Assembly: GCF_036884295.1 (NCBI RefSeq)
Contig: NZ_CP145608.1
Coordinates: 1,798,001 to 1,862,000, forward strand
Direction of reading: 5' to 3'
Length of the DNA: 64,000 nucleotides
Origin: Brochothrix thermosphacta DSM 20171 = FSL F6-1036
GTDB taxonomy: Bacteria > Bacillota > Bacilli > Lactobacillales > Listeriaceae
A program made the position numbers and the translations under genes. The notes beneath the pieces are model-generated. The model was not told where the DNA came from and did no database searches. It was given only the letters and a program-made list of their open reading frames with translations. How positions within the stretch are numbered: the first letter of the stretch is position 1; each line of letters opens with the position of its first letter. Positions 1-64,000 of the stretch are shown one piece after another.

Positions 1-138
1 TTTCATTTCGTTTTTAAGTTTATTTTTAATCATGTGTTTGAGAAAAAAGTCTTTACAATCTCTTCAGTTCTAAACGGTTTGTTTTACTTTTATTATTCTC
101 CAGTATCGCTGCCATTGAATGGTCTGTTTTCGTTTTCA

Positions 139-1158
<1,020 letters not shown>

Positions 1159-1200
1159 TCAATTTTTTATATTGATAAGCCTTAACGGCGAAATCACAAA

Positions 1201-1671
1201 TTAGTGTGTTTTCACAAAACCGGCGATGCCTGTTCGTGTGAGTTGTGTAATAGTGTACGGTTTTAAAATTTCAATAAAATCTTCAATTTGCTGATGTGTT
1301 CCTGTTGCTTGAATGACCGTATTGTCAGTTTCTTCTGCTAAAATAGCTACTTGAAACGATACGAGTAAATCTGCGATAGCAGAGTAATTAACTGCTACAT
1401 CAACGATTGCTAATTCACGGGTTAACACATTATCATCTGTGATATCTTTTGCCTCCATCACATCGACTTGCTTGTTAAGTAATTTCACCAGATGATCACA
1501 GGATTCAATATCTTCAACATGAACAACTAATGTTAATTGTGATTTATTTTCCTCTGCAGTTTGTCCTACGGCGATACTTTCAATGTTAATAAATCGTTTT
1601 GAAATAGCATTGATCGCTCGATTTAATACACCGGGTGAATCTGATAATCTTGCAATTAGAATGCGTTTCAT
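1201..1671 (-). CDS. ilvH: Acetolactate synthase regulatory (small) subunit
   Basis: Regulatory subunit that binds the catalytic subunit IlvB and confers valine feedback control. The N-terminal ACT domain (about residues 1-75) starts MKRILIARLSDSPGVLNR and contains the usual INIESIAVG strand. A second ACT-like half follows and ends in TRTGIAGFV. The length of 156 residues is normal. Its ATG overlaps the ilvB stop codon by 4 nt (ATGA), which indicates translational coupling and 1:1 synthesis with IlvB. In Bacillus this gene is often called ilvN or ilvH. Confidence 0.96.
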   Translation of the reverse strand: MKRILIARLSDSPGVLNRAINAISKRFINIESIAVGQTAEENKSQLTLVVHVEDIESCDHLVKLLNKQVDVMEAKDITDDNVLTRELAIVDVAVNYSAIADLLVSFQVAILAEETDNTVIQATGTHQQIEDFIEILKPYTITQLTRTGIAGFVKTH

Positions 1672-3365
1672 TTTCCCACAACTCCTTCCATTTGATGAAT
1701 ACCTTTGCCTGGTGGCACCATTGGTGTGACTGTTTCTGTTTGATTAATATGTACATCAACAACAACCGGACCTGGGATTGCAAATACTGCTGCCACCTGA
1801 GTGGCTACTTTATCTGCTTGTGTGATTCTTTTTCCTGTAATGCCATATGCCTCTGCTAATTTAACAAAATCGGGTTGACCATCAAAAACCGATTCGCTGT
1901 AGCGTTGTTCGTAGAATTGATGTTGCCACTGCTTCACCATTCCGAGAGAGGCATTATTCAGAATGAATACTTTAATGTTAAGGTTGAACTCTTTCAAAAG
2001 AGCCAATTCCTGCAAAGTCATTTGGAAGCCACCATCACCCACAATCGCGACAACCATCCTGTCTGGATTAGCCATTTGCCCACCAATCGCAGCAGGTAAT
2101 CCAAAGCCCATTGTTCCTAAGCCACCACTGGAAATTAAAGCACGTTCTTCTTTAAATTTATAAAATTGCGCTGTCCACATTTGATGTTGTCCAACATCAG
2201 TTGAAACAATGGCAGTTCCCTTGGTTTCTTCACTAATTGCTTCAATTACAGCTTGTGGTTTAATGACATTATTTTGGGATGCTTCATAACCTAAAGGGTG
2301 TTTTACTTTATAGCTTTGTAAACGTTCAAGCCATTCCCCTTCATCTGCTGTATTTATTGACAGCTGATTTAAGGCGATTAAAGCGGCTTTAGCGTCTGCA
2401 ACGATTCCGATTGTTGCTTTAAATACTTTATCAATTTCTGATGGATCAATATCGATGTGAACAATCTTAGCGCCTGCTGCAAAATGTTCTTGTGCACCCA
2501 CTAAACGATCATCAAATCTAGCACCAATTGCTAATAAAACATCACATTCATAAATCGCACGATTGGCTGCATAATTCCCATGCATACCTGCCATTCCAAA
2601 TGCTAATGGACTATCGGGTGATATATTACCTAAACCAAGCAATGTGTTGATAACAGGAATGTTTGTTTTATTAGAAAATTCCGTCAATTCATCTTTTGCG
2701 AATGCACCATTTACTCCAGCTCCTGCAAGAATAATCGGACGCTTACTTGTTTTAAGGAGTGTGGCGACGGCATCAATTTGAACTTTATTTGGTTGATGCG
2801 GCACCTTGTAATTTTCCAATTCCTGTAGAATAGCCGGTTCCGTTACTGTTGCTATCATCATATCTTTCGGTAAATCAATAACAACTGGTCCGGGCCGACC
2901 TGTTTGTGCGATATAAAATGCTTGTTTTACGATATTAGGAATATCTTTTGCATCCCTGACTTGAAAACTATGTTTGGTAATTGGAGAGGTCATGTTGACA
3001 ACATCGGCTTCTTGAAAGGCATCTGTTCCAATAACACCTGTTGCAACTTGTCCAGTAATGACTACTAATGGTAATGAATCTGCTAATGCATCTGCAAGAC
3101 CAGTCACAACATTTGTTGCTCCAGGACCACTTGTGACGACTACCACTCCTGCTTTACCTGTGATTCGAGCATATCCTTCAGCAGCATGAATGGCACCTTG
3201 TTCGTGGCGTGCCAGAATATGCTTCACCCCACTTTCATAAAGTGCATCATAGAGTGGTAATACTGCGCCACCTGGGTAGCCGTAAATCATCTCGACTGCT
3301 TCCTTTTTCAGACACTCAATTAACCATTCTGCCCCATTTTTGACACGTACCGTCTGTTGCAACAT
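1668..3365 (-). CDS. ilvB: Acetolactate synthase catalytic (large) subunit
   Basis: Thiamine-diphosphate enzyme that condenses two pyruvates to 2-acetolactate, or pyruvate and 2-oxobutyrate to 2-aceto-2-hydroxybutyrate. It has the three-domain ThDP fold. Catalytic Glu55 lies in RHEQGAIHAAEG, and the ThDP/Mg motif GDGGFQMTLQEL is near residue 430, followed by NIKVFILNNASLGMV. Two in-frame ATGs lie 6 nt apart. The second, at 3365, is chosen because the AAAGGAG sequence is 8 nt upstream of it but only 2 nt from the first. The result is 565 residues. It lies 17 bp after ilvD and overlaps ilvH. Confidence 0.97.
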   Translation of the reverse strand: MLQQTVRVKNGAEWLIECLKKEAVEMIYGYPGGAVLPLYDALYESGVKHILARHEQGAIHAAEGYARITGKAGVVVVTSGPGATNVVTGLADALADSLPLVVITGQVATGVIGTDAFQEADVVNMTSPITKHSFQVRDAKDIPNIVKQAFYIAQTGRPGPVVIDLPKDMMIATVTEPAILQELENYKVPHQPNKVQIDAVATLLKTSKRPIILAGAGVNGAFAKDELTEFSNKTNIPVINTLLGLGNISPDSPLAFGMAGMHGNYAANRAIYECDVLLAIGARFDDRLVGAQEHFAAGAKIVHIDIDPSEIDKVFKATIGIVADAKAALIALNQLSINTADEGEWLERLQSYKVKHPLGYEASQNNVIKPQAVIEAISEETKGTAIVSTDVGQHQMWTAQFYKFKEERALISSGGLGTMGFGLPAAIGGQMANPDRMVVAIVGDGGFQMTLQELALLKEFNLNIKVFILNNASLGMVKQWQHQFYEQRYSESVFDGQPDFVKLAEAYGITGKRITQADKVATQVAAVFAIPGPVVVDVHINQTETVTPMVPPGKGIHQMEGVVGK

Positions 3366-3382
3366 TGTCATCTCTCCTTTCC

Positions 3383-5071
3383 TTAAATCAATTCTTCTGG
3401 AATTTGCATTATCCCACCGGTATTTGCGCTTGTAACCATTACTGAATAACGAGCAAGCCAACCAGTTAATACTTTTGGTTTGAAACGTTTTAAGTGTGTG
3501 CGTCTTTCCGCTAATACTTCATCCGACACTAACAATTCCATTGTTCTTGAGGGTAAATCAATTTCAATCGTATCACCATCTTCAATTAAAGCGATAGGTC
3601 CTCCAGCCGCTGCTTCAGGAGATACATGACCAATAGCTATTCCACGCGTGGCTCCTGAAAAACGACCGTCTGTAATAAGTGCAACATCTTTTCCAAGTCC
3701 TCGTCCAACTATAGAAGAAGTAGGTGCTAACATTTCAGGCATGCCTGGTCCACCTTTAGGTCCTTCATAGCGGATAACAACAACATGTCCTTCACCTACT
3801 CGGTGATCGTCAATTGCTGCAACAGCTTCATCATGTGAATCAAAACAAATGGCTTTACCTACAAATTTGGTAACACTTGGATCAACACCACCTACTTTAA
3901 TAACTGAACCTTGTGGCGCAATGTTTCCATATAAAATTGATAAACCACCTGTTTTACTATAAGGGTTCTCTTTCGGATGAATAACATCTGTATTGAGAAT
4001 TTTAGCATCCGCAACATTTTCTCGTAATGTTTTACCTGTAACAGTAATACGATCTGGATGAATCGCATCACCTTTATCAACCAATTCCTTAATGATGGCT
4101 GAAATTCCGCCTGCCTCATGAACATCATGCATTGAGTAGGCAGAACTTGGTGCAATTTTAGAAAGATAAGGGATGCGTTCAGCAATTTCATTAACGCTTG
4201 CTAAGTCATACTCAATACCTGCTTCACTAGCGATTGCTAACGTGTGCAGAACAGTATTTGTTGACCCACCCATTGCCATATCCAATGCAAAAGCATCATC
4301 AATTGCTTCTTTGGTAACAATGTCACGTGGTTTAATATCATTTTTTACAAGATGCATTAAGTGAAAAGCTGATTGACGAATTAATTCACGACGTTCATCG
4401 GATACTGCTAATGTTGTACCATTTCCTGGAATTGCTAAACCAAGTACTTCCATCAAACAGTTCATTGAGTTAGCAGTGAACATTCCTGCGCATGATCCAC
4501 AGGTTGGACAGGCCTCTGCTTCAAGTTCTAAAAACTCTTCTTTCGACATTTTACCTTCTTTAAAGGCGCCAACACCCTCGAATACTGATGAAAGGGTGAG
4601 TGCTTTTCCTGTTGATGATAACCCTGCTTTCATCGGGCCACCTGAACAAAAAATCCCCGGTACGTTTGTTCTCATAGCTGCTAATAACATACCTGGCGTA
4701 ATTTTATCGCAGTTGGGAATATAAAATACACCATCAAACCAATGAGCATTAATTACTGTTTCAGCTGAGTCTGCAATTAACTCACGGCTTGGAAGCGAAT
4801 AACGCATACCGATATGCCCCATTGCGATACCGTCATCAACGCCAATTGTATTAAATTCAAATGGAATACCGCCTGCTTCACGAATCGCTTCTTTGGCAAC
4901 ATCTGCTAACTCTCGTAAATGAACATGACCTGGTACGATATCAATATATGAATTACAGATAGCGATAAAAGGTTTCTTCATATCATTATCACTTCTAACC
5001 TGACCTGTTGCTCTTAATAAACTTCTGGCTGGCGCACGATCGTCGCCTACTTTGATTTCATCACTTCTCAT
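3383..5071 (-). CDS. ilvD: Dihydroxy-acid dehydratase
   Basis: Iron-sulfur dehydratase that converts 2,3-dihydroxy-isovalerate or -methylvalerate to the 2-oxo acid. Cluster-ligand cysteines are visible in [13 protein letters not shown] and [19 protein letters not shown]. The sequence ends in the family-typical [14 protein letters not shown]. The ATG at 5071 is preferred over an upstream GTG at 5080 because AAGGGG sits 8 nt before the ATG. This gives 562 residues, normal for Bacillales. It is the first structural gene of the operon and follows the leader attenuator. Confidence 0.97.
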
Positions 5072-5100
5072 GTCTAACACCCCTTATATAGTATCTGTTA

Positions 5101-5137
5101 ATTTTAAAAATAAAAAACCCATTCAATGAATGGGTTT
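5101..5137 (-). terminator. Attenuator terminator of the ilv operon
   Basis: Inverted repeat on the minus strand: AAACCCATTC, a 3-nt loop, then GAATGGGTTT, followed by a U-rich tail (TTTATTTTT). It sits 44 bp upstream of the ilvD start and downstream of the leader peptide stop, the position expected of a transcription attenuator. Its 5' arm can pair instead with an upstream copy of GAATGGG at 5145-5152. Confidence 0.9.
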
Positions 5138-5173
5138 CGAGGAGCCCCATTCAAACGCAATCGGGACCCAATA

Positions 5174-5200
5174 AACATTCGTTTTTTTACAAACGATGTT
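5174..5200 (-). other. Hairpin in ilv leader RNA after the leader stop
   Basis: AACATCGTTT pairs with AAACG-A-ATGTT with one bulged base. The hairpin starts 8 nt after the leader-peptide stop codon. It separates leader segment 1 from segment 2 and could act as a pause hairpin that synchronises polymerase and ribosome. That role is inferred from position. Confidence 0.6.
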
Positions 5201-5207
5201 ATGAGCC

Positions 5208-5261
5208 CTAGCTAAGTAATAAAATGACTAAAATAGATTGGTTTGAATGACAACGTTTCAT
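5208..5261 (-). CDS. ilv operon leader peptide, 17 residues, BCAA-rich
   Basis: Short ORF reading MKRCHSNQSILVILLLS then TAG, with an AAGGAG Shine-Dalgarno about 10 nt upstream. Seven of codons 10-16 encode Ile, Leu or Val. Codons 5-7 (CATTCAAAC, 5241-5249) are exactly complementary to a downstream segment (5148-5156) that overlaps the antiterminator arm. This is the classical layout for ribosome-mediated attenuation: stalling on scarce Ile/Leu/Val masks segment 1 and frees segment 2 to block terminator formation. A comparable element (Rli60) is known ahead of Listeria ilvD. Confidence 0.88.
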   Translation of the reverse strand: MKRCHSNQSILVILLLS

Positions 5262-5304
5262 AAGAAAAAACTCCTTTTTGTTTTGTATTATTAAGATATT
5301 TATT

Positions 5305-5333
5305 ATTCTATACATTACTGGTCAAATAGTCAA
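5305..5333 (-). promoter_or_regulatory. Promoter of the ilv operon leader
   Basis: The -35 element TTGACT (5328-5333) and -10 element TAGAAT (5305-5310) are separated by exactly 17 bp. Transcription would start about 36 nt upstream of the leader peptide ATG. This is the best sigma-A match in the region. Confidence 0.75.
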
Positions 5334-5336
5334 TTG

Positions 5337-5351
5337 AATATTCAGAAAATT
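5337..5351 (-). promoter_or_regulatory. CodY-type operator upstream of ilv promoter
   Basis: On the minus strand the sequence reads AATTTTCTGAATATT, which matches the published CodY consensus AATTTTCWGAAAATT at 14 of 15 positions. It lies 3 bp upstream of the -35 box. CodY represses ilv operons in many Firmicutes when branched-chain amino acids and GTP are plentiful. Binding here is inferred. Confidence 0.75.
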
Positions 5352-5489
5352 CTAAATTTGATATGTATCTCGTCCTTTTTATAACAAATCAATCTCATTT
5401 CGTTATAAATACATTTTTGCAAAATCCTTATAAGTAAGCGTTTCCATTGTTTATTTTAAAGGCTATTCATCTCAAAAAAGCATAAAAAA

Positions 5490-5519
5490 ACAAGCAACTT
5501 GAAAAATAAGGTTGCTTGT
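5490..5519 (-). terminator. Rho-independent terminator of csp gene
   Basis: On the minus strand ACAAGCAAC and GTTGCTTGT form a 9-bp stem followed by seven U residues. It begins 9 nt after the end of the cold-shock gene. Confidence 0.88.
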
Positions 5520-5527
5520 CCTCTTTT

Positions 5528-5728
5528 TTATAATTTAATTACATTTTCTGCTTGAAGACCTCGTTCACCTTCAACGATCTCAAACTCAACTTCTTGAGCT
5601 TCATCCAACGTCTTAAAACCTTCACCTTGGATAGCACTAAAATGCACAAAAACATCACTACCGCCTTCGACTTCGATAAAGCCAAAGCCTTTTTCTGAAT
5701 TAAACCATTTTACCTTACCTTTTTGCAT
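5528..5728 (-). CDS. cspA: Cold-shock domain protein (RNA/ssDNA chaperone)
   Basis: The 66-residue protein is a single OB-fold cold-shock domain. RNP1 KGFGFIEV occupies residues 13-20 and RNP2 VFVHF residues 26-30, supplying the aromatic nucleic-acid binding surface. Such proteins melt RNA structure and act as transcription antiterminators and translation facilitators after a cold shift. GGGAGG lies upstream of the ATG, and a strong terminator follows. Firmicutes usually carry several paralogues, so the letter (cspA, B, C or D) cannot be fixed from this window. Confidence 0.96.
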
Positions 5729-6048
5729 CGTCTAAAACCTCCCAAAAAAGTCTATAATATGATTGTCAACTAAGTCTTATTCTAGAAACATAGCCTTCTT
5801 TTCATACTATAAAGGATTCATATTCTTATTGGAATAAAACCCCTTTATAATATATATTTGGCAGTTGTTACTCATTTTCAACTATCTGCCTAAATATTAT
5901 TTTATAATTATACTAACGTTTACTTACAGGTAATAATTTAACACACGTATTTTCAACAGTCAACAGTTATCATGACGTTAATCGATTTAGAACTCTTATT
6001 CTATAAGTTAAATAGCATGATATCAACAACAGCTGTGTATTTTCTGCA
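5729..6048. other. 320-bp AT-rich region upstream of csp
   Basis: No gene is seen. Cold-shock genes usually have long structured 5' leaders. Consistent with this, there is an inverted repeat at 5860-5890 (GGCAG ... CTGCC with an inner GTT/AAC). No single promoter stands out. The TTGACA near 5766-5771 (minus strand) lacks a -10 at proper spacing. Confidence 0.4.
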
Positions 6049-6078
6049 CAAAAAAACCTACTGAATTAAATTCAATAG
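6049..6078 (-). terminator. Terminator of the PAP2 gene
   Basis: On the minus strand CTATTGAA, a TTTAA loop and TTCAGTAG are followed by GTTTTTTT. It begins 14 nt after the PAP2 stop codon. Confidence 0.8.
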
Positions 6079-6091
6079 ATTTTCCATTTGC

Positions 6092-6787
6092 TTATGGCTT
6101 GTTTTCCTGCTTATGATGTTGCGCTTCTTTAATACCGTGTGTTTCTAATTTGCGTTCTATTCTAGCACTAAATTGTCTAAAGTACGTTGTTGCGACTAAC
6201 ATATAACAACAACTTAACATAAAACCACCTAGAATATCGCTCGGATAATGGACACCTAAATATACCCGTGTAAAACCAATAAAAATAATTAATAGTGCTG
6301 ACAGCAATAATAATGCTCGACGATAACGGCGATTATTATACGTTAAGATAAAAACTAAACTTAATGTAAAAGTAGTAATCGCCATCGTGTGCCCACTAGG
6401 AAAGCTATATCCACCCTGTTCAATCAACATCCCTGCTGGTCGGTCGCGCTGAAATAAATTTTTGAAAATAAAGTTAATACTACTTGCACCAAAAAGCATA
6501 TTAATTGCTAACCAGCCAGCGAATAAAAAACGACGGTAACAAGCTAATATTACGGCTACAATAGCTGTTAAAGTAATCATGCCTTTAACACCGGCAAAAT
6601 CTGTGACCGTTTCAATAAACCCTGTAAGCTTATCTGGTTGGAATGTCTGGGCCACTGTTCGTATTGTTTGATCGAATTGTTGAATCCAGAGCGCATTTGC
6701 AGCAACAGCTGCTGCGACATATAAAAAGACAATAAAGAAAAGTCCCGCCATCACATAGCGCCAAACACTTTGTTTTTTTGTTAACAT
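6092..6787 (-). CDS. PAP2-family membrane phosphatase
   Basis: Integral membrane phosphatase of the type 2 phosphatidic acid phosphatase family. The family dephosphorylates undecaprenyl pyrophosphate, phosphatidylglycerophosphate or phosphatidate on the outer face of the membrane. All three signature motifs are present: KNLFQRDRP near residue 110, PSGHT near 132 and RVYLGVHYPSDILGG near 175-190. About six transmembrane helices are evident. GAGGTG precedes the ATG. The gene stands alone between two terminated units, so context does not fix the substrate. It could recycle the lipid carrier used by the wall genes in this window. Confidence 0.88.
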   Translation of the reverse strand: MLTKKQSVWRYVMAGLFFIVFLYVAAAVAANALWIQQFDQTIRTVAQTFQPDKLTGFIETVTDFAGVKGMITLTAIVAVILACYRRFLFAGWLAINMLFGASSINFIFKNLFQRDRPAGMLIEQGGYSFPSGHTMAITTFTLSLVFILTYNNRRYRRALLLLSALLIIFIGFTRVYLGVHYPSDILGGFMLSCCYMLVATTYFRQFSARIERKLETHGIKEAQHHKQENKP

Positions 6788-6902
6788 GCTTTCACCTCGT
6801 AATTACAATCTGATATGATTCTTTAAGAATCTCTACTCATTCTAGCATAATTTAACCACTAGAACACGTAATTACCTGCTATATCAGTCTTTAGTCTGAT
6901 AT

Positions 6903-7883
6903 TTAAGCGTGTTGGTGCTCTGCTACAAAACGTGCCGCTTCTGCTGCCATCTTTTGATAGGCAATTTCTTCGTCTGTCTTCACTTGCTCGATTACCGTTG
7001 ATTTTTTGAAGTCTTCTGAAATAACAATTTTAGCGTCAAAACTGAATGTTGCATTGCCAATCAAATCAATCGTGTAACCCTCATCTGTTTGATACACTTG
7101 GCATTGCACACGACCTCCAGGGTTATATACATCCACTTTTTTTGTCATTTCACCACCGTTAAGTAAGCGTGCCATCAAACTACTTGCCGACATTGCTGTT
7201 CCGCATGCATTTGTAAAACCAACCCCACGTTCAAACGTTTTAACAAAAATAGTATCACTATCAATCGCTTGTACATAACTAACATTTACACCGTCAGGGA
7301 AATAGGGATTGTCACTATTTAGCCAAGTTGATAATTGCTCTTGTTCAGCGAAAACAGCTGGCTCAACAAAGCTAATTAAGTGCGGATTAGGAACCGATAC
7401 GGCAGAGTATGTCAAAGTTTCTGAAAAAGCTGGCACTTCTGCATCAATCAATTGCGAAGCTGTCCAATTTAACGGTAAGCTTTCTTTTTCGAAAGAAACG
7501 GGTGAAATCTCAACGCAATAAGTAGGTACTCCCTGAGCCAAAGGCTTATCTTCAGCAACATTTAATACGGCTTTCATCGTTTCTACTTTAAATTGTTTTT
7601 TATCTGCTTTTTCTGCTAAATAACGTGCAACAGTTCGCAAACCATTCCCACACATCGAAGCTTCTGAACCATCTGAATTAATCACACGCATTTTTGCTAA
7701 GGCTACTTCACTGTCAGATACATAGAGAATGCCATCAGCTCCTCCAAGATCATGTTCACGGTCACATAAGTTCAATGCTAGCTGGCGACGACTTTCTTCC
7801 GTCAGAGGTGTCTCAAGGCCATTTTCATCAATGATATAGAAATCATTGCTTGAACCATGGACTTTTTTTAAATTAATTATCAT
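6903..7883 (-). CDS. dapF: Diaminopimelate epimerase
   Basis: PLP-independent epimerase that converts LL- to meso-diaminopimelate for peptidoglycan and lysine. Both catalytic cysteines are visible, in SMCGNGLRTVARY (about residue 79) and NACGTAMSASSL (about 230). The N-terminal HGSSNDFYIIDENG is typical. The ATG at 7883 is chosen over an in-frame GTG at 7910 because homologues start at MIINLKKVHG and AAAGGG precedes this ATG. The length is 326 residues. It is monocistronic and matches the DAP-type MurE at 21.7 kb. A perfect 27-bp palindrome lies about 90 bp upstream. Confidence 0.96.
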   Translation of the reverse strand: MIINLKKVHGSSNDFYIIDENGLETPLTEESRRQLALNLCDREHDLGGADGILYVSDSEVALAKMRVINSDGSEASMCGNGLRTVARYLAEKADKKQFKVETMKAVLNVAEDKPLAQGVPTYCVEISPVSFEKESLPLNWTASQLIDAEVPAFSETLTYSAVSVPNPHLISFVEPAVFAEQEQLSTWLNSDNPYFPDGVNVSYVQAIDSDTIFVKTFERGVGFTNACGTAMSASSLMARLLNGGEMTKKVDVYNPGGRVQCQVYQTDEGYTIDLIGNATFSFDAKIVISEDFKKSTVIEQVKTDEEIAYQKMAAEAARFVAEHQHA

Positions 7884-7971
7884 TTCTATACGCCCTTTCT
7901 GTGTTGTCACTCTTTAAATTAATTGTAACATATTTTATTTTACAACTACCAAATGACGTCTAATTTGCTCA

Positions 7972-7998
7972 AATACAAGGTGAATTTCACCTTGTATT
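7972..7998. repeat. Perfect 27-bp inverted repeat upstream of dapF
   Basis: AATACAAGGTGAA, a single central T, then its exact reverse complement. No U-tract follows on either strand, so it does not look like a terminator. Its position about 90 bp upstream of the dapF start suggests an operator or an mRNA hairpin. The protein or ligand is unknown. Confidence 0.75.
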
Positions 7999-8285
7999 AT
8001 GTTTAAAACAACAGCATTCCACCAAAATCATAGACTGCGATAACAACTTGGAATAAAAAGATCAAGTTTATACTCAACTCATATTGAGAATGGGCTAAGT
8101 ATGCTTTGATTTCTTCGAAAATGAAACGCAGTAAACAAACCCTAAAAAAATATTCACCTGAAATACGACTTCAACAATTCAAATGAAAGGTACTCAATTT
8201 ATTGACCGATGACATGGTACTCGCTCGCTTTAGAGATTGGTACTCTTATGACATTAACAGAAAGAGTGGTACTCACTTTCTTGGA

Positions 8286-8397
8286 GGAGTGGTACTCTTA
8301 CGACATTAACTTAAGGATTAGTGCTCTTAATTAATTAACAGAAGGAGTGGTACTCTTACGACATTAACTTAAGGATTAGTGCTCTTAATTAACAGAA
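8286..8397. repeat. Tandem direct repeat, 58 + 54 bp, GGTACTC type
   Basis: Two nearly identical units begin GGAGTGGTACTCTTACGACA. The first (8286-8343) carries one extra AATT relative to the second (8344-8397). A third partial unit starts at 8398. Degenerate relatives that share GGTACTC occur at about 8189, 8216, 8239 and 8268, and a diverged form (AGTGCTC) occurs inside each unit. Confidence 0.85.
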
Positions 8398-8435
8398 GGA
8401 GTGGTACTCGCTTGCGCTCCGTCCCATACTACTCT

Positions 8436-8547
8436 CGTAAAGCGGATAAATCCGCTACGATATTAGCACCCATACTGTCCTCATAAAGCGGATAAATCCG
8501 CTACGATATTAGCACCCATACTGTCCTCGTAAAGCGAATACATTCGC
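8436..8547. repeat. 46-bp tandem repeat, about 2.5 units, with hairpins
   Basis: The hairpin AGCGGA-TAAA-TCCGCT occurs at 8441-8456 and 8487-8502. The third copy at 8534-8547 is GCGAAT-AC-ATTCGC, in which both arms have changed so that pairing is kept. The spacing is 46 bp. The sequence between hairpins (ACGATATTAGCACCCATACT and following) is identical between units 1 and 2. Confidence 0.85.
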
Positions 8548-8561
8548 GACATTGTCAGCAC

Positions 8562-8590
8562 AAAAAAACAGCCACACAAGAGTGTGGCTG
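8562..8590 (-). terminator. Terminator of ileS
   Basis: On the minus strand CAGCCACAC, a TCTT loop and GTGTGGCTG are followed by seven U residues. It lies 26 nt after the ileS stop codon. Confidence 0.93.
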
Positions 8591-8615
8591 CGTATACTGC
8601 TTTTTACATTGATGT

Positions 8616-11396
8616 TTATGCTTCTAGGTCAACATCTGCATAATGTTCTTCAACGATTGATGCACAGTTACCACAAAGTGTTGGGTGCTCTGCATGAGTA
8701 CCAACGTCTGTTTTTACAACGCGGCAACGTTCACATGTTTCACCTGTTGCTGCCGTAACAACAACAGCGACATTATCGCCTTTAGTTGCTGTTTCAGGTG
8801 CATTTTCAGTGCCAACAACAACTTCAAAATCGCTGACGATTAAGAGCTGTTTCACATCATTATTAATGCTATTGATAAGATCTGATGTTGCTTGATCTGC
8901 ATAGATAGTAACTTTCGCCATCAATGATTTACCAATTAACTTTTCGTTACGAGCTTCTTCTAATGCTTTTTGAACCACATCTCGCAATGTCATAAAGCGT
9001 GTCCATTTTTCAATCAATTGTGTTTGTTCAGCTGTTTCAGCAACCAATTCAAAATCAGTTAAATGAACACTTTTCGCTGTCTCAAACTCAAGATACGACC
9101 AAATTTCATCCGCAGTATGAGGTAACAAGGGTGCTAATAATTGTGTTAAACCTTTTGCAATGGTATAAAATACGGTTTGCATACTACGACGCGCAGCGCT
9201 TTCCTCTGCTTCAATGTAAACAACATCTTTCGCAAAATCCAAGTAGAAGTTACTTAAGTCCGTTGTTACAAAATTGTTTACCGCACGGTATACTGTTGAG
9301 AACTCATACTTGTTGTATGCTTCATCAATTTGGCGCGCTAAACGATTATATGTTGCTAACATGTACTGATCAGCTTCCGACAATTTGTCATAAGCAACAG
9401 CATCTGTCGTTGGATTAAAATCAGAAGTATTTCCTAGTAAGAAACGGAATGTGTTACGGATTTTACGATAAACATCCGCTACTTGTTTTAAGATATCATC
9501 TGAAATACGAACATCTGCTTGATAATCCGATGAAGATACCCAAAGACGTAAGATATCAGCACCCATTTGATTCATTATTTTATTAGGGTCAACTGTATTA
9601 CCAATTGATTTACTCATTTTACGGCCTTTACCGTCTAATACCATACCATGACTTAAGATTTGTTTATAAGGTGATTTACCATTGATTGCAACCCCTGTTG
9701 TAATTGATGAGTTAAACCAACCACGGTATTGATCCGAACCTTCAAAGTAAAGATCGGCTGGACGACTTAAGTAATCACGTTCATTTAGTACGCCTTCATG
9801 TGAAGAGCCTGAATCAAACCAAACATCCATGATATCCGTTTCTTTTGTAAATGTACCGTTTGGACTTGATGGATGTGTAAAGCCTTCTGGTAATAAATCT
9901 TTTGCTTCACGAGCAAACCATACGTTTGAACCGTGTTCACGGAATAGTGGTACAAGGTGAGCAATTGTTTCTTTTGTAATAATTGCATCGCCGTTTTCAC
10001 CATAGAAAATTGGCAATGGTACGCCCCAAGCACGTTGACGTGAGATAACCCAATCGCCACGGTCACGTACCATGTTGTGTAAACGTTGCTCGCCCCACGC
10101 TGGAACCCAGTCAACGCCAGCAATCGCTTCTAAAATTTCTTCACGGAAAGCATCGATTGAAGCGAACCATTGTGGTGTTGCACGATAGATAACTGGTTTT
10201 TTCGTACGCCAATCATGTGGATAACTATGTGAGAAGTAATCTAATTTAAGCAAGCGCCCTTTTTCTTCCAATAATTCAATAATCATAGGGTTGGCTTTTT
10301 CATAATAAACACCTTCGAAGCCTGGCGCTTCATCTGTATAGATACCACGACCATCAACTGGTGAGATAACTTCTAATTTGTATGAAAGTGAAGCGAAATA
10401 ATCGTCTTCCCCGTGTCCTGGAGCTGTATGAACACAACCTGAACCTGCATCAAGCGTGACGTGGTCACCAACGATAAGTAAAGAATCACGGTCGTAGAAA
10501 GGATGTTGTGCTGTAACATATTCTAATTCGCTACCTTTGAATGTTTTTAAGACTGTTGTTTCTTCCCATCCTAATGTTTCAGAAACAGCTGGTAATAAAC
10601 CTTCAGCAACGATAAATTTACGGTCAGCAACAGCAACTTCAACATAATTAAATGCTGGATTAACAGAAATTGCCACGTTTGCAGGCAATGTCCATGGTGT
10701 TGTTGTCCAGATTACAAATTCAGCATCATTATCAACGATACCTTTACCATCTTTAACGTTAAAGGCAACATAAAGTGATGGGCTTGTAACATCAGCATAT
10801 TCAATCTCTGCTTCAGCTAAAGCAGACTCACTTGACGGTGACCAATAAACGGGTTTTTTACCGCGGTAGATGTAACCTTTTTCAGCCATTTGACCAAATA
10901 CTTTAATTTCATTTGATTCAAACACAGGGTCTAATGTGATATAAGGATTATCCCACTCAGCTTGAACACCTAAGCGTTTAAAACCAGTGCGTTGAATATG
11001 AATTTGTTCACGTGCATATTTTTCACACAATTCACGGAACTCAACAGGTGACATTTCTTTACGTTTAACACCTTTTTTAGCTAATTGTTGCTCAATCGGT
11101 AAACCATGTGTATCCCAACCTGGAACATAAGGTGAAGAATAACCTGACATCCCTTTATAACGAATAATCATATCTTTGATAATTTTATTCATCGCATGGC
11201 CGGTATGGATCGCGCCATTTGCATAAGGTGGTCCATCATGTAAAATAAATGTTGGTTTTCCTGCATTTTTTTCTTGAACCGCTTCGTATAGGTTCATAGC
11301 TGCCCAATCTTCTTGCATTTTAGGCTCTTTATTTGGTAAACCGCCACGCATTGGGAAAGCTGTTTTCGGCATTAATAGTGTTTTTTTATACTCCAT
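8616..11396 (-). CDS. ileS: Isoleucyl-tRNA synthetase
   Basis: Class I aminoacyl-tRNA synthetase that charges tRNA-Ile, with a CP1 editing domain against valine. The HIGH-type motif is in [16 protein letters not shown] (about residue 57), and KMSKS is in [16 protein letters not shown] (about 600). The C-terminal zinc ribbon shows CERC and CGNC. The length of 926 residues is typical of the bacterial type. AGGAGG lies upstream of the ATG. It follows divIVA, as in Listeria and Bacillus, but has its own T-box leader and terminator, so expression tracks uncharged tRNA-Ile. Confidence 0.98.
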
Positions 11397-11420
11397 TTGT
11401 CTATTCCTCCTAATTAATCG

Positions 11421-11670
11421 TTCTCAAAATAAAAGAGTCCCCTCCCTTGAAAAAGGGACGAGACTCACTCGCGGTACCACCCTTATTAGCACGGCTATCA
11501 CTAGCTCGACTAAAAATGTACTCACTCGACACTTTAACGCAGTGGCTACGGCTCAGCTTACTTAATTTCAGCAGAGCAGCTCATGGATGATTTATAATAG
11601 TTGTGCGTTTGTTTGACCTTCCACCATTCGTCAAATCGCTGTTTGTCCGCCTCTTCTATTAACGTTCCAA
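11421..11670 (-). promoter_or_regulatory. T-box riboswitch leader of ileS
   Basis: The minus strand carries the conserved T-box core AAGGGTGGTACCGCG (11471-11485) just before a terminator hairpin at 11435-11466 (GAGTC..GTCCCTT paired with AAGGGAGGGGACTC, then a U-rich tail). Upstream lies a stem I-like structure with arms AATAG/CTATT and TTTGAC/GTCAAA. Uncharged tRNA-Ile is expected to stabilise the antiterminator. The exact specifier triplet was not fixed by eye. The leader begins directly after the divIVA stop, so its promoter may lie inside divIVA. Confidence 0.93.
11435..11466 (-). terminator. T-box-controlled terminator upstream of ileS
   Basis: Long GC-containing hairpin with 3' sequence TTTTATTTT. 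Its 5' part overlaps the region that would pair with the T-box bulge in the antiterminator. Confidence 0.85.
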
Positions 11671-11677
11671 TCGTCGC

Positions 11678-12280
11678 TTAATCTTTTGCAGGAACTTCTT
11701 TAGTTGAATTATCTGATGATTCATCAATTAAAGCAGCTGGTTTTTCTTGAGCTGTATTAAAGTCAGCTTCTTTGGCTTCACCATAAGCATCTGTGACACG
11801 CTCTTCAACGTTTTCATCATATTCTAACGATGTTGACCAATCCTCGTGCTCTAACATGTCTAACTGAGTCGTAACAAGTAAACGTAAACGTTCACGGAAT
11901 ACTTTTGATTGACGTTTTAACTCTTCAATCTCTACAGCTAAACGATGTGTTTTAGTTAAGGCTTCATTCACAATTTCAGACGCATTATTTTGCGCTTCTC
12001 TCACGATGAGTTCTGCTTCACGCTGTGCAGCGTTACGTGTTTCATCTGCAGAATCTTGTGCAATAACTAACGACTTGTTCAATGTTGATTCAATTGTTTT
12101 ATAATGTGATAATTGCTCTTTATTCGTGTGTAATTCACTTGCTAACGCTTTTTTCTCTTTTATTGTCAGTTCATAATCTTTAATGACCTGCTCTAGAAAA
12201 TCATTGACTTCATCTTCATCATACCCACGTAATTTTTTTCCGAACTCTTTATTATGGATATCTAATGGTGATAATGGCAT
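11678..12280 (-). CDS. divIVA: Cell-division initiation / polar scaffold protein
   Basis: Coiled-coil scaffold that recognises negatively curved membrane at septa and poles. The conserved N-terminal lipid-binding region LSPLDIHNKEFGKKLRGYDE is followed by VNDFLEQVIKDYE. Long heptad-rich helices span about residues 30-165, and an acidic tail follows. The ATG at 12280 is chosen over a GTG at 12289 because GGAGG is spaced properly only for the ATG. This gives 200 residues. It closes the dcw-linked run ylmE-sepF-yggT-ylmH-divIVA, as in Bacillus. Confidence 0.95.
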   Translation of the reverse strand: MPLSPLDIHNKEFGKKLRGYDEDEVNDFLEQVIKDYELTIKEKKALASELHTNKEQLSHYKTIESTLNKSLVIAQDSADETRNAAQREAELIVREAQNNASEIVNEALTKTHRLAVEIEELKRQSKVFRERLRLLVTTQLDMLEHEDWSTSLEYDENVEERVTDAYGEAKEADFNTAQEKPAALIDESSDNSTKEVPAKD

Positions 12281-12395
12281 TTTCTCCACCTCCGTGTATA
12301 ATGCTCTAAAATGTCTTATACTTACTACTATATAGCAAATACTACTGACTAATCAAGTATAAATCATTATCTTTTGACTATAGTTGTTAATTTAA

Positions 12396-13169
12396 TTATT
12401 TGACCTTCACATTTAACTTCAATTTATCCTTCTTACTTTTACCAACTTGATCAATAATTAAAATGCGACCATGCTTCCTTACTGATAACATATCGTTCTC
12501 AGAACATTCAAATGTTGCATTTTCAACTTGTTGCCAGTTTACTTTAACGAGACCACTTTCAATCATGGTTTTAACTTTTTGACGCGAGATATTATAGACA
12601 CCTGCAATAACTGTATCTAAACGCATCGATGAAACTGTAACAAAACGATCTTCATAATCATTAGGTACACTTAAAGCTTCCGAACTCTCAACTTCGGATA
12701 GTTGGACATTAATTGCACCAATTTTAGTTAAATTAAGTATCACGTAATTAGCAACTTCTTTTTCAACAACAATTTGCCAAGCTTGATCAACGTTAAGTAT
12801 ATCACCAAAAACTTCGCGTTTCATTCCAACATTCATCAAAGCCCCTAATATATGGGGATGTGTTAGCGTTGAAAATTTGGACGGGTAACGAATTGATAAT
12901 AACGATAGTTCAAAATCGGCTTCACTCACTTCGTAATAGTCGGGCCTAATTAAATAACGTCTTCTTTCATGTTGCTTTGCCCATTCTGCCTCCTCTAATA
13001 AAAAGTCAGGTGTTTGAGCGACTAACGTTTTCAAAATATAGGCTTGGCGCGGATCAATAAACGGCGTGAGATAAGGTGAATATTGATTTTCTGCACTTGT
13101 CACCCAACCTGTTGCAGTATCGATAAAAGCGCGTTCTGATGGTCTAAAATGCTGATAAACTGTTTCCAT
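12396..13169 (-). CDS. ylmH: YlmH family S4-domain RNA-binding protein
   Basis: RNA-binding protein with a C-terminal S4 domain (about residues 178-245; RLDTVIAGVYNISRQKVK then SGLVKVNW). Family members act in ribosome-associated quality control and reside in the dcw-linked region of Firmicutes. The ATG at 13169 with AGAAGGGA upstream gives 257 residues, matching Bacillus YlmH. A further 12 codons upstream are open but lack a ribosome-binding site. It lies between yggT and divIVA. Confidence 0.92.
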   Translation of the reverse strand: METVYQHFRPSERAFIDTATGWVTSAENQYSPYLTPFIDPRQAYILKTLVAQTPDFLLEEAEWAKQHERRRYLIRPDYYEVSEADFELSLLSIRYPSKFSTLTHPHILGALMNVGMKREVFGDILNVDQAWQIVVEKEVANYVILNLTKIGAINVQLSEVESSEALSVPNDYEDRFVTVSSMRLDTVIAGVYNISRQKVKTMIESGLVKVNWQQVENATFECSENDMLSVRKHGRILIIDQVGKSKKDKLKLNVKVK

Positions 13170-13189
13170 AACATTTCCCTTCTCTAAAC

Positions 13190-13221
13190 AAAAAAAGACA
13201 AACACAAGGTCTGTCTCTTTT
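13190..13221 (-). terminator. Possible weak terminator between yggT and ylmH
   Basis: On the minus strand AGACA and TGTCT form a short imperfect stem followed by TTTTTTTG. It may attenuate rather than stop transcription, because the downstream gene ylmH has no clear promoter of its own. Confidence 0.35.
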
Positions 13222-13241
13222 TTGGATAGTGTTTATGTGCC

Positions 13242-13523
13242 TTAGAGTCCAGATAAAAATTGAAAAATCGCCTGTAATCCACGAGGAATTAATTGATTTA
13301 ATACAATTAATGCTAAGATTGGTGAAATATCGAGTACGCCACCAATTGGTGGTATAAAGCGTCTAAATGGCTCTAGAAATGGTTCACAAATACGTCCTAA
13401 AATTTGTCCGAATTTACTACCTTGTGCATTAGGTATCCAACTTAATAAGATATAAATTAGTAGTGCCCAAGAATAAACAGAACATAGGGTAATTAAAATA
13501 TTAAAAATTGTGTATAGTGCCAC
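13242..13523 (-). CDS. ylmG: YggT family membrane protein (YlmG)
   Basis: Small integral membrane protein of 93 residues with two hydrophobic segments (about residues 5-28 and 65-88) flanking the conserved ICEPFLEPFRRFIPPIGG loop. YggT/YlmG homologues are membrane proteins linked to division or membrane organisation, and their molecular role is not settled. Its position between sepF and ylmH is conserved in Gram-positive bacteria. Confidence 0.93.
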   Translation of the reverse strand: MALYTIFNILITLCSVYSWALLIYILLSWIPNAQGSKFGQILGRICEPFLEPFRRFIPPIGGVLDISPILALIVLNQLIPRGLQAIFQFLSGL

Positions 13524-13543
13524 TAGGTCACCTCTTTTATAAT

Positions 13544-14041
13544 CTAAAGATCATTATTTGATATATACTCAGAAATGGCACCATCAACATTTACATTCTC
13601 AGGTACGCATAGAAAAATATTATTTCCTAAACGTTTAATTTCACCATTTATCGCATAGATATTACCGCTTAAGAAATCAATCATTCGTAAAGATTGTTCC
13701 TTATCCATACGTTGTAAGTTAACAACAACAACTTGACGATTTAACAAAGCATCTGCAATACCTTGAACTTCACTATAAATACGTGGTTCATGTAATGTAA
13801 CATTTGTATCATCAACTTCAGAATTAATTCTTACAACATTATTTTTAGTAGCGGCTTTCTTTTTTTCTTTTGGCGTTACATTGCGTGTTGCATTTGGTTG
13901 CTGATTTCCATTTACAGCTTGCGCTTGACTTTGCTGTGCAGGTTCTCGTCGTTGATTAACCGCCTGTTTTTGTTCCTCATATTCTTCTTCCATCTCATCG
14001 TTCAAGTAGAAAAAGCCTTTGAATTTAGACATCATCGACAT
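13544..14041 (-). CDS. sepF: Cell division protein SepF
   Basis: FtsZ-binding membrane anchor that bundles FtsZ filaments. The N-terminal MSKFKGFFYLND segment is the short amphipathic membrane helix region. A low-complexity linker rich in Gln, Asn and Ala (about residues 25-60) is followed by the SepF core with NRQVVVVNLQRMD near residue 105 and RMIDFLSGNIYAING near 122. The length is 165 residues. The first ATG has AAGGAGGG at good spacing, so it is preferred to the internal Mets. Confidence 0.95.
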   Translation of the reverse strand: MSMMSKFKGFFYLNDEMEEEYEEQKQAVNQRREPAQQSQAQAVNGNQQPNATRNVTPKEKKKAATKNNVVRINSEVDDTNVTLHEPRIYSEVQGIADALLNRQVVVVNLQRMDKEQSLRMIDFLSGNIYAINGEIKRLGNNIFLCVPENVNVDGAISEYISNNDL

Positions 14042-14053
14042 TGCAATCCCTCC

Positions 14054-14728
14054 TTAAATTTCCGTTACTAATTCGGTACCCACTCTGACAAAGGTTGCTC
14101 CTGCACTTATTGCAATCTGATAATCATTCGACATACCCATTGATAATTCAGTACAAGGTGCCCACTCAAAGTTTTGTTTTATCACATCTTCTTGAATCGT
14201 CTTTAAATTTGAAAAAACATTTTTTAATTCATCATCATTCGATGTAAATGGTGCCATTGTCATCAAACCAATTATATTTATGTTTTGATATTCTTGCAGT
14301 TTTTCGATAAAAGAAACAACGTCCTCAGGAACTAAACCATGTTTACTATCTTCACCAGATACATTGACTTCAATAAAACAATCAATCACTCGATCGGCAC
14401 GTTTACTAATTTCTTTCGCAAGCGACAAACGATCTAATGAGTGAATATATGAAACAAACGGTAAAATATCTTTTACTTTACGCGTTTGTAAGCTTCCAAT
14501 GAAATGCCAGACAATATCAGGATAACGTTCATTTAAAACATCGTGTTTAGCACTAATAGCATCTGCTCTATTTTCACCAAAATGGCGTTGACCTAAAGCA
14601 TAAAGCTCTTCTATTACATCACTACTCACTGTTTTAGTTACGGCTACTAGCTGTGGATTTGTTCCAACAGCTGCGGCTGAAACTGAAATTTTGTGTGTTA
14701 CTGCACTAAAATTACTTTTGATACTCAT
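14054..14728 (-). CDS. ylmE: YggS-family PLP homeostasis protein
   Basis: PLP-binding protein with an alanine-racemase-like TIM barrel and no known catalytic turnover. It maintains pyridoxal phosphate pools. The PLP lysine is in LVAVTKTVSSDVIEEL (about residue 32). GQRHFGENRADA and WHFIGSLQTRKVK are signature blocks, and MTMAPFTSNDDE and LSMGMSNDYQIAI occur later. The length is 224 residues. AGGAG precedes the ATG. It lies between ftsZ and sepF. The ylmD that precedes ylmE in Bacillus is absent here. Confidence 0.94.
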   Translation of the reverse strand: MSIKSNFSAVTHKISVSAAAVGTNPQLVAVTKTVSSDVIEELYALGQRHFGENRADAISAKHDVLNERYPDIVWHFIGSLQTRKVKDILPFVSYIHSLDRLSLAKEISKRADRVIDCFIEVNVSGEDSKHGLVPEDVVSFIEKLQEYQNINIIGLMTMAPFTSNDDELKNVFSNLKTIQEDVIKQNFEWAPCTELSMGMSNDYQIAISAGATFVRVGTELVTEI

Positions 14729-14739
14729 GTTCTATTCTC

Positions 14740-15870
14740 CTATCGATTGCGGTTACGATTACGTAAGAATGCTGGAATATCTAAATCATCAGAATCAGCT
14801 TCAAAATCGTGACGCGGTGTTTCATTTACAGGTGTTGTTTCACTTGTTTTTTCTTCTGTTCCACGCGTTGGAGATGCTTGACGATTAAACGTTGGTTTTG
14901 CTTGACGCGTATTACCTGCCTCAGAAAAACCAGTTGCGATAACTGTCACGACAAGTTCGTCATTAAGTTCATCGTTAATTACAGAACCGAAAATCATGTT
15001 TACTTCTGGATCAGAGGCACTTGAAACGATTTCAGCTGCTTCTTGAACTTCAAATAAACTCAAGTTAGATGCGCCAGTAATGTTCATCAAAACACCTTTT
15101 GCTCCATCAATTGAAGCTTCTAGCAATGGTGATGAAATTGCTTTTTTAGCTGCATCTGCTGCACGGTTTTCACCGCTTGCTGAACCAATACCCATTAATG
15201 CTGAACCACGATTAGACATAATTGTTTTAACATCGGCAAAATCCAAGTTGATTAAACCAGGTACGGCAATTAAATCAGAAATACCTTGAACACCTTGGCG
15301 TAAAACATTATCCGCTTCTTTAAATGCTTCTAGCATCGGTGTATTTTTATCAACAATTTGCAACAAACGATCGTTTGGAATAACAATCAAAGTATCAACT
15401 GCTTCTTTAAACGCTTCGATTCCGGCAACTGCATGTTTAGAACGTTTTGGTCCTTCAAACGTAAACGGACGTGTAACCACACCCACTGTTAAAGCGCCAA
15501 CTTCTTTAGCGATTTGAGCAATAACAGGTGCCGCACCAGTACCAGTACCGCCTCCCATACCTGCTGTAACAAATACCATATCTGCTCCTGCAAGTACTTC
15601 TTCGATTTGATCACGGCTTTCTTCTGCTGCTTTTTTACCAATTTCAGGTTGTGCACCAGCACCTAAACCGCGCGTTAGTTTTCCACCAATTTGCATGCGT
15701 GTTTCAGCTTGAGATAAGTTTAATGCTTGGGCATCTGTATTGACAGTAATAAACTCAACACCTTGTACACCATGTTCAATCATTCGGTTAACAGCATTGT
15801 TACCTCCGCCACCTACACCAATAACTTTAATTACGGCTAGAGAGCTTCTTGTTTCATCAAAATCAAACAT
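14740..15870 (-). CDS. ftsZ: Cell division GTPase FtsZ
   Basis: Tubulin homologue that forms the Z ring. The GTP-binding N-terminal domain has [14 protein letters not shown] (about residue 17) and the tubulin signature [10 protein letters not shown] (about 104). The synergy-loop segment [15 protein letters not shown] is near 205. The variable linker (about 320-360) leads to the C-terminal peptide [13 protein letters not shown] that binds FtsA, SepF and EzrA. The length is 376 residues. AGGAGG sits 8 nt upstream. It is 33 bp downstream of ftsA. Confidence 0.98.
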
Positions 15871-15903
15871 ATTTTTTCCTCCTACGTGGTCGCTAATTTT
15901 GTA

Positions 15904-17163
15904 TTATTCAAACAATGAACCGAACATTCTTTTCATTTTGTTCACGAGCTTATCTTCTTCAGCTTTAGGTTCCTTGACTTTATCTTGTTGTTGTTCTCTT
16001 ACACCAGTTTCTTCATATTCATCCACTTCAGTTGACTGACCATACTCAATTTCATGACTGATAAGTCCAACAGCAGTCGATAACGAAGGGTGTCTTACAC
16101 CTATATAGTCTGGGTATACAATGCGAACACGTGAATCAAACACCTGTTCAGCTATTTCCATCATTCCTGGTATAACGGTTGTTCCACCAGTTAGCACAAA
16201 GCCATTCGGGAGTTGATTAAGACCTGCATTAGTGAGTTCATCATCCACCATTACGAGAATCTCTTCCAACCTTGCTTCAATTATAACCGATAAATCCGTT
16301 TGGTTAATAGTTAAAGCCTTAGAACTACCAATAACATCAATTTCAAACGTTTCATTTTCACTAGCATCGGCAGAAAAAGCATACCCATGTTCAAGTTTAA
16401 TTTGTTCGGCTTGACGTAGTGAAATATTTAAACCGATTGAAATATCCTTAGTGATTTGACTACCGCCGACTGGGATAGCAAACGCATCCACCAATTGACC
16501 TTGATCAAAAACACCAACCGATGTAATTCCTCCACCGATATCGATTAAAACTGTTCCAAAATCTTTGTCGTCTTTTGTCAAACATGTCTCAGCTGCAGCT
16601 AACGGTTGTAACACCATCCCTGTAACTTCTAATCCCGCACGTTCAACACATCGTAAAATGTTATGTACAATCGATTTAGAACCTGTAATCAACGTTCCTT
16701 CAACTTCTAACCTCACACCAAACATTCCTGTGGGATCACTAATTCCTTCAACGCCATCAACTTTAAAAACACATGATTCAAAGCTGATTTTTTCTCTATC
16801 ACTCGGTTTTGCAATGGCTTGTGCTGCTTCAATAACATCTTGTATATCATCTGTCGTAATTTCATTATTTTCATTTTTAATTGCAATCATGCCATGACAT
16901 CTTGAAAGATTCGTTTGATAATTGAGCATGCTTACAACAACACCTTGAATTGTAACACCTACCATATCCTCAGCTTGACTCACAGCTGATCGAATAGCTT
17001 CAACTGTTTTTTCAATGTCTACAACTGTGCCACGACGTATGCCATCAGAAGGGGCTCTACCTACACCAATAACATTTAGTTTTCCATCGGTATGCTCGGC
17101 AATAATTACTTTTGTTGTCGATGTTCCGATATCTAAACTTACATACATATCACTTCCACTCAT
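15904..17163 (-). CDS. ftsA: Cell division protein FtsA
   Basis: Actin-family ATPase that tethers FtsZ to the membrane. Phosphate 1 motif VSLDIGTSTTKVII is near residue 8, VLIDIGGGITSVGVF near 205 and FVLTGGTTVIPGM near 335. The C-terminal KMKRMFGSLFE is the amphipathic membrane-targeting helix. It is 419 residues long with a strong AAGGAGG at the ATG. It heads the ftsA-ftsZ pair after divIB. Confidence 0.97.
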   Translation of the reverse strand: MSGSDMYVSLDIGTSTTKVIIAEHTDGKLNVIGVGRAPSDGIRRGTVVDIEKTVEAIRSAVSQAEDMVGVTIQGVVVSMLNYQTNLSRCHGMIAIKNENNEITTDDIQDVIEAAQAIAKPSDREKISFESCVFKVDGVEGISDPTGMFGVRLEVEGTLITGSKSIVHNILRCVERAGLEVTGMVLQPLAAAETCLTKDDKDFGTVLIDIGGGITSVGVFDQGQLVDAFAIPVGGSQITKDISIGLNISLRQAEQIKLEHGYAFSADASENETFEIDVIGSSKALTINQTDLSVIIEARLEEILVMVDDELTNAGLNQLPNGFVLTGGTTVIPGMMEIAEQVFDSRVRIVYPDYIGVRHPSLSTAVGLISHEIEYGQSTEVDEYEETGVREQQQDKVKEPKAEEDKLVNKMKRMFGSLFE

Positions 17164-17309
17164 CCACCGACACCTCCTTCGCTTCTGTTTTTATTTTTTT
17201 TGTTTATAAATCATCTTTTATATAGATATACCTATATTCAAGTCTACACTAGTAAAAAGCTAAATAAAAGAAAAACTATACTTTTTTTGCAAATTACTTC
17301 AATATAAGG

Positions 17310-18104
17310 TTAATTAGGCTCTTTTTTACTTATTTTTTTATTTTCATTGTAGTAACTTTGGTAAAAAGCACCCACTTCAAGATCAATCACTCCTGTTGAA
17401 CCATCTTTTACTTGTCCGATGATGGAAGGATAGATTTTAAAGTTCTCTGCAAACTTATTGATAGCGATTACAACCTTGAAACCATCGTTCATATAAACAT
17501 TCAAACGTTTTTTATTTAAGCTCTCTGGTTTAAAGATTATTTCCGACATTGAATTGCGTATCTCAGATGATGTTTTTTCTAATTGTTTTCCTAATTCACT
17601 TAAGACTTTAGTATTGTTTTCAAAACCAATTAGTATTGGTGCATTTCCTAACGGATATTTAGAAACATCAGACTCATCTAAATAGCCTGTCTCTAAAAGC
17701 GGTATGTAGCCTTTTTTAGTTGACATGTAAGCAACCGGTTGACTTTCAACGACCTTTATTTCATAGTCATTAATACCTTTACGATTGATTTTAACTGATT
17801 CAATCAAAGGAGACTTCTCAAGTGTTTTTTTCACTTTTGCAGTCTTAATTTTAAAAATACTCTCTTGCGGTGCAATGCCCGATAATTTAACAACATCTTC
17901 TTTAGCCAGACGTTTATTATCAACAATTTTCACTTCATCCACACGACTAAACGGTGATATGAAAAAGAGCACAATCAAAATCAGGAAGAAAAAACTAGCT
18001 AACAAACTGTATAATTTACGTTTGCGTACTTTTTCTTTGTATTTTTTTAATTCTGGTATTTTATCTTCTATCGAAACTACCTTTGTTTGCTTCGGACCCG
18101 ACAT
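17310..18104 (-). CDS. divIB: Cell division protein DivIB/FtsQ
   Basis: Bitopic divisome protein. It has a short basic cytoplasmic region (residues 1-30) and a transmembrane helix at about 31-52 (LLASFFFLILIVLFFIS). The extracellular POTRA domain (about 56-125) contains VDEVKIVDNKRLAKEDVVKL and PLIESVKINRKG. A beta domain with VYMNDGFKV and GVIDLEVGAF ends the protein. It complexes with FtsL and DivIC outside the membrane. The length is 264 residues. GAGGTG precedes the ATG, 28 bp after murG. Confidence 0.94.
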   Translation of the reverse strand: MSGPKQTKVVSIEDKIPELKKYKEKVRKRKLYSLLASFFFLILIVLFFISPFSRVDEVKIVDNKRLAKEDVVKLSGIAPQESIFKIKTAKVKKTLEKSPLIESVKINRKGINDYEIKVVESQPVAYMSTKKGYIPLLETGYLDESDVSKYPLGNAPILIGFENNTKVLSELGKQLEKTSSEIRNSMSEIIFKPESLNKKRLNVYMNDGFKVVIAINKFAENFKIYPSIIGQVKDGSTGVIDLEVGAFYQSYYNENKKISKKEPN

Positions 18105-18132
18105 GCTCTCACCTCGCTTTTGTGCGCGACAA

Positions 18133-19224
18133 TTATTTTGTCAAACCGACGACAAGATCACATAACTGTTTAGCCGCATCTGGTAAACCGAGTTGTTTGG
18201 CTGCTTGTTTCATTTTATTTTGATATGTTTCATCTAACAAACAATGATCCAGTTGCTTAATCAGTTGTGCTGCCGTCAATTCTTTTTCAAGAATAATCTC
18301 TGCGGCCCCTGCATTAACCAATGCAAGTGCATTTTTTTCTTGATGATTATTTGTAACATAAGGACTTGGTATTAAAATTGATGGTAACCCTAATGCAGTA
18401 AACTCTGCCAAACTTGTTGCTCCAGCACGTGAAACAACAATATCACTATTTTTCAATACGGCTGGCATATTATATATAAATGGTACAATCTTCACATTCG
18501 TTGCATTGACTGCCTTCGCAGCTTCCTCAATACGTTCAAAATGAACTTCCCCTGTTGCACAAAGTACTTGATAATCTTTTTTCGCCAATTCTGGCAATGC
18601 TGCTATTATCGCTTCGTTTAAGGCACGTGCACCTCGACTCCCACCAAATATTAAAGCCGTGCGTTTTGACAAATCTAGTCCGTATTCTTCTAAAACAGCT
18701 GGGTTATTTTCTGCTTGCACAACTTCTGTCGCACGAGGATTACCTACAAGCGTTACTTTTTTAGCTGGAAAATCTTTTGCAACTGCTTCAAAAGCAATCG
18801 CAATTTTATCAACATAACGACTTAAAAACTTATTCGTCAATCCGGCCACACTATTTTGCTCATGAATAACCGTTGGAATTTTTTGTTTGGCTGCTGCATA
18901 CACAACAGGTGCACACACATAACCACCTGTTCCCACAACAATATCCGGTTGAAATTCTTTAATAATTTTTTTAGAGGCTGTTACACCTTTTAAAAAACGC
19001 ATCACTGTTTTGATGTTTTCCATCGATAATTTGCGTTTAAAACCTGTTATTTCAATTGTTTTAAAAGCGATGCCTTCTCTAGTTACGATATCCGCTTCTA
19101 ATCCTTTTTCTGTTCCCACATACAAAACTTCGCCTTCGGGATAATCTTGTTTGAATTGGCGTATTAGCGCTAAAGCAGGATAAATATGTCCACCTGTTCC
19201 GCCACCACTGATTAATAATTTCAT
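18133..19224 (-). CDS. murG: UDP-GlcNAc:lipid I N-acetylglucosaminyltransferase
   Basis: Peripheral membrane GT28 glycosyltransferase that turns lipid I into lipid II on the inner face of the membrane. The N-terminal loop [26 protein letters not shown] (about residue 95), [13 protein letters not shown] (about 193) and the donor-binding [13 protein letters not shown] (about 262) followed by [12 protein letters not shown] are all present. The length is 363 residues. It is separated from murD by a 133-bp gap, where spoVE or ftsW lies in Bacillus. Confidence 0.97.
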
Positions 19225-19309
19225 AAAGCACCTCTATTTTTATGTCTTAATGTTATTCATTTGCTTATAAAAGAAACGACTGACATCGCATCTTTTATAA
19301 ACAGATGAC

Positions 19310-19340
19310 TAAGAAAAAATGCAATCCGCACTTTTTCTTA
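19310..19340 (-). terminator. Hairpin in the murD-murG gap
   Basis: On the minus strand TAAGAAAAAGTGC and GCATTTTTTCTTA pair over 13 positions with one G-U, and the 3' arm is U-rich. It could attenuate transcription or be a processing hairpin between murD and murG. A role is not proven. Confidence 0.35.
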
Positions 19341-19357
19341 TCACATGTTATCACTCT

Positions 19358-20710
19358 TTAAACTAATTCTTGTACAGCTTTGATAAATAAATCGCCACGC
19401 ACTTCAAAAGATGGCACCTGATCCCAGCTTGCACAAGCAGGGCTTAGTAAAATAACGTCACCTGGCTCGCTATATTCGTAAGCAACAGGCACTGCCTCTT
19501 CTACATCTGTGACTATTTTGATGTGTTCTACGCCTGCTTCAGTCGCAACACGTGCAATTTTATGTTTTGTTTCACCGAATAAAACAACAGCTCGAACATT
19601 TTTAAAGAACGGTTTTAGCTCATCGAACTCTGTCCCTCTGTCTAATCCACCTGCTAACAACACCACAGGTTCCTTAAAGCCTTTTAAAGCACTCTCAGTT
19701 GAAATGATATTCGTTGCTTTGGAATCGTTGTAAAAACGTCTGTTATTCAGTGTTTTGATAAACTGTGTACGATGTTCCACACCATAAAAAGTTGAAAGAA
19801 CATGCATAATGGTTTCATTGCTTTGTCCTTCTAATTTAGCAACACAAATCGCTGCTAAAACATTTTCGAGGTTATGTTCACCCGGTAAAATAATATCTTG
19901 TTGTTGTCCAACTATTTCATCTTTAAACATTAAATTACCATCGAGCACGTAAGCTCCAGCTTCTACAACTTCTTTCGTAGAAAAAGGCACAATACGCGAT
20001 TTAGCTTGCGTAATTAGTTCTCGCAATTCAGGTTGATTCCAATTCACTACTAAGTAATCATCGGCTTGTTGATTTTCAAAAATACGTAATTTAGCAGCTA
20101 CATAACCTTGACGTGAGCCGTGATAATCTAAATGAGCCTCATAAATGTTTACGATAACTGCTATATGCGGACGGAATGTTTGGATACCCATTAACTGGAA
20201 AGAAGATAATTCCATCGTGATAACATCATCTTTTTTAGCTTCCATCGCAACACCTGCTGCTGGAAAACCAATGTTTCCTGCAAGGTGCGCCGTTTTATCG
20301 CCAGCATTTAACATTTCATTAATTAATGTTGTTGTTGTTGTTTTACCATTTGTTCCTGTAATTCCAACAATTTGTGCCTCACTAATTTGGTAAGCCAACT
20401 CAACTTCTGTAATAACAGGAATATTAAGTTCTAATGCTTTTTGTACCATTTGATTTTCGTAAGGAATACCTGGATTTTTTACCACTAACTCAAAACCTTC
20501 ATCCAACAATTCAATCGGATGTGATCCCGTGATAACTTTGATGCCTTCTTCCAATAGGTCTTGCGCTGCTGGATTTTCAGCAAATGCTTTTTTATCATTG
20601 ATAGTTACAAAAGCACCTAATTCATGAAGTAATTCGGCTGCTTTGACACCACTTCTTGCAAGGCCTAATACAAGCACCTTCTTATGTCGATATGTCGTGA
20701 TTTTCTTCAT
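19358..20710 (-). CDS. murD: UDP-MurNAc-L-Ala:D-Glu ligase
   Basis: Cytosolic ATP-dependent ligase that adds D-glutamate to UDP-MurNAc-L-Ala. The N-terminal Rossmann segment VLVLGLARSGVKAAELL is followed by the P-loop VGITGTNGKTTTTTLINEM (about residue 112). Further family blocks are VNIYEAHLDYHG (about 186), FYNDSKATNI (about 325) and VVLLAGGLDRG (about 348), and LLSPACASWDQ lies near the C-terminus. It is 450 residues long. It is 1 bp after mraY, so the two are probably translationally coupled. Confidence 0.97.
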   Translation of the reverse strand: MKKITTYRHKKVLVLGLARSGVKAAELLHELGAFVTINDKKAFAENPAAQDLLEEGIKVITGSHPIELLDEGFELVVKNPGIPYENQMVQKALELNIPVITEVELAYQISEAQIVGITGTNGKTTTTTLINEMLNAGDKTAHLAGNIGFPAAGVAMEAKKDDVITMELSSFQLMGIQTFRPHIAVIVNIYEAHLDYHGSRQGYVAAKLRIFENQQADDYLVVNWNQPELRELITQAKSRIVPFSTKEVVEAGAYVLDGNLMFKDEIVGQQQDIILPGEHNLENVLAAICVAKLEGQSNETIMHVLSTFYGVEHRTQFIKTLNNRRFYNDSKATNIISTESALKGFKEPVVLLAGGLDRGTEFDELKPFFKNVRAVVLFGETKHKIARVATEAGVEHIKIVTDVEEAVPVAYEYSEPGDVILLSPACASWDQVPSFEVRGDLFIKAVQELV

Positions 20711-20711
20711 C

Positions 20712-21686
20712 TTAAAGCACCTCCATCAATACAGCTGCTACAGAACATAAAAGACCCACACACCAAAATACAACAACTGTTTTATTTTCTGACCAACCAC
20801 CTAACTCAAAATGATGATGAATTGGCGTCATACGGAAAATACGTTTACCGTGCGTTAATTTAAAATAAGTTACTTGCATCATGACAGATAATGTTTCTGC
20901 AACATACACGAACCCGATAAGTAACATCAACCATTCTACTTTTAGAAGGATAGATACAGCTGCCATCGCACCACCAAGTGCTAGTGACCCCGTGTCACCC
21001 ATAAATACTTTTGCAGGGTTGCGGTTGAACAAGAAGAATCCGATTAGTCCACCAATAACTGCCATACAGAAGTAAAGTACCGCTAAATTATGTTGTACGT
21101 AAGCTATAATTCCGAAAGCTGCAAACGAGAATGTTGCCAATCCTGCCAACAACCCATCAAGTCCGTCCGTTAAGTTCGTCGCATTTGAAAAGCCGACCAA
21201 CCAAAAAATAATAAATAAGCCATAGATATAAGGTAATTGAATTGTTATTTCTGTAAAAGGCACATTTAATGACTCTGAATAACCGTTTATAAGATAAACA
21301 ACATAGAAGAGAACACCAATTAGTAACTGTCCCATTAATTTTTGTTTTGCAGTTAAGCCTAAGTTACGTTTTTCACGAACTTTAACAAAGTCGTCCCAAA
21401 AACCGATAAAGGCATAACCAAGGAATGTTAATAACAATAACCACATCGTTGATACACTTCCGCGTGAGATACCTGTTCCAATTAACGTTGCAATAAAGAC
21501 CGCGGGTACAAAAATAATAGCTCCCATTGTCGGCGTACCTGTTTTTGCTTTATGACTTTGCGGTCCTTCTTCACGTTGTTCTTGACCCACTTTACGTTGT
21601 CGCATTGCTTGAATATAAATTGGTAATGCCATCACCGTTACTATAAATGCGATGAATGCTGTTCCTATAATAAATTTTGTAGACAC
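20712..21686 (-). CDS. mraY: Phospho-MurNAc-pentapeptide translocase
   Basis: Ten-helix membrane enzyme that transfers phospho-MurNAc-pentapeptide to undecaprenyl phosphate and makes lipid I. Signature segments are FIGFWDDFVKVREKRNLGL (near residue 92), ATNLTDGLDGLLAG (about 168), FMGDTGSLALGGAMA (about 230) and the cytoplasmic MTPIHHHFELGG (about 285). The start is a GTG at 21686 with GGGGAG 8-9 nt upstream. No ATG lies near. The length is 324 residues. Confidence 0.97.
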   Translation of the reverse strand: MSTKFIIGTAFIAFIVTVMALPIYIQAMRQRKVGQEQREEGPQSHKAKTGTPTMGAIIFVPAVFIATLIGTGISRGSVSTMWLLLLTFLGYAFIGFWDDFVKVREKRNLGLTAKQKLMGQLLIGVLFYVVYLINGYSESLNVPFTEITIQLPYIYGLFIIFWLVGFSNATNLTDGLDGLLAGLATFSFAAFGIIAYVQHNLAVLYFCMAVIGGLIGFFLFNRNPAKVFMGDTGSLALGGAMAAVSILLKVEWLMLLIGFVYVAETLSVMMQVTYFKLTHGKRIFRMTPIHHHFELGGWSENKTVVVFWCVGLLCSVAAVLMEVL

Positions 21687-21711
21687 AATCGTTCTCCCCT
21701 AACTTGTTTAC

Positions 21712-23178
21712 TTACTTTAGATTTTTTATTGCTTCTTCTGCTACTTCACGGTCATCAAAATGGTGTGTAACATCTCCGATAATTTGATATGTTTCATGAC
21801 CTTTACCCGCAATCAGTATAACGTCATCTTCTTGCGCTTCACTGACAGCTATTTGAATCGCTTTTTCGCGGCTTACTTCTTTAATATAAACGGCTTCAGC
21901 TGATACACCAGCTTCCATTTGATTAATAATTGTCATTGGGTCTTCAGTTCGTGGATTATCTGATGTGAGGATGGCAATATCTGCTTGATCAACTGTAATT
22001 TTAGCCATAATCGGACGTTTAGTACGATCTCTATCACCACCACAGCCTACCACACATATAATTCGACCTTTAGCAAAGTCACGAATCGTTTGTATAACAT
22101 TTTCTAAACTATCAGGTGTATGTGCATAATCTACAATAACTGGGAAAGCTTGTCCAGCGCTTACTAATTCAAAACGACCAGCTACACCTTGTACGGCTTC
22201 AATTGAAGCAATTGCTGTTTCTAGTGGCACACCTTGTACAACAGTTGCAGCAATAGCAGCGAGTGCGTTATATACATTAAAGTTACCGACTAATTGCATT
22301 TTGATAGGATAAGCCTTATTTTGGAATAATAAAGTAAAATGTGTCCCTTTTCCACTAATAACAATGTCCGTTGCTCGGAATGTTGATTCGTTGATAATAC
22401 CATAAGTTACAACATTAGCTGCAGTTGCAGTAATCATTCGCTCGCTTGCATTGTCATCTTTATTAACAACTGCAAATTTAGGTCGTTTACTACGATAATC
22501 ATTGCCTAATTGCGCAAATAACAAACTTTTTGCAATCGCATATTCTTCCATTGTTTTATGAAAATCTAAATGATCTTGCGTTAAATTTGTAAAAACAGCG
22601 ACATCATAATCACAACCATGAACTCTTCCTAATACAAGCGCATGAGAGGATACTTCCATTACAGCTGTATCCACATATTCCTCACGCATACTTGCAAATA
22701 AACGTTGCAAAGTTAAGCTGTCGGGCGTTGTATTTTTAGTTGTTTGGATTGTATCTCCAATTTTTTGATACATCGTACCTACAAGACCTGTGACTTGATT
22801 AACATTTCGCAAGACATGCTCTATCAAATGTGTCACTGTTGTTTTACCATTTGTTCCCGTTACGGCAACCATATTCATCTCATGAGTAGGATAGTTAAAA
22901 AAAGCACCCGCTAAAATCGCCATTGCACGATTTGTATCTTCTACATAAATAACTGGAACGGTTGTTACTTCAACAGGTTTCTCAGCTAGAATAGCAACTG
23001 CTCCATTCGCAATCGCTTTTTCAACATAATCATGACCATCAACTGTATACCCATCTATACAAATAAATAATGTACCTGGTGTCACTAATCGACTGTCTTG
23101 TTGCATATCAGTAATTTCAATGTCTTGCCCCTCATAAGCAACTAACGGTAACTTACTCAATAATTCATTCATTTTCAT
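21712..23178 (-). CDS. murE: UDP-MurNAc-tripeptide synthetase, meso-DAP adding
   Basis: Mur ligase that adds the third stem residue. The P-loop VTGTNGKTTVTHLIEH is near residue 105. The specificity motif DNPRTEDP (near 402) is the form found in meso-diaminopimelate-adding enzymes, consistent with dapF in this window. VVDYAHTPDSLEN and GCGGDRDRTKRP are further family blocks. The ATG at 23178 with AAAGGAA upstream is chosen, giving 488 residues. A longer upstream reading lacks a ribosome-binding site. Confidence 0.95.
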   Translation of the reverse strand: MKMNELLSKLPLVAYEGQDIEITDMQQDSRLVTPGTLFICIDGYTVDGHDYVEKAIANGAVAILAEKPVEVTTVPVIYVEDTNRAMAILAGAFFNYPTHEMNMVAVTGTNGKTTVTHLIEHVLRNVNQVTGLVGTMYQKIGDTIQTTKNTTPDSLTLQRLFASMREEYVDTAVMEVSSHALVLGRVHGCDYDVAVFTNLTQDHLDFHKTMEEYAIAKSLLFAQLGNDYRSKRPKFAVVNKDDNASERMITATAANVVTYGIINESTFRATDIVISGKGTHFTLLFQNKAYPIKMQLVGNFNVYNALAAIAATVVQGVPLETAIASIEAVQGVAGRFELVSAGQAFPVIVDYAHTPDSLENVIQTIRDFAKGRIICVVGCGGDRDRTKRPIMAKITVDQADIAILTSDNPRTEDPMTIINQMEAGVSAEAVYIKEVSREKAIQIAVSEAQEDDVILIAGKGHETYQIIGDVTHHFDDREVAEEAIKNLK

Positions 23179-23214
23179 TTCAAATCGTTCCTTTCTTTCA
23201 TCATCTACACACAA

Positions 23215-25464
23215 TTATTGTGGTGTTATTGCACCTGCAACATCATTCACATGCACATCAGTTTCTTGTTTTTCATCAGCATTAGCTTCATCAGTACTCG
23301 GCTTAGCATTATATTTCGGTAGTTTGGAAGGATCTTCCATTTTTAAGGTTATTTCAGATTTTGCACTGACTTTTTGTCCTGCTGGTATGCTTTGTTTTAG
23401 CACATAACCTTCTCCCGTAAAGTTGATTGGAATACCACTAATTTCAGAGAATTTCAACGCGTCATTCTTCGACCAATTTGTCATATCAGGCATCGTGACA
23501 TTACCATTTGTCAGTAAAATAACACGCTGCTTAACAAAGATATTTTCACCGCTTTTAGGCAGTTGTTGGACAATTTCATCACCGTCTCCCACTACCGTAA
23601 CAGAAGCGCCAGATGTCTTCAACTCTTTTTGAGCATCTTTTACTTTCATATTAGCGGTATCAGGCATCACCACTGATTTTGCGTTCAATTCTTTTTCTGG
23701 TTTTATATTTAAGTACTGCAAACTTGTTTGCATAACAGGATTGAAAATTGATTTAATCACATCTGTACTCGATTCACCTGCTTGTATCACTGGTTTTTTC
23801 ACAGCAACATACATCATTAATTGTGGATCGTCTGCTGGTGCAATTCCCATGAACGAGTATATGTAATCATTCGGTCCTGTCATATAACCAGAACCATCAG
23901 GATTGGCAATTTGAGCTGTCCCTGTTTTACCCGCTAATTTATACCCATCTAATTTATACATTGAGCCCGTCCCGTTTTTCGCCTCAATTACCGAACGTAA
24001 TTGTTTAAGCGTGGCATTTGCCGTTGCTTTAGAAATCGGTGTACCGACAACTTCAGGTTTTGTTTTAGTAACTTTTCCTGTTTTACCATCCTTGGTTGAC
24101 TTAATATAGTAAGGCTTCATCATTTTACCATTGTTTGCAATTGCACTAATACCTTGCATCATTTGCAAGGCTGTAACAGTTGTTCCTTGACCGAACGCTG
24201 TTGTTACACGCTCAATTGGATAGCGGTAGAGAATATCTCCTGTTGCTTCATTAGCCAAACCACTATTAGTTGATTTACCTAAACCAAAACTTTCAAGCGC
24301 TGATTTAAAACGAGTTGTGCCAATTTTATCAAGTAAATTTGCAAAGGCTACGTTAGATGAAAGTGCAACACCTTCATTAAAAGTAATGTCGCCCCAACCG
24401 TCTCCATTATTCCAATCGTTGATTGTAATTTTATCTACCTTATATGAGCCTGATTTGAAATAAGCATCAGGGTTATAGACACCGTTTTCGATAGCCGAAG
24501 CTAAAGTGAAAATTTTCATAACCGAACCGGGTTCAAATGGTTCTTCTGCAATTAAATTACGCCATGATTTATCGAGACCCTCACGTGTTTGAGCATTAAA
24601 AGTTGGTCGTTGACTCATCGCTACAATCTCACCTGTTTTAGGATTCATCACCACAGCCATCATTTCTTCTGGTTTGTATTTTTTTTGTGCTGCTGTCATC
24701 CGTTCTTCTAATAAGGTTTGAATCCGTTTGTTAAGCGTTAATGTTAAAGAATCCCCGTCGACTGGTTTTTTCAATACTTTTTCAGCATTAGGCAATACAA
24801 AACCGTAGTTATCTTGACTGTAATTGATTGAACCATCTGTACCGCTCAATTCTTTATTTTCGCTATCTTCAATACCCATCTGGCCTTTTTGCAAGAACGT
24901 GCCATCTTTTTGTTCATCTTCTTTCACTAAACCAATTAAATTAGAAGCAAAGACACCATTAGGATAGATACGTTGATGTGTTTTCTTGAAAATAATACCT
25001 GGTAATTTTTCCTTCATTATCTCATTTTTTTTCGATGAGCTAATATTTTTACCAGCAGTACCAAATTCTACTTGATCTAATTTTTGATCCAGAATCTTCA
25101 AAATATCAGATTCTTTCATATCAATATATTTACTAAGTACTTTAGCTGTATGTTCATGATCCACAACATGTTGCGGATTATTTTTATCAATTGTTAATCT
25201 AGGTGTAATGACAGCTATCATTGAGTACGTTGTGACATTCTCAGCAATAACCTCACCATTCACATCTAAAATATCGCCACGTTGTGAAAAGAGTGTTTCT
25301 TTTTGAAGATATTGTCGTGCTGCTTGGCTAGCTAACGGTCTTCCATTTGCTTTACCGACTACTTCTAAATAAAGAAAGCGAGATAGCAGTAAAACAAAAA
25401 ATAAACCGAAAAAGCCCAGCAAAAAAATTGCGCCTCTTCTTCGGTTTCTCATAAGTTTTTTCAT
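23215..25464 (-). CDS. pbpB: Class B penicillin-binding protein PBP2B
   Basis: Divisome transpeptidase. It has a short cytoplasmic tail and a single membrane anchor at about residues 12-35 (AIFLLGFFGLFFVLLLS). The PBP dimerisation domain follows. In the transpeptidase domain the active Ser is in SVMK (about 314), SSN is near 369 and KTGTAQ near 517. Two PASTA domains lie at about 605-665 and 665-725, and a Thr/Asp-rich tail ends the protein. It is 749 residues long. Its ATG overlaps the ftsL stop by 4 nt. A second spoVD-type paralogue is absent. Confidence 0.95.
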   Translation of the reverse strand: MKKLMRNRRRGAIFLLGFFGLFFVLLLSRFLYLEVVGKANGRPLASQAARQYLQKETLFSQRGDILDVNGEVIAENVTTYSMIAVITPRLTIDKNNPQHVVDHEHTAKVLSKYIDMKESDILKILDQKLDQVEFGTAGKNISSSKKNEIMKEKLPGIIFKKTHQRIYPNGVFASNLIGLVKEDEQKDGTFLQKGQMGIEDSENKELSGTDGSINYSQDNYGFVLPNAEKVLKKPVDGDSLTLTLNKRIQTLLEERMTAAQKKYKPEEMMAVVMNPKTGEIVAMSQRPTFNAQTREGLDKSWRNLIAEEPFEPGSVMKIFTLASAIENGVYNPDAYFKSGSYKVDKITINDWNNGDGWGDITFNEGVALSSNVAFANLLDKIGTTRFKSALESFGLGKSTNSGLANEATGDILYRYPIERVTTAFGQGTTVTALQMMQGISAIANNGKMMKPYYIKSTKDGKTGKVTKTKPEVVGTPISKATANATLKQLRSVIEAKNGTGSMYKLDGYKLAGKTGTAQIANPDGSGYMTGPNDYIYSFMGIAPADDPQLMMYVAVKKPVIQAGESSTDVIKSIFNPVMQTSLQYLNIKPEKELNAKSVVMPDTANMKVKDAQKELKTSGASVTVVGDGDEIVQQLPKSGENIFVKQRVILLTNGNVTMPDMTNWSKNDALKFSEISGIPINFTGEGYVLKQSIPAGQKVSAKSEITLKMEDPSKLPKYNAKPSTDEANADEKQETDVHVNDVAGAITPQ

Positions 25465-25838
25465 TTAATATCCACAGCCTTAACGTTGTTTTCGTTAGAT
25501 TTTAATCCATTCTTATTTGCTTCTTTATACACCCGATCATAGCGACTTAATTCATCAACGTTCGCTTTTAAATCAGAATTCGTTTGTACTTGTTGTGTGA
25601 TTTTAGCTTCTTGTTGCTGGATATTAGTGTTCATTTCATAATTATTTGCCTGAACAGATAAGAGCCAGATGGACAAACAAGCTGACACGCTCACAATACC
25701 AGTAACGAATACATTTCGTAATTTACGAAGTGCTTGTTGCTCAGGACTATAACCTTGTCGTACCTGTCTATTTGGTTTTTCCGCAGGTTTATTGACTCTC
25801 GGTTGTCTTTCTATTTGTCGCGCTGCATTGTTGGCCAT
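25461..25838 (-). CDS. ftsL: Cell division protein FtsL
   Basis: Small bitopic divisome protein. It has a basic Arg/Gln-rich cytoplasmic region (residues 1-42) and one transmembrane helix (about 45-65, VFVTGIVSVSACLSIWLL). An extracellular coiled coil (about 67-110) then pairs with DivIC and DivIB. Sequence conservation in this family is low. The assignment rests on topology, length (125 residues) and its position between rsmH and pbpB, with a 4-nt overlap. Confidence 0.9.
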   Translation of the reverse strand: MANNAARQIERQPRVNKPAEKPNRQVRQGYSPEQQALRKLRNVFVTGIVSVSACLSIWLLSVQANNYEMNTNIQQQEAKITQQVQTNSDLKANVDELSRYDRVYKEANKNGLKSNENNVKAVDIK

Positions 25839-25877
25839 CTTTTTTTCAGCTCCATTCTTCTCTTTTGTTAGTTATGA

Positions 25878-26813
25878 TTATTTTAAACACTCGGCTACTC
25901 TAAGTTTTGCAGAGCGCGCTCTATTGTTTACTTCTAATTCTTCTTCTGATGGTAGAATTGGCTTTCTTGCTATAATCTTCAATTTCGGTTGATATTCATG
26001 CGGTATAACTGGTAAATTACGTGGTAGATCAGGACCTTTGGCATAATCTTTTAAAATCAATTTTGTAATACGATCTTCCAGTGAATGGAAAGTGATAACA
26101 GAAACACGTCCACCCACTCGTAAAAGATTAACTGCTTGATCAAGCGATTCTTCTACAGCACCCAGTTCATCGTTCACTGCGATACGTATCGCTTGGAAAA
26201 CACGTTTAGCTGGATGACCACCTTTACGTCTTGCAGGAGCAGGGATAGCATCTTTAATCAACTCAACTAATTCACCTGTCGTTTCGATACGTTTGATTTC
26301 ACGACGTTTTTCAATTAAACGCGCCACTTGTTTCGAAAATTTCTCCTCGCCATATTGAAAGAATATACGAACTAATTTTTCATAAGGCCACTCGTTAACA
26401 ACAACTTCTGCAGTCAACGCTTGTTCTTGATCCATACGCATATCTAACTTAGCATCTTGATGATAACTAAACCCTCGTTCAGCTTCATCTAATTGTGGTG
26501 AAGATACACCCAAATCATACAAAATACCATCAACTGCATCAACATTACGATTAGCAAGTTCACGACGGATATCTCGAAAATTCGCTTTAACTAACGTGAC
26601 ACGTTCATTGTATTTTTCTAACTTAACCTTTGCGTTATCAATTGCTGTTTGATCTTGATCAAATGCATACAAGTGACCCTCATCAGATAATTGCGATAAC
26701 AAATACTCACTGTGGCCAGCGCCACCTAATGTGCAATCGACATAAATGCCGTCTGGTTTAATATCCAGCGCATCGACTGTTTCATGTAATAAAACTGTTT
26801 CATGTTTAAACAT
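25878..26813 (-). CDS. rsmH: 16S rRNA m4C1402 methyltransferase
   Basis: SAM-dependent methyltransferase (formerly MraW) that modifies C1402 of 16S rRNA. The N-terminal [15 protein letters not shown] and SAM motif [16 protein letters not shown] (about residue 24) are diagnostic. [20 protein letters not shown] (about 100) and [13 protein letters not shown] (about 235) follow. The length is 311 residues. It is the second gene of the dcw operon, 16 bp after mraZ. The ribosome-binding site (GGTG) is weak. Confidence 0.97.
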
Positions 26814-26829
26814 ATTTTCACCATCTTCT

Positions 26830-27261
26830 CTATAGGTTAAAATCCGACATTTGTTCTGCTATTTCAGCAAATGATTCTTCTGCTTCATCAAAGAATGTTT
26901 CCCATTCTGATTGAGCCCATATTTCAATACGACTTGATACGCCGACAATAGTTGTTTCTTTTTCAATTAAGGAATATTTTAGTAAATTCTGAGGTAGATT
27001 GATGCGTCCTTGTTTATCGAGTTCACATTCGACTGCGCCCGAAAGGAAGAAACGTGAAAAAGCACGTGCATCTTTTTTGGTTAACGGGAGCTCTCGCAAT
27101 TTTGCAGCAAGTATTTCCCACTCGTACATTGGATAAACAAACAAACATTTATCCAACCCCCGGGTAACCACGAAGTGTTCGCCTAACTGCTCACGGAATT
27201 TTGCAGGCATAATAAGTCGACCTTTTACATCGATATTATGAGCATATTCTCCCATAAACAT
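26830..27261 (-). CDS. mraZ: Transcriptional regulator MraZ
   Basis: AbrB-like DNA-binding protein that autoregulates the dcw operon. It has two SpoVT/AbrB-type halves: [19 protein letters not shown] (residues 6-24) and [18 protein letters not shown] (about 78-95). The ATG at 27261 with AGGGG 7 nt upstream gives the usual 143 residues. It is the first gene of the cluster. Three GTGG repeats at 10-bp spacing lie about 30 bp upstream of the ATG and form its probable binding site. Confidence 0.96.
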
Positions 27262-27290
27262 AAGCACACCCCTTTTCTGTTTTAAGTTTA

Positions 27291-27316
27291 CCACATTCCC
27301 CCACTTTCCACCACTT
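27291..27316 (-). promoter_or_regulatory. MraZ binding repeats
   Basis: On the minus strand three repeats occur in exact 10-bp phase: AAGTGGTGGA, AAGTGGGGGA and ATGTGGTAAA. MraZ is known to bind direct GTGG/TGGG-type repeats spaced by one helical turn upstream of its own gene. No convincing -35/-10 pair could be fixed around it by eye. Confidence 0.72.
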
Positions 27317-27448
27317 AGAACCAAAAAAAAATCACTACCTTTTAACCAGAAGTAAATCTCCCACTAATTTGCGCTTTTTTTTACATAAAAAAATACTTTT
27401 CTTATTTCAAATTTTATTTAAAACTATTTTAAAGGTTTACCTAACAGT

Positions 27449-27467
27449 GTTCGTATAAAATACGAAC
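27449..27467. repeat. Palindrome GTTCGTAT-AAA-ATACGAAC
   Basis: Perfect 8-bp inverted repeat with a 3-bp spacer, between the terminator of the preceding gene and mraZ. It lies about 190 bp upstream of the mraZ start. The half-site order is opposite to the Gram-positive LexA box (CGAAC...GTTCG). It may be an operator for an unknown regulator. Confidence 0.6.
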
Positions 27468-27506
27468 AAAAAAAAGGTCGTAAGAAAATAAATTCTTTAC
27501 GACCTT
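27466..27506 (-). terminator. Terminator of the DUF3397-like gene
   Basis: On the minus strand AAGGTCGTAAAGAA and TTCTTACGACCTT form a stem with a short loop, followed by eight U residues. It separates the upstream gene from the mraZ operon. Confidence 0.9.
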
Positions 27507-27564
27507 ATAAACTCTATTGTCAACAGCTTTATCACGCTGTTTCATTTTGACTATACGTCATTAT

Positions 27565-27915
27565 TCACATGAAAAACGAAAGAACCCACATGACAATTGT
27601 TAAAAAATAGCTAAAAATAACTACGATTAGCAGTATCTTAGTATAACCTTTCAATATCTTAATTATATAAATTTCTTTTTTGATGGCATTGAAAATAAGT
27701 ACGTATATAAAACCGATAATCAAACACAATAATAAAAGATATAAAAACCATTGGTTCAGTGCTAAATCATTTAGAATAAAAAAGATTGCAGATAAGGTCA
27801 CTACCAACATCACATAAGCATATGGGAAATTCATGCGTTTTTTTCTCGTCAGTAATTTTATTAAAATAAATACAAATAGTGGCATTACTACCCAAATAAT
27901 TGTCGGGAAACTCAT
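27565..27915 (-). CDS. Small membrane protein, DUF3397-like
   Basis: Protein of 116 residues with four predicted transmembrane helices (about residues 2-18, 31-48, 53-75 and 90-115) and a basic KLLTRKKRMNFP loop after the first. DUF3397 proteins lie next to mraZ in many Bacilli and match this size and topology. The family call is from memory of context, and the function is unknown. The ATG at 27915 has GGAGG upstream. The gene has its own terminator. Confidence 0.65.
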   Translation of the reverse strand: MSFPTIIWVVMPLFVFILIKLLTRKKRMNFPYAYVMLVVTLSAIFFILNDLALNQWFLYLLLLCLIIGFIYVLIFNAIKKEIYIIKILKGYTKILLIVVIFSYFLTIVMWVLSFFM

Positions 27916-28013
27916 TACATTCCTCCATCTCAATAGAACACAGAATTATTGTTTTAATTATACGACATCCTTCTTTTTTTTGCGACAGTTTCTCATTTAC
28001 ATCTTCATAAAAA

Positions 28014-28053
28014 GAAAAAACCTCCCCAAGAGCCATGGTCTCTCGGAAAGGTT
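28014..28053 (-). terminator. Terminator of yceD-rpmF
   Basis: On the minus strand AACCTTTCCGAGAG and the complementary CTCTTGGGGAGGTT form a long stem, followed by TTTTCTTTT. It lies 41 nt after rpmF. Confidence 0.88.
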
Positions 28054-28094
28054 TTATATCAAAAGTGTACGTTTCACTTTTGTGAAAGAACGTT

Positions 28095-28274
28095 TTACGC
28101 TTTTGCTTCTACAACTGTTTCACCTTTATATTGTCCACATTCTGGACATACGCGGTGAGATAGTTTTGATGCGCCACAGTTAGGGCAAGCTGTCATACCT
28201 GGTACTTCTAATTTAAAGTGTGTACGACGCTTGTTTTTCTTAGCTTTTGAAGTTCTACGTGCTGGTACTGCCAT
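28095..28274 (-). CDS. rpmF: 50S ribosomal protein L32
   Basis: Protein of 59 residues starting [17 protein letters not shown], with a zinc ribbon formed by CPNC and CPEC (C+ form). The ATG at 28274 is preceded by AAGGAGGTG at ideal spacing. A TTG two codons upstream is not needed. It lies 32 bp after yceD, the conserved bacterial pair. Confidence 0.97.
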
Positions 28275-28306
28275 TTTCAAACACCTCCTTAAATAAAAAT
28301 TAAAGA

Positions 28307-28846
28307 TTACTCATCTTTTTTAAAATAATCAGCTAAAGCTGCTAATCGAGAATCACCTTTTGGTGCCTCAGCATCTTCAGACTGTTGTTCCTGAGCGTTA
28401 AGATCATCTTGTGAAACGACAATCCAACCATTACCTGATTTTGATGCTTTATTTGATTCCGCAGCATAAACCTGCATTGGAATATCAACTAGCACACATT
28501 CTTCAATAATCGGCATTAAATCTACCTGATTGTCAGTTATCTCATATACATCATCACTGCCCGAAAACTCCGCAATATCTTTCACCATTATTTCGCTGAT
28601 ACTAATATCTAACGGATATGGTACATCGACTAACGTACGTGCACAAGGTAGCGTAATAACGCCAGTTACTTTTAAAGTCACTGTTACCTGATCACGCTGA
28701 GTTACTAAGCGACCTGATACATGAATTGATTTTGCCGAACGTACATCTTTATTTTTTTTATGCAAAATTTCAGTAAGATCTACCACTTCATCAACGGGAA
28801 ATCCATTTCTGCTTTTTTGTATTTGTAAAAAAGACCATTTCAACAT
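28307..28846 (-). CDS. yceD: YceD family protein (DUF177, YlbN)
   Basis: DUF177 family protein of 179 residues, linked to 23S rRNA processing or large-subunit assembly and nearly always cotranscribed with rpmF. The family core [16 protein letters not shown] lies near residue 88, and the C-terminal [13 protein letters not shown] is typical. A low-complexity Gln/Glu stretch precedes the C-terminus. AGAGGTG lies upstream of the ATG. It is divergent from tmcAL. Confidence 0.92.
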
Positions 28847-29011
28847 TTTTCATCACCTCTACATGGACAACAAGACCAATTATAGCTTTAAATCACATCA
28901 TTTGTCAACCTTATTATCTTTAATGGACATATATTCATTCGTTGCTTTTTGATTCGTGCTGTTTTTTTGTTATTATTATATGTAAAGATAAAATTTGAGA
29001 GGACGTATGCA

Positions 29012-30181
29012 ATGAAAGCTGTCGGAATCATCGCCGAATTTAACCCATTTCATAATGGGCACCGTTTCATTTTAAACCATGCGAAGCATAAATCACAAGC
29101 AGAAGTTTTAATTGTTGTAATGAGTGGTAATTTTTTACAACGTGGCGAGCCCGCGATTATCACTAAATGGCAACGAACAAAAGCAGCCTTAGCAGCTGGA
29201 GCTGATCTTGTAATTGAACTTCCATTTGTATCAGCAATTGAATCAGCAGAGAACTTCGCCTCAGGCGCCATAAACCTGCTTCACGACTTCCGTTGTGACA
29301 CACTATGCTTTGGGACAGAAAAAGGCGAAGCGCTCCCTTACGACGAATTAGCTGCCTTTTATCATCAAAATGAGGACAGTTTCAACTTAATCATCAAAAA
29401 GAAGCTCGAGAATAACATCCCTTATGGCATTGCAGTGACGCAGACATGGGAAGAACTAACCGCCTCACGCTGGCCAACTTTCGATTTGCGCCAACCAAAC
29501 ATTCTACTTGGGTTTCATTACGCATTAGCTAATCATATCGGTGAGAACCCGATGGAGTTATTACCCCTCAACAGGATGGGTGCCAATCATAATGATGCCA
29601 CAGCCACTGACGAAAGTTTCGCAAGTGGAACAGCCATACGTCAGCTTTTACTTCGTGGTGAAAAAAGCGATTCTTATATACCTCTCAGCACCCAAACACT
29701 GCTTGAGGGTACTGACTTACATTCTTGGGAAGATTACTGGCCACTACTGCATTATCAACTCTGTATACAATCACCCGAGAACATCGCCAAGCTACATAAT
29801 ATCGTTGAAGGAATTGAATACCGCTTGATTGCATGTGCAAAAAAAGCCTCTAGTTTCGATGAATGGTTGTCCCAAGTGAAAACTAAACGTTATACGACAA
29901 ATCGAATCCAACGTATGGCTTTAAGTATTCTTATACAACTGACTGAAGATGAGTTTAGCTATCATCAACAACACCCTTACCACCACGTATTAGGAATGAC
30001 TAAAAAAGGACAAGCCTATTTGGGACATTATAAAAAAGTCTTGCGCTATCCGCTTATTTCAACTTTTTCAAAAGCACCCGCAGGTATTACCAACCTTGAT
30101 GAACGCGCCACGATGCTCTATCAACTTCCCTTTAATAAACTCGATGATAACGATTATACAAATGGAGTGATCAGAGTATAA
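29012..30181 (+). CDS. tmcAL: tRNA(Met) cytidine acetate ligase
   Basis: Formerly YlbM. The family makes N4-acetylcytidine at the wobble base of elongator tRNA-Met, from acetate and ATP. The nucleotidyltransferase-like motif GIIAEFNPFHNGH starts at residue 5 (HNGH being the HIGH-type motif). VVMSGNFLQRGEPAI lies at about 40 and LLGFHYAL at about 168. The ATG at 29012 has GAGAGG upstream; codons further upstream lack a start signal. The length is 389 residues. It is on the plus strand, unlike its neighbours. Confidence 0.94.
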   Translation: MKAVGIIAEFNPFHNGHRFILNHAKHKSQAEVLIVVMSGNFLQRGEPAIITKWQRTKAALAAGADLVIELPFVSAIESAENFASGAINLLHDFRCDTLCFGTEKGEALPYDELAAFYHQNEDSFNLIIKKKLENNIPYGIAVTQTWEELTASRWPTFDLRQPNILLGFHYALANHIGENPMELLPLNRMGANHNDATATDESFASGTAIRQLLLRGEKSDSYIPLSTQTLLEGTDLHSWEDYWPLLHYQLCIQSPENIAKLHNIVEGIEYRLIACAKKASSFDEWLSQVKTKRYTTNRIQRMALSILIQLTEDEFSYHQQHPYHHVLGMTKKGQAYLGHYKKVLRYPLISTFSKAPAGITNLDERATMLYQLPFNKLDDNDYTNGVIRV

Positions 30182-30214
30182 AAATAAAGATATTTTCAAA
30201 ATTAACTATACGAA

Positions 30215-30256
30215 CAAAAAAAGACCACATTAGTGTTTAAATCCTAATGTGGTCTT
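30215..30256 (-). terminator. Terminator of ylbL, possibly bidirectional
   Basis: AAGACCACATTAG and CTAATGTGGTCTT form a 13-bp perfect stem. On the minus strand seven U residues follow. On the plus strand it could also stop tmcAL, although the U-run there is delayed. Confidence 0.88.
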
Positions 30257-30259
30257 CGC

Positions 30260-31318
30260 TTATTTATTTTTTTGTGGTAATTCACGTAATACTTCAACTG
30301 CTTGATCTAGCGTTTTAACAGGTATAATTTTCATATCTGTCCCTAAATCTTTCGCAACTTTCACCGCATCTGCATAATTAGTTTTAATACCTGGTTTAGC
30401 TTTTTTCATTTCTTTGGTAATCGTATCATCCGGTGCTAAGAAATAATCTTTTCCCGCTTTATGAGCCGTTACAATTTTCTCTTCAATACCACCAATACGT
30501 CCAATTGTTCCATCAGGTTCGATTGTTCCAGTTCCGGCAATATCATAACCACGTGTCAAATCTTCGCGTGTTAAATCGCTTAAAATTTCTAATGAGAACA
30601 TAAAACCAGCTGAAGGGCCGCCAATTTTATCTGTCTTCACAGTTACTTTCGGAGTTGTTTGCACATTTTTATCGTCGACTAAAGTAATACCGATTCCGGC
30701 ACGTCCTTTTTTATCGATATCAACCATTTTTACTTTATCAGTTCGTTCTTTCGATTCATTTGCTTTTGTATAGGTAATGTTAATTTTTTCTCCGATTTTT
30801 TTAGTGCCAACGTATTTAACAAATTCTTCCGATGTTTTAAATTTTTTACCATCTACAGCATGAATCGTATCACCTTCTTTTAAAAAGCGACGCGCATCAC
30901 TGTTTTCAGTCATAGATAAAACAAAAATACCATTATATTCTGATTTAAAGGGCTTGTTCGCTTTGGTGAATGCCGCTTCAATTGCATTGTTTTTAGCACT
31001 ATTCATATAATACATTTGTCTTACATTAAATTGTGCTTCTGTTTCACCTTCTGTGCGAATTTCGCTTTCTTTATCAATTTCTTGATATTTTGAAAATTTA
31101 GCAATCGTTAACGTTAATGCCGTAGCATGTTGTAATCCAATGGTCGTCAAACTAAAACTGCCGTTTTTATTATCAGCTTTCCCTTCAACTTTAACTAATT
31201 CACCTAACTTTTCAGTCGTACCTGGTTTGGTAATATAGTAAGGCAGTGGGATTAGTATTACCGCTAAAACAGCTAATACAATAATAACTAACAGCAGTCG
31301 CTTCAGTATTTTATTCAT
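30260..31318 (-). CDS. ylbL: Membrane-anchored PDZ / Lon-type serine protease YlbL
   Basis: N-terminal membrane anchor (residues 7-29), a PDZ domain (about 125-190; RRFLKEGDTIHAVDGKKF), then a Lon (S16) protease domain. The catalytic Ser is in GGPSAGFMFSLEIL (about 236), and the dyad Lys is in IGGIEEKIVTAHKAG (about 281). It has no ATPase domain. Bacillus YlbL has been reported to cleave the checkpoint division inhibitor YneA; substrates here are unknown. The ATG overlaps the coaD stop by 4 nt. The length is 352 residues. Confidence 0.92.
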   Translation of the reverse strand: MNKILKRLLLVIIVLAVLAVILIPLPYYITKPGTTEKLGELVKVEGKADNKNGSFSLTTIGLQHATALTLTIAKFSKYQEIDKESEIRTEGETEAQFNVRQMYYMNSAKNNAIEAAFTKANKPFKSEYNGIFVLSMTENSDARRFLKEGDTIHAVDGKKFKTSEEFVKYVGTKKIGEKINITYTKANESKERTDKVKMVDIDKKGRAGIGITLVDDKNVQTTPKVTVKTDKIGGPSAGFMFSLEILSDLTREDLTRGYDIAGTGTIEPDGTIGRIGGIEEKIVTAHKAGKDYFLAPDDTITKEMKKAKPGIKTNYADAVKVAKDLGTDMKIIPVKTLDQAVEVLRELPQKNK

Positions 31319-31803
31319 TCAGTTACCTTCTTAAATTTATTTTGTAATGCCTCCGCAACTATTGCAGGAACATAACTATCAACAGCTTGCCCATAAAGAG
31401 CAATCTCTTTGACGATTGAAGAACTAATCACTTCATTTTTAGGACGTGCAAGTATAAAAACAGTATCTATTTCAGGTTCTAAATCCGCGTTCATTGTTGC
31501 TACTGGCCATTCATAACGATAGTCAACTTCATTACGAATTCCTCTTACAAAAGTGGTCGCATTAACGGAACGTGCATAATCAACCGCTAATTTATCTGAA
31601 TGATCAACCACAACATTAGTTAAACCTGCTACACTATCACGTATATGCAAGAGGCGTTCCTCCAGTGTAAACAAAGTTGATTTGCTTGAATTAACCATCG
31701 CCACCACGATAACACGATCAAATAGTTTTCCTGCTCTTTGAATAATATCTAAATGTCCTTTGGTCAAAGGATCAAACGTACCTGCATAAACAGCCGTTTT
31801 CAT
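31315..31803 (-). CDS. coaD: Phosphopantetheine adenylyltransferase
   Basis: Fourth step of CoA synthesis: it transfers AMP from ATP to 4'-phosphopantetheine. The nucleotidyltransferase motif is AGTFDPLTKGHLDII (residues 7-21, GH active). RGIRNEVDYRYE is near 88, and a typical C-terminal ISSSIVKEIA follows. The ATG at 31803 is chosen over a GTG at 31812 because AGGAG is too close to the GTG. This gives 162 residues. It is 5 bp after rsmD. Confidence 0.96.
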   Translation of the reverse strand: MKTAVYAGTFDPLTKGHLDIIQRAGKLFDRVIVVAMVNSSKSTLFTLEERLLHIRDSVAGLTNVVVDHSDKLAVDYARSVNATTFVRGIRNEVDYRYEWPVATMNADLEPEIDTVFILARPKNEVISSSIVKEIALYGQAVDSYVPAIVAEALQNKFKKVTE

Positions 31804-31808
31804 ATAAA

Positions 31809-32363
31809 TCACTCTCCTAATTCATAAAAGCTTAGGCTTGTAATGCCATAAAGCGCTTGTTTAAAACGCTTAAATCCACCAATAGTATCCTCTAGTTCGT
31901 ACGTTTTTTCATGCTCTACTATAATGATTGAAGAAGTTGTAACCATCTTCAATTCTTCAATTTTAATTAAAAGCGCATCCATTTCATGAAAGTTATAGGG
32001 CGGATCCAAAAAAATCAATTGATAAGATTCACCTGACGCACCCAATTGTTTTAACGTTTGTAATGCTTCACCTTTTTTAACAATCGCGCGTTCTTCCAAG
32101 TGACACTTTGCTATGTTTTCTTGAATAATTTTAATCGCCGGTGCTGCCTGATCTACAAAAACAGTTTCTTCAATCCCACGACTCAAAGCTTCAATACCTA
32201 ATCCACCACTACCAGCAAATAAATCCAACGCGTTTCCACCATCAAAATAAGGACCAATGATATTAAACATCGATTCTTTAATTTTATCCGTCGTTGGACG
32301 TGTTTTATCTCCTGGCACTGCCTTTAATTGATGATTTCTTACAGATCCCGCTACAACTCTCAT
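31809..32363 (-). CDS. rsmD: 16S rRNA m2G966 methyltransferase
   Basis: SAM-dependent N2-guanine methyltransferase. MRVVAGSVRNHQLKAV and TRPTTDKIKESMFNII open the protein. The SAM motif ALDLFAGSGGLGIEALSRG (about residue 44) and catalytic FLDPPYN (about 120) are clear. The length is 184 residues. AAAGGAG precedes the ATG. It is cotranscribed with coaD and ylbL, as in Bacillus (ylbH-ylbI-ylbL). Confidence 0.95.
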   Translation of the reverse strand: MRVVAGSVRNHQLKAVPGDKTRPTTDKIKESMFNIIGPYFDGGNALDLFAGSGGLGIEALSRGIEETVFVDQAAPAIKIIQENIAKCHLEERAIVKKGEALQTLKQLGASGESYQLIFLDPPYNFHEMDALLIKIEELKMVTTSSIIIVEHEKTYELEDTIGGFKRFKQALYGITSLSFYELGE

Positions 32364-32391
32364 CTTTCCGCTCCTTTAAAGCACACACCTG

Positions 32392-32670
32392 TTACAGTGA
32401 ATGGTATTCTAATTCAAGATTAGGGTCCTCTACTGTTGTGTATGTTGTTTTTATATTTGGTCTTTCTGACACTTCAATTTTCTTTACCCAATTCAATGTT
32501 TCTAATTTAGCAATTGTACTTTCAACATCTGCTACATTACAATAAAAAACACCATACTTGAGTCGACGTGAGGTATATTGTAAATGACCATAACGTCGTA
32601 GCGTTTTTAATTGCTTAAAATGATGTCCCCAGACAACAATTCCTTGTCGTTCTATTGGTGTAAATGACAT
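32392..32670 (-). CDS. ylbG: YlbG family protein (DUF2129)
   Basis: Small cytosolic protein of 92 residues, MSFTPIERQGIVVWGHHFK, with RRYGHLQYTSRRLKYGVFYC characteristic of DUF2129. The function is not known. The ATG at 32670 has AAGGAGG upstream. The frame stays open upstream but there it overlaps ylbF and has no start signal. It is 13 bp downstream of ylbF. Confidence 0.9.
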   Translation of the reverse strand: MSFTPIERQGIVVWGHHFKQLKTLRRYGHLQYTSRRLKYGVFYCNVADVESTIAKLETLNWVKKIEVSERPNIKTTYTTVEDPNLELEYHSL

Positions 32671-32683
32671 AACTATTTCCTCC

Positions 32684-33133
32684 TTATCCTGTTGAGCAGC
32701 CACAGCCGCCACCTGTACTACAACCGCCACCATGACGATGCTTACCTTCAAAAAAAGGATTACCAACAGGTACTTTGACTTGTTCGGACACACTTTCACC
32801 AATCATAATACCCACTTGATCAAGCAATGACTGGACTTGCATTTCAGCCTGACGATAGGTAATAATAACTTCATCCATATCTAATTCACGCTTTAAACGA
32901 CGCGTTTCTCGATTTGTCTCTTTATAATCTGGATGATAACGCCCAAAACGTTGAACCTCATCAAAACGTTCTTTCATTGCTGCAAATTTTTTGATTTTTT
33001 CTTGTGTATCTTTATTTTCAAAAGTCGCTCGTTTTGCAGAGTGATAATCAGCCATTGCTTCTGATTGATTAATCATTTCAGATAACTCGTCAGCTAAATC
33101 AAGCACTTCAATACTTTGATAAGTTGCAAACAT
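32684..33133 (-). CDS. ylbF: YlbF/RicF family regulator with Cys-rich tail
   Basis: Helical protein of the YlbF/YmcA family. In Bacillus YlbF, YmcA and YaaT form an Fe-S complex that controls RNase Y-dependent mRNA processing and several developmental pathways. The N-terminal helical domain (residues 1-110) contains AMKERFDEVQRFGRYHPDY. The last 15 residues, GGGCSTGGGCGCSTG, hold three cysteines suited to cluster binding. The second ATG (33133) is chosen because AAAGG abuts the first. The length is 149 residues. Confidence 0.9.
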   Translation of the reverse strand: MFATYQSIEVLDLADELSEMINQSEAMADYHSAKRATFENKDTQEKIKKFAAMKERFDEVQRFGRYHPDYKETNRETRRLKRELDMDEVIITYRQAEMQVQSLLDQVGIMIGESVSEQVKVPVGNPFFEGKHRHGGGCSTGGGCGCSTG

Positions 33134-33194
33134 TTTATTCATCCTTTCTTTTGTTGTTTATACTTACTAATTATACTTCTTTCCCACAAGTCTG

Positions 33195-34259
33195 TCACTC
33201 TTGTTCTTCTTCTACAATAATCTGTGTTAAGTAGAAACGATAGCCACCTACACCCATAATATTTGCTTTTTCAGTTCGTATTTTCTGTAAATGATTGGGT
33301 GAATTCAACCAAGCACCAAAAGTAGCAATACCATCAACATAATTCGCCGCTAAATTTTCTTGCTCATCAACGTTATTTTTATTTAAATGCGCTAATCTTG
33401 TTGTTAAATCACCACGATCTGGTGATTCGTGATTGAAAAATTCATTTTCATACATATCTTTACTATGCAGTTCCGCTTCTGTTGTTAAATTTTTGTCTAG
33501 CTTAAGCGGATTCAAGCCTTCCTTTTCTCGATAAAGGTTGGTTAGCTCTTCAACATCTAAACTCATACCACGGTTCATATTAACCCATTGCTTATCGGAA
33601 AATTTAGGTGGTTCATAAATATCACCATCATAAACCGATTCATACGGACGCATCTTTACTAGCGTTTCACTATCCATGAAAGAAACACTGAATAATTTAT
33701 GAGTTGTCGCATCCATTGTCAATTGTGCATATATTCCTTTTGATACTTTCAATAGTGGTCTTGAATAGAGATCATCTTCTGCCAAACTTAATTGGTATTT
33801 CCCGATTGGAGACTCCACCATAATTTCAGTCTGTAAATCAAAACGATTAATCACTTGGTCAGACGGCATATCAATAGTAAACGGGCTCACAGGTATTTCA
33901 TTACCGGCGACATAAAAACGAACGACTTTATCCGCCTTTACACCAACTATTAAGTACCCTTCTTGGCCCTTATTATAAACATAATTATCATATTCATAGG
34001 GTGTTGCATACATTCTATTAGGCTTACCATATTTTTTTTCAATTAAAGAAAAGGGTTTACCAATATATTGTGCAATACTTTTTTCTTCATTATATTTGAT
34101 AGGCGTTTCTTTTGAATCAACTTTCATTTTAAGATTACCTTGCTTTGCATCATAACTTTTAAACAAAGCAGTACTGTCTTCACGATTAATCAGAGGAGAA
34201 GAATAGGCTATTACCATAAAAATTAAAAACAATACAATAACTTTTAAAAAACTTTTCAT
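33195..34259 (-). CDS. Exported CAP-domain protein (YlbC-like)
   Basis: It has an N-terminal signal or anchor segment (residues 4-22, FLKVIVLFLIFMVIAYSS) and a CAP-associated N-terminal domain (about 55-200; IGKPFSLIEKKYGKPNRMY). The C-terminal CAP/SCP domain (about 235-350) has LTNLYREKEGLNPLKLDKNL, AELHSKDMYENEFFNHESP and NSPNHLQKI. The two-domain layout matches Bacillus YlbC. Bacterial CAP proteins are extracytoplasmic and mostly of unknown function. The conserved His in FFNHESP and Glu in EQENLA resemble the CAP cavity residues. The length is 354 residues. Confidence 0.87.
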   Translation of the reverse strand: MKSFLKVIVLFLIFMVIAYSSPLINREDSTALFKSYDAKQGNLKMKVDSKETPIKYNEEKSIAQYIGKPFSLIEKKYGKPNRMYATPYEYDNYVYNKGQEGYLIVGVKADKVVRFYVAGNEIPVSPFTIDMPSDQVINRFDLQTEIMVESPIGKYQLSLAEDDLYSRPLLKVSKGIYAQLTMDATTHKLFSVSFMDSETLVKMRPYESVYDGDIYEPPKFSDKQWVNMNRGMSLDVEELTNLYREKEGLNPLKLDKNLTTEAELHSKDMYENEFFNHESPDRGDLTTRLAHLNKNNVDEQENLAANYVDGIATFGAWLNSPNHLQKIRTEKANIMGVGGYRFYLTQIIVEEEQE

Positions 34260-34280
34260 TTGTTTATCTCTCTCCTATAA

Positions 34281-34313
34281 AAAAAAATTAACAGATACTA
34301 TTTAGTATCTGTT
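34281..34313 (-). terminator. Terminator of ctaB
   Basis: On the minus strand AACAGATACT and AGTATCTGTT form a 10-bp stem with a 4-nt loop, followed by a run of U residues. It separates ctaB from the CAP-protein gene. Confidence 0.9.
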
Positions 34314-34328
34314 AACATCTTATCGTCT

Positions 34329-35237
34329 TTATACAAAAGGTGCAATAATCATCATCGCTACAAATAAAATAACGAGATAATTTAACGAGTATATAAACAT
34401 TAACGTTGCCCATTTATAAGGCTCTGCTGTTTTATAGCCGCGTAAACCTAAAACAATCCAAATTACATTAAGTACAGTTGCTAAAATAACATAAACAATC
34501 CCAAAATCAAACATAAAGAATGGTAATACTGTTAGGAAACCAACCCATAATAAAATACTCTTACGTCCTCGTTCCACACCTTTAACAACTGGTAACATCG
34601 GTATTCCCGCTGCTGCATAATCATCTTTACGACGGATTGCAATTGCATAAAAGTGCGCTGGTTGCCAGCAAAACATTAGCAAGAAAAGCATAATTGCTGG
34701 CTGTTGAATAGTTGGCGTAATGGCGAACCACCCGATTAACGGTGGCATTGCTCCTGAAAAAGAACCAATAATCGTATTTGAAACTAATTTACGTTTTGCC
34801 CACATTGTATAAACAACGTTATAAAGGAACACACCAATTAATCCAAATATACCAGCTAACGGCGTTGTCATAAACAGCAATATTTCACCCAAAATTGTCA
34901 GGACAATAAATGCTACTAATGTTGTTTTCGGAGTAATACGACCAGTAATCGTCGGACGATCCTTTGTTCTCTCCATTAAACCATCGATATCTCTGTCAAA
35001 ATAATTATTCCAGCAGCCAGCACCTGCAATTATAGCAGCAACTCCAACTACTAAAAATATTACTGTAGTAATGTTTTCTAAGAATGGTGTATTCGTAAAA
35101 TGCATTGCTAACCATAAACCTGCAAAGGCAGCGATGGTGTTTGAATCAACAATTCCCATTTTAACGAGACCTGTTAAATCCTTGATTGTTAACTTCGCTG
35201 TCGTTTTGTTTGTATCTAGTGTTTTTTCCGTCATCAT
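34329..35237 (-). CDS. ctaB: Protohaem IX farnesyltransferase (haem O synthase)
   Basis: UbiA-family prenyltransferase that farnesylates haem B to haem O for aa3/bo-type oxidases. The Asp-rich substrate motif NNYFDRDIDGLMERTKDRPT lies near residue 86, followed by an SGAMPPLIGW block. About eight to nine transmembrane helices are visible. AAGGAG precedes two adjacent ATGs; the first is used, giving 302 residues. It is divergent from ctaA, whose product converts haem O to haem A. Confidence 0.96.
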   Translation of the reverse strand: MMTEKTLDTNKTTAKLTIKDLTGLVKMGIVDSNTIAAFAGLWLAMHFTNTPFLENITTVIFLVVGVAAIIAGAGCWNNYFDRDIDGLMERTKDRPTITGRITPKTTLVAFIVLTILGEILLFMTTPLAGIFGLIGVFLYNVVYTMWAKRKLVSNTIIGSFSGAMPPLIGWFAITPTIQQPAIMLFLLMFCWQPAHFYAIAIRRKDDYAAAGIPMLPVVKGVERGRKSILLWVGFLTVLPFFMFDFGIVYVILATVLNVIWIVLGLRGYKTAEPYKWATLMFIYSLNYLVILFVAMMIIAPFV

Positions 35238-35374
35238 TCAAACTCCTTACATTACATTTTTTCCTATATAAAAATAAAGCTCTTACATCAATATAACACA
35301 TTTATGAAGCGATAAACCATCTAATTGTTCTGACTTATTTTAGACACAAATACCCAAATAAACTTTTTTAGCTA

Positions 35375-35403
35375 TTGGGATTTACTTCTTTTTAAGGTAA
35401 AAT
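35375..35403 (+). promoter_or_regulatory. Promoter of ctaA
   Basis: TTGGGA (35375-35380) and TAAAAT (35398-35403) with a 17-bp spacer, about 40 bp upstream of the ctaA ATG. Confidence 0.55.
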
Positions 35404-35443
35404 TAACAGTGATTGTACATATGAAAGAGAGGTCTCTATATTA

Positions 35444-36361
35444 ATGAATAAGTTTATGAAAGTACTATCTATCCTTACAATATTCTTAATGACTGTCGTA
35501 GTATTTGGCGGGGCACTAGTAACAAAAACGGGATCTGCTGACGGCTGTGGTGCAACTTGGCCACTATGTGAGGGACAATTAGTTAACTTAACAGATGTAA
35601 CATTAGAAAAATTAATTGAGGTCTTCCACAGACTTTCAACTGGACTTGCTTCTATATTTGTTATTTTATTAGCAGTTTTATCATGGAAATACGTAAAAGA
35701 TCGTAAAGAAACAAAAATTATTGTCATCACTTCTGTTGTCTTTCTTATATTGCAAGCTTTCATGGGTGCAATGGCAGTAGTTTGGGGACAAAATGCAATT
35801 ATCATGGCGCTTCATTTCGGAATTTCAATTATTTCTTACGCTTCAATTGTCATGTTAGGTTTATTTATCTTCGAAATTGATATGAAGTTTGATGCTAAAT
35901 CTGTTATTATGCATAAAAAAGTTCGCTACAGTATTTACTATCTAATTATTTTCACTTATATCGCTATTTATACAGGAGCGTTGGTTCGTCATATGGATGC
36001 AAGTCTTGCATTACCCTCCTTTATGTTCGAAGACGGAAAATTTGTAATGCCTGTAACAACACCACAGATTGTTCAATTGATTCACCGCGCCGCCGCGTTA
36101 ATAATGGCTATTTGGATTGCTTGGCTCGCTTGGCACGTCTTCAAATACTATAGCCACTCTAAGGTATTACGTTCATGCTCAGCGCTACTTGTGATACTCA
36201 TCTTCGTTCAAATATTACTAGGAATCGCTAGTGTTGATTCAAACGTTAACCTTGTTATTGCGTTACTTCATTCTTTAACAATTACGGTTATCTTTGCTAT
36301 CTTGAGTTACCTCGGACTTATTGCATTACGCAGTGGCCGTCGTGAACACAACAACGATTAG
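35444..36361 (+). CDS. ctaA: Haem A synthase
   Basis: Membrane monooxygenase that converts haem O to haem A. It has eight transmembrane helices in two four-helix halves. Conserved haem-ligand histidines appear in EVFHRLSTGL, LHFGISI, IHRAAALI and LLHSLTIT. The extracellular Cys pair CGATWPLC near residue 35 is typical of the Bacillus type. The length is 305 residues. AGAGG precedes the ATG. Together with ctaB it implies an aa3-type terminal oxidase encoded elsewhere. Confidence 0.95.
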   Translation: MNKFMKVLSILTIFLMTVVVFGGALVTKTGSADGCGATWPLCEGQLVNLTDVTLEKLIEVFHRLSTGLASIFVILLAVLSWKYVKDRKETKIIVITSVVFLILQAFMGAMAVVWGQNAIIMALHFGISIISYASIVMLGLFIFEIDMKFDAKSVIMHKKVRYSIYYLIIFTYIAIYTGALVRHMDASLALPSFMFEDGKFVMPVTTPQIVQLIHRAAALIMAIWIAWLAWHVFKYYSHSKVLRSCSALLVILIFVQILLGIASVDSNVNLVIALLHSLTITVIFAILSYLGLIALRSGRREHNND

Positions 36362-36382
36362 CATTACTTTTTCTATATGAGT

Positions 36383-36419
36383 AAGCCCACACATTCAATT
36401 GAATGTGTGGGCTTTTTTA
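36383..36419 (+). terminator. Terminator of ctaA
   Basis: AAGCCCACACATTCA and its perfect complement form a long stem with almost no loop, followed by TTTTTTATTTT. It starts 22 nt after the ctaA stop. Confidence 0.92.
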
Positions 36420-36441
36420 TTTTAAGTTACTTTAAAATACT

Positions 36442-36470
36442 AAAAAGATAAAAAGATAAAAAGATAAAAA
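36442..36470. repeat. Short tandem repeat of AAAAGAT
   Basis: Three to four consecutive A4-5GAT units. The block lies at the U-tail of the pycA terminator, so on that strand it reads as repeated ATCTTTTT. Slippage is its likely origin. Confidence 0.7.
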
Positions 36471-36557
36471 AATAAAAACTCACTAGACTTGAAATTAAAA
36501 CAGGTATATAGGCTTGAACAAGTCTATAACAGTTTTAATTCCTTAGTCTAATGAGTG
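36463..36557 (-). terminator. Very long terminator hairpin of pycA
   Basis: On the minus strand CTCATTAGACT, ATTAAAAC and TTATAG pair with CTATAT, GTTTTAAT and AGTCTAGTGAG across an 80-nt imperfect hairpin (36478-36557), followed by TTTTTATTTTTTTATC. It is much longer than other terminators in this window. Confidence 0.75.
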
Positions 36558-36602
36558 ATTTTTTCAGTATTACAATGTTAAAAGGCTGAAGTTACTTGCG
36601 CT

Positions 36603-39600
36603 TTAATCTAATTCAACTAATAGATCTGCGGTTTCAATTGCGTCTCCGGCTACAACATACACTTGTTTCACTGTGCTGTCGTATGGCGCTTGAATTGTCG
36701 TTTCCATCTTCATTGCTTCTGTAATCAAGATTGGTTGACCTTTTTCAACTTTATCACCTGGTGATACAAGTACTTGTAACACGCTTCCTGGCATTGTTGC
36801 ACCAACATGTCCTCGTACTGAAGGCTCAATTTTACGTCGAGTTGCTATTGTGCTTGTAACGTTATTATCTTTAATTGTCACTTCACGTGGTTGTCCATTT
36901 AATTCGAAGTAGAACACTCGCGTACCATCTGGCATAGCTTGTGAAATTGAGTTAAGTTTAATATTCAATGATTTACCACGTTGAATTTCAACTTCAATTT
37001 GCTCGCCCAAACGCATGCCTTTAAAGAATGTAGGTGTATCTAATTTTGTTAAATCACCATATTGTTCAACCATTTTAGTGTAATCTACAAATACTTTTGG
37101 ATACAATACATAAGAAATAATTTCTTGTTCTGATGGTTCATAACCAATTAATCCTGCTAATTCAGTTTTCACATCATCAAAGTTGATTGGCTCTAACAAA
37201 GTACCTGGTCGTACAGTAATTGCTTCACGGTCCTTCAAGATAACCAATTGTAATTTTTCTGGGAAACCTTGATAAGGTTGTCCTAATTGACCTTCAAAGA
37301 ATGAAATTACAGACTCAGGGAAATCAACTGCTAAACCTTTTTCATAGATGTTTTCTTCATCCAGATCATTTTGCACCATAAAGAGTGCCATATCTCCGAC
37401 TACTTTAGATGAAGGTGTTACTTTAATAATGTCACCGAACAACAAGTTTACTTTCATGTACATTGTCTTAACTTCTTCCCAACGATCGCCTAAACCAACA
37501 GCGCGTGATTGTTGCTGTAAGTTAGAGTATTGTCCACCTGGCATCTCATGATCATAAATCTCTGTTTGCGGTGCATTAAGACCATTTTCAAAGTCTGTGT
37601 AATAACGACGAACATCTTCCCAGTAACGGTTGATTGCTTGAGAGTTTTCTGGGTTTAAATTCGGTGTACGACTACCATTCACTTGACCGTAGTATAACGT
37701 TGTCATACTTGGTTGTGATGTTGAACTAGACATCGCACTTGTTGCTACATCGACAATATCAACGCCTGCACTAATTGCAGCTGCATAAGTGTAGTTACCA
37801 TTACCACTTGAATCATGAGTGTGTAAGTGAATTGGAATATCCACTGTATCTTTTAACTCACTTATTAAACGATAAGCAGCTTGTGGTTTTAAAATACCAG
37901 CCATATCTTTAATAGCTAAAATATCAGCTCCGACAGAGACAAGATCTTTCGCTAAGTTTTTATAGTAATCAATATTGTATTTCGGACGATTTTCATCAAG
38001 AATATCACCTGCATAACAGATTGTTGCTTCTACAATTTTATTAGCGTCTTTTGTTGCTTCGATTGCTGTTTCCATGTTTGGAATCCAGTTAAGACTATCA
38101 AAAATACGGAAAACATCGATACCTGAATCTGCTGATTGTTTAACGAATTCACGCACAACATTGTCAGGATAATTCATATATCCAACTGCATTTGCTCCTC
38201 GTAATAACATTTGGAACAATACATTTGGTGCTTGTTTACGTAAAGTTTCTAAGCGTGACCATGGATCTTCATTTAAGAAACGATAAGCAACATCGAACGT
38301 TGCCCCACCCCACATCTCATAAGAGAACATGTTTGGTAATAAACGAGCCATAGCAGGTGCAATGCTTGTAATGTCTTTAGAACGCACACGAGTAGCTAAT
38401 AACGATTGATGTGCATCACGTAAAGTTGTATCTGTTAGTAATACTTCATTACGCTCTTTAATCCAATCAACAACTGCTTGAGGTCCACCCTGTTCCAATA
38501 TTTGTTTTGTTCCTGCTGGAGGCGCAACACTAAGATCAATTTTCGGATAACGAACGGCATCAAATAATTCTTTTTCCTTGTGATCAATTCCAGGGAAGCC
38601 GTTTACTGTTACATTACCAATATAGCGTAATGTTTTGCTACCACGATCTCGTAATTGTGGGAATTCAAATAATTCAGGCGTTGAGTCAATAAACGATGTA
38701 TTGTAGTTACCGCTAATAAAGTTAGGGTGTTCAACTACATTTTTCAAGAACAAAATGTTAGTTTTAACGCCACGGATACGGAATTCGCGCAAGTTACGTT
38801 CCATTTTACGTGCAGCTTGATCAAGCGTCATACCCCAAGTACAAATCTTAACGAGCAATGAATCGTAATAAGGTGTGATCTTAGTTCCTTGGAAACCACT
38901 ACCTGCATCTAAACGCACACCAAAACCACCTGGAGAACGGTATGTATTAATAACACCTGTATCTGGCATAAAGTTATTCAATGGGTCTTCTGTTGTAATA
39001 CGACATTGAATAGCAGAACCATTAATACGGATATCTTTTTGAGCAGGAACTCCTACTTCTTTATCAAAAATATTCATACCATCTGCAACATAAAGTTGTG
39101 TTTGAACGATATCAATACCTGTAATTAATTCTGTAATTGTATGCTCTACTTGAACACGAGGGTTAACTTCGATAAAGTAAAAACCTTCATCAGAAACTAA
39201 AAATTCAACTGTTCCAGCATTTACATAATCAACATTTTTCATTAACTTAACTGCAGCATCACAGATAAGCGCACGACGTTCATCGCTAAGCGTTGCACAA
39301 GGTGCTACTTCAACAACTTTTTGGTGACGACGTTGTACCGAACAATCACGTTCAAATAAATGCACAATATTTCCGAAATCATCTCCGAAAATTTGAACTT
39401 CGATATGTTTTGGATTGATAATACATTTTTCAACATACACTTCATCATTCCCAAAAGCAGCTTTCGCCTCAGAAGAAGCACGTTCAAAACCATCTTTAAC
39501 TTCACTCTCATTGTTGACGATACGCATTCCACGTCCACCACCACCAAGAGCAGCTTTGACCATAATTGGATAACCTACTTCATTAGCGAAAGCTTTTACT

Positions 39601-40037
39601 TCTTCTAAATCCGAAACGGGCCCATTTGAACCTGGAATAACAGGGATACCTGCTAATACAGCTTGTTCTTTAGCTTTGATTTTATCACCAAACATATCTA
39701 AATGAATTGGTTTAGGTCCGACAAACTTGATGCCTTCTTCCTCACAACGTTTCGCAAATTCTAAGTTCTCTGATAAAAATCCGTAACCAGGGTGTATTGC
39801 ATCAGCACCCACTTCTTTAGCCACTCTAATGATATCTTCTATGTCCAAATATGCATCTATTGGTTTTTTATCTTCACCTACAAGATATGACTCATCAGCT
39901 TTAAAACGATGCAATGAAGCTGCATCTTCCTTTGAGTAAACTGCGACAGTTTTAATATTTAATTCATTACACGCTCGTAGAATACGTATGGCAATTTCCC
40001 CTCGGTTTGCCACCAAAACTTTTTGTATGTTTTTCAT
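36603..40037 (-). CDS. pycA: Pyruvate carboxylase
   Basis: Biotin enzyme that carboxylates pyruvate to oxaloacetate (anaplerosis). The single chain of 1144 residues runs biotin carboxylase (1-450; KVLVANRGEIAIRILRA and MVKAALGGGGRGMRIV), carboxyltransferase (about 530-830; LLTDTTLRDAHQSLLATRV), allosteric linker, and biotinyl carrier (C-terminal 70; TEAMKMETT, Lys about 1109). The ATG at 40037 with AGGAGG is chosen over a longer reading. It lies next to ctaA, as in Bacillus. Confidence 0.98.
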   Translation of the reverse strand: MKNIQKVLVANRGEIAIRILRACNELNIKTVAVYSKEDAASLHRFKADESYLVGEDKKPIDAYLDIEDIIRVAKEVGADAIHPGYGFLSENLEFAKRCEEEGIKFVGPKPIHLDMFGDKIKAKEQAVLAGIPVIPGSNGPVSDLEEVKAFANEVGYPIMVKAALGGGGRGMRIVNNESEVKDGFERASSEAKAAFGNDEVYVEKCIINPKHIEVQIFGDDFGNIVHLFERDCSVQRRHQKVVEVAPCATLSDERRALICDAAVKLMKNVDYVNAGTVEFLVSDEGFYFIEVNPRVQVEHTITELITGIDIVQTQLYVADGMNIFDKEVGVPAQKDIRINGSAIQCRITTEDPLNNFMPDTGVINTYRSPGGFGVRLDAGSGFQGTKITPYYDSLLVKICTWGMTLDQAARKMERNLREFRIRGVKTNILFLKNVVEHPNFISGNYNTSFIDSTPELFEFPQLRDRGSKTLRYIGNVTVNGFPGIDHKEKELFDAVRYPKIDLSVAPPAGTKQILEQGGPQAVVDWIKERNEVLLTDTTLRDAHQSLLATRVRSKDITSIAPAMARLLPNMFSYEMWGGATFDVAYRFLNEDPWSRLETLRKQAPNVLFQMLLRGANAVGYMNYPDNVVREFVKQSADSGIDVFRIFDSLNWIPNMETAIEATKDANKIVEATICYAGDILDENRPKYNIDYYKNLAKDLVSVGADILAIKDMAGILKPQAAYRLISELKDTVDIPIHLHTHDSSGNGNYTYAAAISAGVDIVDVATSAMSSSTSQPSMTTLYYGQVNGSRTPNLNPENSQAINRYWEDVRRYYTDFENGLNAPQTEIYDHEMPGGQYSNLQQQSRAVGLGDRWEEVKTMYMKVNLLFGDIIKVTPSSKVVGDMALFMVQNDLDEENIYEKGLAVDFPESVISFFEGQLGQPYQGFPEKLQLVILKDREAITVRPGTLLEPINFDDVKTELAGLIGYEPSEQEIISYVLYPKVFVDYTKMVEQYGDLTKLDTPTFFKGMRLGEQIEVEIQRGKSLNIKLNSISQAMPDGTRVFYFELNGQPREVTIKDNNVTSTIATRRKIEPSVRGHVGATMPGSVLQVLVSPGDKVEKGQPILITEAMKMETTIQAPYDSTVKQVYVVAGDAIETADLLVELD

Positions 40038-40216
40038 AATAAACCTCCTATGTGATTGGAACATCTATTTAGCAAGTTGATACTTATCTTTACATTATAA
40101 TATTAGTTCGTTACTAAAGTAAAATATTATTTTGGTATTGATTCTAAAACTTTCGTATTTTTGAGAAAAGATTATTTTTTTGTTAACCTTTTTTATAAAA
40201 ATAACCTCATATTAGT

Positions 40217-40260
40217 TAAAAAAACGAACATATTCTGTGCAATCACAGAATATATCCGTT
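40217..40260 (-). terminator. Terminator of ftsW
   Basis: On the minus strand ATATTCTGTG and CACAGAATAT, extended by AACG/CGTT ends, are followed by seven U residues. It begins 10 nt after the ftsW stop codon. Confidence 0.9.
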
Positions 40261-40269
40261 TAATTCATC

Positions 40270-41445
40270 TTAACTATTTGTCGTTTGTTCTAATCTGCGA
40301 CGCTTATTCTTCATACTTATGTTTGTAACAATTCCCAATGGAATTAACAGCGCTATTAATGATGAACCACCAGCACTGATAAAGGGTAAGGCAACACCAG
40401 TTAAAGGCATTAAACCTGTTGCACCACCAAGATTGATGGCAGTTTGTACAAATAACCAACTTGCAACCCCATAACAAATGAGTGTTGCAAAACTATCGGT
40501 TGATTCTAAACCTACACGAATACAGCGATATATTAGGTAACCGATTCCTAAAATCACAAATGCAACTCCCATAAAACCAAGTTCTTCAGCTACAACTGCG
40601 ATGATAAAATCCGTATGTGCTTCGGGTAGATAACCTAATTTTTGGACACTGTTACCCAAGCCCTGCCCAAAAAAACCACCTGAACCAATAGCATAGTATG
40701 AGTTGATAACTTGATGTCCTGTTGTACCCTCATACTGAAAAGGATCAGCAAAACTAATCAAACGATTCGCCCTATTTTGCCCTAGAACCGAGATAAACAT
40801 TTGAGGAATATTTATTACCAATATATATACAAATCCTACTATTAAAATAAAGCCCGCATATAATTTAGCCAATTTTTTAAATTCTAAACCTGACCCAGCA
40901 ATTAAAAACAAGGTAATCCCTGCATACATTAGTGACATTCCCACATCGGGTTCAGCAATTATCGTAATGATATAAAAGCCGAAAATCACAAGGGGTTTAA
41001 ACAATTGATTGGTCGTTAAGGGTGTATCTGTTTTTTTCGAACTATAACAACGCGCAAGATAAAGAATAAGTGCTATCTTACAAAATTCTGCTGGTTGAAT
41101 ACCGAACAACCAACTTTTCGAACCATTAATTTCTTTAGCAAATAGTAAAACAGCTACCAATGAGGCTAAGCTAATAATAACCATCCAATACTGAACCTTT
41201 TCACGGTAAAAAAAGCGATAATTAAAATTTGCGAAAAAGAAAAAAACGAAAATCCCAATTACAGCAAATTTAATTTGCTTACTAAAAAAATAATATGGCG
41301 GAACTTCTTTTGCAATCGCTATTGTTAAACTTGAACTGTATACCATGATACAACCAAATATAACGAGAGCTAGCGTCGTAATCAGTATGCCATAATCAAA
41401 AAATCGTATGTTTTTTAAGATACCTTTTCTTGTTGAGTCAGGCAT
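40270..41445 (-). CDS. ftsW: SEDS-family peptidoglycan polymerase FtsW
   Basis: Polytopic SEDS glycosyltransferase that polymerises lipid II with a class B PBP. About ten membrane helices are visible. The extracytoplasmic loop ANRLISFADPFQYEGTTGHQ, the functional Asp/Glu region LPEAHTDFIIAVVAEELGF and the C-terminal PLTGVALPFISAGGSSL are typical. The second ATG (41445) is best spaced from GGAAG, giving 391 residues. FtsW and RodA are hard to separate by eye; the position beside pycA matches Bacillus and Listeria ftsW. Confidence 0.88.
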   Translation of the reverse strand: MPDSTRKGILKNIRFFDYGILITTLALVIFGCIMVYSSSLTIAIAKEVPPYYFFSKQIKFAVIGIFVFFFFANFNYRFFYREKVQYWMVIISLASLVAVLLFAKEINGSKSWLFGIQPAEFCKIALILYLARCYSSKKTDTPLTTNQLFKPLVIFGFYIITIIAEPDVGMSLMYAGITLFLIAGSGLEFKKLAKLYAGFILIVGFVYILVINIPQMFISVLGQNRANRLISFADPFQYEGTTGHQVINSYYAIGSGGFFGQGLGNSVQKLGYLPEAHTDFIIAVVAEELGFMGVAFVILGIGYLIYRCIRVGLESTDSFATLICYGVASWLFVQTAINLGGATGLMPLTGVALPFISAGGSSLIALLIPLGIVTNISMKNKRRRLEQTTNS

Positions 41446-41560
41446 TATCATCTTCCATTCTATATTAAAGGATAAAAATAAAATAGAGCACAGCGCACCC
41501 TATTTTTTATTTTATAAAATTCATTGAACGATTATTCCTAAAATAAACAATCGCACTAAT

Positions 41561-41839
41561 TTATTTGTTGAATGTCACAGACTCATGTAAACTAGCTAGT
41601 TGACGTTCAAGAGTCATCATAATATCTCTACCTTTATCGGCTTCGATTAAACCCACACGAACTGCGAAGTTGATTTCGCGTGATAGTCCGTACATTTGTG
41701 TATCTAAGACTTCTTCATAAGCTGGACATTGCGGTAATGTAAGATTATCCATCTGTACTTTTATAAGTTTCCAAATGCGGTTTGCATCGGTTTTCAAAGC
41801 ATCATATGCTTGACGCTTCATTTCTTTTTCGTTCATCAT
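41561..41839 (-). CDS. ylaN: YlaN family protein (UPF0358)
   Basis: Small helical cytosolic protein of 92 residues, with [20 protein letters not shown] and [20 protein letters not shown] diagnostic of the family. YlaN has been tied to iron homeostasis and Fur function in Bacillus and Staphylococcus, and is essential in some conditions. AAAGGGCG precedes two adjacent ATGs. Its position between ftsW and ylaI/typA is conserved. Confidence 0.93.
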
Positions 41840-42000
41840 ACGCCACGCCCTTTAGTTTTATTCACTGCACAATACTTTACCTTAGTATAGCATGTTAAAA
41901 TATTGGGTGCAATTGGAAACAGGCCTCAAAAAAAAAATGATAATAAAATTTTGAAATTTCAACACTTTTAATATATTATAAGATGTATGAGGTGATATTT

Positions 42001-42204
42001 ATGAAAGTTCAATGTGTTCTTTGTGATTCACGAGAAGAAATTGATGATAGCAGTATTGATTCAAAAAAAATAAGAAACCATCCGCTGTATTTATATACAT
42101 GTCCTAAATGCACTAAACGGATTTCGCAACAGACATTGATTCGGATCAATTCAAAAAATTACGATCCTCACCGTCCTAAAAGCGAATCGTTTTACCGACT
42201 ATAA
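42001..42204 (+). CDS. ylaI: YlaI family zinc-ribbon protein (DUF2197)
   Basis: Protein of 67 residues with two Cys pairs, CVLC near residue 5 and CPKC near 39, forming a probable zinc ribbon. The DPHRPKSESFYRL tail is family-like. The ATG at 42001 has GAGGTG upstream. The function is unknown. The gene lies between ylaN and typA, as in Bacillus, and has its own terminator. Confidence 0.85.
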   Translation: MKVQCVLCDSREEIDDSSIDSKKIRNHPLYLYTCPKCTKRISQQTLIRINSKNYDPHRPKSESFYRL

Positions 42205-42212
42205 AATGCTAA

Positions 42213-42250
42213 CTCCTTGAGCCTATTGTTGAGACTCAAGGGGTTTTTTT
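42213..42250 (+). terminator. Terminator of ylaI
   Basis: CCTTGAG and CTCAAGG stem with a 13-nt loop, followed by GGTTTTTTT. Confidence 0.82.
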
Positions 42251-42253
42251 ATC

Positions 42254-42285
42254 AAAAAAAAAATCTGAGGAAAATATCCCCAGAT
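42254..42285 (-). terminator. Terminator of typA
   Basis: On the minus strand ATCTGGGGA and TCCTCAGAT pair, with ATATTT in the loop and one mismatch, followed by ten U residues. It is back to back with the ylaI terminator. Confidence 0.88.
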
Positions 42286-42300
42286 GTTTTTACGATACGC

Positions 42301-44130
42301 TTATTTAGATTTTTTTTGTGCTTTTTCACGTTCGTTTTTGTTCAAGATTTTTTTACGTAAACGAATTGATTCAGGAGTTACTTCACAGTACTCATCATCA
42401 GCTAAGAATTCTAATGATTCTTCAAGCGTTAATTTACGTGGTGTTTTGATAACGTTAGTTTGATCTTTGTTAGCAGAACGAACGTTAGTCATTTGTTTTT
42501 GACGTACGATGTTAACAGTGATATCACCGTCACGGGCATTTTGCCCAACAATCATACCTTCATAAATTTCAGTACCTGGTTCAACAAAGATAGTTCCACG
42601 GTCTTCAACTTGCATGATACCGTAAGTCGTAGCTTTACCAGTTTCCATAGAAACAAGTGCACCAATACGACGTCCACCTACGTAACCTTTTTGTACAGGT
42701 TGGTAGCTATCATAAGTATGGTTGATGATACCGTATCCACGTGTTAATGACATGAATTCAGTTGTGTATCCAATTAAACCACGAGAAGGAACAAGGAATT
42801 GTAAACGAACTTGTCCGCTACCGTTGTTTTCCATGTTTTTCATTTCACCTTTACGAGAAGATAATGATTCAATTACGCCACCCATGTATTCTTCAGGAAC
42901 GTCAACTTGAACATCTTCGTAAGGCTCACATTTTTTACCGTCGATTTCACGAACGATAACTTCTGCTTTAGAAACTTGTAATTCGAAACCTTCACGACGT
43001 AAGTTTTCGATAAGAATTGACAAGTGTAACTCTCCACGACCAGAAACGATCCATGCATCAGGTGTTTCAGTAGGTTCTACACGTAAAGAAACATCTGTTT
43101 GTAATTCAGCTAAAAGACGTTCTTCAATTTTACGTGATGTTACGAATTTACCTTCACGACCAGCAAATGGTGAGTTGTTAGTAACAAATTTCATTTGAAG
43201 TGTTGGTTCATCAATACGAAGAACTGGTAAAGCATCTAATTGGTTTTGAGGAGTAACAGTTTCACCTACGAAAATGTCTTCCATACCAGAAACGGCAATT
43301 AAATCACCAGCTTTAGCTTCTTGAATTTCAACACGTTTAAGACCAAGGAAACCAAATAATTTAGTTACACGGAAGTTTTTAACTGTACCGTCTAATTTAA
43401 TTAATGATACCGATTGTCCAACTGACATTGTTCCACGGAAAACACGTCCGATACCAATACGACCAACATAGTCATTGTAATCTAACAATGATACTTGGAA
43501 TTGTAATGCTTCATCAGAGTTATCTTCTGGAGCAGGAATTGCATCAACGATTAAGTCAAATACAGGGTCCATAGTTGATTCTTGATCAGCAGGATCAGAG
43601 CTTAATGAGCTTGTTCCGTTAAGAGCTGATGTGTAAACAACTGGGAATTCTAATTGAGAATCATCTGCACCTAATTCGATGAATAATTCTAAAACTTCAT
43701 CAACAACTTCTTCAGGACGTGCTGAAGGGCGGTCAATTTTGTTTACTACAACGATTGGTGTTAATTTTTGCTCAAGAGCTTTTTTCAATACAAAACGTGT
43801 TTGCGGCATTGTACCTTCATAAGCATCAACGATTAAACATACACCGTCTACCATTTTCATGATACGTTCTACTTCTCCACCAAAATCGGCGTGTCCAGGT
43901 GTATCCATGATGTTGATATGAGTACCTTTATAGTTGATTGCAGTGTTTTTAGCTAAGATTGTAATACCACGTTCTTTTTCGATGGCATTGCTATCCATTG
44001 CACGTTCTTCAACTTGCTCATGGTCATTATATGTCCCTGATTGTTTTAATAATTCATCGACGATCGTTGTTTTACCATGATCGACATGGGCGATAATTGC
44101 AACGTTTCTTAAATCTGTACGTTTTGTCAT
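42301..44130 (-). CDS. typA: Ribosome-associated GTPase TypA/BipA
   Basis: Translational GTPase of the EF-G-like family that binds 70S ribosomes and promotes assembly and growth at low temperature or under stress. G1 [15 protein letters not shown] lies at residues 14-28, the G2 region RGITILAKN near 54, G3 [11 protein letters not shown] near 76 and G4 NKID near 131. The BipA-specific C-terminal domain has [15 protein letters not shown]. The length is 609 residues. The ribosome-binding site is somewhat far from the ATG (AGGAG, about 13 nt). Confidence 0.97.
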
Positions 44131-44260
44131 TTTCTTATTTTCACTCCTACTTATTCGATTCTATACTACTGCCAAAAGAGGCATTTTATAGCTGAGATTT
44201 AGTCCTAAAAAAAAATCTTTTTACACAATTAAAGATTATATCACAAGTTTTTATTTTTGA

Positions 44261-45055
44261 CTAATTAATTTCTGTCTTTTTTATATAGTCAGTGCTTAAT
44301 GTTTGATGAACTTCTTTTGATGCTATCATTAAGCTACCAGTTTCTAAGACATTTATTTCACTGCCATCAATACGTGTGACTTCTAAATTTAATTCTTTTG
44401 CCATGATGTAACCTGCAGCAATATCCCACGGCATTAAACTGCGTGATATGTAACCATCTGCTTGCCCTACAATTACTGCCATCATTTCAAGTGACGCAAC
44501 ACCATAAAGTCTCACTGCACGAGCACGCCTGCCGGCATCAGCTAGATTTAAATAGTTGGAAGCTATAATTCCAAAATTCATAATCAGCAAACTTTCTTCC
44601 AGCAATGGGTCAACACGTAAACGTTCAACTTTAACATTATCAACAAAGACTCCTTCGCCAACTATACAACTATACACCGAACCGCGCTCAACATCAAATA
44701 CATATGCTAATTGTCCGTGATTTTCTTCAAATATTCCTAAAGAAATGGCGTAGTTCGCTTGTTGTTGAACAAAATTCAGTGTGCCATCGATGGGGTCAAG
44801 TATCCAGGTAACGCCTTTAAAGGTGCTGAATTTATGCGCATCATCTTCTTCAGCCACCAATTGATGTGTTGGAAAAAACTCAGCAATTTTTTTCGCAAAA
44901 AACTTTTCGATTTTTTTATCTACACTAGTTACCAAGTCACTAGGCCCCGTTTTTTCACTAATCTGATATTTACACTCCGCCACCTCTTGCTTGATAATGC
45001 CACCCGCTTCAAGCAACCACTCTCGTGCAAGACGATCAATCTCTTTTGTATTCAT
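44261..45055 (-). CDS. suhB: Inositol monophosphatase family protein
   Basis: Mg2+-dependent, Li+-sensitive phosphatase fold. VAEEDD near residue 67, WILDPIDGTLNFVQ near 83 and MPWDIAAGYIMA near 205 hold the metal ligands (Glu, Asp, Asp, Asp). The length is 264 residues. AGAGGTG precedes the ATG. In Bacillus this position holds YktC, an inositol-1-phosphatase that can also act on NADP. The substrate is not fixed here. Confidence 0.92.
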   Translation of the reverse strand: MNTKEIDRLAREWLLEAGGIIKQEVAECKYQISEKTGPSDLVTSVDKKIEKFFAKKIAEFFPTHQLVAEEDDAHKFSTFKGVTWILDPIDGTLNFVQQQANYAISLGIFEENHGQLAYVFDVERGSVYSCIVGEGVFVDNVKVERLRVDPLLEESLLIMNFGIIASNYLNLADAGRRARAVRLYGVASLEMMAVIVGQADGYISRSLMPWDIAAGYIMAKELNLEVTRIDGSEINVLETGSLMIASKEVHQTLSTDYIKKTEIN

Positions 45056-45154
45056 GTAAACACCTCTTTCAGTTTGATTATCCTTTTATTTTAACACATC
45101 CTTATTCAATGAGTGATACCCCTTTGCTATAAAATAAATCCCTTGCTGTTATGT

Positions 45155-45183
45155 TTGCCTATATTCCGTTATAATTGTATAAA
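45155..45183 (+). promoter_or_regulatory. Promoter of yktB
   Basis: TTGCCT (45155-45160) and TATAAA (45178-45183) with a 17-bp spacer, about 35 bp upstream of the yktB ATG. Confidence 0.55.
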
Positions 45184-45217
45184 TAAGAATAATTATAATT
45201 TAGGAGGCACCACCCAT

Positions 45218-45835
45218 ATGACATTTAACGGCTTTCCAAAAGAAGACTTTCAAAAAATGAATCTCCCTGGATTAGATTTAAGGATGGCATTCTTGAAAGA
45301 GACAATTCAGCCTAAATTTTATGAATTAGGCGAATCACTAACAACACACCTCAGTGCCTCTCTAGGCAACGAAATGTTCTTACATGTAGCGAAACATGCT
45401 CGACGTTCTGTAAACCCTCCTGATAGCACATGGTTGGGTATTTGCCACAATAAACGTGGATACAAGAAGCATCCCCATTTCCAAGTTGGCATTTGGAACG
45501 ACTATATCTTCCTCTACCTTGCATTTATATATGAAACAGAAAACCGAACAACTATTTCAGATTCGTTTTTAGATAACCAAGAACTCTTTCAATCTTTACC
45601 CGAAGATTTTGTTATTTCGCCTGATCATACTGCAAAAGATTACCTGCCTTTGACAAAAGATAATCTTACAGAAACATTAACTCGATTCAAAACAGTAAAA
45701 AAAGGCGAATTTATGGTCGGAAAAATAATTTTAAAAGACGACCCTCTTTTGCAAGAGCCATTAGCACTTGAAAAGGAAATTGAAGAGAGCTTCACTAAAC
45801 TGTTGCCGATATATAAGTTATCGATGTCATTATAG
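45218..45835 (+). CDS. yktB: YktB family protein (DUF1054)
   Basis: Cytosolic protein of 205 residues, MTFNGFPKEDFQKMNLPGLD, with VAKHARRSVNPPDSTWLG and KRGYKKHPHFQVGIW diagnostic of DUF1054. The function is unknown. The ATG at 45218 follows AGGAGG; the longer open frame upstream contains the promoter and is not coding. It is divergent from suhB, as in Bacillus and Listeria. Confidence 0.92.
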   Translation: MTFNGFPKEDFQKMNLPGLDLRMAFLKETIQPKFYELGESLTTHLSASLGNEMFLHVAKHARRSVNPPDSTWLGICHNKRGYKKHPHFQVGIWNDYIFLYLAFIYETENRTTISDSFLDNQELFQSLPEDFVISPDHTAKDYLPLTKDNLTETLTRFKTVKKGEFMVGKIILKDDPLLQEPLALEKEIEESFTKLLPIYKLSMSL

Positions 45836-45854
45836 CGCTATCATAACCTTACCA

Positions 45855-45883
45855 TTGATAAATCAACTAATTTTAGCTATACT
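45855..45883 (+). promoter_or_regulatory. Promoter of the CorA leader transcript
   Basis: TTGATA (45855-45860) and TATACT (45878-45883) with a 17-bp spacer. The start point would be near 45890, giving a leader of about 175 nt before the transporter ATG. Confidence 0.65.
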
Positions 45884-45920
45884 AATAAGGTTGAGAATAT
45901 CTCGAAAGGAGCCTGTATAT

Positions 45921-46037
45921 ATGAACGTAATAAATAAACCGCAAGAACCAGACCCCCAGTCAGAGCAGCAGGACAGGAACAGTATGTGTCCTAACAGCTT
46001 TAACAGGCTCTTGTTTCTGGTTCTGCCTTCCCACTAA
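45921..46037 (+). CDS. 38-codon leader ORF with EPDP motif before corA
   Basis: Small ORF with an AAAGGAG site 8-9 nt upstream, starting MNVINKPQEPDPQSEQQD and ending LLFLVLPSH. It stops 30 bp before the CorA-type gene. Residues 8-15 (QEPDPQSE) resemble the EPDP segment of enterobacterial MgtL, where Pro/acidic residues destabilise the ribosome when Mg2+ is low. The whole ORF lies over a strong hairpin (45944-46024), and the EPDP codons form its 5' arm. It is probably a regulatory leader rather than a functional protein. The analogy is inference. Confidence 0.65.
   Translation: MNVINKPQEPDPQSEQQDRNSMCPNSFNRLLFLVLPSH
45944..46024 (+). promoter_or_regulatory. Three-tier leader hairpin ahead of corA
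   Basis: Nested perfect stems: AGAACCAGA (45944-45952) with TCTGGTTCT (46016-46024), AGAGC (45962-45966) with GCTCT (46007-46011), and AGGACA (45970-45975) with TGTCCT (45987-45992). It is clearly more GC-rich than its surroundings. No U-tract follows, so control would be translational or Rho-dependent. It does not match the M-box, NiCo or yybP-ykoY riboswitch layouts as I know them. Confidence 0.75.
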
Positions 46038-46067
46038 TAGTCGTTATAAAATGAGGAGGTTTCAATT

Positions 46068-47012
46068 ATGCTACAAATTTTCAAAACAGACATGGCTTCA
46101 GGCCAATTGCTCGAATTACAAGAAATTGAAGACCAATGCTGGATTAACTTAGTCAGCCCAACAACGGAAGAAATCAACCAAATTGTAGAACAAACAAGCG
46201 TGCCGGTTGAATTTTTACGTGACCCACTTGATAATGATGAAAGTTCTCGTATCGAACGTGAAGATGATAATGTGCTTATCATTGCCGATTTCCCTATTGA
46301 GAACACTGATGATGATGTGAGCTCTATCTCATTCGAAACAATGCCGTTGGGGATTATTATCACCAATAAAGTGTTTATTACCGTCTGTTCAGAAAACTCA
46401 CCAATTTTACAATCATTCATTCATCAAAAAGTGCGCAATTTCTATACGCACATGAAAACGCGTTTCGCTCTACAAATTCTATATCTTGTTTCGACAAGTT
46501 ACTTACGTTTACTCAAACGTTTAAACCGTCATTCAGATCGAATTGAAAAAGAACTACATCGTTCAATGAAGAACAAACAATTGTATGATCTCATGGGAAT
46601 CGAAAAAAGTTTAGTGTACTTCGTTACCTCTTTGAAATCAAATAAATTAGTGTTAGATAAGATGTTTCGTCAAAATATGATTCGCATGTATGAGGAAGAC
46701 CAAGACCTGTTGGAAGACGTTATTATCGAAAATCGTCAAGGTCTTGAAATGGCCGATATACATAGCAATATTTTAAGTGGGATGATGGATGCCTATGCTT
46801 CTATCATTGGTAACAACATGAATATTGTTATGAAATATCTTACATCAGTCACAATCATCCTCTCATTCCCAACAATGGTATTCAGTTTTTACGGTATGAA
46901 CGTTAAATTACCATTTATGAATAATGAATATGGGTGGATAATCGCAATTGGCTTCGCAATAATTATTGCAGTAGTCACAGCCTTTGTTTTCTCTAAAAAG
47001 AAATTCTTTTAA
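46068..47012 (+). CDS. corA: CorA-family Mg2+ transporter
   Basis: Pentameric cation channel for Mg2+ (possibly Co2+ or Ni2+). The large N-terminal cytoplasmic domain (1-250) ends in a long helix. Two C-terminal transmembrane segments follow: VTIILSFPTMVFSFYGMNV with the signature YGMN at about 283, and IIAIGFAIIIAVVTAFVF. A lysine-rich tail ends the protein. The length is 314 residues. AGGAGG precedes the ATG. It is preceded by a structured leader with an EPDP-containing ORF, which suggests Mg-dependent control. Confidence 0.93.
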   Translation: MLQIFKTDMASGQLLELQEIEDQCWINLVSPTTEEINQIVEQTSVPVEFLRDPLDNDESSRIEREDDNVLIIADFPIENTDDDVSSISFETMPLGIIITNKVFITVCSENSPILQSFIHQKVRNFYTHMKTRFALQILYLVSTSYLRLLKRLNRHSDRIEKELHRSMKNKQLYDLMGIEKSLVYFVTSLKSNKLVLDKMFRQNMIRMYEEDQDLLEDVIIENRQGLEMADIHSNILSGMMDAYASIIGNNMNIVMKYLTSVTIILSFPTMVFSFYGMNVKLPFMNNEYGWIIAIGFAIIIAVVTAFVFSKKKFF

Positions 47013-47056
47013 AACCTAAAGGTTCTGATAGCTCATTTAAAACTAAAAAGAATTGG

Positions 47057-47100
47057 AAAAAACCACTTGATGATATTTTTACAGTCATCGGGTGGTTTTT
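47057..47100 (+). terminator. Terminator after corA (unit 1 hairpin)
   Basis: 13-bp stem including two G-U pairs, flanked by A6 and U5. It lies 45 nt after the corA stop. Confidence 0.8.
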
Positions 47101-47127
47101 GAAATTTTTAAAAGTTTTAGCTATTAG
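47099..47127 (+). promoter_or_regulatory. Promoter-like sequence inside repeat unit 1
   Basis: TTGAAA (47099-47104), 17 bp, TATTAG (47122-47127). The same pair recurs at 47222-47249 with a 16-bp spacer. Each would drive a short transcript that ends at the next hairpin. Confidence 0.4.
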
Positions 47128-47133
47128 AACTGG

Positions 47134-47225
47134 AAATAATAAAGGTTCTGATAGCTCATTTAAAACTAAAAAGAATTGGAAAAAACCACTTGATGATATT
47201 TTCACAGTCATCGGGTGGTTTTTGA
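47134..47225 (+). ncRNA. Candidate small RNA, repeat unit 2
   Basis: Predicted from the promoter-like sequence at 47099-47127 and the terminator hairpin at 47184-47225, giving about 90 nt. It opens with a weak stem GAAC/GTTC around GGAAATAATAAA. There is no direct evidence of expression. Confidence 0.35.
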
Positions 47226-47255
47226 AATTTTTAAAAGTTTTAGTATTAGAACTGG

Positions 47256-47347
47256 AAATAATAAAGGTTCTGATAGCTCTCTCAAAACTGAATAAAATTG
47301 AAAAAAGCAATATAATGAAATTATTACAGTCACTATATTGCCTTTTA
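47256..47347 (+). ncRNA. Candidate small RNA, repeat unit 3
   Basis: Predicted from the promoter-like sequence at 47222-47249 and the hairpin at 47307-47341 followed by CTTTT. The sequence has diverged from unit 2, but order, size and hairpin are kept. Confidence 0.3.
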
Positions 47348-47370
47348 AATTTTAGAACGCACACTAAATT

Positions 47371-47412
47371 AAAAAACCCGTATTATTCTGATTGTTTTCA
47401 TCAGGACAATAC
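47371..47412 (-). terminator. Terminator of the alpha/beta hydrolase gene
   Basis: On the minus strand GTATTGTCCTGAT and ATCAGAATAATAC pair with one mismatch around GAAAACA, followed by GGGTTTTTT. Confidence 0.82.
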
Positions 47413-47431
47413 AAGCTTTTTAAATTAAGTC

Positions 47432-48085
47432 TTATTTCAAAAATAACTTTAACGAATCTACTAGCTTATTCGGATTAACCACATAACTATCGTGTGTCTC
47501 ATTTTCAAAGACTAACAGTTCAGCTTGCGGTAAAGCCTTTGCTAACTCGCTAAACGTTTCTGGACGAAAAACATCATTTTCTCCCGCAATAACTAATGTT
47601 GGACTATTTATTGTTGTAACTTCTTCCAATCTTATTTGCGGTTGATCTAGCATCAATTTAATTAAAGGTGATTTAGTTTGCTGATATTCCAATTCCAAAA
47701 GCATATACTCTGCTTTTTTAAACGCAGCTGGTGATAAATTGACACCTAATAATGCCAGTCTTTCCATCGGTATTCCAAGAAGTGCCAATTTAATTCCAAT
47801 GATTGCACCATCACTAAAACCGATTATTCGAATGGGTTGTAATTTCAGCTCAGCAACAAATGCCACGATATCCTGCGCCATCGTTTCATAACTATAATCA
47901 GTTGTCTGTGTACTCTCACCATGATTGCGACTATCAATCGCATAAACAGTATAAGTATCTGCTAATTTGGCTTGTAATTTTTCAAAAACCTGATGATCCT
48001 CACCATTACCATGTAGCAACAATACTACCGGACCACTGCCTGACTGGACATAGTTTAACTCAATACCATTAACCGTAATTTTCAT
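47432..48085 (-). CDS. Alpha/beta-hydrolase fold protein
   Basis: Single-domain alpha/beta hydrolase of 217 residues. The oxyanion region is VVLLLHGNGEDHQVF (about residue 21). The nucleophile elbow GFSDGA (Ser about 92), acid AGENDVFRPE (Asp about 169) and ETHDSYVV (His about 197) complete the triad. No signal peptide is seen. The substrate is unknown; the size resembles small esterases and peptidase-like hydrolases. It is followed on the same strand by its own terminator and preceded 13 bp upstream by yktA. Confidence 0.85.
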   Translation of the reverse strand: MKITVNGIELNYVQSGSGPVVLLLHGNGEDHQVFEKLQAKLADTYTVYAIDSRNHGESTQTTDYSYETMAQDIVAFVAELKLQPIRIIGFSDGAIIGIKLALLGIPMERLALLGVNLSPAAFKKAEYMLLELEYQQTKSPLIKLMLDQPQIRLEEVTTINSPTLVIAGENDVFRPETFSELAKALPQAELLVFENETHDSYVVNPNKLVDSLKLFLK

Positions 48086-48098
48086 AATCGACCTCTTC

Positions 48099-48368
48099 TC
48101 ACATTTTCACTATTTTACGTGTTGTCGATTTCATCTCTTGAATTGTACGATAAATTGAATAGCCGCTTTCTTTTTCAAAATCTGCACCTAAGCGCTTTTC
48201 TTCACCAATACTTTTAACTACTTTTTTGAATTCTTTATAAGCTGATTGCAAATCTTCCACAGCAATCCCTTTTTCATAAGCAGATTCTATTTTTTGTAAA
48301 AACTCAACAACAGCGATTGTTTCATTTGTTGTCCAAGCAACATCTATTGGATAACTATAGTTATTCAT
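48099..48368 (-). CDS. yktA: UPF0223 family protein YktA
   Basis: Protein of 89 residues, MNNYSYPIDVAWTTNETIAV, with AYKEFKKVVKSIGEEKRLGA diagnostic of UPF0223. The function is unknown. The ATG at 48368 with AAGGAG is preferred over an upstream reading. The gene normally sits between pdh and yktB, as here. Confidence 0.9.
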   Translation of the reverse strand: MNNYSYPIDVAWTTNETIAVVEFLQKIESAYEKGIAVEDLQSAYKEFKKVVKSIGEEKRLGADFEKESGYSIYRTIQEMKSTTRKIVKM

Positions 48369-48492
48369 TTTCACCACTCCTTTATCTTTATTCAACATAT
48401 TTTATTATAAGGCTATTCTTACTTAAACAAAAGGATTACACTATAGAAAGAGAATAAACGTTCATTTAACAAAATAATAGCTGGAGGATTTT

Positions 48493-49134
48493 ATGAAAAA
48501 GATTTTGATTTACCTCTTTATATCGCTCAATCTTAATGCATTTGGCAACGCCCTTACGATTAAAATAAATCTCGGTAGCGCACCCTGGACTGGACTTGCA
48601 ACAAATGCCGCCTTTTTTTTCAAAGTACCGATTGGTGTAACATTAACTGTTGTTGGAGTAACGGCACTTATTATAAACTATTTCGCTTACAAAGATTCAT
48701 CAGTCAAAAGATCAATGTTTAACCTTTTGTTTTTACTATCCTTTAGCTATCTTGTTGATTTATGGTATTACATCTTACCGGATATCACAATTGAATCTTA
48801 TACCATTCGCTTAGCTTTAAATATTCTTGGTATTATTTTTATTGCCGCAGGAGTTTCAATTTATTTACGATTAAATGTCGTATTGCATCCAGTAGACGAG
48901 TTATTACAAATATTCAGACTACAAGTTTATCGTGGCAATGTTGTTAAGGCACAAATAACAAGCCTTTCAATTCCATTACTCGGCTCATTAGTATTTTGGA
49001 TAGTAAGCGGTAATTTATATGCCGTTAACGTTGCTACACTTTTTTCATTTTTATTTATGGGCTATTTTATTGTCTTTTTCGACAAATATTTTTTCCCGAA
49101 TTTAAAATTAAATGCACAAATTTCAAATAAGTGA
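48493..49134 (+). CDS. YczE/YyaS-type integral membrane protein
   Basis: Protein of 213 residues with about five transmembrane helices. The N-terminal SLNLNAFGNALTIKINLGSAPW resembles the glycine/asparagine-rich start of YczE and YitT-like membrane proteins. The function is unknown. GGAGG precedes the ATG. It is divergent from yktA. Confidence 0.72.
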   Translation: MKKILIYLFISLNLNAFGNALTIKINLGSAPWTGLATNAAFFFKVPIGVTLTVVGVTALIINYFAYKDSSVKRSMFNLLFLLSFSYLVDLWYYILPDITIESYTIRLALNILGIIFIAAGVSIYLRLNVVLHPVDELLQIFRLQVYRGNVVKAQITSLSIPLLGSLVFWIVSGNLYAVNVATLFSFLFMGYFIVFFDKYFFPNLKLNAQISNK

Positions 49135-49325
49135 TAATTAAAATTGTCACCCTTAACATCAGTAATTAAAATCATTGTTGGCACCCGACTATATGTTAGC
49201 CATTTTATTAACAATACAATTCACTTTCACTTTTCACAAACTACAGTTATACTAAAAGTATCTTAGCATGAATGTCTAAGATGGTTTCGCCTATTCTACC
49301 AAAATGTTTGAATGGAGTGGTTAGA

Positions 49326-49514
49326 TTGAATAAAGACGAAATGTTAAACAAAGTAAACGAACTTGTAGGTGAAGGAAAAATAGAAGGTGCAAAAGATTTT
49401 ATCGCTGAACATAAAGATGGTTTAGGTGAATATGCTGAAAAAGCAAAAGCACTAACAGAAAACTTCGATACAAATAGTATTATTGATAAAGTTAAAAATT
49501 TATTCGGTAAGTAA
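49326..49514 (+). CDS. Small charged helical protein, TTG start
   Basis: Protein of 62 residues, almost entirely helix-forming and rich in Lys/Glu/Asp, with no Cys, His or Trp. The start is TTG at 49326, 8 nt after GGAG. The first in-frame ATG is five codons further on and has no ribosome-binding site. It resembles small general-stress proteins of the YtxH/CsbD kind in composition only; no family was recognised. It is monocistronic, with a hairpin (49260-49282) upstream and a strong terminator downstream. Confidence 0.68.
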   Translation: MNKDEMLNKVNELVGEGKIEGAKDFIAEHKDGLGEYAEKAKALTENFDTNSIIDKVKNLFGK

Positions 49515-49524
49515 TATCAAGCAA

Positions 49525-49557
49525 AAACCAGTTGGAAATTCCAACTGGTTTTTTATT
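49525..49557 (+). terminator. Terminator of the small helical protein gene
   Basis: AAAACCAGTTGGAA and TTCCAACTGGTTTT perfect stem followed by TTTATTTAT. Confidence 0.9.
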
Positions 49558-49585
49558 TATGAAAAAGTATAATCCCCTACTCAAA

Positions 49586-50161
49586 TTAACCCATTTCCAA
49601 AATAGTATCGATTGCACTTAACACTTCTTCACTCTCTTCATGCGTTGTTAAAATGATACCTTTTCCCTCAGCTAATTTAACATTTATAAGTTTGTACAAA
49701 AGCAGCTTTCTTTTTTTATCGATAGAAGCAAATGGTTCATCTAAAATATACCAATCTTTATCTAAAGATAACAAAATAATAACATAAAGAAATCTTTTTT
49801 CTCCACCCGATAACATTCCCCATTGCTTTTTTAACAAATTATTAAGATCGTTTCTTTCAATTATATTATCACTTAAATCAAAAAAAGAGCTGATATTTTT
49901 ATTGTCGTCTATCCCCTAACTAAATTTCAAAAAATCCATTCCTGATAAACGATCCGAAAAATAAATATGTTGATTAATGTAAATGATTTTTTCATTCCCA
50001 AAAATACAATTTCCCTTAGTTTTTTTCAATCCGGATATATAATCCAATAACAATGTTTTTCCAACCCCATTATCACCAACTAATAAATTATATCCTTTTG
50101 AGATTGTCATGTTAATTTGTTTATCCACAAAAGGAATCGTTAAGTTTTTTATTTCAATCAT
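49586..50161 (-). pseudogene. ABC exporter ATPase interrupted by an amber codon
   Basis: ATP-binding subunit of an ABC-2 type exporter. If one TAG at 49916-49918 is read through, the frame encodes 191 residues with every ATPase motif in order: Walker A GDNGVGKT, Q-loop YINQ, signature MLSGGEKR, Walker B WYILDEP and H-loop THEE. The frame before and after the stop is identical, so this is a single nonsense change rather than a frameshift. The start at 50161 follows AAGG and overlaps the permease end by 4 nt. It is either a recent pseudogene or a sequencing error. Confidence 0.8.
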
Positions 50162-50165
50162 TAGC

Positions 50166-50846
50166 CTACCTTCTTTCATTTGAAGTTGGTTCAAAATTTA
50201 ATACAGCATAAAGACTTAACATTATAATTACTATTGCAGATAAAACAAAGATAAAGATATCTTTTACGCTATGACTTATTAGCAAGTTCGCCAAATTCAA
50301 TAGTGGATTATATTTATTGATAGCATGATTAGTATTCAAAAGGATAAACAAACTAAAAATGACTATAGTGAATATTGAATTCACTGTATTTGCATGTATT
50401 TTCTTTAGCAAAGTAATATTGTAGCCTAAAAAAGCTACTGGAATACAAGCGAAAATTGTTAATGTGCTATAAATTAATAATTTGAAAAAGGATAGTGGTA
50501 AAATTGTAACTACTATTAAATTTAATAAATTCACACTAATAAAACTGAATATAACTTGCGTTAATAGATTACCAAGAAAAAAATACAATGGTGAATTTTT
50601 AATAGAAAAAATAGTCTTTAAGCTACCAGTTTCTTTTAACTGTAAAGCATAAAGACCCACTCCGTATATATAACAGCAAACGATAATATAGACCCACCAA
50701 TAGGATAAATCCCATTCATTGTTAACATTTTTTCGATTCATAAAAAACGTTATTACCGGTAGTAAAATTGACCACAGTAACGGAATTTTGTCTTTCAAAA
50801 GCATTTTAAGATTAAATACTGCATAGGATTTAACAACGGTTAACAT
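50166..50846 (-). CDS. ABC-2 type exporter permease subunit
   Basis: Protein of 226 residues with six predicted transmembrane helices and low GC content. It starts MLTVVKSYAVFNLKMLLKDK, typical of ABC-2 permeases. AAGGAGGGG precedes the ATG. It is coupled to an ATPase gene that is interrupted, so the exporter may be non-functional. The cargo is unknown; small ABC-2 pairs of this size often act in peptide export or immunity. The gene pair is the most accessory-looking part of the window. Confidence 0.78.
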   Translation of the reverse strand: MLTVVKSYAVFNLKMLLKDKIPLLWSILLPVITFFMNRKNVNNEWDLSYWWVYIIVCCYIYGVGLYALQLKETGSLKTIFSIKNSPLYFFLGNLLTQVIFSFISVNLLNLIVVTILPLSFFKLLIYSTLTIFACIPVAFLGYNITLLKKIHANTVNSIFTIVIFSLFILLNTNHAINKYNPLLNLANLLISHSVKDIFIFVLSAIVIIMLSLYAVLNFEPTSNERR

Positions 50847-51186
50847 GTTTCCCCTCCTTTATGGAAATGGTAATAATTTCGATTTTTCTTTCACCTGAAC
50901 ATATTTTACTTTGGGAATCTTCTGTATTAAGCAATAAATACCAGAATAAAAACCAGAATATTCCGTCAATTTAAGATGTTTCAAATTTCTTTAAATATTT
51001 TGATGGTATTCCTTCCAGACGAAAAATATATACTATCTATTTAAAAAAACTGGCTATTGACAAAACAAACTTAACATACGCCGCATTATAAAGCAACTAT
51101 GGAACAAGTTGCTTATCTTTAAAAAGCAGATTAATCAACTAAGTAGATTCCTAATTTTCACCTCTACTATATTTTGCTGTATTTAC
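50847..51186. other. 340-bp gap upstream of the ABC genes
   Basis: AT-rich, with no gene seen. An inverted repeat AAGCAAC...GTTGCTT lies at 51091-51114 without a U-tract. No convincing promoter for the ABC pair was found; a TTGACA on the plus strand near 51057 lacks a -10 at proper spacing. Confidence 0.4.
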
Positions 51187-51228
51187 AAAAAAAAGAACCC
51201 CTCACAGCTCAAGAGCTGCAAGGAGTTC
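51187..51228 (-). terminator. Terminator of the pdh operon
   Basis: On the minus strand GAACTCCTTGCAGCTC and GCTGTGAGGGGTTC form a long stem with TTGA in the loop, followed by eight U residues. It starts 9 nt after pdhD. Confidence 0.93.
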
Positions 51229-51236
51229 AGTCTTTA

Positions 51237-52640
51237 TTACATGTGGATTGGCATACCAAGCGCAAGCTCAGCAGCTTCCATTACTGTTTCACTTAATGAA
51301 GGATGTGCATGAATTGTTAAAGCGATATCTTCAGCGTTCATACCTGCTTCGATAGCTAAACCAATTTCAGAAACAACATCACTTGCATTAACACCTACAA
51401 CTTGACCACCAATTACAAGGTTGTCAGATTTGCGAGTGATTAAGCGTACAAAGCCTTCAGGAGCGTTTAAAGATAACGCACGGCCGTTACCGCCTAATGG
51501 GAATTTTGAAGCTTTAACATCATAACCAGCATCTTTTGCTTCTTTTTCAGATAATCCAACTTGAGCGATTTCTGGATCAGAGAACACGATTGCAGGCATA
51601 ACGATATAATCAACTTCTGAAGGTTCACCAGCAATTACTTCTGCTGCAACTTTACCTTCGTATGATGCTTTATGAGCAAGTGGAGCGCCAGCAACGATAT
51701 CGCCGATTGCAAAAATGTTAGAAACACTTGTGCGACCTTGTTTGTCAACTTCAACTAAACCACGATCTGTTAATTTAACACCTGCTTGTTCTAAGCCAAT
51801 TTCAGCTGTGTTAGGGAAACGACCAACCGTTACCATTACATAATCAGCTTCAACTGTTTCTTCTTTATCATTTGCTTTATAAGAAACGACAACGCCTGTA
51901 TCTGACTCTTCAACACCTTGTGCTAAAGCTTTAGTTACGATAGTTGCGCCTTTGTCTTTCATTTTACGCTTAACAGGTTGTACCATATCTTTAGGGTATT
52001 GCGGTAAAATTTCATCGCCACCTTCTAAGATAACAACTTCAGTACCTAAGTTTGCAAAAGCAGAACCTAGTTCAGTTCCGATATATCCGCCACCAATGAT
52101 GACTAATTTTTTCGGTACTTCTGGTAAAGCTAAAGCTGTAGTTGAGTTAAGTACACGTTTTGAATATTTGAAACCTTTGATTTCAATCGGTGTAGAACCT
52201 GTTGCGATAATCAAGTTTTTGTATGTGTATGTTTCAGCGCCATTTTCGTGCATTACACGAATTGAGCTGTCTTCACCAACATAAGCTTCACCTGCAACAA
52301 CAGTTACTTTATTTTTCTTAAGAAGTCCAGCAACGCCTGAAGTTAATTTATTAACAACGCCGCCTTTCCATTCTTGAGCTTTCGTAAAGTCTAATTTGAT
52401 ATCTTCAGCTAAAACACCCATGATATCTGAATGTTGAGCTTCTTGATAACGGTGACCAATAGTGATCAATGCTTTTGAAGGAATACAACCAACGTTTAAG
52501 CATGTTCCACCAAGGTTTTCTTTTTCAATTAAAGTTACTTGTTGACCAAGTTGTGCGGCACGAATGGCAGCTACATATCCACCAGGTCCCCCACCAATAA
52601 CGATTGTTTCTGCATCAATTGGAAAATCGCCTACTACCAT
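51237..52640 (-). CDS. pdhD: Dihydrolipoamide dehydrogenase (E3)
   Basis: FAD flavoprotein that reoxidises dihydrolipoamide with NAD+. The FAD motif is [19 protein letters not shown], the redox-active disulfide is [11 protein letters not shown] (near residue 45), and the NAD motif is [16 protein letters not shown] (about 182). The active His-Glu pair lies in [15 protein letters not shown] near the C-terminus. The length is 467 residues. It is the last gene of the operon, 3 bp after pdhC. Confidence 0.97.
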
Positions 52641-52643
52641 AAT

Positions 52644-53963
52644 TTATCCCTCCATTAATAACAATTCTGGGTCAGCCAGTAATCGTTTGATATGATTCAT
52701 TGCATTTTGAGCTGTTGCGCCATCGATGATACGGTGATCGAAGCTTAATGATAAGGCAATTACTGGAGCAACTGCAACTTCACCATTAACTACGATTGCT
52801 TTATCAGCAATACGGCCAATTCCTAAAATAGCAACTTCTGGATGGTTGATAACTGGAGTAAACCATTGTCCACCAGCAGAACCAATGTTAGAGATAGTTG
52901 TAGATCCACCGCTCATTTCTGAAGCGCCTAATTTACCATCACGTGCTTTAACAGCTAATTCATTGATTTCAGCAGAGATAGCAAAAACAGATTTAGTGTT
53001 TGCATCTTTAACAACAGGTACTAATAAACCACGATCAGTATCAGCAGCGATACCAATGTTATAGTAATGTTTGTAGATAATTTCATCAGATGAATCATCG
53101 ATAGATGCGTTCAATACTGGGTATTTTTTAAGTGCACTTGTTAATGCTTTAACAACATATGGCAAGTAAGTTAATTTAATGTCTTGTGCAGCAGCAACTT
53201 CTTTGAAACGTTTACGATGAGCAACAAGTGCAGATACATCGATTTCATCCATTAAAGTTACGTGAGGTGCAGTGTGTTTCGAGTTAACCATTGCTTTAGC
53301 AATTGCTTTACGAATACCTGACATTTTTTCACGAGTTTCACGTTCACCTGGAGCGATTGGTGCTGGAGCAGCTTTTTCAGTTGCAGTTGCAGCTGGAGCA
53401 GCTTCTTCAGTTGATGATGCTACTGCAGCAGAATCACCATTCAAGAATGCTTCAACGTTTTCTTTAAGAACACGACCTGCTTTACCAGAACCGGCAACGC
53501 TAGAGATGCTCACACCGTTATCACGTGCAAATTTACGTACAGATGGCATAGCAATAACACGATCATTTTCGCGTTCTACAGCTTCTGTCGCAACAGGTGC
53601 AGGAGTTGATGCAGGTGCTTGTTGAGCAGCTGGGTCAGGAGCGTTTACTGGAGCAGCTGGAGATTCAGGAGTTTGCTCTTGTGTTTCAGCTGGAGCAGCT
53701 TCTTCTTCTTGATCATTGTCATGACCTGGTGCGTCGATAGTGATTAATAAATCACCAACAACAGAAACAGTACCTTCAGTTACATGAACTTCTAATACAG
53801 TACCTGTTACAGGACTTGGAATTTCTTCAACACTTTTATCATTTTGAACTTCTAACAATGGCTCATCTTCTTCGATTTTATCGCCTGGTTTTACAAACCA
53901 TTTTACGATTTCGCCTTCGTGAATACCTTCACCGATATCTGGTAATTTGAATTTAAATGACAC
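52644..53963 (-). CDS. pdhC: Dihydrolipoamide acetyltransferase (E2)
   Basis: Core of the pyruvate dehydrogenase complex. It has one lipoyl domain (residues 1-77, lipoyl-Lys in [10 protein letters not shown]) and an Ala/Pro/Glu-rich linker. The peripheral subunit-binding domain (about 135-172; [16 protein letters not shown]) is followed by a second Ala-rich linker. The catalytic domain ends with the active site [12 protein letters not shown]. The start is GTG at 53963 with AGGGGA upstream. The length is 439 residues. Confidence 0.96.
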
Positions 53964-53994
53964 TTTTATCCATCCCCTAACATTTCTATTAGTT

Positions 53995-54027
53995 TAAGCA
54001 ATCACACAGAAAACATGCGATTGCTTA
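53995..54027 (-). other. Inter-cistronic hairpin between pdhB and pdhC
   Basis: On the minus strand AAGCAATC and GATTGCTT pair around a 15-nt loop, with no U-tract. It probably affects mRNA processing or the relative yield of pdhAB and pdhCD rather than termination. Confidence 0.5.
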
Positions 54028-54063
54028 TACTGTTTATATCTTTCAAGTTACAACGTTTCTAAA

Positions 54064-55041
54064 TTAGAAAGAAAGAACTTCTTTAGCTTTGTTGTAAATA
54101 TCTGTTTTGTTTGGTAACCAAGCAGTTTCAGCTTGAGCAAATGGGAACACTGAATCAGCAGCTGTTACACGGCCAACTGGTGCTTCCAAGCTAAGGATTG
54201 CACGATCGTTAATTTCAGCAACAACATGTGCTGCAACACCTGCTTGTTTTTGAGCTTCTTGAATAACAACCACGTGGTTAGTTTTTTCAATAGAAGTAAC
54301 AAGTGTTTCAGTATCGATTGGGCTAACAGTACGTAAATCGATAACTTCTGCAGAAATACCTTCTTTTTCAAGATCTTCAGCAGCTTTTAATGATTCTTGA
54401 ACCATTGCGCCATAAGCGATAAGAGTAATGTCAGTACCTTCACGACGGATGTTTGCTTTACCAAGAGGTACAGTGTAAGAACCTTCTGGAACATCTTCAC
54501 GGAATGAACGGTAAAGTTTCATGTGCTCTAAAAATACAACTGGATCGTTATCACGAATAGCAGAGATTAATAAACCTTTTGCTTCGTAAGGAGTTGATGG
54601 AATAACAACTTTAAGACCAGGAGTTTGAGCCATTAATCCTTCTAAACTATCAGCATGCATTTCAGGAGTATGTACACCACCACCGAAAGGCGCGCGGAAA
54701 ACAACTGGCATGTTACGAGTGTTACCTGAACGGTAACGAGTACGGGCTACTTGGCCAGCTACTTGGTCAAATACTTCGAATACAAAACCGAAGAATTGAA
54801 TTTCAGCTACTGGACGGAAACCTTTGTATGCTAAACCGTTTGCTAAACCACCAATTGCAGATTCTGCAAGGGGTGTATCGAAGACGCGGTCAACGCCAAA
54901 TTCTTTTTGTAAGTTTTCAGTTGCACGGAAAACACCGCCGTTGTTACCAACATCTTCACCAAAAACAAGTACGTTTTCATCGTTACGTAATTCTGTTGCA
55001 AGCGCATCAGTGATCGCTTGAATCATCGTCATTTGTGCCAT
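54064..55041 (-). CDS. pdhB: Pyruvate dehydrogenase E1 component, beta subunit
   Basis: Beta subunit of the heterotetrameric ThDP-dependent E1. [37 protein letters not shown] and [20 protein letters not shown] are typical, with [18 protein letters not shown] near residue 122. The ATG at 55041 with AAGGAG is used, giving 325 residues. An upstream extension overlaps pdhA and lacks a start signal. It begins 1 bp after pdhA ends. Confidence 0.97.
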
Positions 55042-55042
55042 G

Positions 55043-56700
<1,658 letters not shown>

Positions 56701-56715
56701 GAGGTGTAACGGATT

Positions 56716-57267
56716 ATGATTACAATGAAAGATATCGTTCGTGAGGGACATCCCTCATTAAGAGTAAAAGCAAAAGATGTAAATTTACCATTGTCTGCGG
56801 AAGACATTAAGATTGGAAATGACATGTTGACGTTTTTAAAAAATAGTCAAGATGAAGAAATTGCAGAAAAATATGAATTGCGTGCTGGGATTGGTATTGC
56901 TGCTCCACAAATCGCAGTAGAGAAACGTATTATTGCGCTACATTTGCTGGATGACCGTGAACGTCTGATTAGCCACGTTCTATACAATCCAAAAATTGTT
57001 AGTCATTCTGTTGAAGATGCATGTTTAGCTGGTGGAGAAGGTTGTCTTTCAGTGGACCGTGATGTCCCAGGATATGTTGTGCGTCATATGCGTGTCACTG
57101 TGTCAGCGTTTGATATTAATTCTAAACCTGTGAAATTAAGATTTAAGGGTTACCCTGCCATGTGTGTTCAACATGAAATTGATCATATTAACGGCATTAT
57201 GTTTTATGATCATATAAACGATAAAGACCCTTACGAACTTAAAGATACTGTAACAGTGATTGATTAA
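56716..57267 (+). CDS. def: Peptide deformylase
   Basis: Metallo-hydrolase that removes the formyl group from nascent proteins. All three motifs are present: GIGIAAPQI (about residue 60), EGCLSVDRD (about 111) and the metal site [12 protein letters not shown] (about 155). The 183-residue length and the insertions indicate the type II (Gram-positive) enzyme. GAGGTG precedes the ATG. It is divergent from pdhA, as in Listeria and Bacillus. Confidence 0.97.
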
Positions 57268-57301
57268 TTGTTTCTATTTAATATGAAATGAGGAACATTC
57301 T

Positions 57302-57940
57302 GTGTTTAAAAAACTCGATGGCTTCACTTTAAAGTTGATTGCGTTATTATCAATGACGATTGATCATATCGGTGTTTTCTTTTACTTGGATTCCGGTTGG
57401 CGCATTGTCGGCCGATTAGCGTTTCCAATTTTCGCTTTCTTATTAACGGAAGGGTATCGTCATACCCACAATCGTAAAAAATATTTTCTAACAATCGCCT
57501 TATCAGGTGTTATCATGCAAATCCCTCTTTTCTTTATGCAAGAACCAATGTTTAATATCTTTTTAACTTTGGCGCTTGGGATGCTCGCGTTATATGGCAT
57601 TGAGTTTAAAAACTACTTCTTAGTCGGACTCATTTTACTGAGTGCTTGGATTTTTCCATTCGATTATGGTTTGTATGGTATTTTACTGATTATTGGTTCT
57701 TACCTATTGAAAAATCGTTGGCTGTTATTTTCCATCTATAGTTTAGCAATTGCTTTTTTAAGCCAATACACAGACCATCTTAGTGTTATTCAGCTTTATG
57801 CTATCGCGGCGTTACCTTTTATTTACATGTACAATGGGCAACGTGGTCGCAGTTGGAAATGGTTTTTTTACATTTATTACCCCCTGCATATCATTATAAT
57901 TAACATCCTTGCAACGCTAGTGATGTATCTAAAACAATAG
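57302..57940 (+). CDS. TraX family membrane protein
   Basis: Polytopic membrane protein of 212 residues with about seven helices. It begins FKKLDGFTLKLIALLSMTID, with GRLAFPIFAFLLTEGYRHT near residue 40 and YYPLHIIII near the C-terminus, matching the TraX family (named for F-pilin acetylation). Chromosomal homologues are common, and their substrates are unknown. The start is GTG at 57302 after GAGG. It is 18 bp ahead of the next gene, so the two are probably cotranscribed. Confidence 0.85.
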   Translation: MFKKLDGFTLKLIALLSMTIDHIGVFFYLDSGWRIVGRLAFPIFAFLLTEGYRHTHNRKKYFLTIALSGVIMQIPLFFMQEPMFNIFLTLALGMLALYGIEFKNYFLVGLILLSAWIFPFDYGLYGILLIIGSYLLKNRWLLFSIYSLAIAFLSQYTDHLSVIQLYAIAALPFIYMYNGQRGRSWKWFFYIYYPLHIIIINILATLVMYLKQ

Positions 57941-57958
57941 ATTGAGAGGTTAACAACT

Positions 57959-59146
57959 ATGTTTCAACACGTCGTACTCAAACAATTGCAAAATATTGCT
58001 GATGGAAAATTTGGTTTGGAACGAGAAAACTTGCGAGTGACAGCTTCAGGACGTCTTGCAATGACTCCGCATCCCAAATCACTAGGCGATAAGTGTTGCA
58101 ACCCAGAAATAACAACCGATTTTTCTGAAAGTCAGATTGAAATTGTCTCACCTGCTGTCTCTTCAGTTGAAGCACTTTTACCTGAAATCAGCCGCATCAA
58201 CGCTAAGGTGAAAAAAGGACTGGAAGATGAGTATTTGTGGATGCAAAGCGTTCCTCCTTGTCATTTACCGCCCGAAGATAAAATTCCACTGGCGCAGTTT
58301 GGTGTTCCTGGTGACGTTATCTATGAAAAAACAGAGTATCGTATGTATCTTGCTGCTAAGTACGGTAGTTATAAGCAATTGTACTCCGGTATTCATTTCA
58401 ACTTTTCGTTTGACGAGGATCAATTGAATGAACTACTATCACTGGAACAACGTAATGATTTTTATATTCGATTAATGGCACAAGCTTTAAAATATCGTTA
58501 CTTCTTAACGTTTGCACTAGCAGCAAGCCCTAAAACAATTAACGGTACGACCTATCGTTCTGCTCGCTTAGGAAAAGAAGGTTATCATAATACGCAGCCA
58601 ATACTGTTAGATTATAGCGATACAGCCTCTTATCTCTGTTCTCTCAAAAAGGTGATTGATTCAGGCGTCATTGAAGGCTCTCGTGAACTTTATGAGTTGG
58701 TTCGTGCAAAAGGCACTAATATGGATGAGTTTAATTCACTTAAAGCTGAAATCAATCGAATTGAATTACGATTACCTGATTTAAATCCGTTTTATCCAGA
58801 TGGTATTAATCCTGCCGATTTATATGTTATGCACCTTTATATTAAGTGGTGTAGCGGGTTAATCAACGATAGTTATACTGATGAAGAACAACTAATAGCT
58901 TCACAGTTATCGTTTGAAGCTTCGGAGTTAGATCTCACAGTGGCTGTTGAACATAAAATTAAAGCAATCTTTGATGCTCTTTTCGTTTATTTAGAGAACG
59001 CAGGGTTACCTTCTATTTATCATCAAAGTTTATTAGAAGCCTATGACCGATTCTTATACCCTAAAAAACGTTATGCTGAAAAATTATTACACGCTTATTC
59101 TGAAAGTTCATTTGAACAATTCAATTTAGAACACTCTATTAAATAA
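57959..59146 (+). CDS. Glutamate-cysteine ligase-like protein, short form
   Basis: Resembles the gamma-glutamylcysteine synthetase domain of GshA/GshF. FGLERENLRVT near residue 19, NPEITTDFSESQIEIVSP near 44 and GIHFNFSF near 146 correspond to substrate and ATP/Mg sites. It has 395 residues, shorter than typical GshA (about 500), and lacks the ATP-grasp half of the bifunctional GshF found in Listeria. A terminator follows directly, so no second domain is encoded here. It may make gamma-glutamylcysteine only, or be a divergent carboxylate-amine ligase. Confidence 0.8.
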   Translation: MFQHVVLKQLQNIADGKFGLERENLRVTASGRLAMTPHPKSLGDKCCNPEITTDFSESQIEIVSPAVSSVEALLPEISRINAKVKKGLEDEYLWMQSVPPCHLPPEDKIPLAQFGVPGDVIYEKTEYRMYLAAKYGSYKQLYSGIHFNFSFDEDQLNELLSLEQRNDFYIRLMAQALKYRYFLTFALAASPKTINGTTYRSARLGKEGYHNTQPILLDYSDTASYLCSLKKVIDSGVIEGSRELYELVRAKGTNMDEFNSLKAEINRIELRLPDLNPFYPDGINPADLYVMHLYIKWCSGLINDSYTDEEQLIASQLSFEASELDLTVAVEHKIKAIFDALFVYLENAGLPSIYHQSLLEAYDRFLYPKKRYAEKLLHAYSESSFEQFNLEHSIK

Positions 59147-59150
59147 CAGA

Positions 59151-59196
59151 AACGAAATTCCTATCGCTACTTTAAGATAAGAATTTCGTTTTTATT
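59151..59196 (+). terminator. Terminator of the GCL-like gene
   Basis: AACGAAATTC and GAATTTCGTT stem with a 20-nt loop, followed by TTTATTTTG. Confidence 0.82.
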
Positions 59197-59293
59197 TTGC
59201 CTAAAACATTGCGGTGAAACCTTTTAATAATAGCGTTTGATAACTTCTTTATAAAAGATTTTTAATTCTGATGTAAAAACTCGGATTTATTTC

Positions 59294-59322
59294 TTGTACA
59301 ATCCTTATCTGCTATGTATAAT
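59294..59322 (+). promoter_or_regulatory. Promoter of the oppA-like gene
   Basis: TTGTAC (59294-59299), 17 bp, TATAAT (59317-59322), about 31 bp upstream of the ATG. Confidence 0.72.
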
Positions 59323-59353
59323 ACTATTATCATAGAGTAAAGGAGCGAATTAC

Positions 59354-61003
59354 ATGTCTAAAAAAAGCATATTTTTGATAGCGATCATCAGTATATTAAC
59401 CTTGGTCCTTGCTGCTTGTGGTTCAAACAATGCAGCCCCTGAAAAAAAATCAAATAATACCACTAATAAATCAGTTCATTTTGTTGAAACTGAAGATTTA
59501 TTAACCCTTAATACAACTAATGAAGAGGATTTCGCAAGTTTCACAGCACAAAATCAAGTTTTAGAAGGATTGTATTCTCTCGATAAACAAGATAATGTTA
59601 TCCCTGCAGTTGCTAAGTCATTGCCTAAAATTAGTGCTGATAAGAAAACATATACCATTCAATTACGAGATGACGCTAAATGGTCTGATGGTTCAGCAGT
59701 CACAGCAAAAGACTTTGTTTATGCATGGCAACGTGCTGTCTCACCTAAAACTGCACCTTCTTATTCAATTTTATTTGTAAATAGCATTAAAAATGCAAAA
59801 GAAGTAAATGAAGGAAAATTAAAAAGCAGTGAACTTGGCGTTAAGGCTGTCAATGACTATGAGTTACAAATCGAATTGATTAAACCCATCAGTTACTTCC
59901 CGTCACTTTTAAGTTTCCAAACTTTTTTTCCAATTAAACAAAGCTACCTAGAAAAACAAGGGGATAAATATGGAACATCAAGTGCCACAACTTTATACAA
60001 TGGCCCTTTCACACTCAAAGGTTGGAGTGCTAGTGGCGATGGTTGGACTTATGTTAAAAACAAAAATTACTGGGATGCTAAAAATGTCAAAGTTGATGAC
60101 ATTAAAGTATCCGTTGTGAAAAATACAGGTACCGCCGTTAATCTTTATCAAAGTGGCGATGTTGATCGTGTCGTATTAGATGGTGAATTTGCTAAACAAT
60201 ATCGTGGCTCTAAAGATTTCCAAAATGAAAAAGATGCCCTTGTTGCTTATTTGCGTTTAAATGAAACTAAAGAGTCACCTTTAAAAAATAAAGACTTACG
60301 AAAAGCTGTCAGCTTAGCAATTAACAAAGAAACGCTTGTTAACAAAATTCTCGATGATGGTTCTTTTGTAGCTGACGGTTTTATTCCTAAAAATTTCATT
60401 AATAACCCAGAGACAAATGCTGAGTTTAGAACGGATGCTGGTACATTACAAAAACAAGACTTAAAAGAAGCTCAAACAGCATGGAAAGCAGCTCAAAAAT
60501 CTTTAGGTAAAGACAAAATTAATCTTGTATACCTTACATCTGATAGCGACACAGATAAAAAAATCGCTGAATATATCACAGATCAACTTCAAAAAGACTT
60601 ACCAGGTTTAACTGTTGAAATTAAAGCTTTACCAAGTAAAAACAAACAGCAAGCTTATTTCGAAGGAGATTATGACATTTCAGATGGTGCTTGGATGCCT
60701 GATTATAAAGATGCTACGACTTATCTTAATATTTTCGAATCTAAAAGTAGTCAAAATTACATTGGTTTTAAAAATACAACCTATGACCAATTATTAAATG
60801 ATGCTGATAATAAAAACGCGGGTAACGATGAAGCACGCTGGAAAAACTTAGTGGCTGCTGAAAACATTCTTGTAAATAAAGAGTATGCCATCACACCACT
60901 CTATCAAAAACAAACAGCATTGTTACAAAAAGATCGTGTTGCTAATGTAGTAAAACATAACTTTGGTTCACCTTATAGTTATAAATATATCACTGTAAAA
61001 TAA
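59354..61003 (+). CDS. oppA: Oligopeptide ABC transporter substrate-binding lipoprotein
   Basis: Extracytoplasmic solute-binding protein of family 5. The signal peptide ends in a lipobox, LVLAACGS (Cys21), so it is lipid-anchored. Family blocks include DAKWSDGSAVTAKDFVYAWQ near residue 110, YNGPFTLKGW near 215 and LRKAVSLAINKETLVNKIL near 315. The length is 549 residues. AAGGAG precedes the ATG. No permease or ATPase genes are adjacent, so it is an orphan that may feed an Opp system encoded elsewhere, or bind pheromone-like peptides. Confidence 0.92.
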   Translation: MSKKSIFLIAIISILTLVLAACGSNNAAPEKKSNNTTNKSVHFVETEDLLTLNTTNEEDFASFTAQNQVLEGLYSLDKQDNVIPAVAKSLPKISADKKTYTIQLRDDAKWSDGSAVTAKDFVYAWQRAVSPKTAPSYSILFVNSIKNAKEVNEGKLKSSELGVKAVNDYELQIELIKPISYFPSLLSFQTFFPIKQSYLEKQGDKYGTSSATTLYNGPFTLKGWSASGDGWTYVKNKNYWDAKNVKVDDIKVSVVKNTGTAVNLYQSGDVDRVVLDGEFAKQYRGSKDFQNEKDALVAYLRLNETKESPLKNKDLRKAVSLAINKETLVNKILDDGSFVADGFIPKNFINNPETNAEFRTDAGTLQKQDLKEAQTAWKAAQKSLGKDKINLVYLTSDSDTDKKIAEYITDQLQKDLPGLTVEIKALPSKNKQQAYFEGDYDISDGAWMPDYKDATTYLNIFESKSSQNYIGFKNTTYDQLLNDADNKNAGNDEARWKNLVAAENILVNKEYAITPLYQKQTALLQKDRVANVVKHNFGSPYSYKYITVK

Positions 61004-61004
61004 C

Positions 61005-61039
61005 AAAAAAACGTATCGCTAAACAGCGATACGTTTTTT
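61005..61039 (+). terminator. Terminator copy 1 after oppA, bidirectional
   Basis: ACGTATCGCT-AAAC-AGCGATACGT perfect 10-bp stem (61011-61034) flanked by A and T runs on both sides, so it can work on both strands. Confidence 0.92.
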
Positions 61040-61235
61040 ACTGAATACAAACGGCAAACCTAGGTCGTTACTCCTCACTCACATAGGATTACGTACCATC
61101 AGTACGCGCACCGTTGTTCGCTTGTCTTTCCTACTATCTTAGCATTTGTCTTTAGTCTACTAATCTTTTGAAAAAGGATTTTAAGTGAACTATAAAAGAG
61201 ATAACAGTTTAATTTTACTTTTTCTACAACCTGAA
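61040..61235. other. Structured segment between duplicated terminators
   Basis: About 195 bp with no gene. The part at 61050-61115 is GC-richer than its surroundings and can fold as a three-way junction: AACGG (61050-61054) with CCGTT (61111-61115), enclosing CCTA/TAGG (61059-61062 with 61084-61087) and ACGTAC/GTACGC (61091-61096 with 61102-61107). It may be a small RNA, a non-coding repeat element, or the 3' UTR of the Rex-like gene. Confidence 0.45.
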
Positions 61236-61265
61236 ACGTATCGCTAAACAGCGATACGTTTTTTT
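61236..61265 (+). terminator. Terminator copy 2, beside the rex-like gene
   Basis: Identical 24-bp hairpin to copy 1, including the AA before it and the T-run after it (about 31 bp identical), located 225 bp downstream. The U-tract favours the plus strand; on the minus strand only TTTCAGG follows. Confidence 0.8.
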
Positions 61266-61270
61266 GAAAA

Positions 61271-61936
61271 CTATTCTGTTTTTTCTAATTGCGAGGCCAA
61301 TGTTTGCACACGACTATTTAATGAAAAAAGGATTTGCAGTTCCTCAGCAAAATCAATCGTGCGTACTAAAACAGTTTTTGGTGCGTGAATTGCCACTGCA
61401 CTAAAATTCAAAATTGTTGTGATTGATGTTCCTGGGATTTTTCCCATCAACTGTGTCGCTTCATCACCAGAACAGGCAATCAACAAAGTTTCAATCTGTT
61501 TTTCTTCTATTATTTTTTTGAAATCACTAATGCTATATATCGGAACACCATTTTCAATTGTGCCCACCTCATTATCAGTAAAATCAAATGCACAACTCAC
61601 TGACATATTGGCTGCACTAAAACTAGGATAGTGTAACAATGATTTCCCCAATAAATCCATGCCCACAACTGCCATCAAACGACTATGTGTATCTGAAAAA
61701 AGATCCTCAAAAAATGTCATTAAACTTTCTACACTATAGCCGTACCCTTTCTTTCCTAACGCCCCAAAATAAGAAAGATCACGGCGCACAGTTGCTGCCT
61801 CAATCCGAAGATCTTTACTTATCTCTTTTGATGAGACACGATCTATCTGATTGTTTTCCAATGTTTTTACATACTGATAATACAAACCCATACGCTTTGC
61901 CGATGCTTTAGGTATATCAGGGTATTTGTTAAACAA
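61271..61936 (-). CDS. rex: Rex-family redox-sensing repressor, divergent
   Basis: N-terminal winged-helix domain (about 10-75; YYQYVKTLENNQIDRVSSKE, AATVRRDLSYFGALGKKGYG), then a Rossmann domain and the C-terminal domain-swapped helix (RTIDFAEELQILFS). Rex senses NADH/NAD+ and represses fermentation and respiration genes. The dinucleotide loop, usually VGVGNLG, reads VGMDLLG here: the second Gly is Asp. NAD(H) sensing may therefore be altered. The start is TTG at 61936 with AAAGGAG 8 nt upstream. The length is 221 residues. Confidence 0.85.
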   Translation of the reverse strand: MFNKYPDIPKASAKRMGLYYQYVKTLENNQIDRVSSKEISKDLRIEAATVRRDLSYFGALGKKGYGYSVESLMTFFEDLFSDTHSRLMAVVGMDLLGKSLLHYPSFSAANMSVSCAFDFTDNEVGTIENGVPIYSISDFKKIIEEKQIETLLIACSGDEATQLMGKIPGTSITTILNFSAVAIHAPKTVLVRTIDFAEELQILFSLNSRVQTLASQLEKTE

Positions 61937-62097
61937 GGTACCACTCCTTTGTTTGAACGATTCAATTCGTTAATACCATTGTATAGGTATTTATTAAATT
62001 TGGCTAGATAGCATCGTCATATAATGTTGTTAATTGTGTACGTTCCCTTTTACGAGAAAATCAGTTAAACTAATAAGAGAGAAGGATGTGTGCTTAC

Positions 62098-64000
62098 ATG
62101 ATATTATTACAAGTTAGTCAACTTACAAAACTATTCGGAGCCGAACCTGTGCTCGAAAATATACAGTTGGAAATCCAAACAAATGATCGAATTGCCTTAG
62201 TTGGTAAAAATGGTGCTGGTAAATCAACCTTATTAAAAATAATCGCTGGACAAATTTCATACGATACAGGTCAGATTAGTAAACCTAAAGATGTTACCAT
62301 TGGTTATCTAGCTCAAAATACTGGCTTGGAATCTGATCGTACGATTTGGGATGAGATGCTGACCGTTTTTGAACCCTTAAAAAAAATGGAAACCAAAATG
62401 CGTTCCTTAGAAGAACAACTTGCAACGCCAGCTGTTTATGAAGATAGTGAACGTTATCAGCAAGTATCTTCCCAATATGATATTTTGCAACATGATTTTA
62501 AAGAACAAGGTGGTTATCAATACGAATCTGATATTCGCTCAATCTTACACGGTTTCCGTTTTTATGAAGAGCGTTATAATCAAGTGATTAATAGTCTTTC
62601 AGGGGGCCAAAAAACACGCTTGGCCTTAGCAAAACTGCTACTCTCCAAAAATGACATTTTAATTTTAGATGAACCGACTAACCATTTAGATATCGAGACA
62701 TTAACATGGTTAGAGGATTACCTCTCTAACTATCGCGGTGCGTTACTTATCGTTTCACATGACCGTTATTTTCTAGATCGTGTGGTCAACCAAGTTTATA
62801 GCATTAGTCGTAAAAAATCGACGCATTATGTGGGTAACTATTCGCATTACCTCGAACAATATGCAGCTGATTTGGAAAAAGAATGGAAATTATTTGATAA
62901 ACAGCAAGATAAAATCGCTAAACTAGAAGATTTTGTTCAACGTAATATAGTGCGTGCATCCACAACTAAACGTGCCCAATCACGGCGTAAACAACTCGAT
63001 AAACTTGATCGTTTAGATAAACCTCAAGGTGATGAAAAAGCCGCACATTTTGGTTTTACGATTGATAAACCAAGTGGAAAAGATGCCCTTATAACAACAG
63101 ACTTATCGATTGGTTATGAAGGTACGCCTCTTTCCTCTAATTTGAATATTGATGTTAAACGCACTGATGCTATTGCTCTTGTCGGTCCTAATGGTGTTGG
63201 AAAGTCAACATTGTTAAAAACTTTAATCAAACAAATACCAGCATTAGCTGGCAGTTTCAATTTTGGCGCAAATACGGAGATTGGCTATTATGATCAAGAA
63301 ATAGCAACGATGAATAGTCGTCAAACTGTATTGGAAGAACTTTGGTCAGCTTATCCAAGCTTGGATGAAAAAATCATACGTACTATTTTGGGGTCTTTCC
63401 TCTTTACAGGCGATGATGTGAAAAAGGCTGTTAATATGTTGAGTGGTGGCGAAAAAGCTCGTCTAGCATTATCTAAATTAACGCTCCAACATGCCAATTT
63501 TCTGATTTTAGATGAACCTACTAACCATTTAGATATCGATAGTAAAGAAGTTTTAGAAAATGCTTTAATAGATTATGAAGGTACATTACTATTCGTTTCT
63601 CATGACCGTTATTTCATTAACCGTATTGCGAACAAAGTAATTGAATTATCTGCTGAAGACGCTGTTACCTATTTAGGAGACTATGATTATTATGTTGAAA
63701 AACTTGCCATTCAAACTGAACGCGCTGAGATTTTAGCGGCAGAAACTGAAGTAAAACAACAAATTGATACACCCAATGATCGCAAATTAAGCTACACAGA
63801 AGAAAAAGCAATTGCTCAACAAGCCCGAAAAAAGCAACGTGAAATCGAAGCTCTTGAACTGAAAATTGCAGAAACAGAAGAAACAATTGAAAAATTGGAA
63901 CATACACTTGCACAGCCAGAAGTATTTGGTGACGTGGCTCAAACACAAACCTATCATAAAGAGTTATTAGAGGCTCAAGCTATCTTAGAAAAACTATTTG
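62098..64000 (+). CDS. ABC-F family ATPase (partial, runs off window)
   Basis: Soluble twin-ATPase of the ABC-F translation-factor family, open to the window end (634 codons visible). Domain 1 has GKNGAGKST, LSGGQKTRL, ILDEPTNHLDIET and SHDRYFLD. The linker (about 240-320) is the ABC-F P-site tRNA interaction motif region. Domain 2 has GPNGVGKST, LSGGEKARL and LDEPTNHLDIDS. A charged coiled-coil extension starts near 555. Order and length resemble Bacillus YdiF, which also lies near rex (ydiH). GAAGGA precedes the ATG. It is divergent from the Rex-like gene. Confidence 0.93.
   Translation, partial: MILLQVSQLTKLFGAEPVLENIQLEIQTNDRIALVGKNGAGKSTLLKIIAGQISYDTGQISKPKDVTIGYLAQNTGLESDRTIWDEMLTVFEPLKKMETKMRSLEEQLATPAVYEDSERYQQVSSQYDILQHDFKEQGGYQYESDIRSILHGFRFYEERYNQVINSLSGGQKTRLALAKLLLSKNDILILDEPTNHLDIETLTWLEDYLSNYRGALLIVSHDRYFLDRVVNQVYSISRKKSTHYVGNYSHYLEQYAADLEKEWKLFDKQQDKIAKLEDFVQRNIVRASTTKRAQSRRKQLDKLDRLDKPQGDEKAAHFGFTIDKPSGKDALITTDLSIGYEGTPLSSNLNIDVKRTDAIALVGPNGVGKSTLLKTLIKQIPALAGSFNFGANTEIGYYDQEIATMNSRQTVLEELWSAYPSLDEKIIRTILGSFLFTGDDVKKAVNMLSGGEKARLALSKLTLQHANFLILDEPTNHLDIDSKEVLENALIDYEGTLLFVSHDRYFINRIANKVIELSAEDAVTYLGDYDYYVEKLAIQTERAEILAAETEVKQQIDTPNDRKLSYTEEKAIAQQARKKQREIEALELKIAETEETIEKLEHTLAQPEVFGDVAQTQTYHKELLEAQAILEKLF

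Follow-up and report, generated by a model that had tools for sequence, protein, structure and literature searches.

Does a short open reading frame (ORF) ahead of a CorA-family gene in Brochothrix thermosphacta bring to a Gram-positive host the kind of ribosome-based Mg2+ sensing known from the MgtL leader of enterobacteria? The question arises since the ORF encodes EPDP, the motif where, in E. coli, ribosomes drop off mgtL when Mg2+ is low (PMC11282234). We analyzed a window of 64,000 nt (positions 1798001-1862000 of a one-contig, 2.56-Mb Brochothrix genome) and compared its leader with those of relatives. The association of the leader with corA was confirmed, and it is wider than first noted.

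The leader and its gene in Brochothrix

The original prediction described a promoter, a 38-codon ORF with its own SD and QEPDPQSE at codons 8-15, and a CorA-type gene downstream. We found each of these in the window:

45855..45883, + strand: promoter-like site TTGATA-17-TATACT, with 10/12 matches and the top + strand score of the promoter scan
45906..45916, + strand: A1, the leader SD region AAGGAGCCTGT, which pairs with 46003-46012
45921..46037, + strand: leader ORF, ATG at 45921 and stop TAA at 46035-46037, 38 codons plus stop, with its own SD AAAGGAG
45945..45956, + strand: EPDP codons GAA CCA GAC CCC (codons 9-12)
46053..46059, + strand: corA SD (B3), GAGGAGG, read from the sequence
46068..47012, + strand: CorA-family gene, 314 aa (Pfam PF01544, 7.9e-55)

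The leader peptide is MNVINKPQEPDPQSEQQDRNSMCPNSFNRLLFLVLPSH. Among ORFs of 10-89 codons on both strands of the 64-kb window, it is the sole SD-led one with [DE]P[DE]P in codons 1-20. The downstream protein scores 186.7 bits against PF01544 (cut-off 27) and lies below the cut-off of the narrower TIGR00383 equivalog (129.7 vs 200.75). The promoter-like site is present, but the scan returned 13 sites vs 7.4 in shuffles. Reading the sequence of B. campestris FSL F6-1037, the only other genome of the genus in the set compared, we found identical promoter hexamers and spacing; CorA of this strain is 91% identical.

Upstream of the leader are a DUF1054 gene and, on the opposite strand, an inositol monophosphatase gene. 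Listeria monocytogenes NCTC7974 has the same gene order; its middle gene is named YktB, and its incomplete gene table lists no gene between the YktB gene and corA. The terminator scan found no intrinsic terminator on the + strand ahead of corA. Behind corA (47018-47245), a hairpin-bearing stretch is present twice, 123 bases apart, with 102/105 bases identical, and its first bases occur again at 47263.

The acid-proline motif among relatives

Relatives of corA were found by searching genomes, the DNA ahead of them was read, and near-duplicates were removed for the main counts. The strict pattern [DE]P[DE]P was fixed beforehand from the EPDP of the original prediction; looser patterns were written after the leaders had been seen. 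We found an SD-led ORF with the strict motif ahead of orthologous corA in 14/15 non-redundant Listeriaceae and in 18/32 other Bacillales leaders, the latter group being formed from the loci of the best 30 of 39 matched genomes plus L028, L116 and L118, of which L118 joined after its leader was seen. In comparison, the strict motif occurred in none of the control windows of the same loci (0/770 and 0/646, in total 0/1416) and in 0/600 and 0.08% of 1280 shuffles.

With the looser pattern, written afterwards, 29/32 of the other Bacillales have a leader; three Bacillales loci (L175, L183 and L188) yielded no row in the leader table for this pattern. When duplicates are kept, an SD-led early [DE]P.P is present in 52/52 Listeriaceae loci and the strict motif in 33/52, and the remaining loci have DPGP, the form found in the L. 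monocytogenes group. The motif is found as SEPDPHRS (Listeria), SEPDPSSR (Priestia taiwanensis), KEPDPDS, NEPDPPR, NEPEPEY and ADPDPYN, and variants are DPGP, NPGP and DPRP.

In 44 leaders compared, variation within the motif codons is 0.10 at the first, 0.05 at the second and 0.64 at the third position. Rows were chosen by the motif, which partly builds in the low values at the first two positions but does not account for the free third one. Further along, in codons 8-15 past the start of the motif, all three positions reach 0.67-0.69. Since the first two positions of the motif are nearly fixed and the third is near saturation, the comparison of sequences shows that selection acts on the leader as a peptide and maintains an acid-Pro-acid-Pro motif around codons 8-10. 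A hairpin kept where the peptide is lost had been named in advance as the outcome that would speak against the idea; instead, the relatives conserve the peptide and leave third positions free.

The reading frame is preserved as well. Leaders have 30-46 codons as a rule and their stops lie at a median of -22 relative to corA. We found the stop within -60 to +5 of corA in 42/44 leaders, compared to 8/44 and 12/44 for the other frames. By this comparison, the leader frame has been kept open almost up to the start of corA. Both marks of an MgtL-type leader are thus present: a Mg2+ transporter gene preceded by a short SD-led ORF, and an early conserved acid/Pro motif.

The device is not universal: many other corA genes lack it. 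A leader was found with the strict pattern at 3/29 and with the loose pattern at 4/29 class-level loci. The strict motif occurs in 0/28 'other' leaders, among which we placed L117 and L119-L123 (from the same class search as L118, without a leader). It is also lacking at the Listeria corA paralogue, which is about 42% identical (0/8 loci, L143-L150), and at twelve further Bacilli corA loci (0/12, L151-L162); loci L100-L113 gave 0/14 with the strict and 1/14 with the loose pattern. Loci L124-L138 stood outside all groups of the strict-motif count and were included in a later recount.

Competing helices in the leader RNA

In the predicted folds of the Bacillales leaders, the strands follow the order A1, motif, B1, A2, B2, B3. 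A1 is the leader SD (AAAGGAGTTGAT), and within the ORF lies its complement, A2; B1 is an SD-mimic (GAGGAAGTC, GGGGAAGTC), B2 (GGCTTCCTC) lies at the leader end, and B3 is the corA SD, GAGGAGG. A1:A2 crosses B1:B2, and B2 can pair with either B1 or B3. The original prediction had the EPDP coding stretch as the switching arm. This fails for most relatives, where the SD-mimic takes that place: in 26/29 leaders (those with a shuffle fraction under 0.1), 5-16 nt separate the motif from the start of B1.

Compared with shuffled targets, pairing in 29 Bacillales leaders gave Fisher values of 4e-20 (A1:A2), 7e-18 (B1:B2) and 2e-13 (B2:B3), and in 15 Listeriaceae 5e-6, 1e-6 and 0.087, respectively; these values pool related species and should not be read as strict probabilities. 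RNAalifold on 15 aligned Bacillales leaders chooses A1:A2 and B2:B3, the OFF helices, unaided. In this alignment, 85.9% of OFF-helix cells are paired, the covariation score is reached by 0/500 shuffles, and the number of pairs changed on both sides by 37/500. For B1:B2, 90.0% of cells are paired, with 9/500 shuffles reaching the score and 79/500 the both-side cells.

We built a covariance model from those 15 Bacillales leaders, without Brochothrix or Listeria. Of 299 Bacillales genomes, 69 match it at E up to 0.01, the genomes of the model members included. The covariation set comprised 40 matches (38 distinct), among them the 15 model-building leaders. In this set, 55 cells of the OFF helices carry changes on both sides, and on all five measures 0/500 shuffles were as good, in an alignment that was fitted to the OFF structure. 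B1:B2, a helix absent from the model, pairs in 92.3% of cells vs 41-61% in slid controls; its score is reached by 0/500, and its both-side changes number 8 vs up to 12 in slid controls. The comparison thus shows competing helices in Bacillales, A1:A2 with B2:B3 against B1:B2. Helices of this kind, predicted to mask or release a downstream SD, are the mark of an mgtQ-type device.

The model later matched two of the Bacillales loci that had yielded no leader row (L175, E 4.8e-6; L183, 5e-14) and gave no match at the other, L188. Four matched corA leaders have a decayed motif (L282, L283, L291, L294), and two matches, L281 and L292, lack an SD-led ORF within the searched stretch. Weak matches ahead of a gene that we take to be panB (L290) and at L296 and L297 were judged to be chance. 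At L289 (G431), a strong SD-led leader reads NEPDPDPG, with EPDPDP, and no corA was read behind it in 1.6 kb.

Outside the order used to build it, the model finds the leader of the window in place (45899-46073, E 0.0066). The match to B. campestris is weak (E 0.067), Listeria L017 reaches only E 0.39, and Listeria L012 and L024 gave no match at E up to 1. We rejected a single consensus structure for Listeriaceae, as RNAalifold gives no pair on their alignment. Hence, a switch in Listeriaceae rests on single-sequence pairings.

For Brochothrix, the paired strands are as follows, in addition to A1 and B3 above:

45944..45952, + strand: B1, 5' arm of the EPDP hairpin, nine pairs with 46016-46024
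45970..45992, + strand: inner tier of the EPDP hairpin, 45970-45975 with 45987-45992
46003..46012, + strand: A2, complement of the leader SD, ACAGGCTCTT
46016..46024, + strand: B2a, 3' arm of the EPDP hairpin, TCTGGTTCT, kept in B. campestris
46027..46031, + strand: B2b, CTTCC, a possible but weak partner of the corA SD, five pairs with 46055-46059

A three-tier perfect hairpin had been claimed. The three tiers are there, with nine pairs and further G-C pairs in the outer one and -28.3 kcal/mol in all, but the hairpin is not perfect throughout, as a bulge interrupts the middle tier. Its 5' arm in Brochothrix is indeed the EPDP coding stretch, 45944-45952 pairing with 46016-46024. B. campestris keeps the 3' arm even though its leader stops before the arm, so the arm is kept there as RNA.

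The strength of these pairings depends on the control. Compared with dinucleotide shuffles, the leader fold is modest (7/200 as good for the hairpin, 40/200 for a longer stretch). Among synonymous recodings of the same peptide, 0/500 were as good as the MFE of the leader ORF (mean -11.9, sd 3.7), and 0.1% of 2000 equalled the pairing of the EPDP arm. The leader-SD helix A1:A2 in the longer stretch has -18.0 kcal/mol, with 2% of 200 shuffles as good, and its pairing was equalled by 0.85% of 2000 synonymous recodings. This helix (45906-45916/46003-46012) crosses the EPDP hairpin (45944-45952/46016-46024), as A1:A2 crosses B1:B2 in the relatives.

The corA-SD helix of Brochothrix (B2:B3) is at chance level, 63.5% of shuffles being as good, and the automatically chosen B1:B2 is equalled by 27.5%. 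We rejected the idea that B1:B2 cleanly opposes the corA-SD helix here, since the two coexist in the fold. Hence, with the EPDP codons themselves forming the B1 arm and the corA-SD helix weak, only the opposition of the leader-SD helix and the EPDP hairpin is well supported by the modelled pairings. MgtL-like alternative RNA structures tied to leader translation, which the Bacillales have, are seen only in part in Brochothrix. It had been proposed that ribosome loss lets the hairpin form. The covariation in Bacillales supports such a step, but the hairpin is only half of the device, because the leader SD itself pairs with a downstream strand that crosses it.

Proposed control of corA, its rivals and its reach

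We think it rather probable that the leader peptide reports on Mg2+ via the ribosome and that an RNA switch converts the report into CorA translation. We infer translation of the leader, a response to Mg2+, ribosome drop-off and the sign of control as follows. One RNA state would hide the leader SD (A1:A2) and the corA SD (B2:B3), and the other would free the corA SD. At low Mg2+, ribosomes would fall off or pause at the acid-Pro motif, B1 would be free, B1:B2 would form, the corA SD would be exposed and CorA would be made. With ample Mg2+, ribosomes would read through and melt B1, so that B2 would pair with the corA SD and CorA would be shut down. B1 lies about where the footprint of a ribosome on the motif ends. 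Hence, loss or a pause of this ribosome would leave B1 to take B2, with the corA SD free. This logic is of the MgtL/MgtQ type, and the output looks translational.

The main rival is translational coupling, as in the model a ribosome placed close to the end of the leader releases the corA SD as well. Here, ribosomes that complete the leader would open the hairpin over the corA SD and start again at corA, so that losing them at the motif when Mg2+ is low would mean less CorA, opposite to the sign proposed above. In Bacillales, the corA SD is unpaired by a mean of 0.60-0.66 with the ribosome at +32 and +33 codons from the start of the motif and by only 0.13-0.14 with it in mid leader, and the leaders do stop near corA. 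Coupling would, however, leave the conserved SD-mimic B1 and B1:B2 without a role, and less CorA at low Mg2+ would be odd for an importer. We regard it as unlikely. A slightly lower chance goes to a motif that senses some other slowing of acid-Pro synthesis (EF-P, ABC-F factors, prolyl-tRNA or ribosome drugs) and not Mg2+ itself. B. subtilis ribosomes without EF-P stall at Asp-Pro repeats and YfmR relieves the stall (PMC11381351), but the gene behind the leader encodes a CorA-family transporter in the cases read, those with DUF1003 excepted, and the same EPDP senses Mg2+ in mgtL (PMC11282234).

That the RNA binds Mg2+ or is plain structure, with the ORF incidental, would suit the covarying helices and the RNA-model matches that have lost the motif. 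It seems very improbable given the free third codon positions of the motif, the frame kept open and the lack of any Rfam match in the window. Least credible of all is a small protein acting in trans: the leader looks translated and adjoins corA, but the codons past the motif vary equally at all three positions, and the three leaders scanned have no Pfam or NCBIfam match.

How does such a leader compare to known ones? The mgtL motif stands directly behind the start codon; here it is at codons 8-10, the gene is corA and the hosts are Bacillota. In common with mgtL/mgtA of E. coli and Salmonella are the ribosome-destabilising EPDP and a short leader ORF before a Mg2+ transporter gene (PMC11282234), as well as two RNA states (PMC11552253). 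In contrast, mgtL acts by Rho-dependent termination (PMC11282234, PMC11552253), whereas the helices selected here cover SDs. The corL/corA leader of Salmonella and E. coli likewise precedes corA, and in the E. coli OFF fold a stem hides the corL SD; corL is described as having few prolines and acidic residues and as acting via Rho (PMC11552253). In Salmonella mgtQ/mgtB, acidic codons abort translation of the ORF and favour a helix that frees the mgtB SD (PMC8092293). There the ORF has 8 codons and lies between two operon genes, whereas the leaders here are longer, have their own promoter and have their own SD masked too.

The M-box (ykoK) riboswitch also provides Mg2+ control of transporter genes in Bacillota and has been reported before mgtA of L. 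monocytogenes (PMC12824596), but here a peptide motif is selected. We rejected the M-box or another Rfam element, as none matched in the window and only a tRNA was found in 20 related loci. In mycobacteria, an M-box is accompanied by a conserved small ORF (PMC12810186), which is another kind of device. The original prediction knew of no Gram-positive example, and our literature search of open-licence PMC papers turned up no description of such a leader in a Gram-positive. The phylum and the two-SD architecture appear to be new; the MgtL-type motif and the MgtQ-like logic are of a known kind.

Leaders before corA extend, in a looser form, beyond Bacilli. In part of the following loci, SD-led leaders begin with acid, Pro or Gly residues:

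L191-L196, L207-L220, L049-L057: Spirochaetes
L031-L034, L039, L221-L234: Clostridia

Examples are MDPDPDSRR, MDSDPGS and MPDPDSCSR in Spirochaetes and MDVGPSYRR, MESGPSPESR and MNSQPDPRS in Clostridia. An N-terminal pattern, written after the leaders were seen, fits 16/39 and 12/38 non-redundant loci of the two groups. The leader SD pairs downstream better than in shuffles (Fisher 9e-8 for the 39-locus and 3e-4 for the 38-locus set), and the corA-SD helix is not convincing in the same sets (0.07 and 0.03). Since the strict motif is present in only 1/39 and 0/38, the extension to Spirochaetes and Clostridia is weaker. At L160 (G309), ahead of a corA of another Bacilli family, the leader MDSSPSCG with a G-rich SD resembles the Clostridia type.

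The Bacillales RNA model also matches leaders of a DUF1003-like membrane protein in four genomes:

L279, 48-231, + strand: model match before DUF1003
L280, 43-228, + strand: model match before DUF1003
L287, 1367-1551, - strand: model match before DUF1003
L288: model match before DUF1003

Two of the four proteins were scanned and match PF06210 (1e-36 and 1e-33). The DUF1003 leaders have the same A and B strands and a peptide MGSPSIGESDNLPTTSEEV or similar, without EPDP. Genome G371 carries both a DUF1003 leader RNA and a corA copy. The broadest reading is that acid-Pro-leader Mg2+ sensing of corA is widespread in Bacillota and Spirochaetota and that the Bacillales two-SD switch also runs DUF1003, which would be a new Mg2+-homeostasis gene. 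We rate this as somewhat less likely than not; the recount, in which further leaders proved to lack the motif, lowered its odds slightly.

If the proposed control is true, use of the ribosome as a Mg2+ gauge would be carried from enterobacteria to Gram-positives, and corA would be under control where no M-box is found. In Bacillus-like hosts, the leaders would offer candidates for the natural mRNAs on which EF-P, ABC-F factors and bL31 act, and DUF1003 would become a candidate Mg2+ gene.
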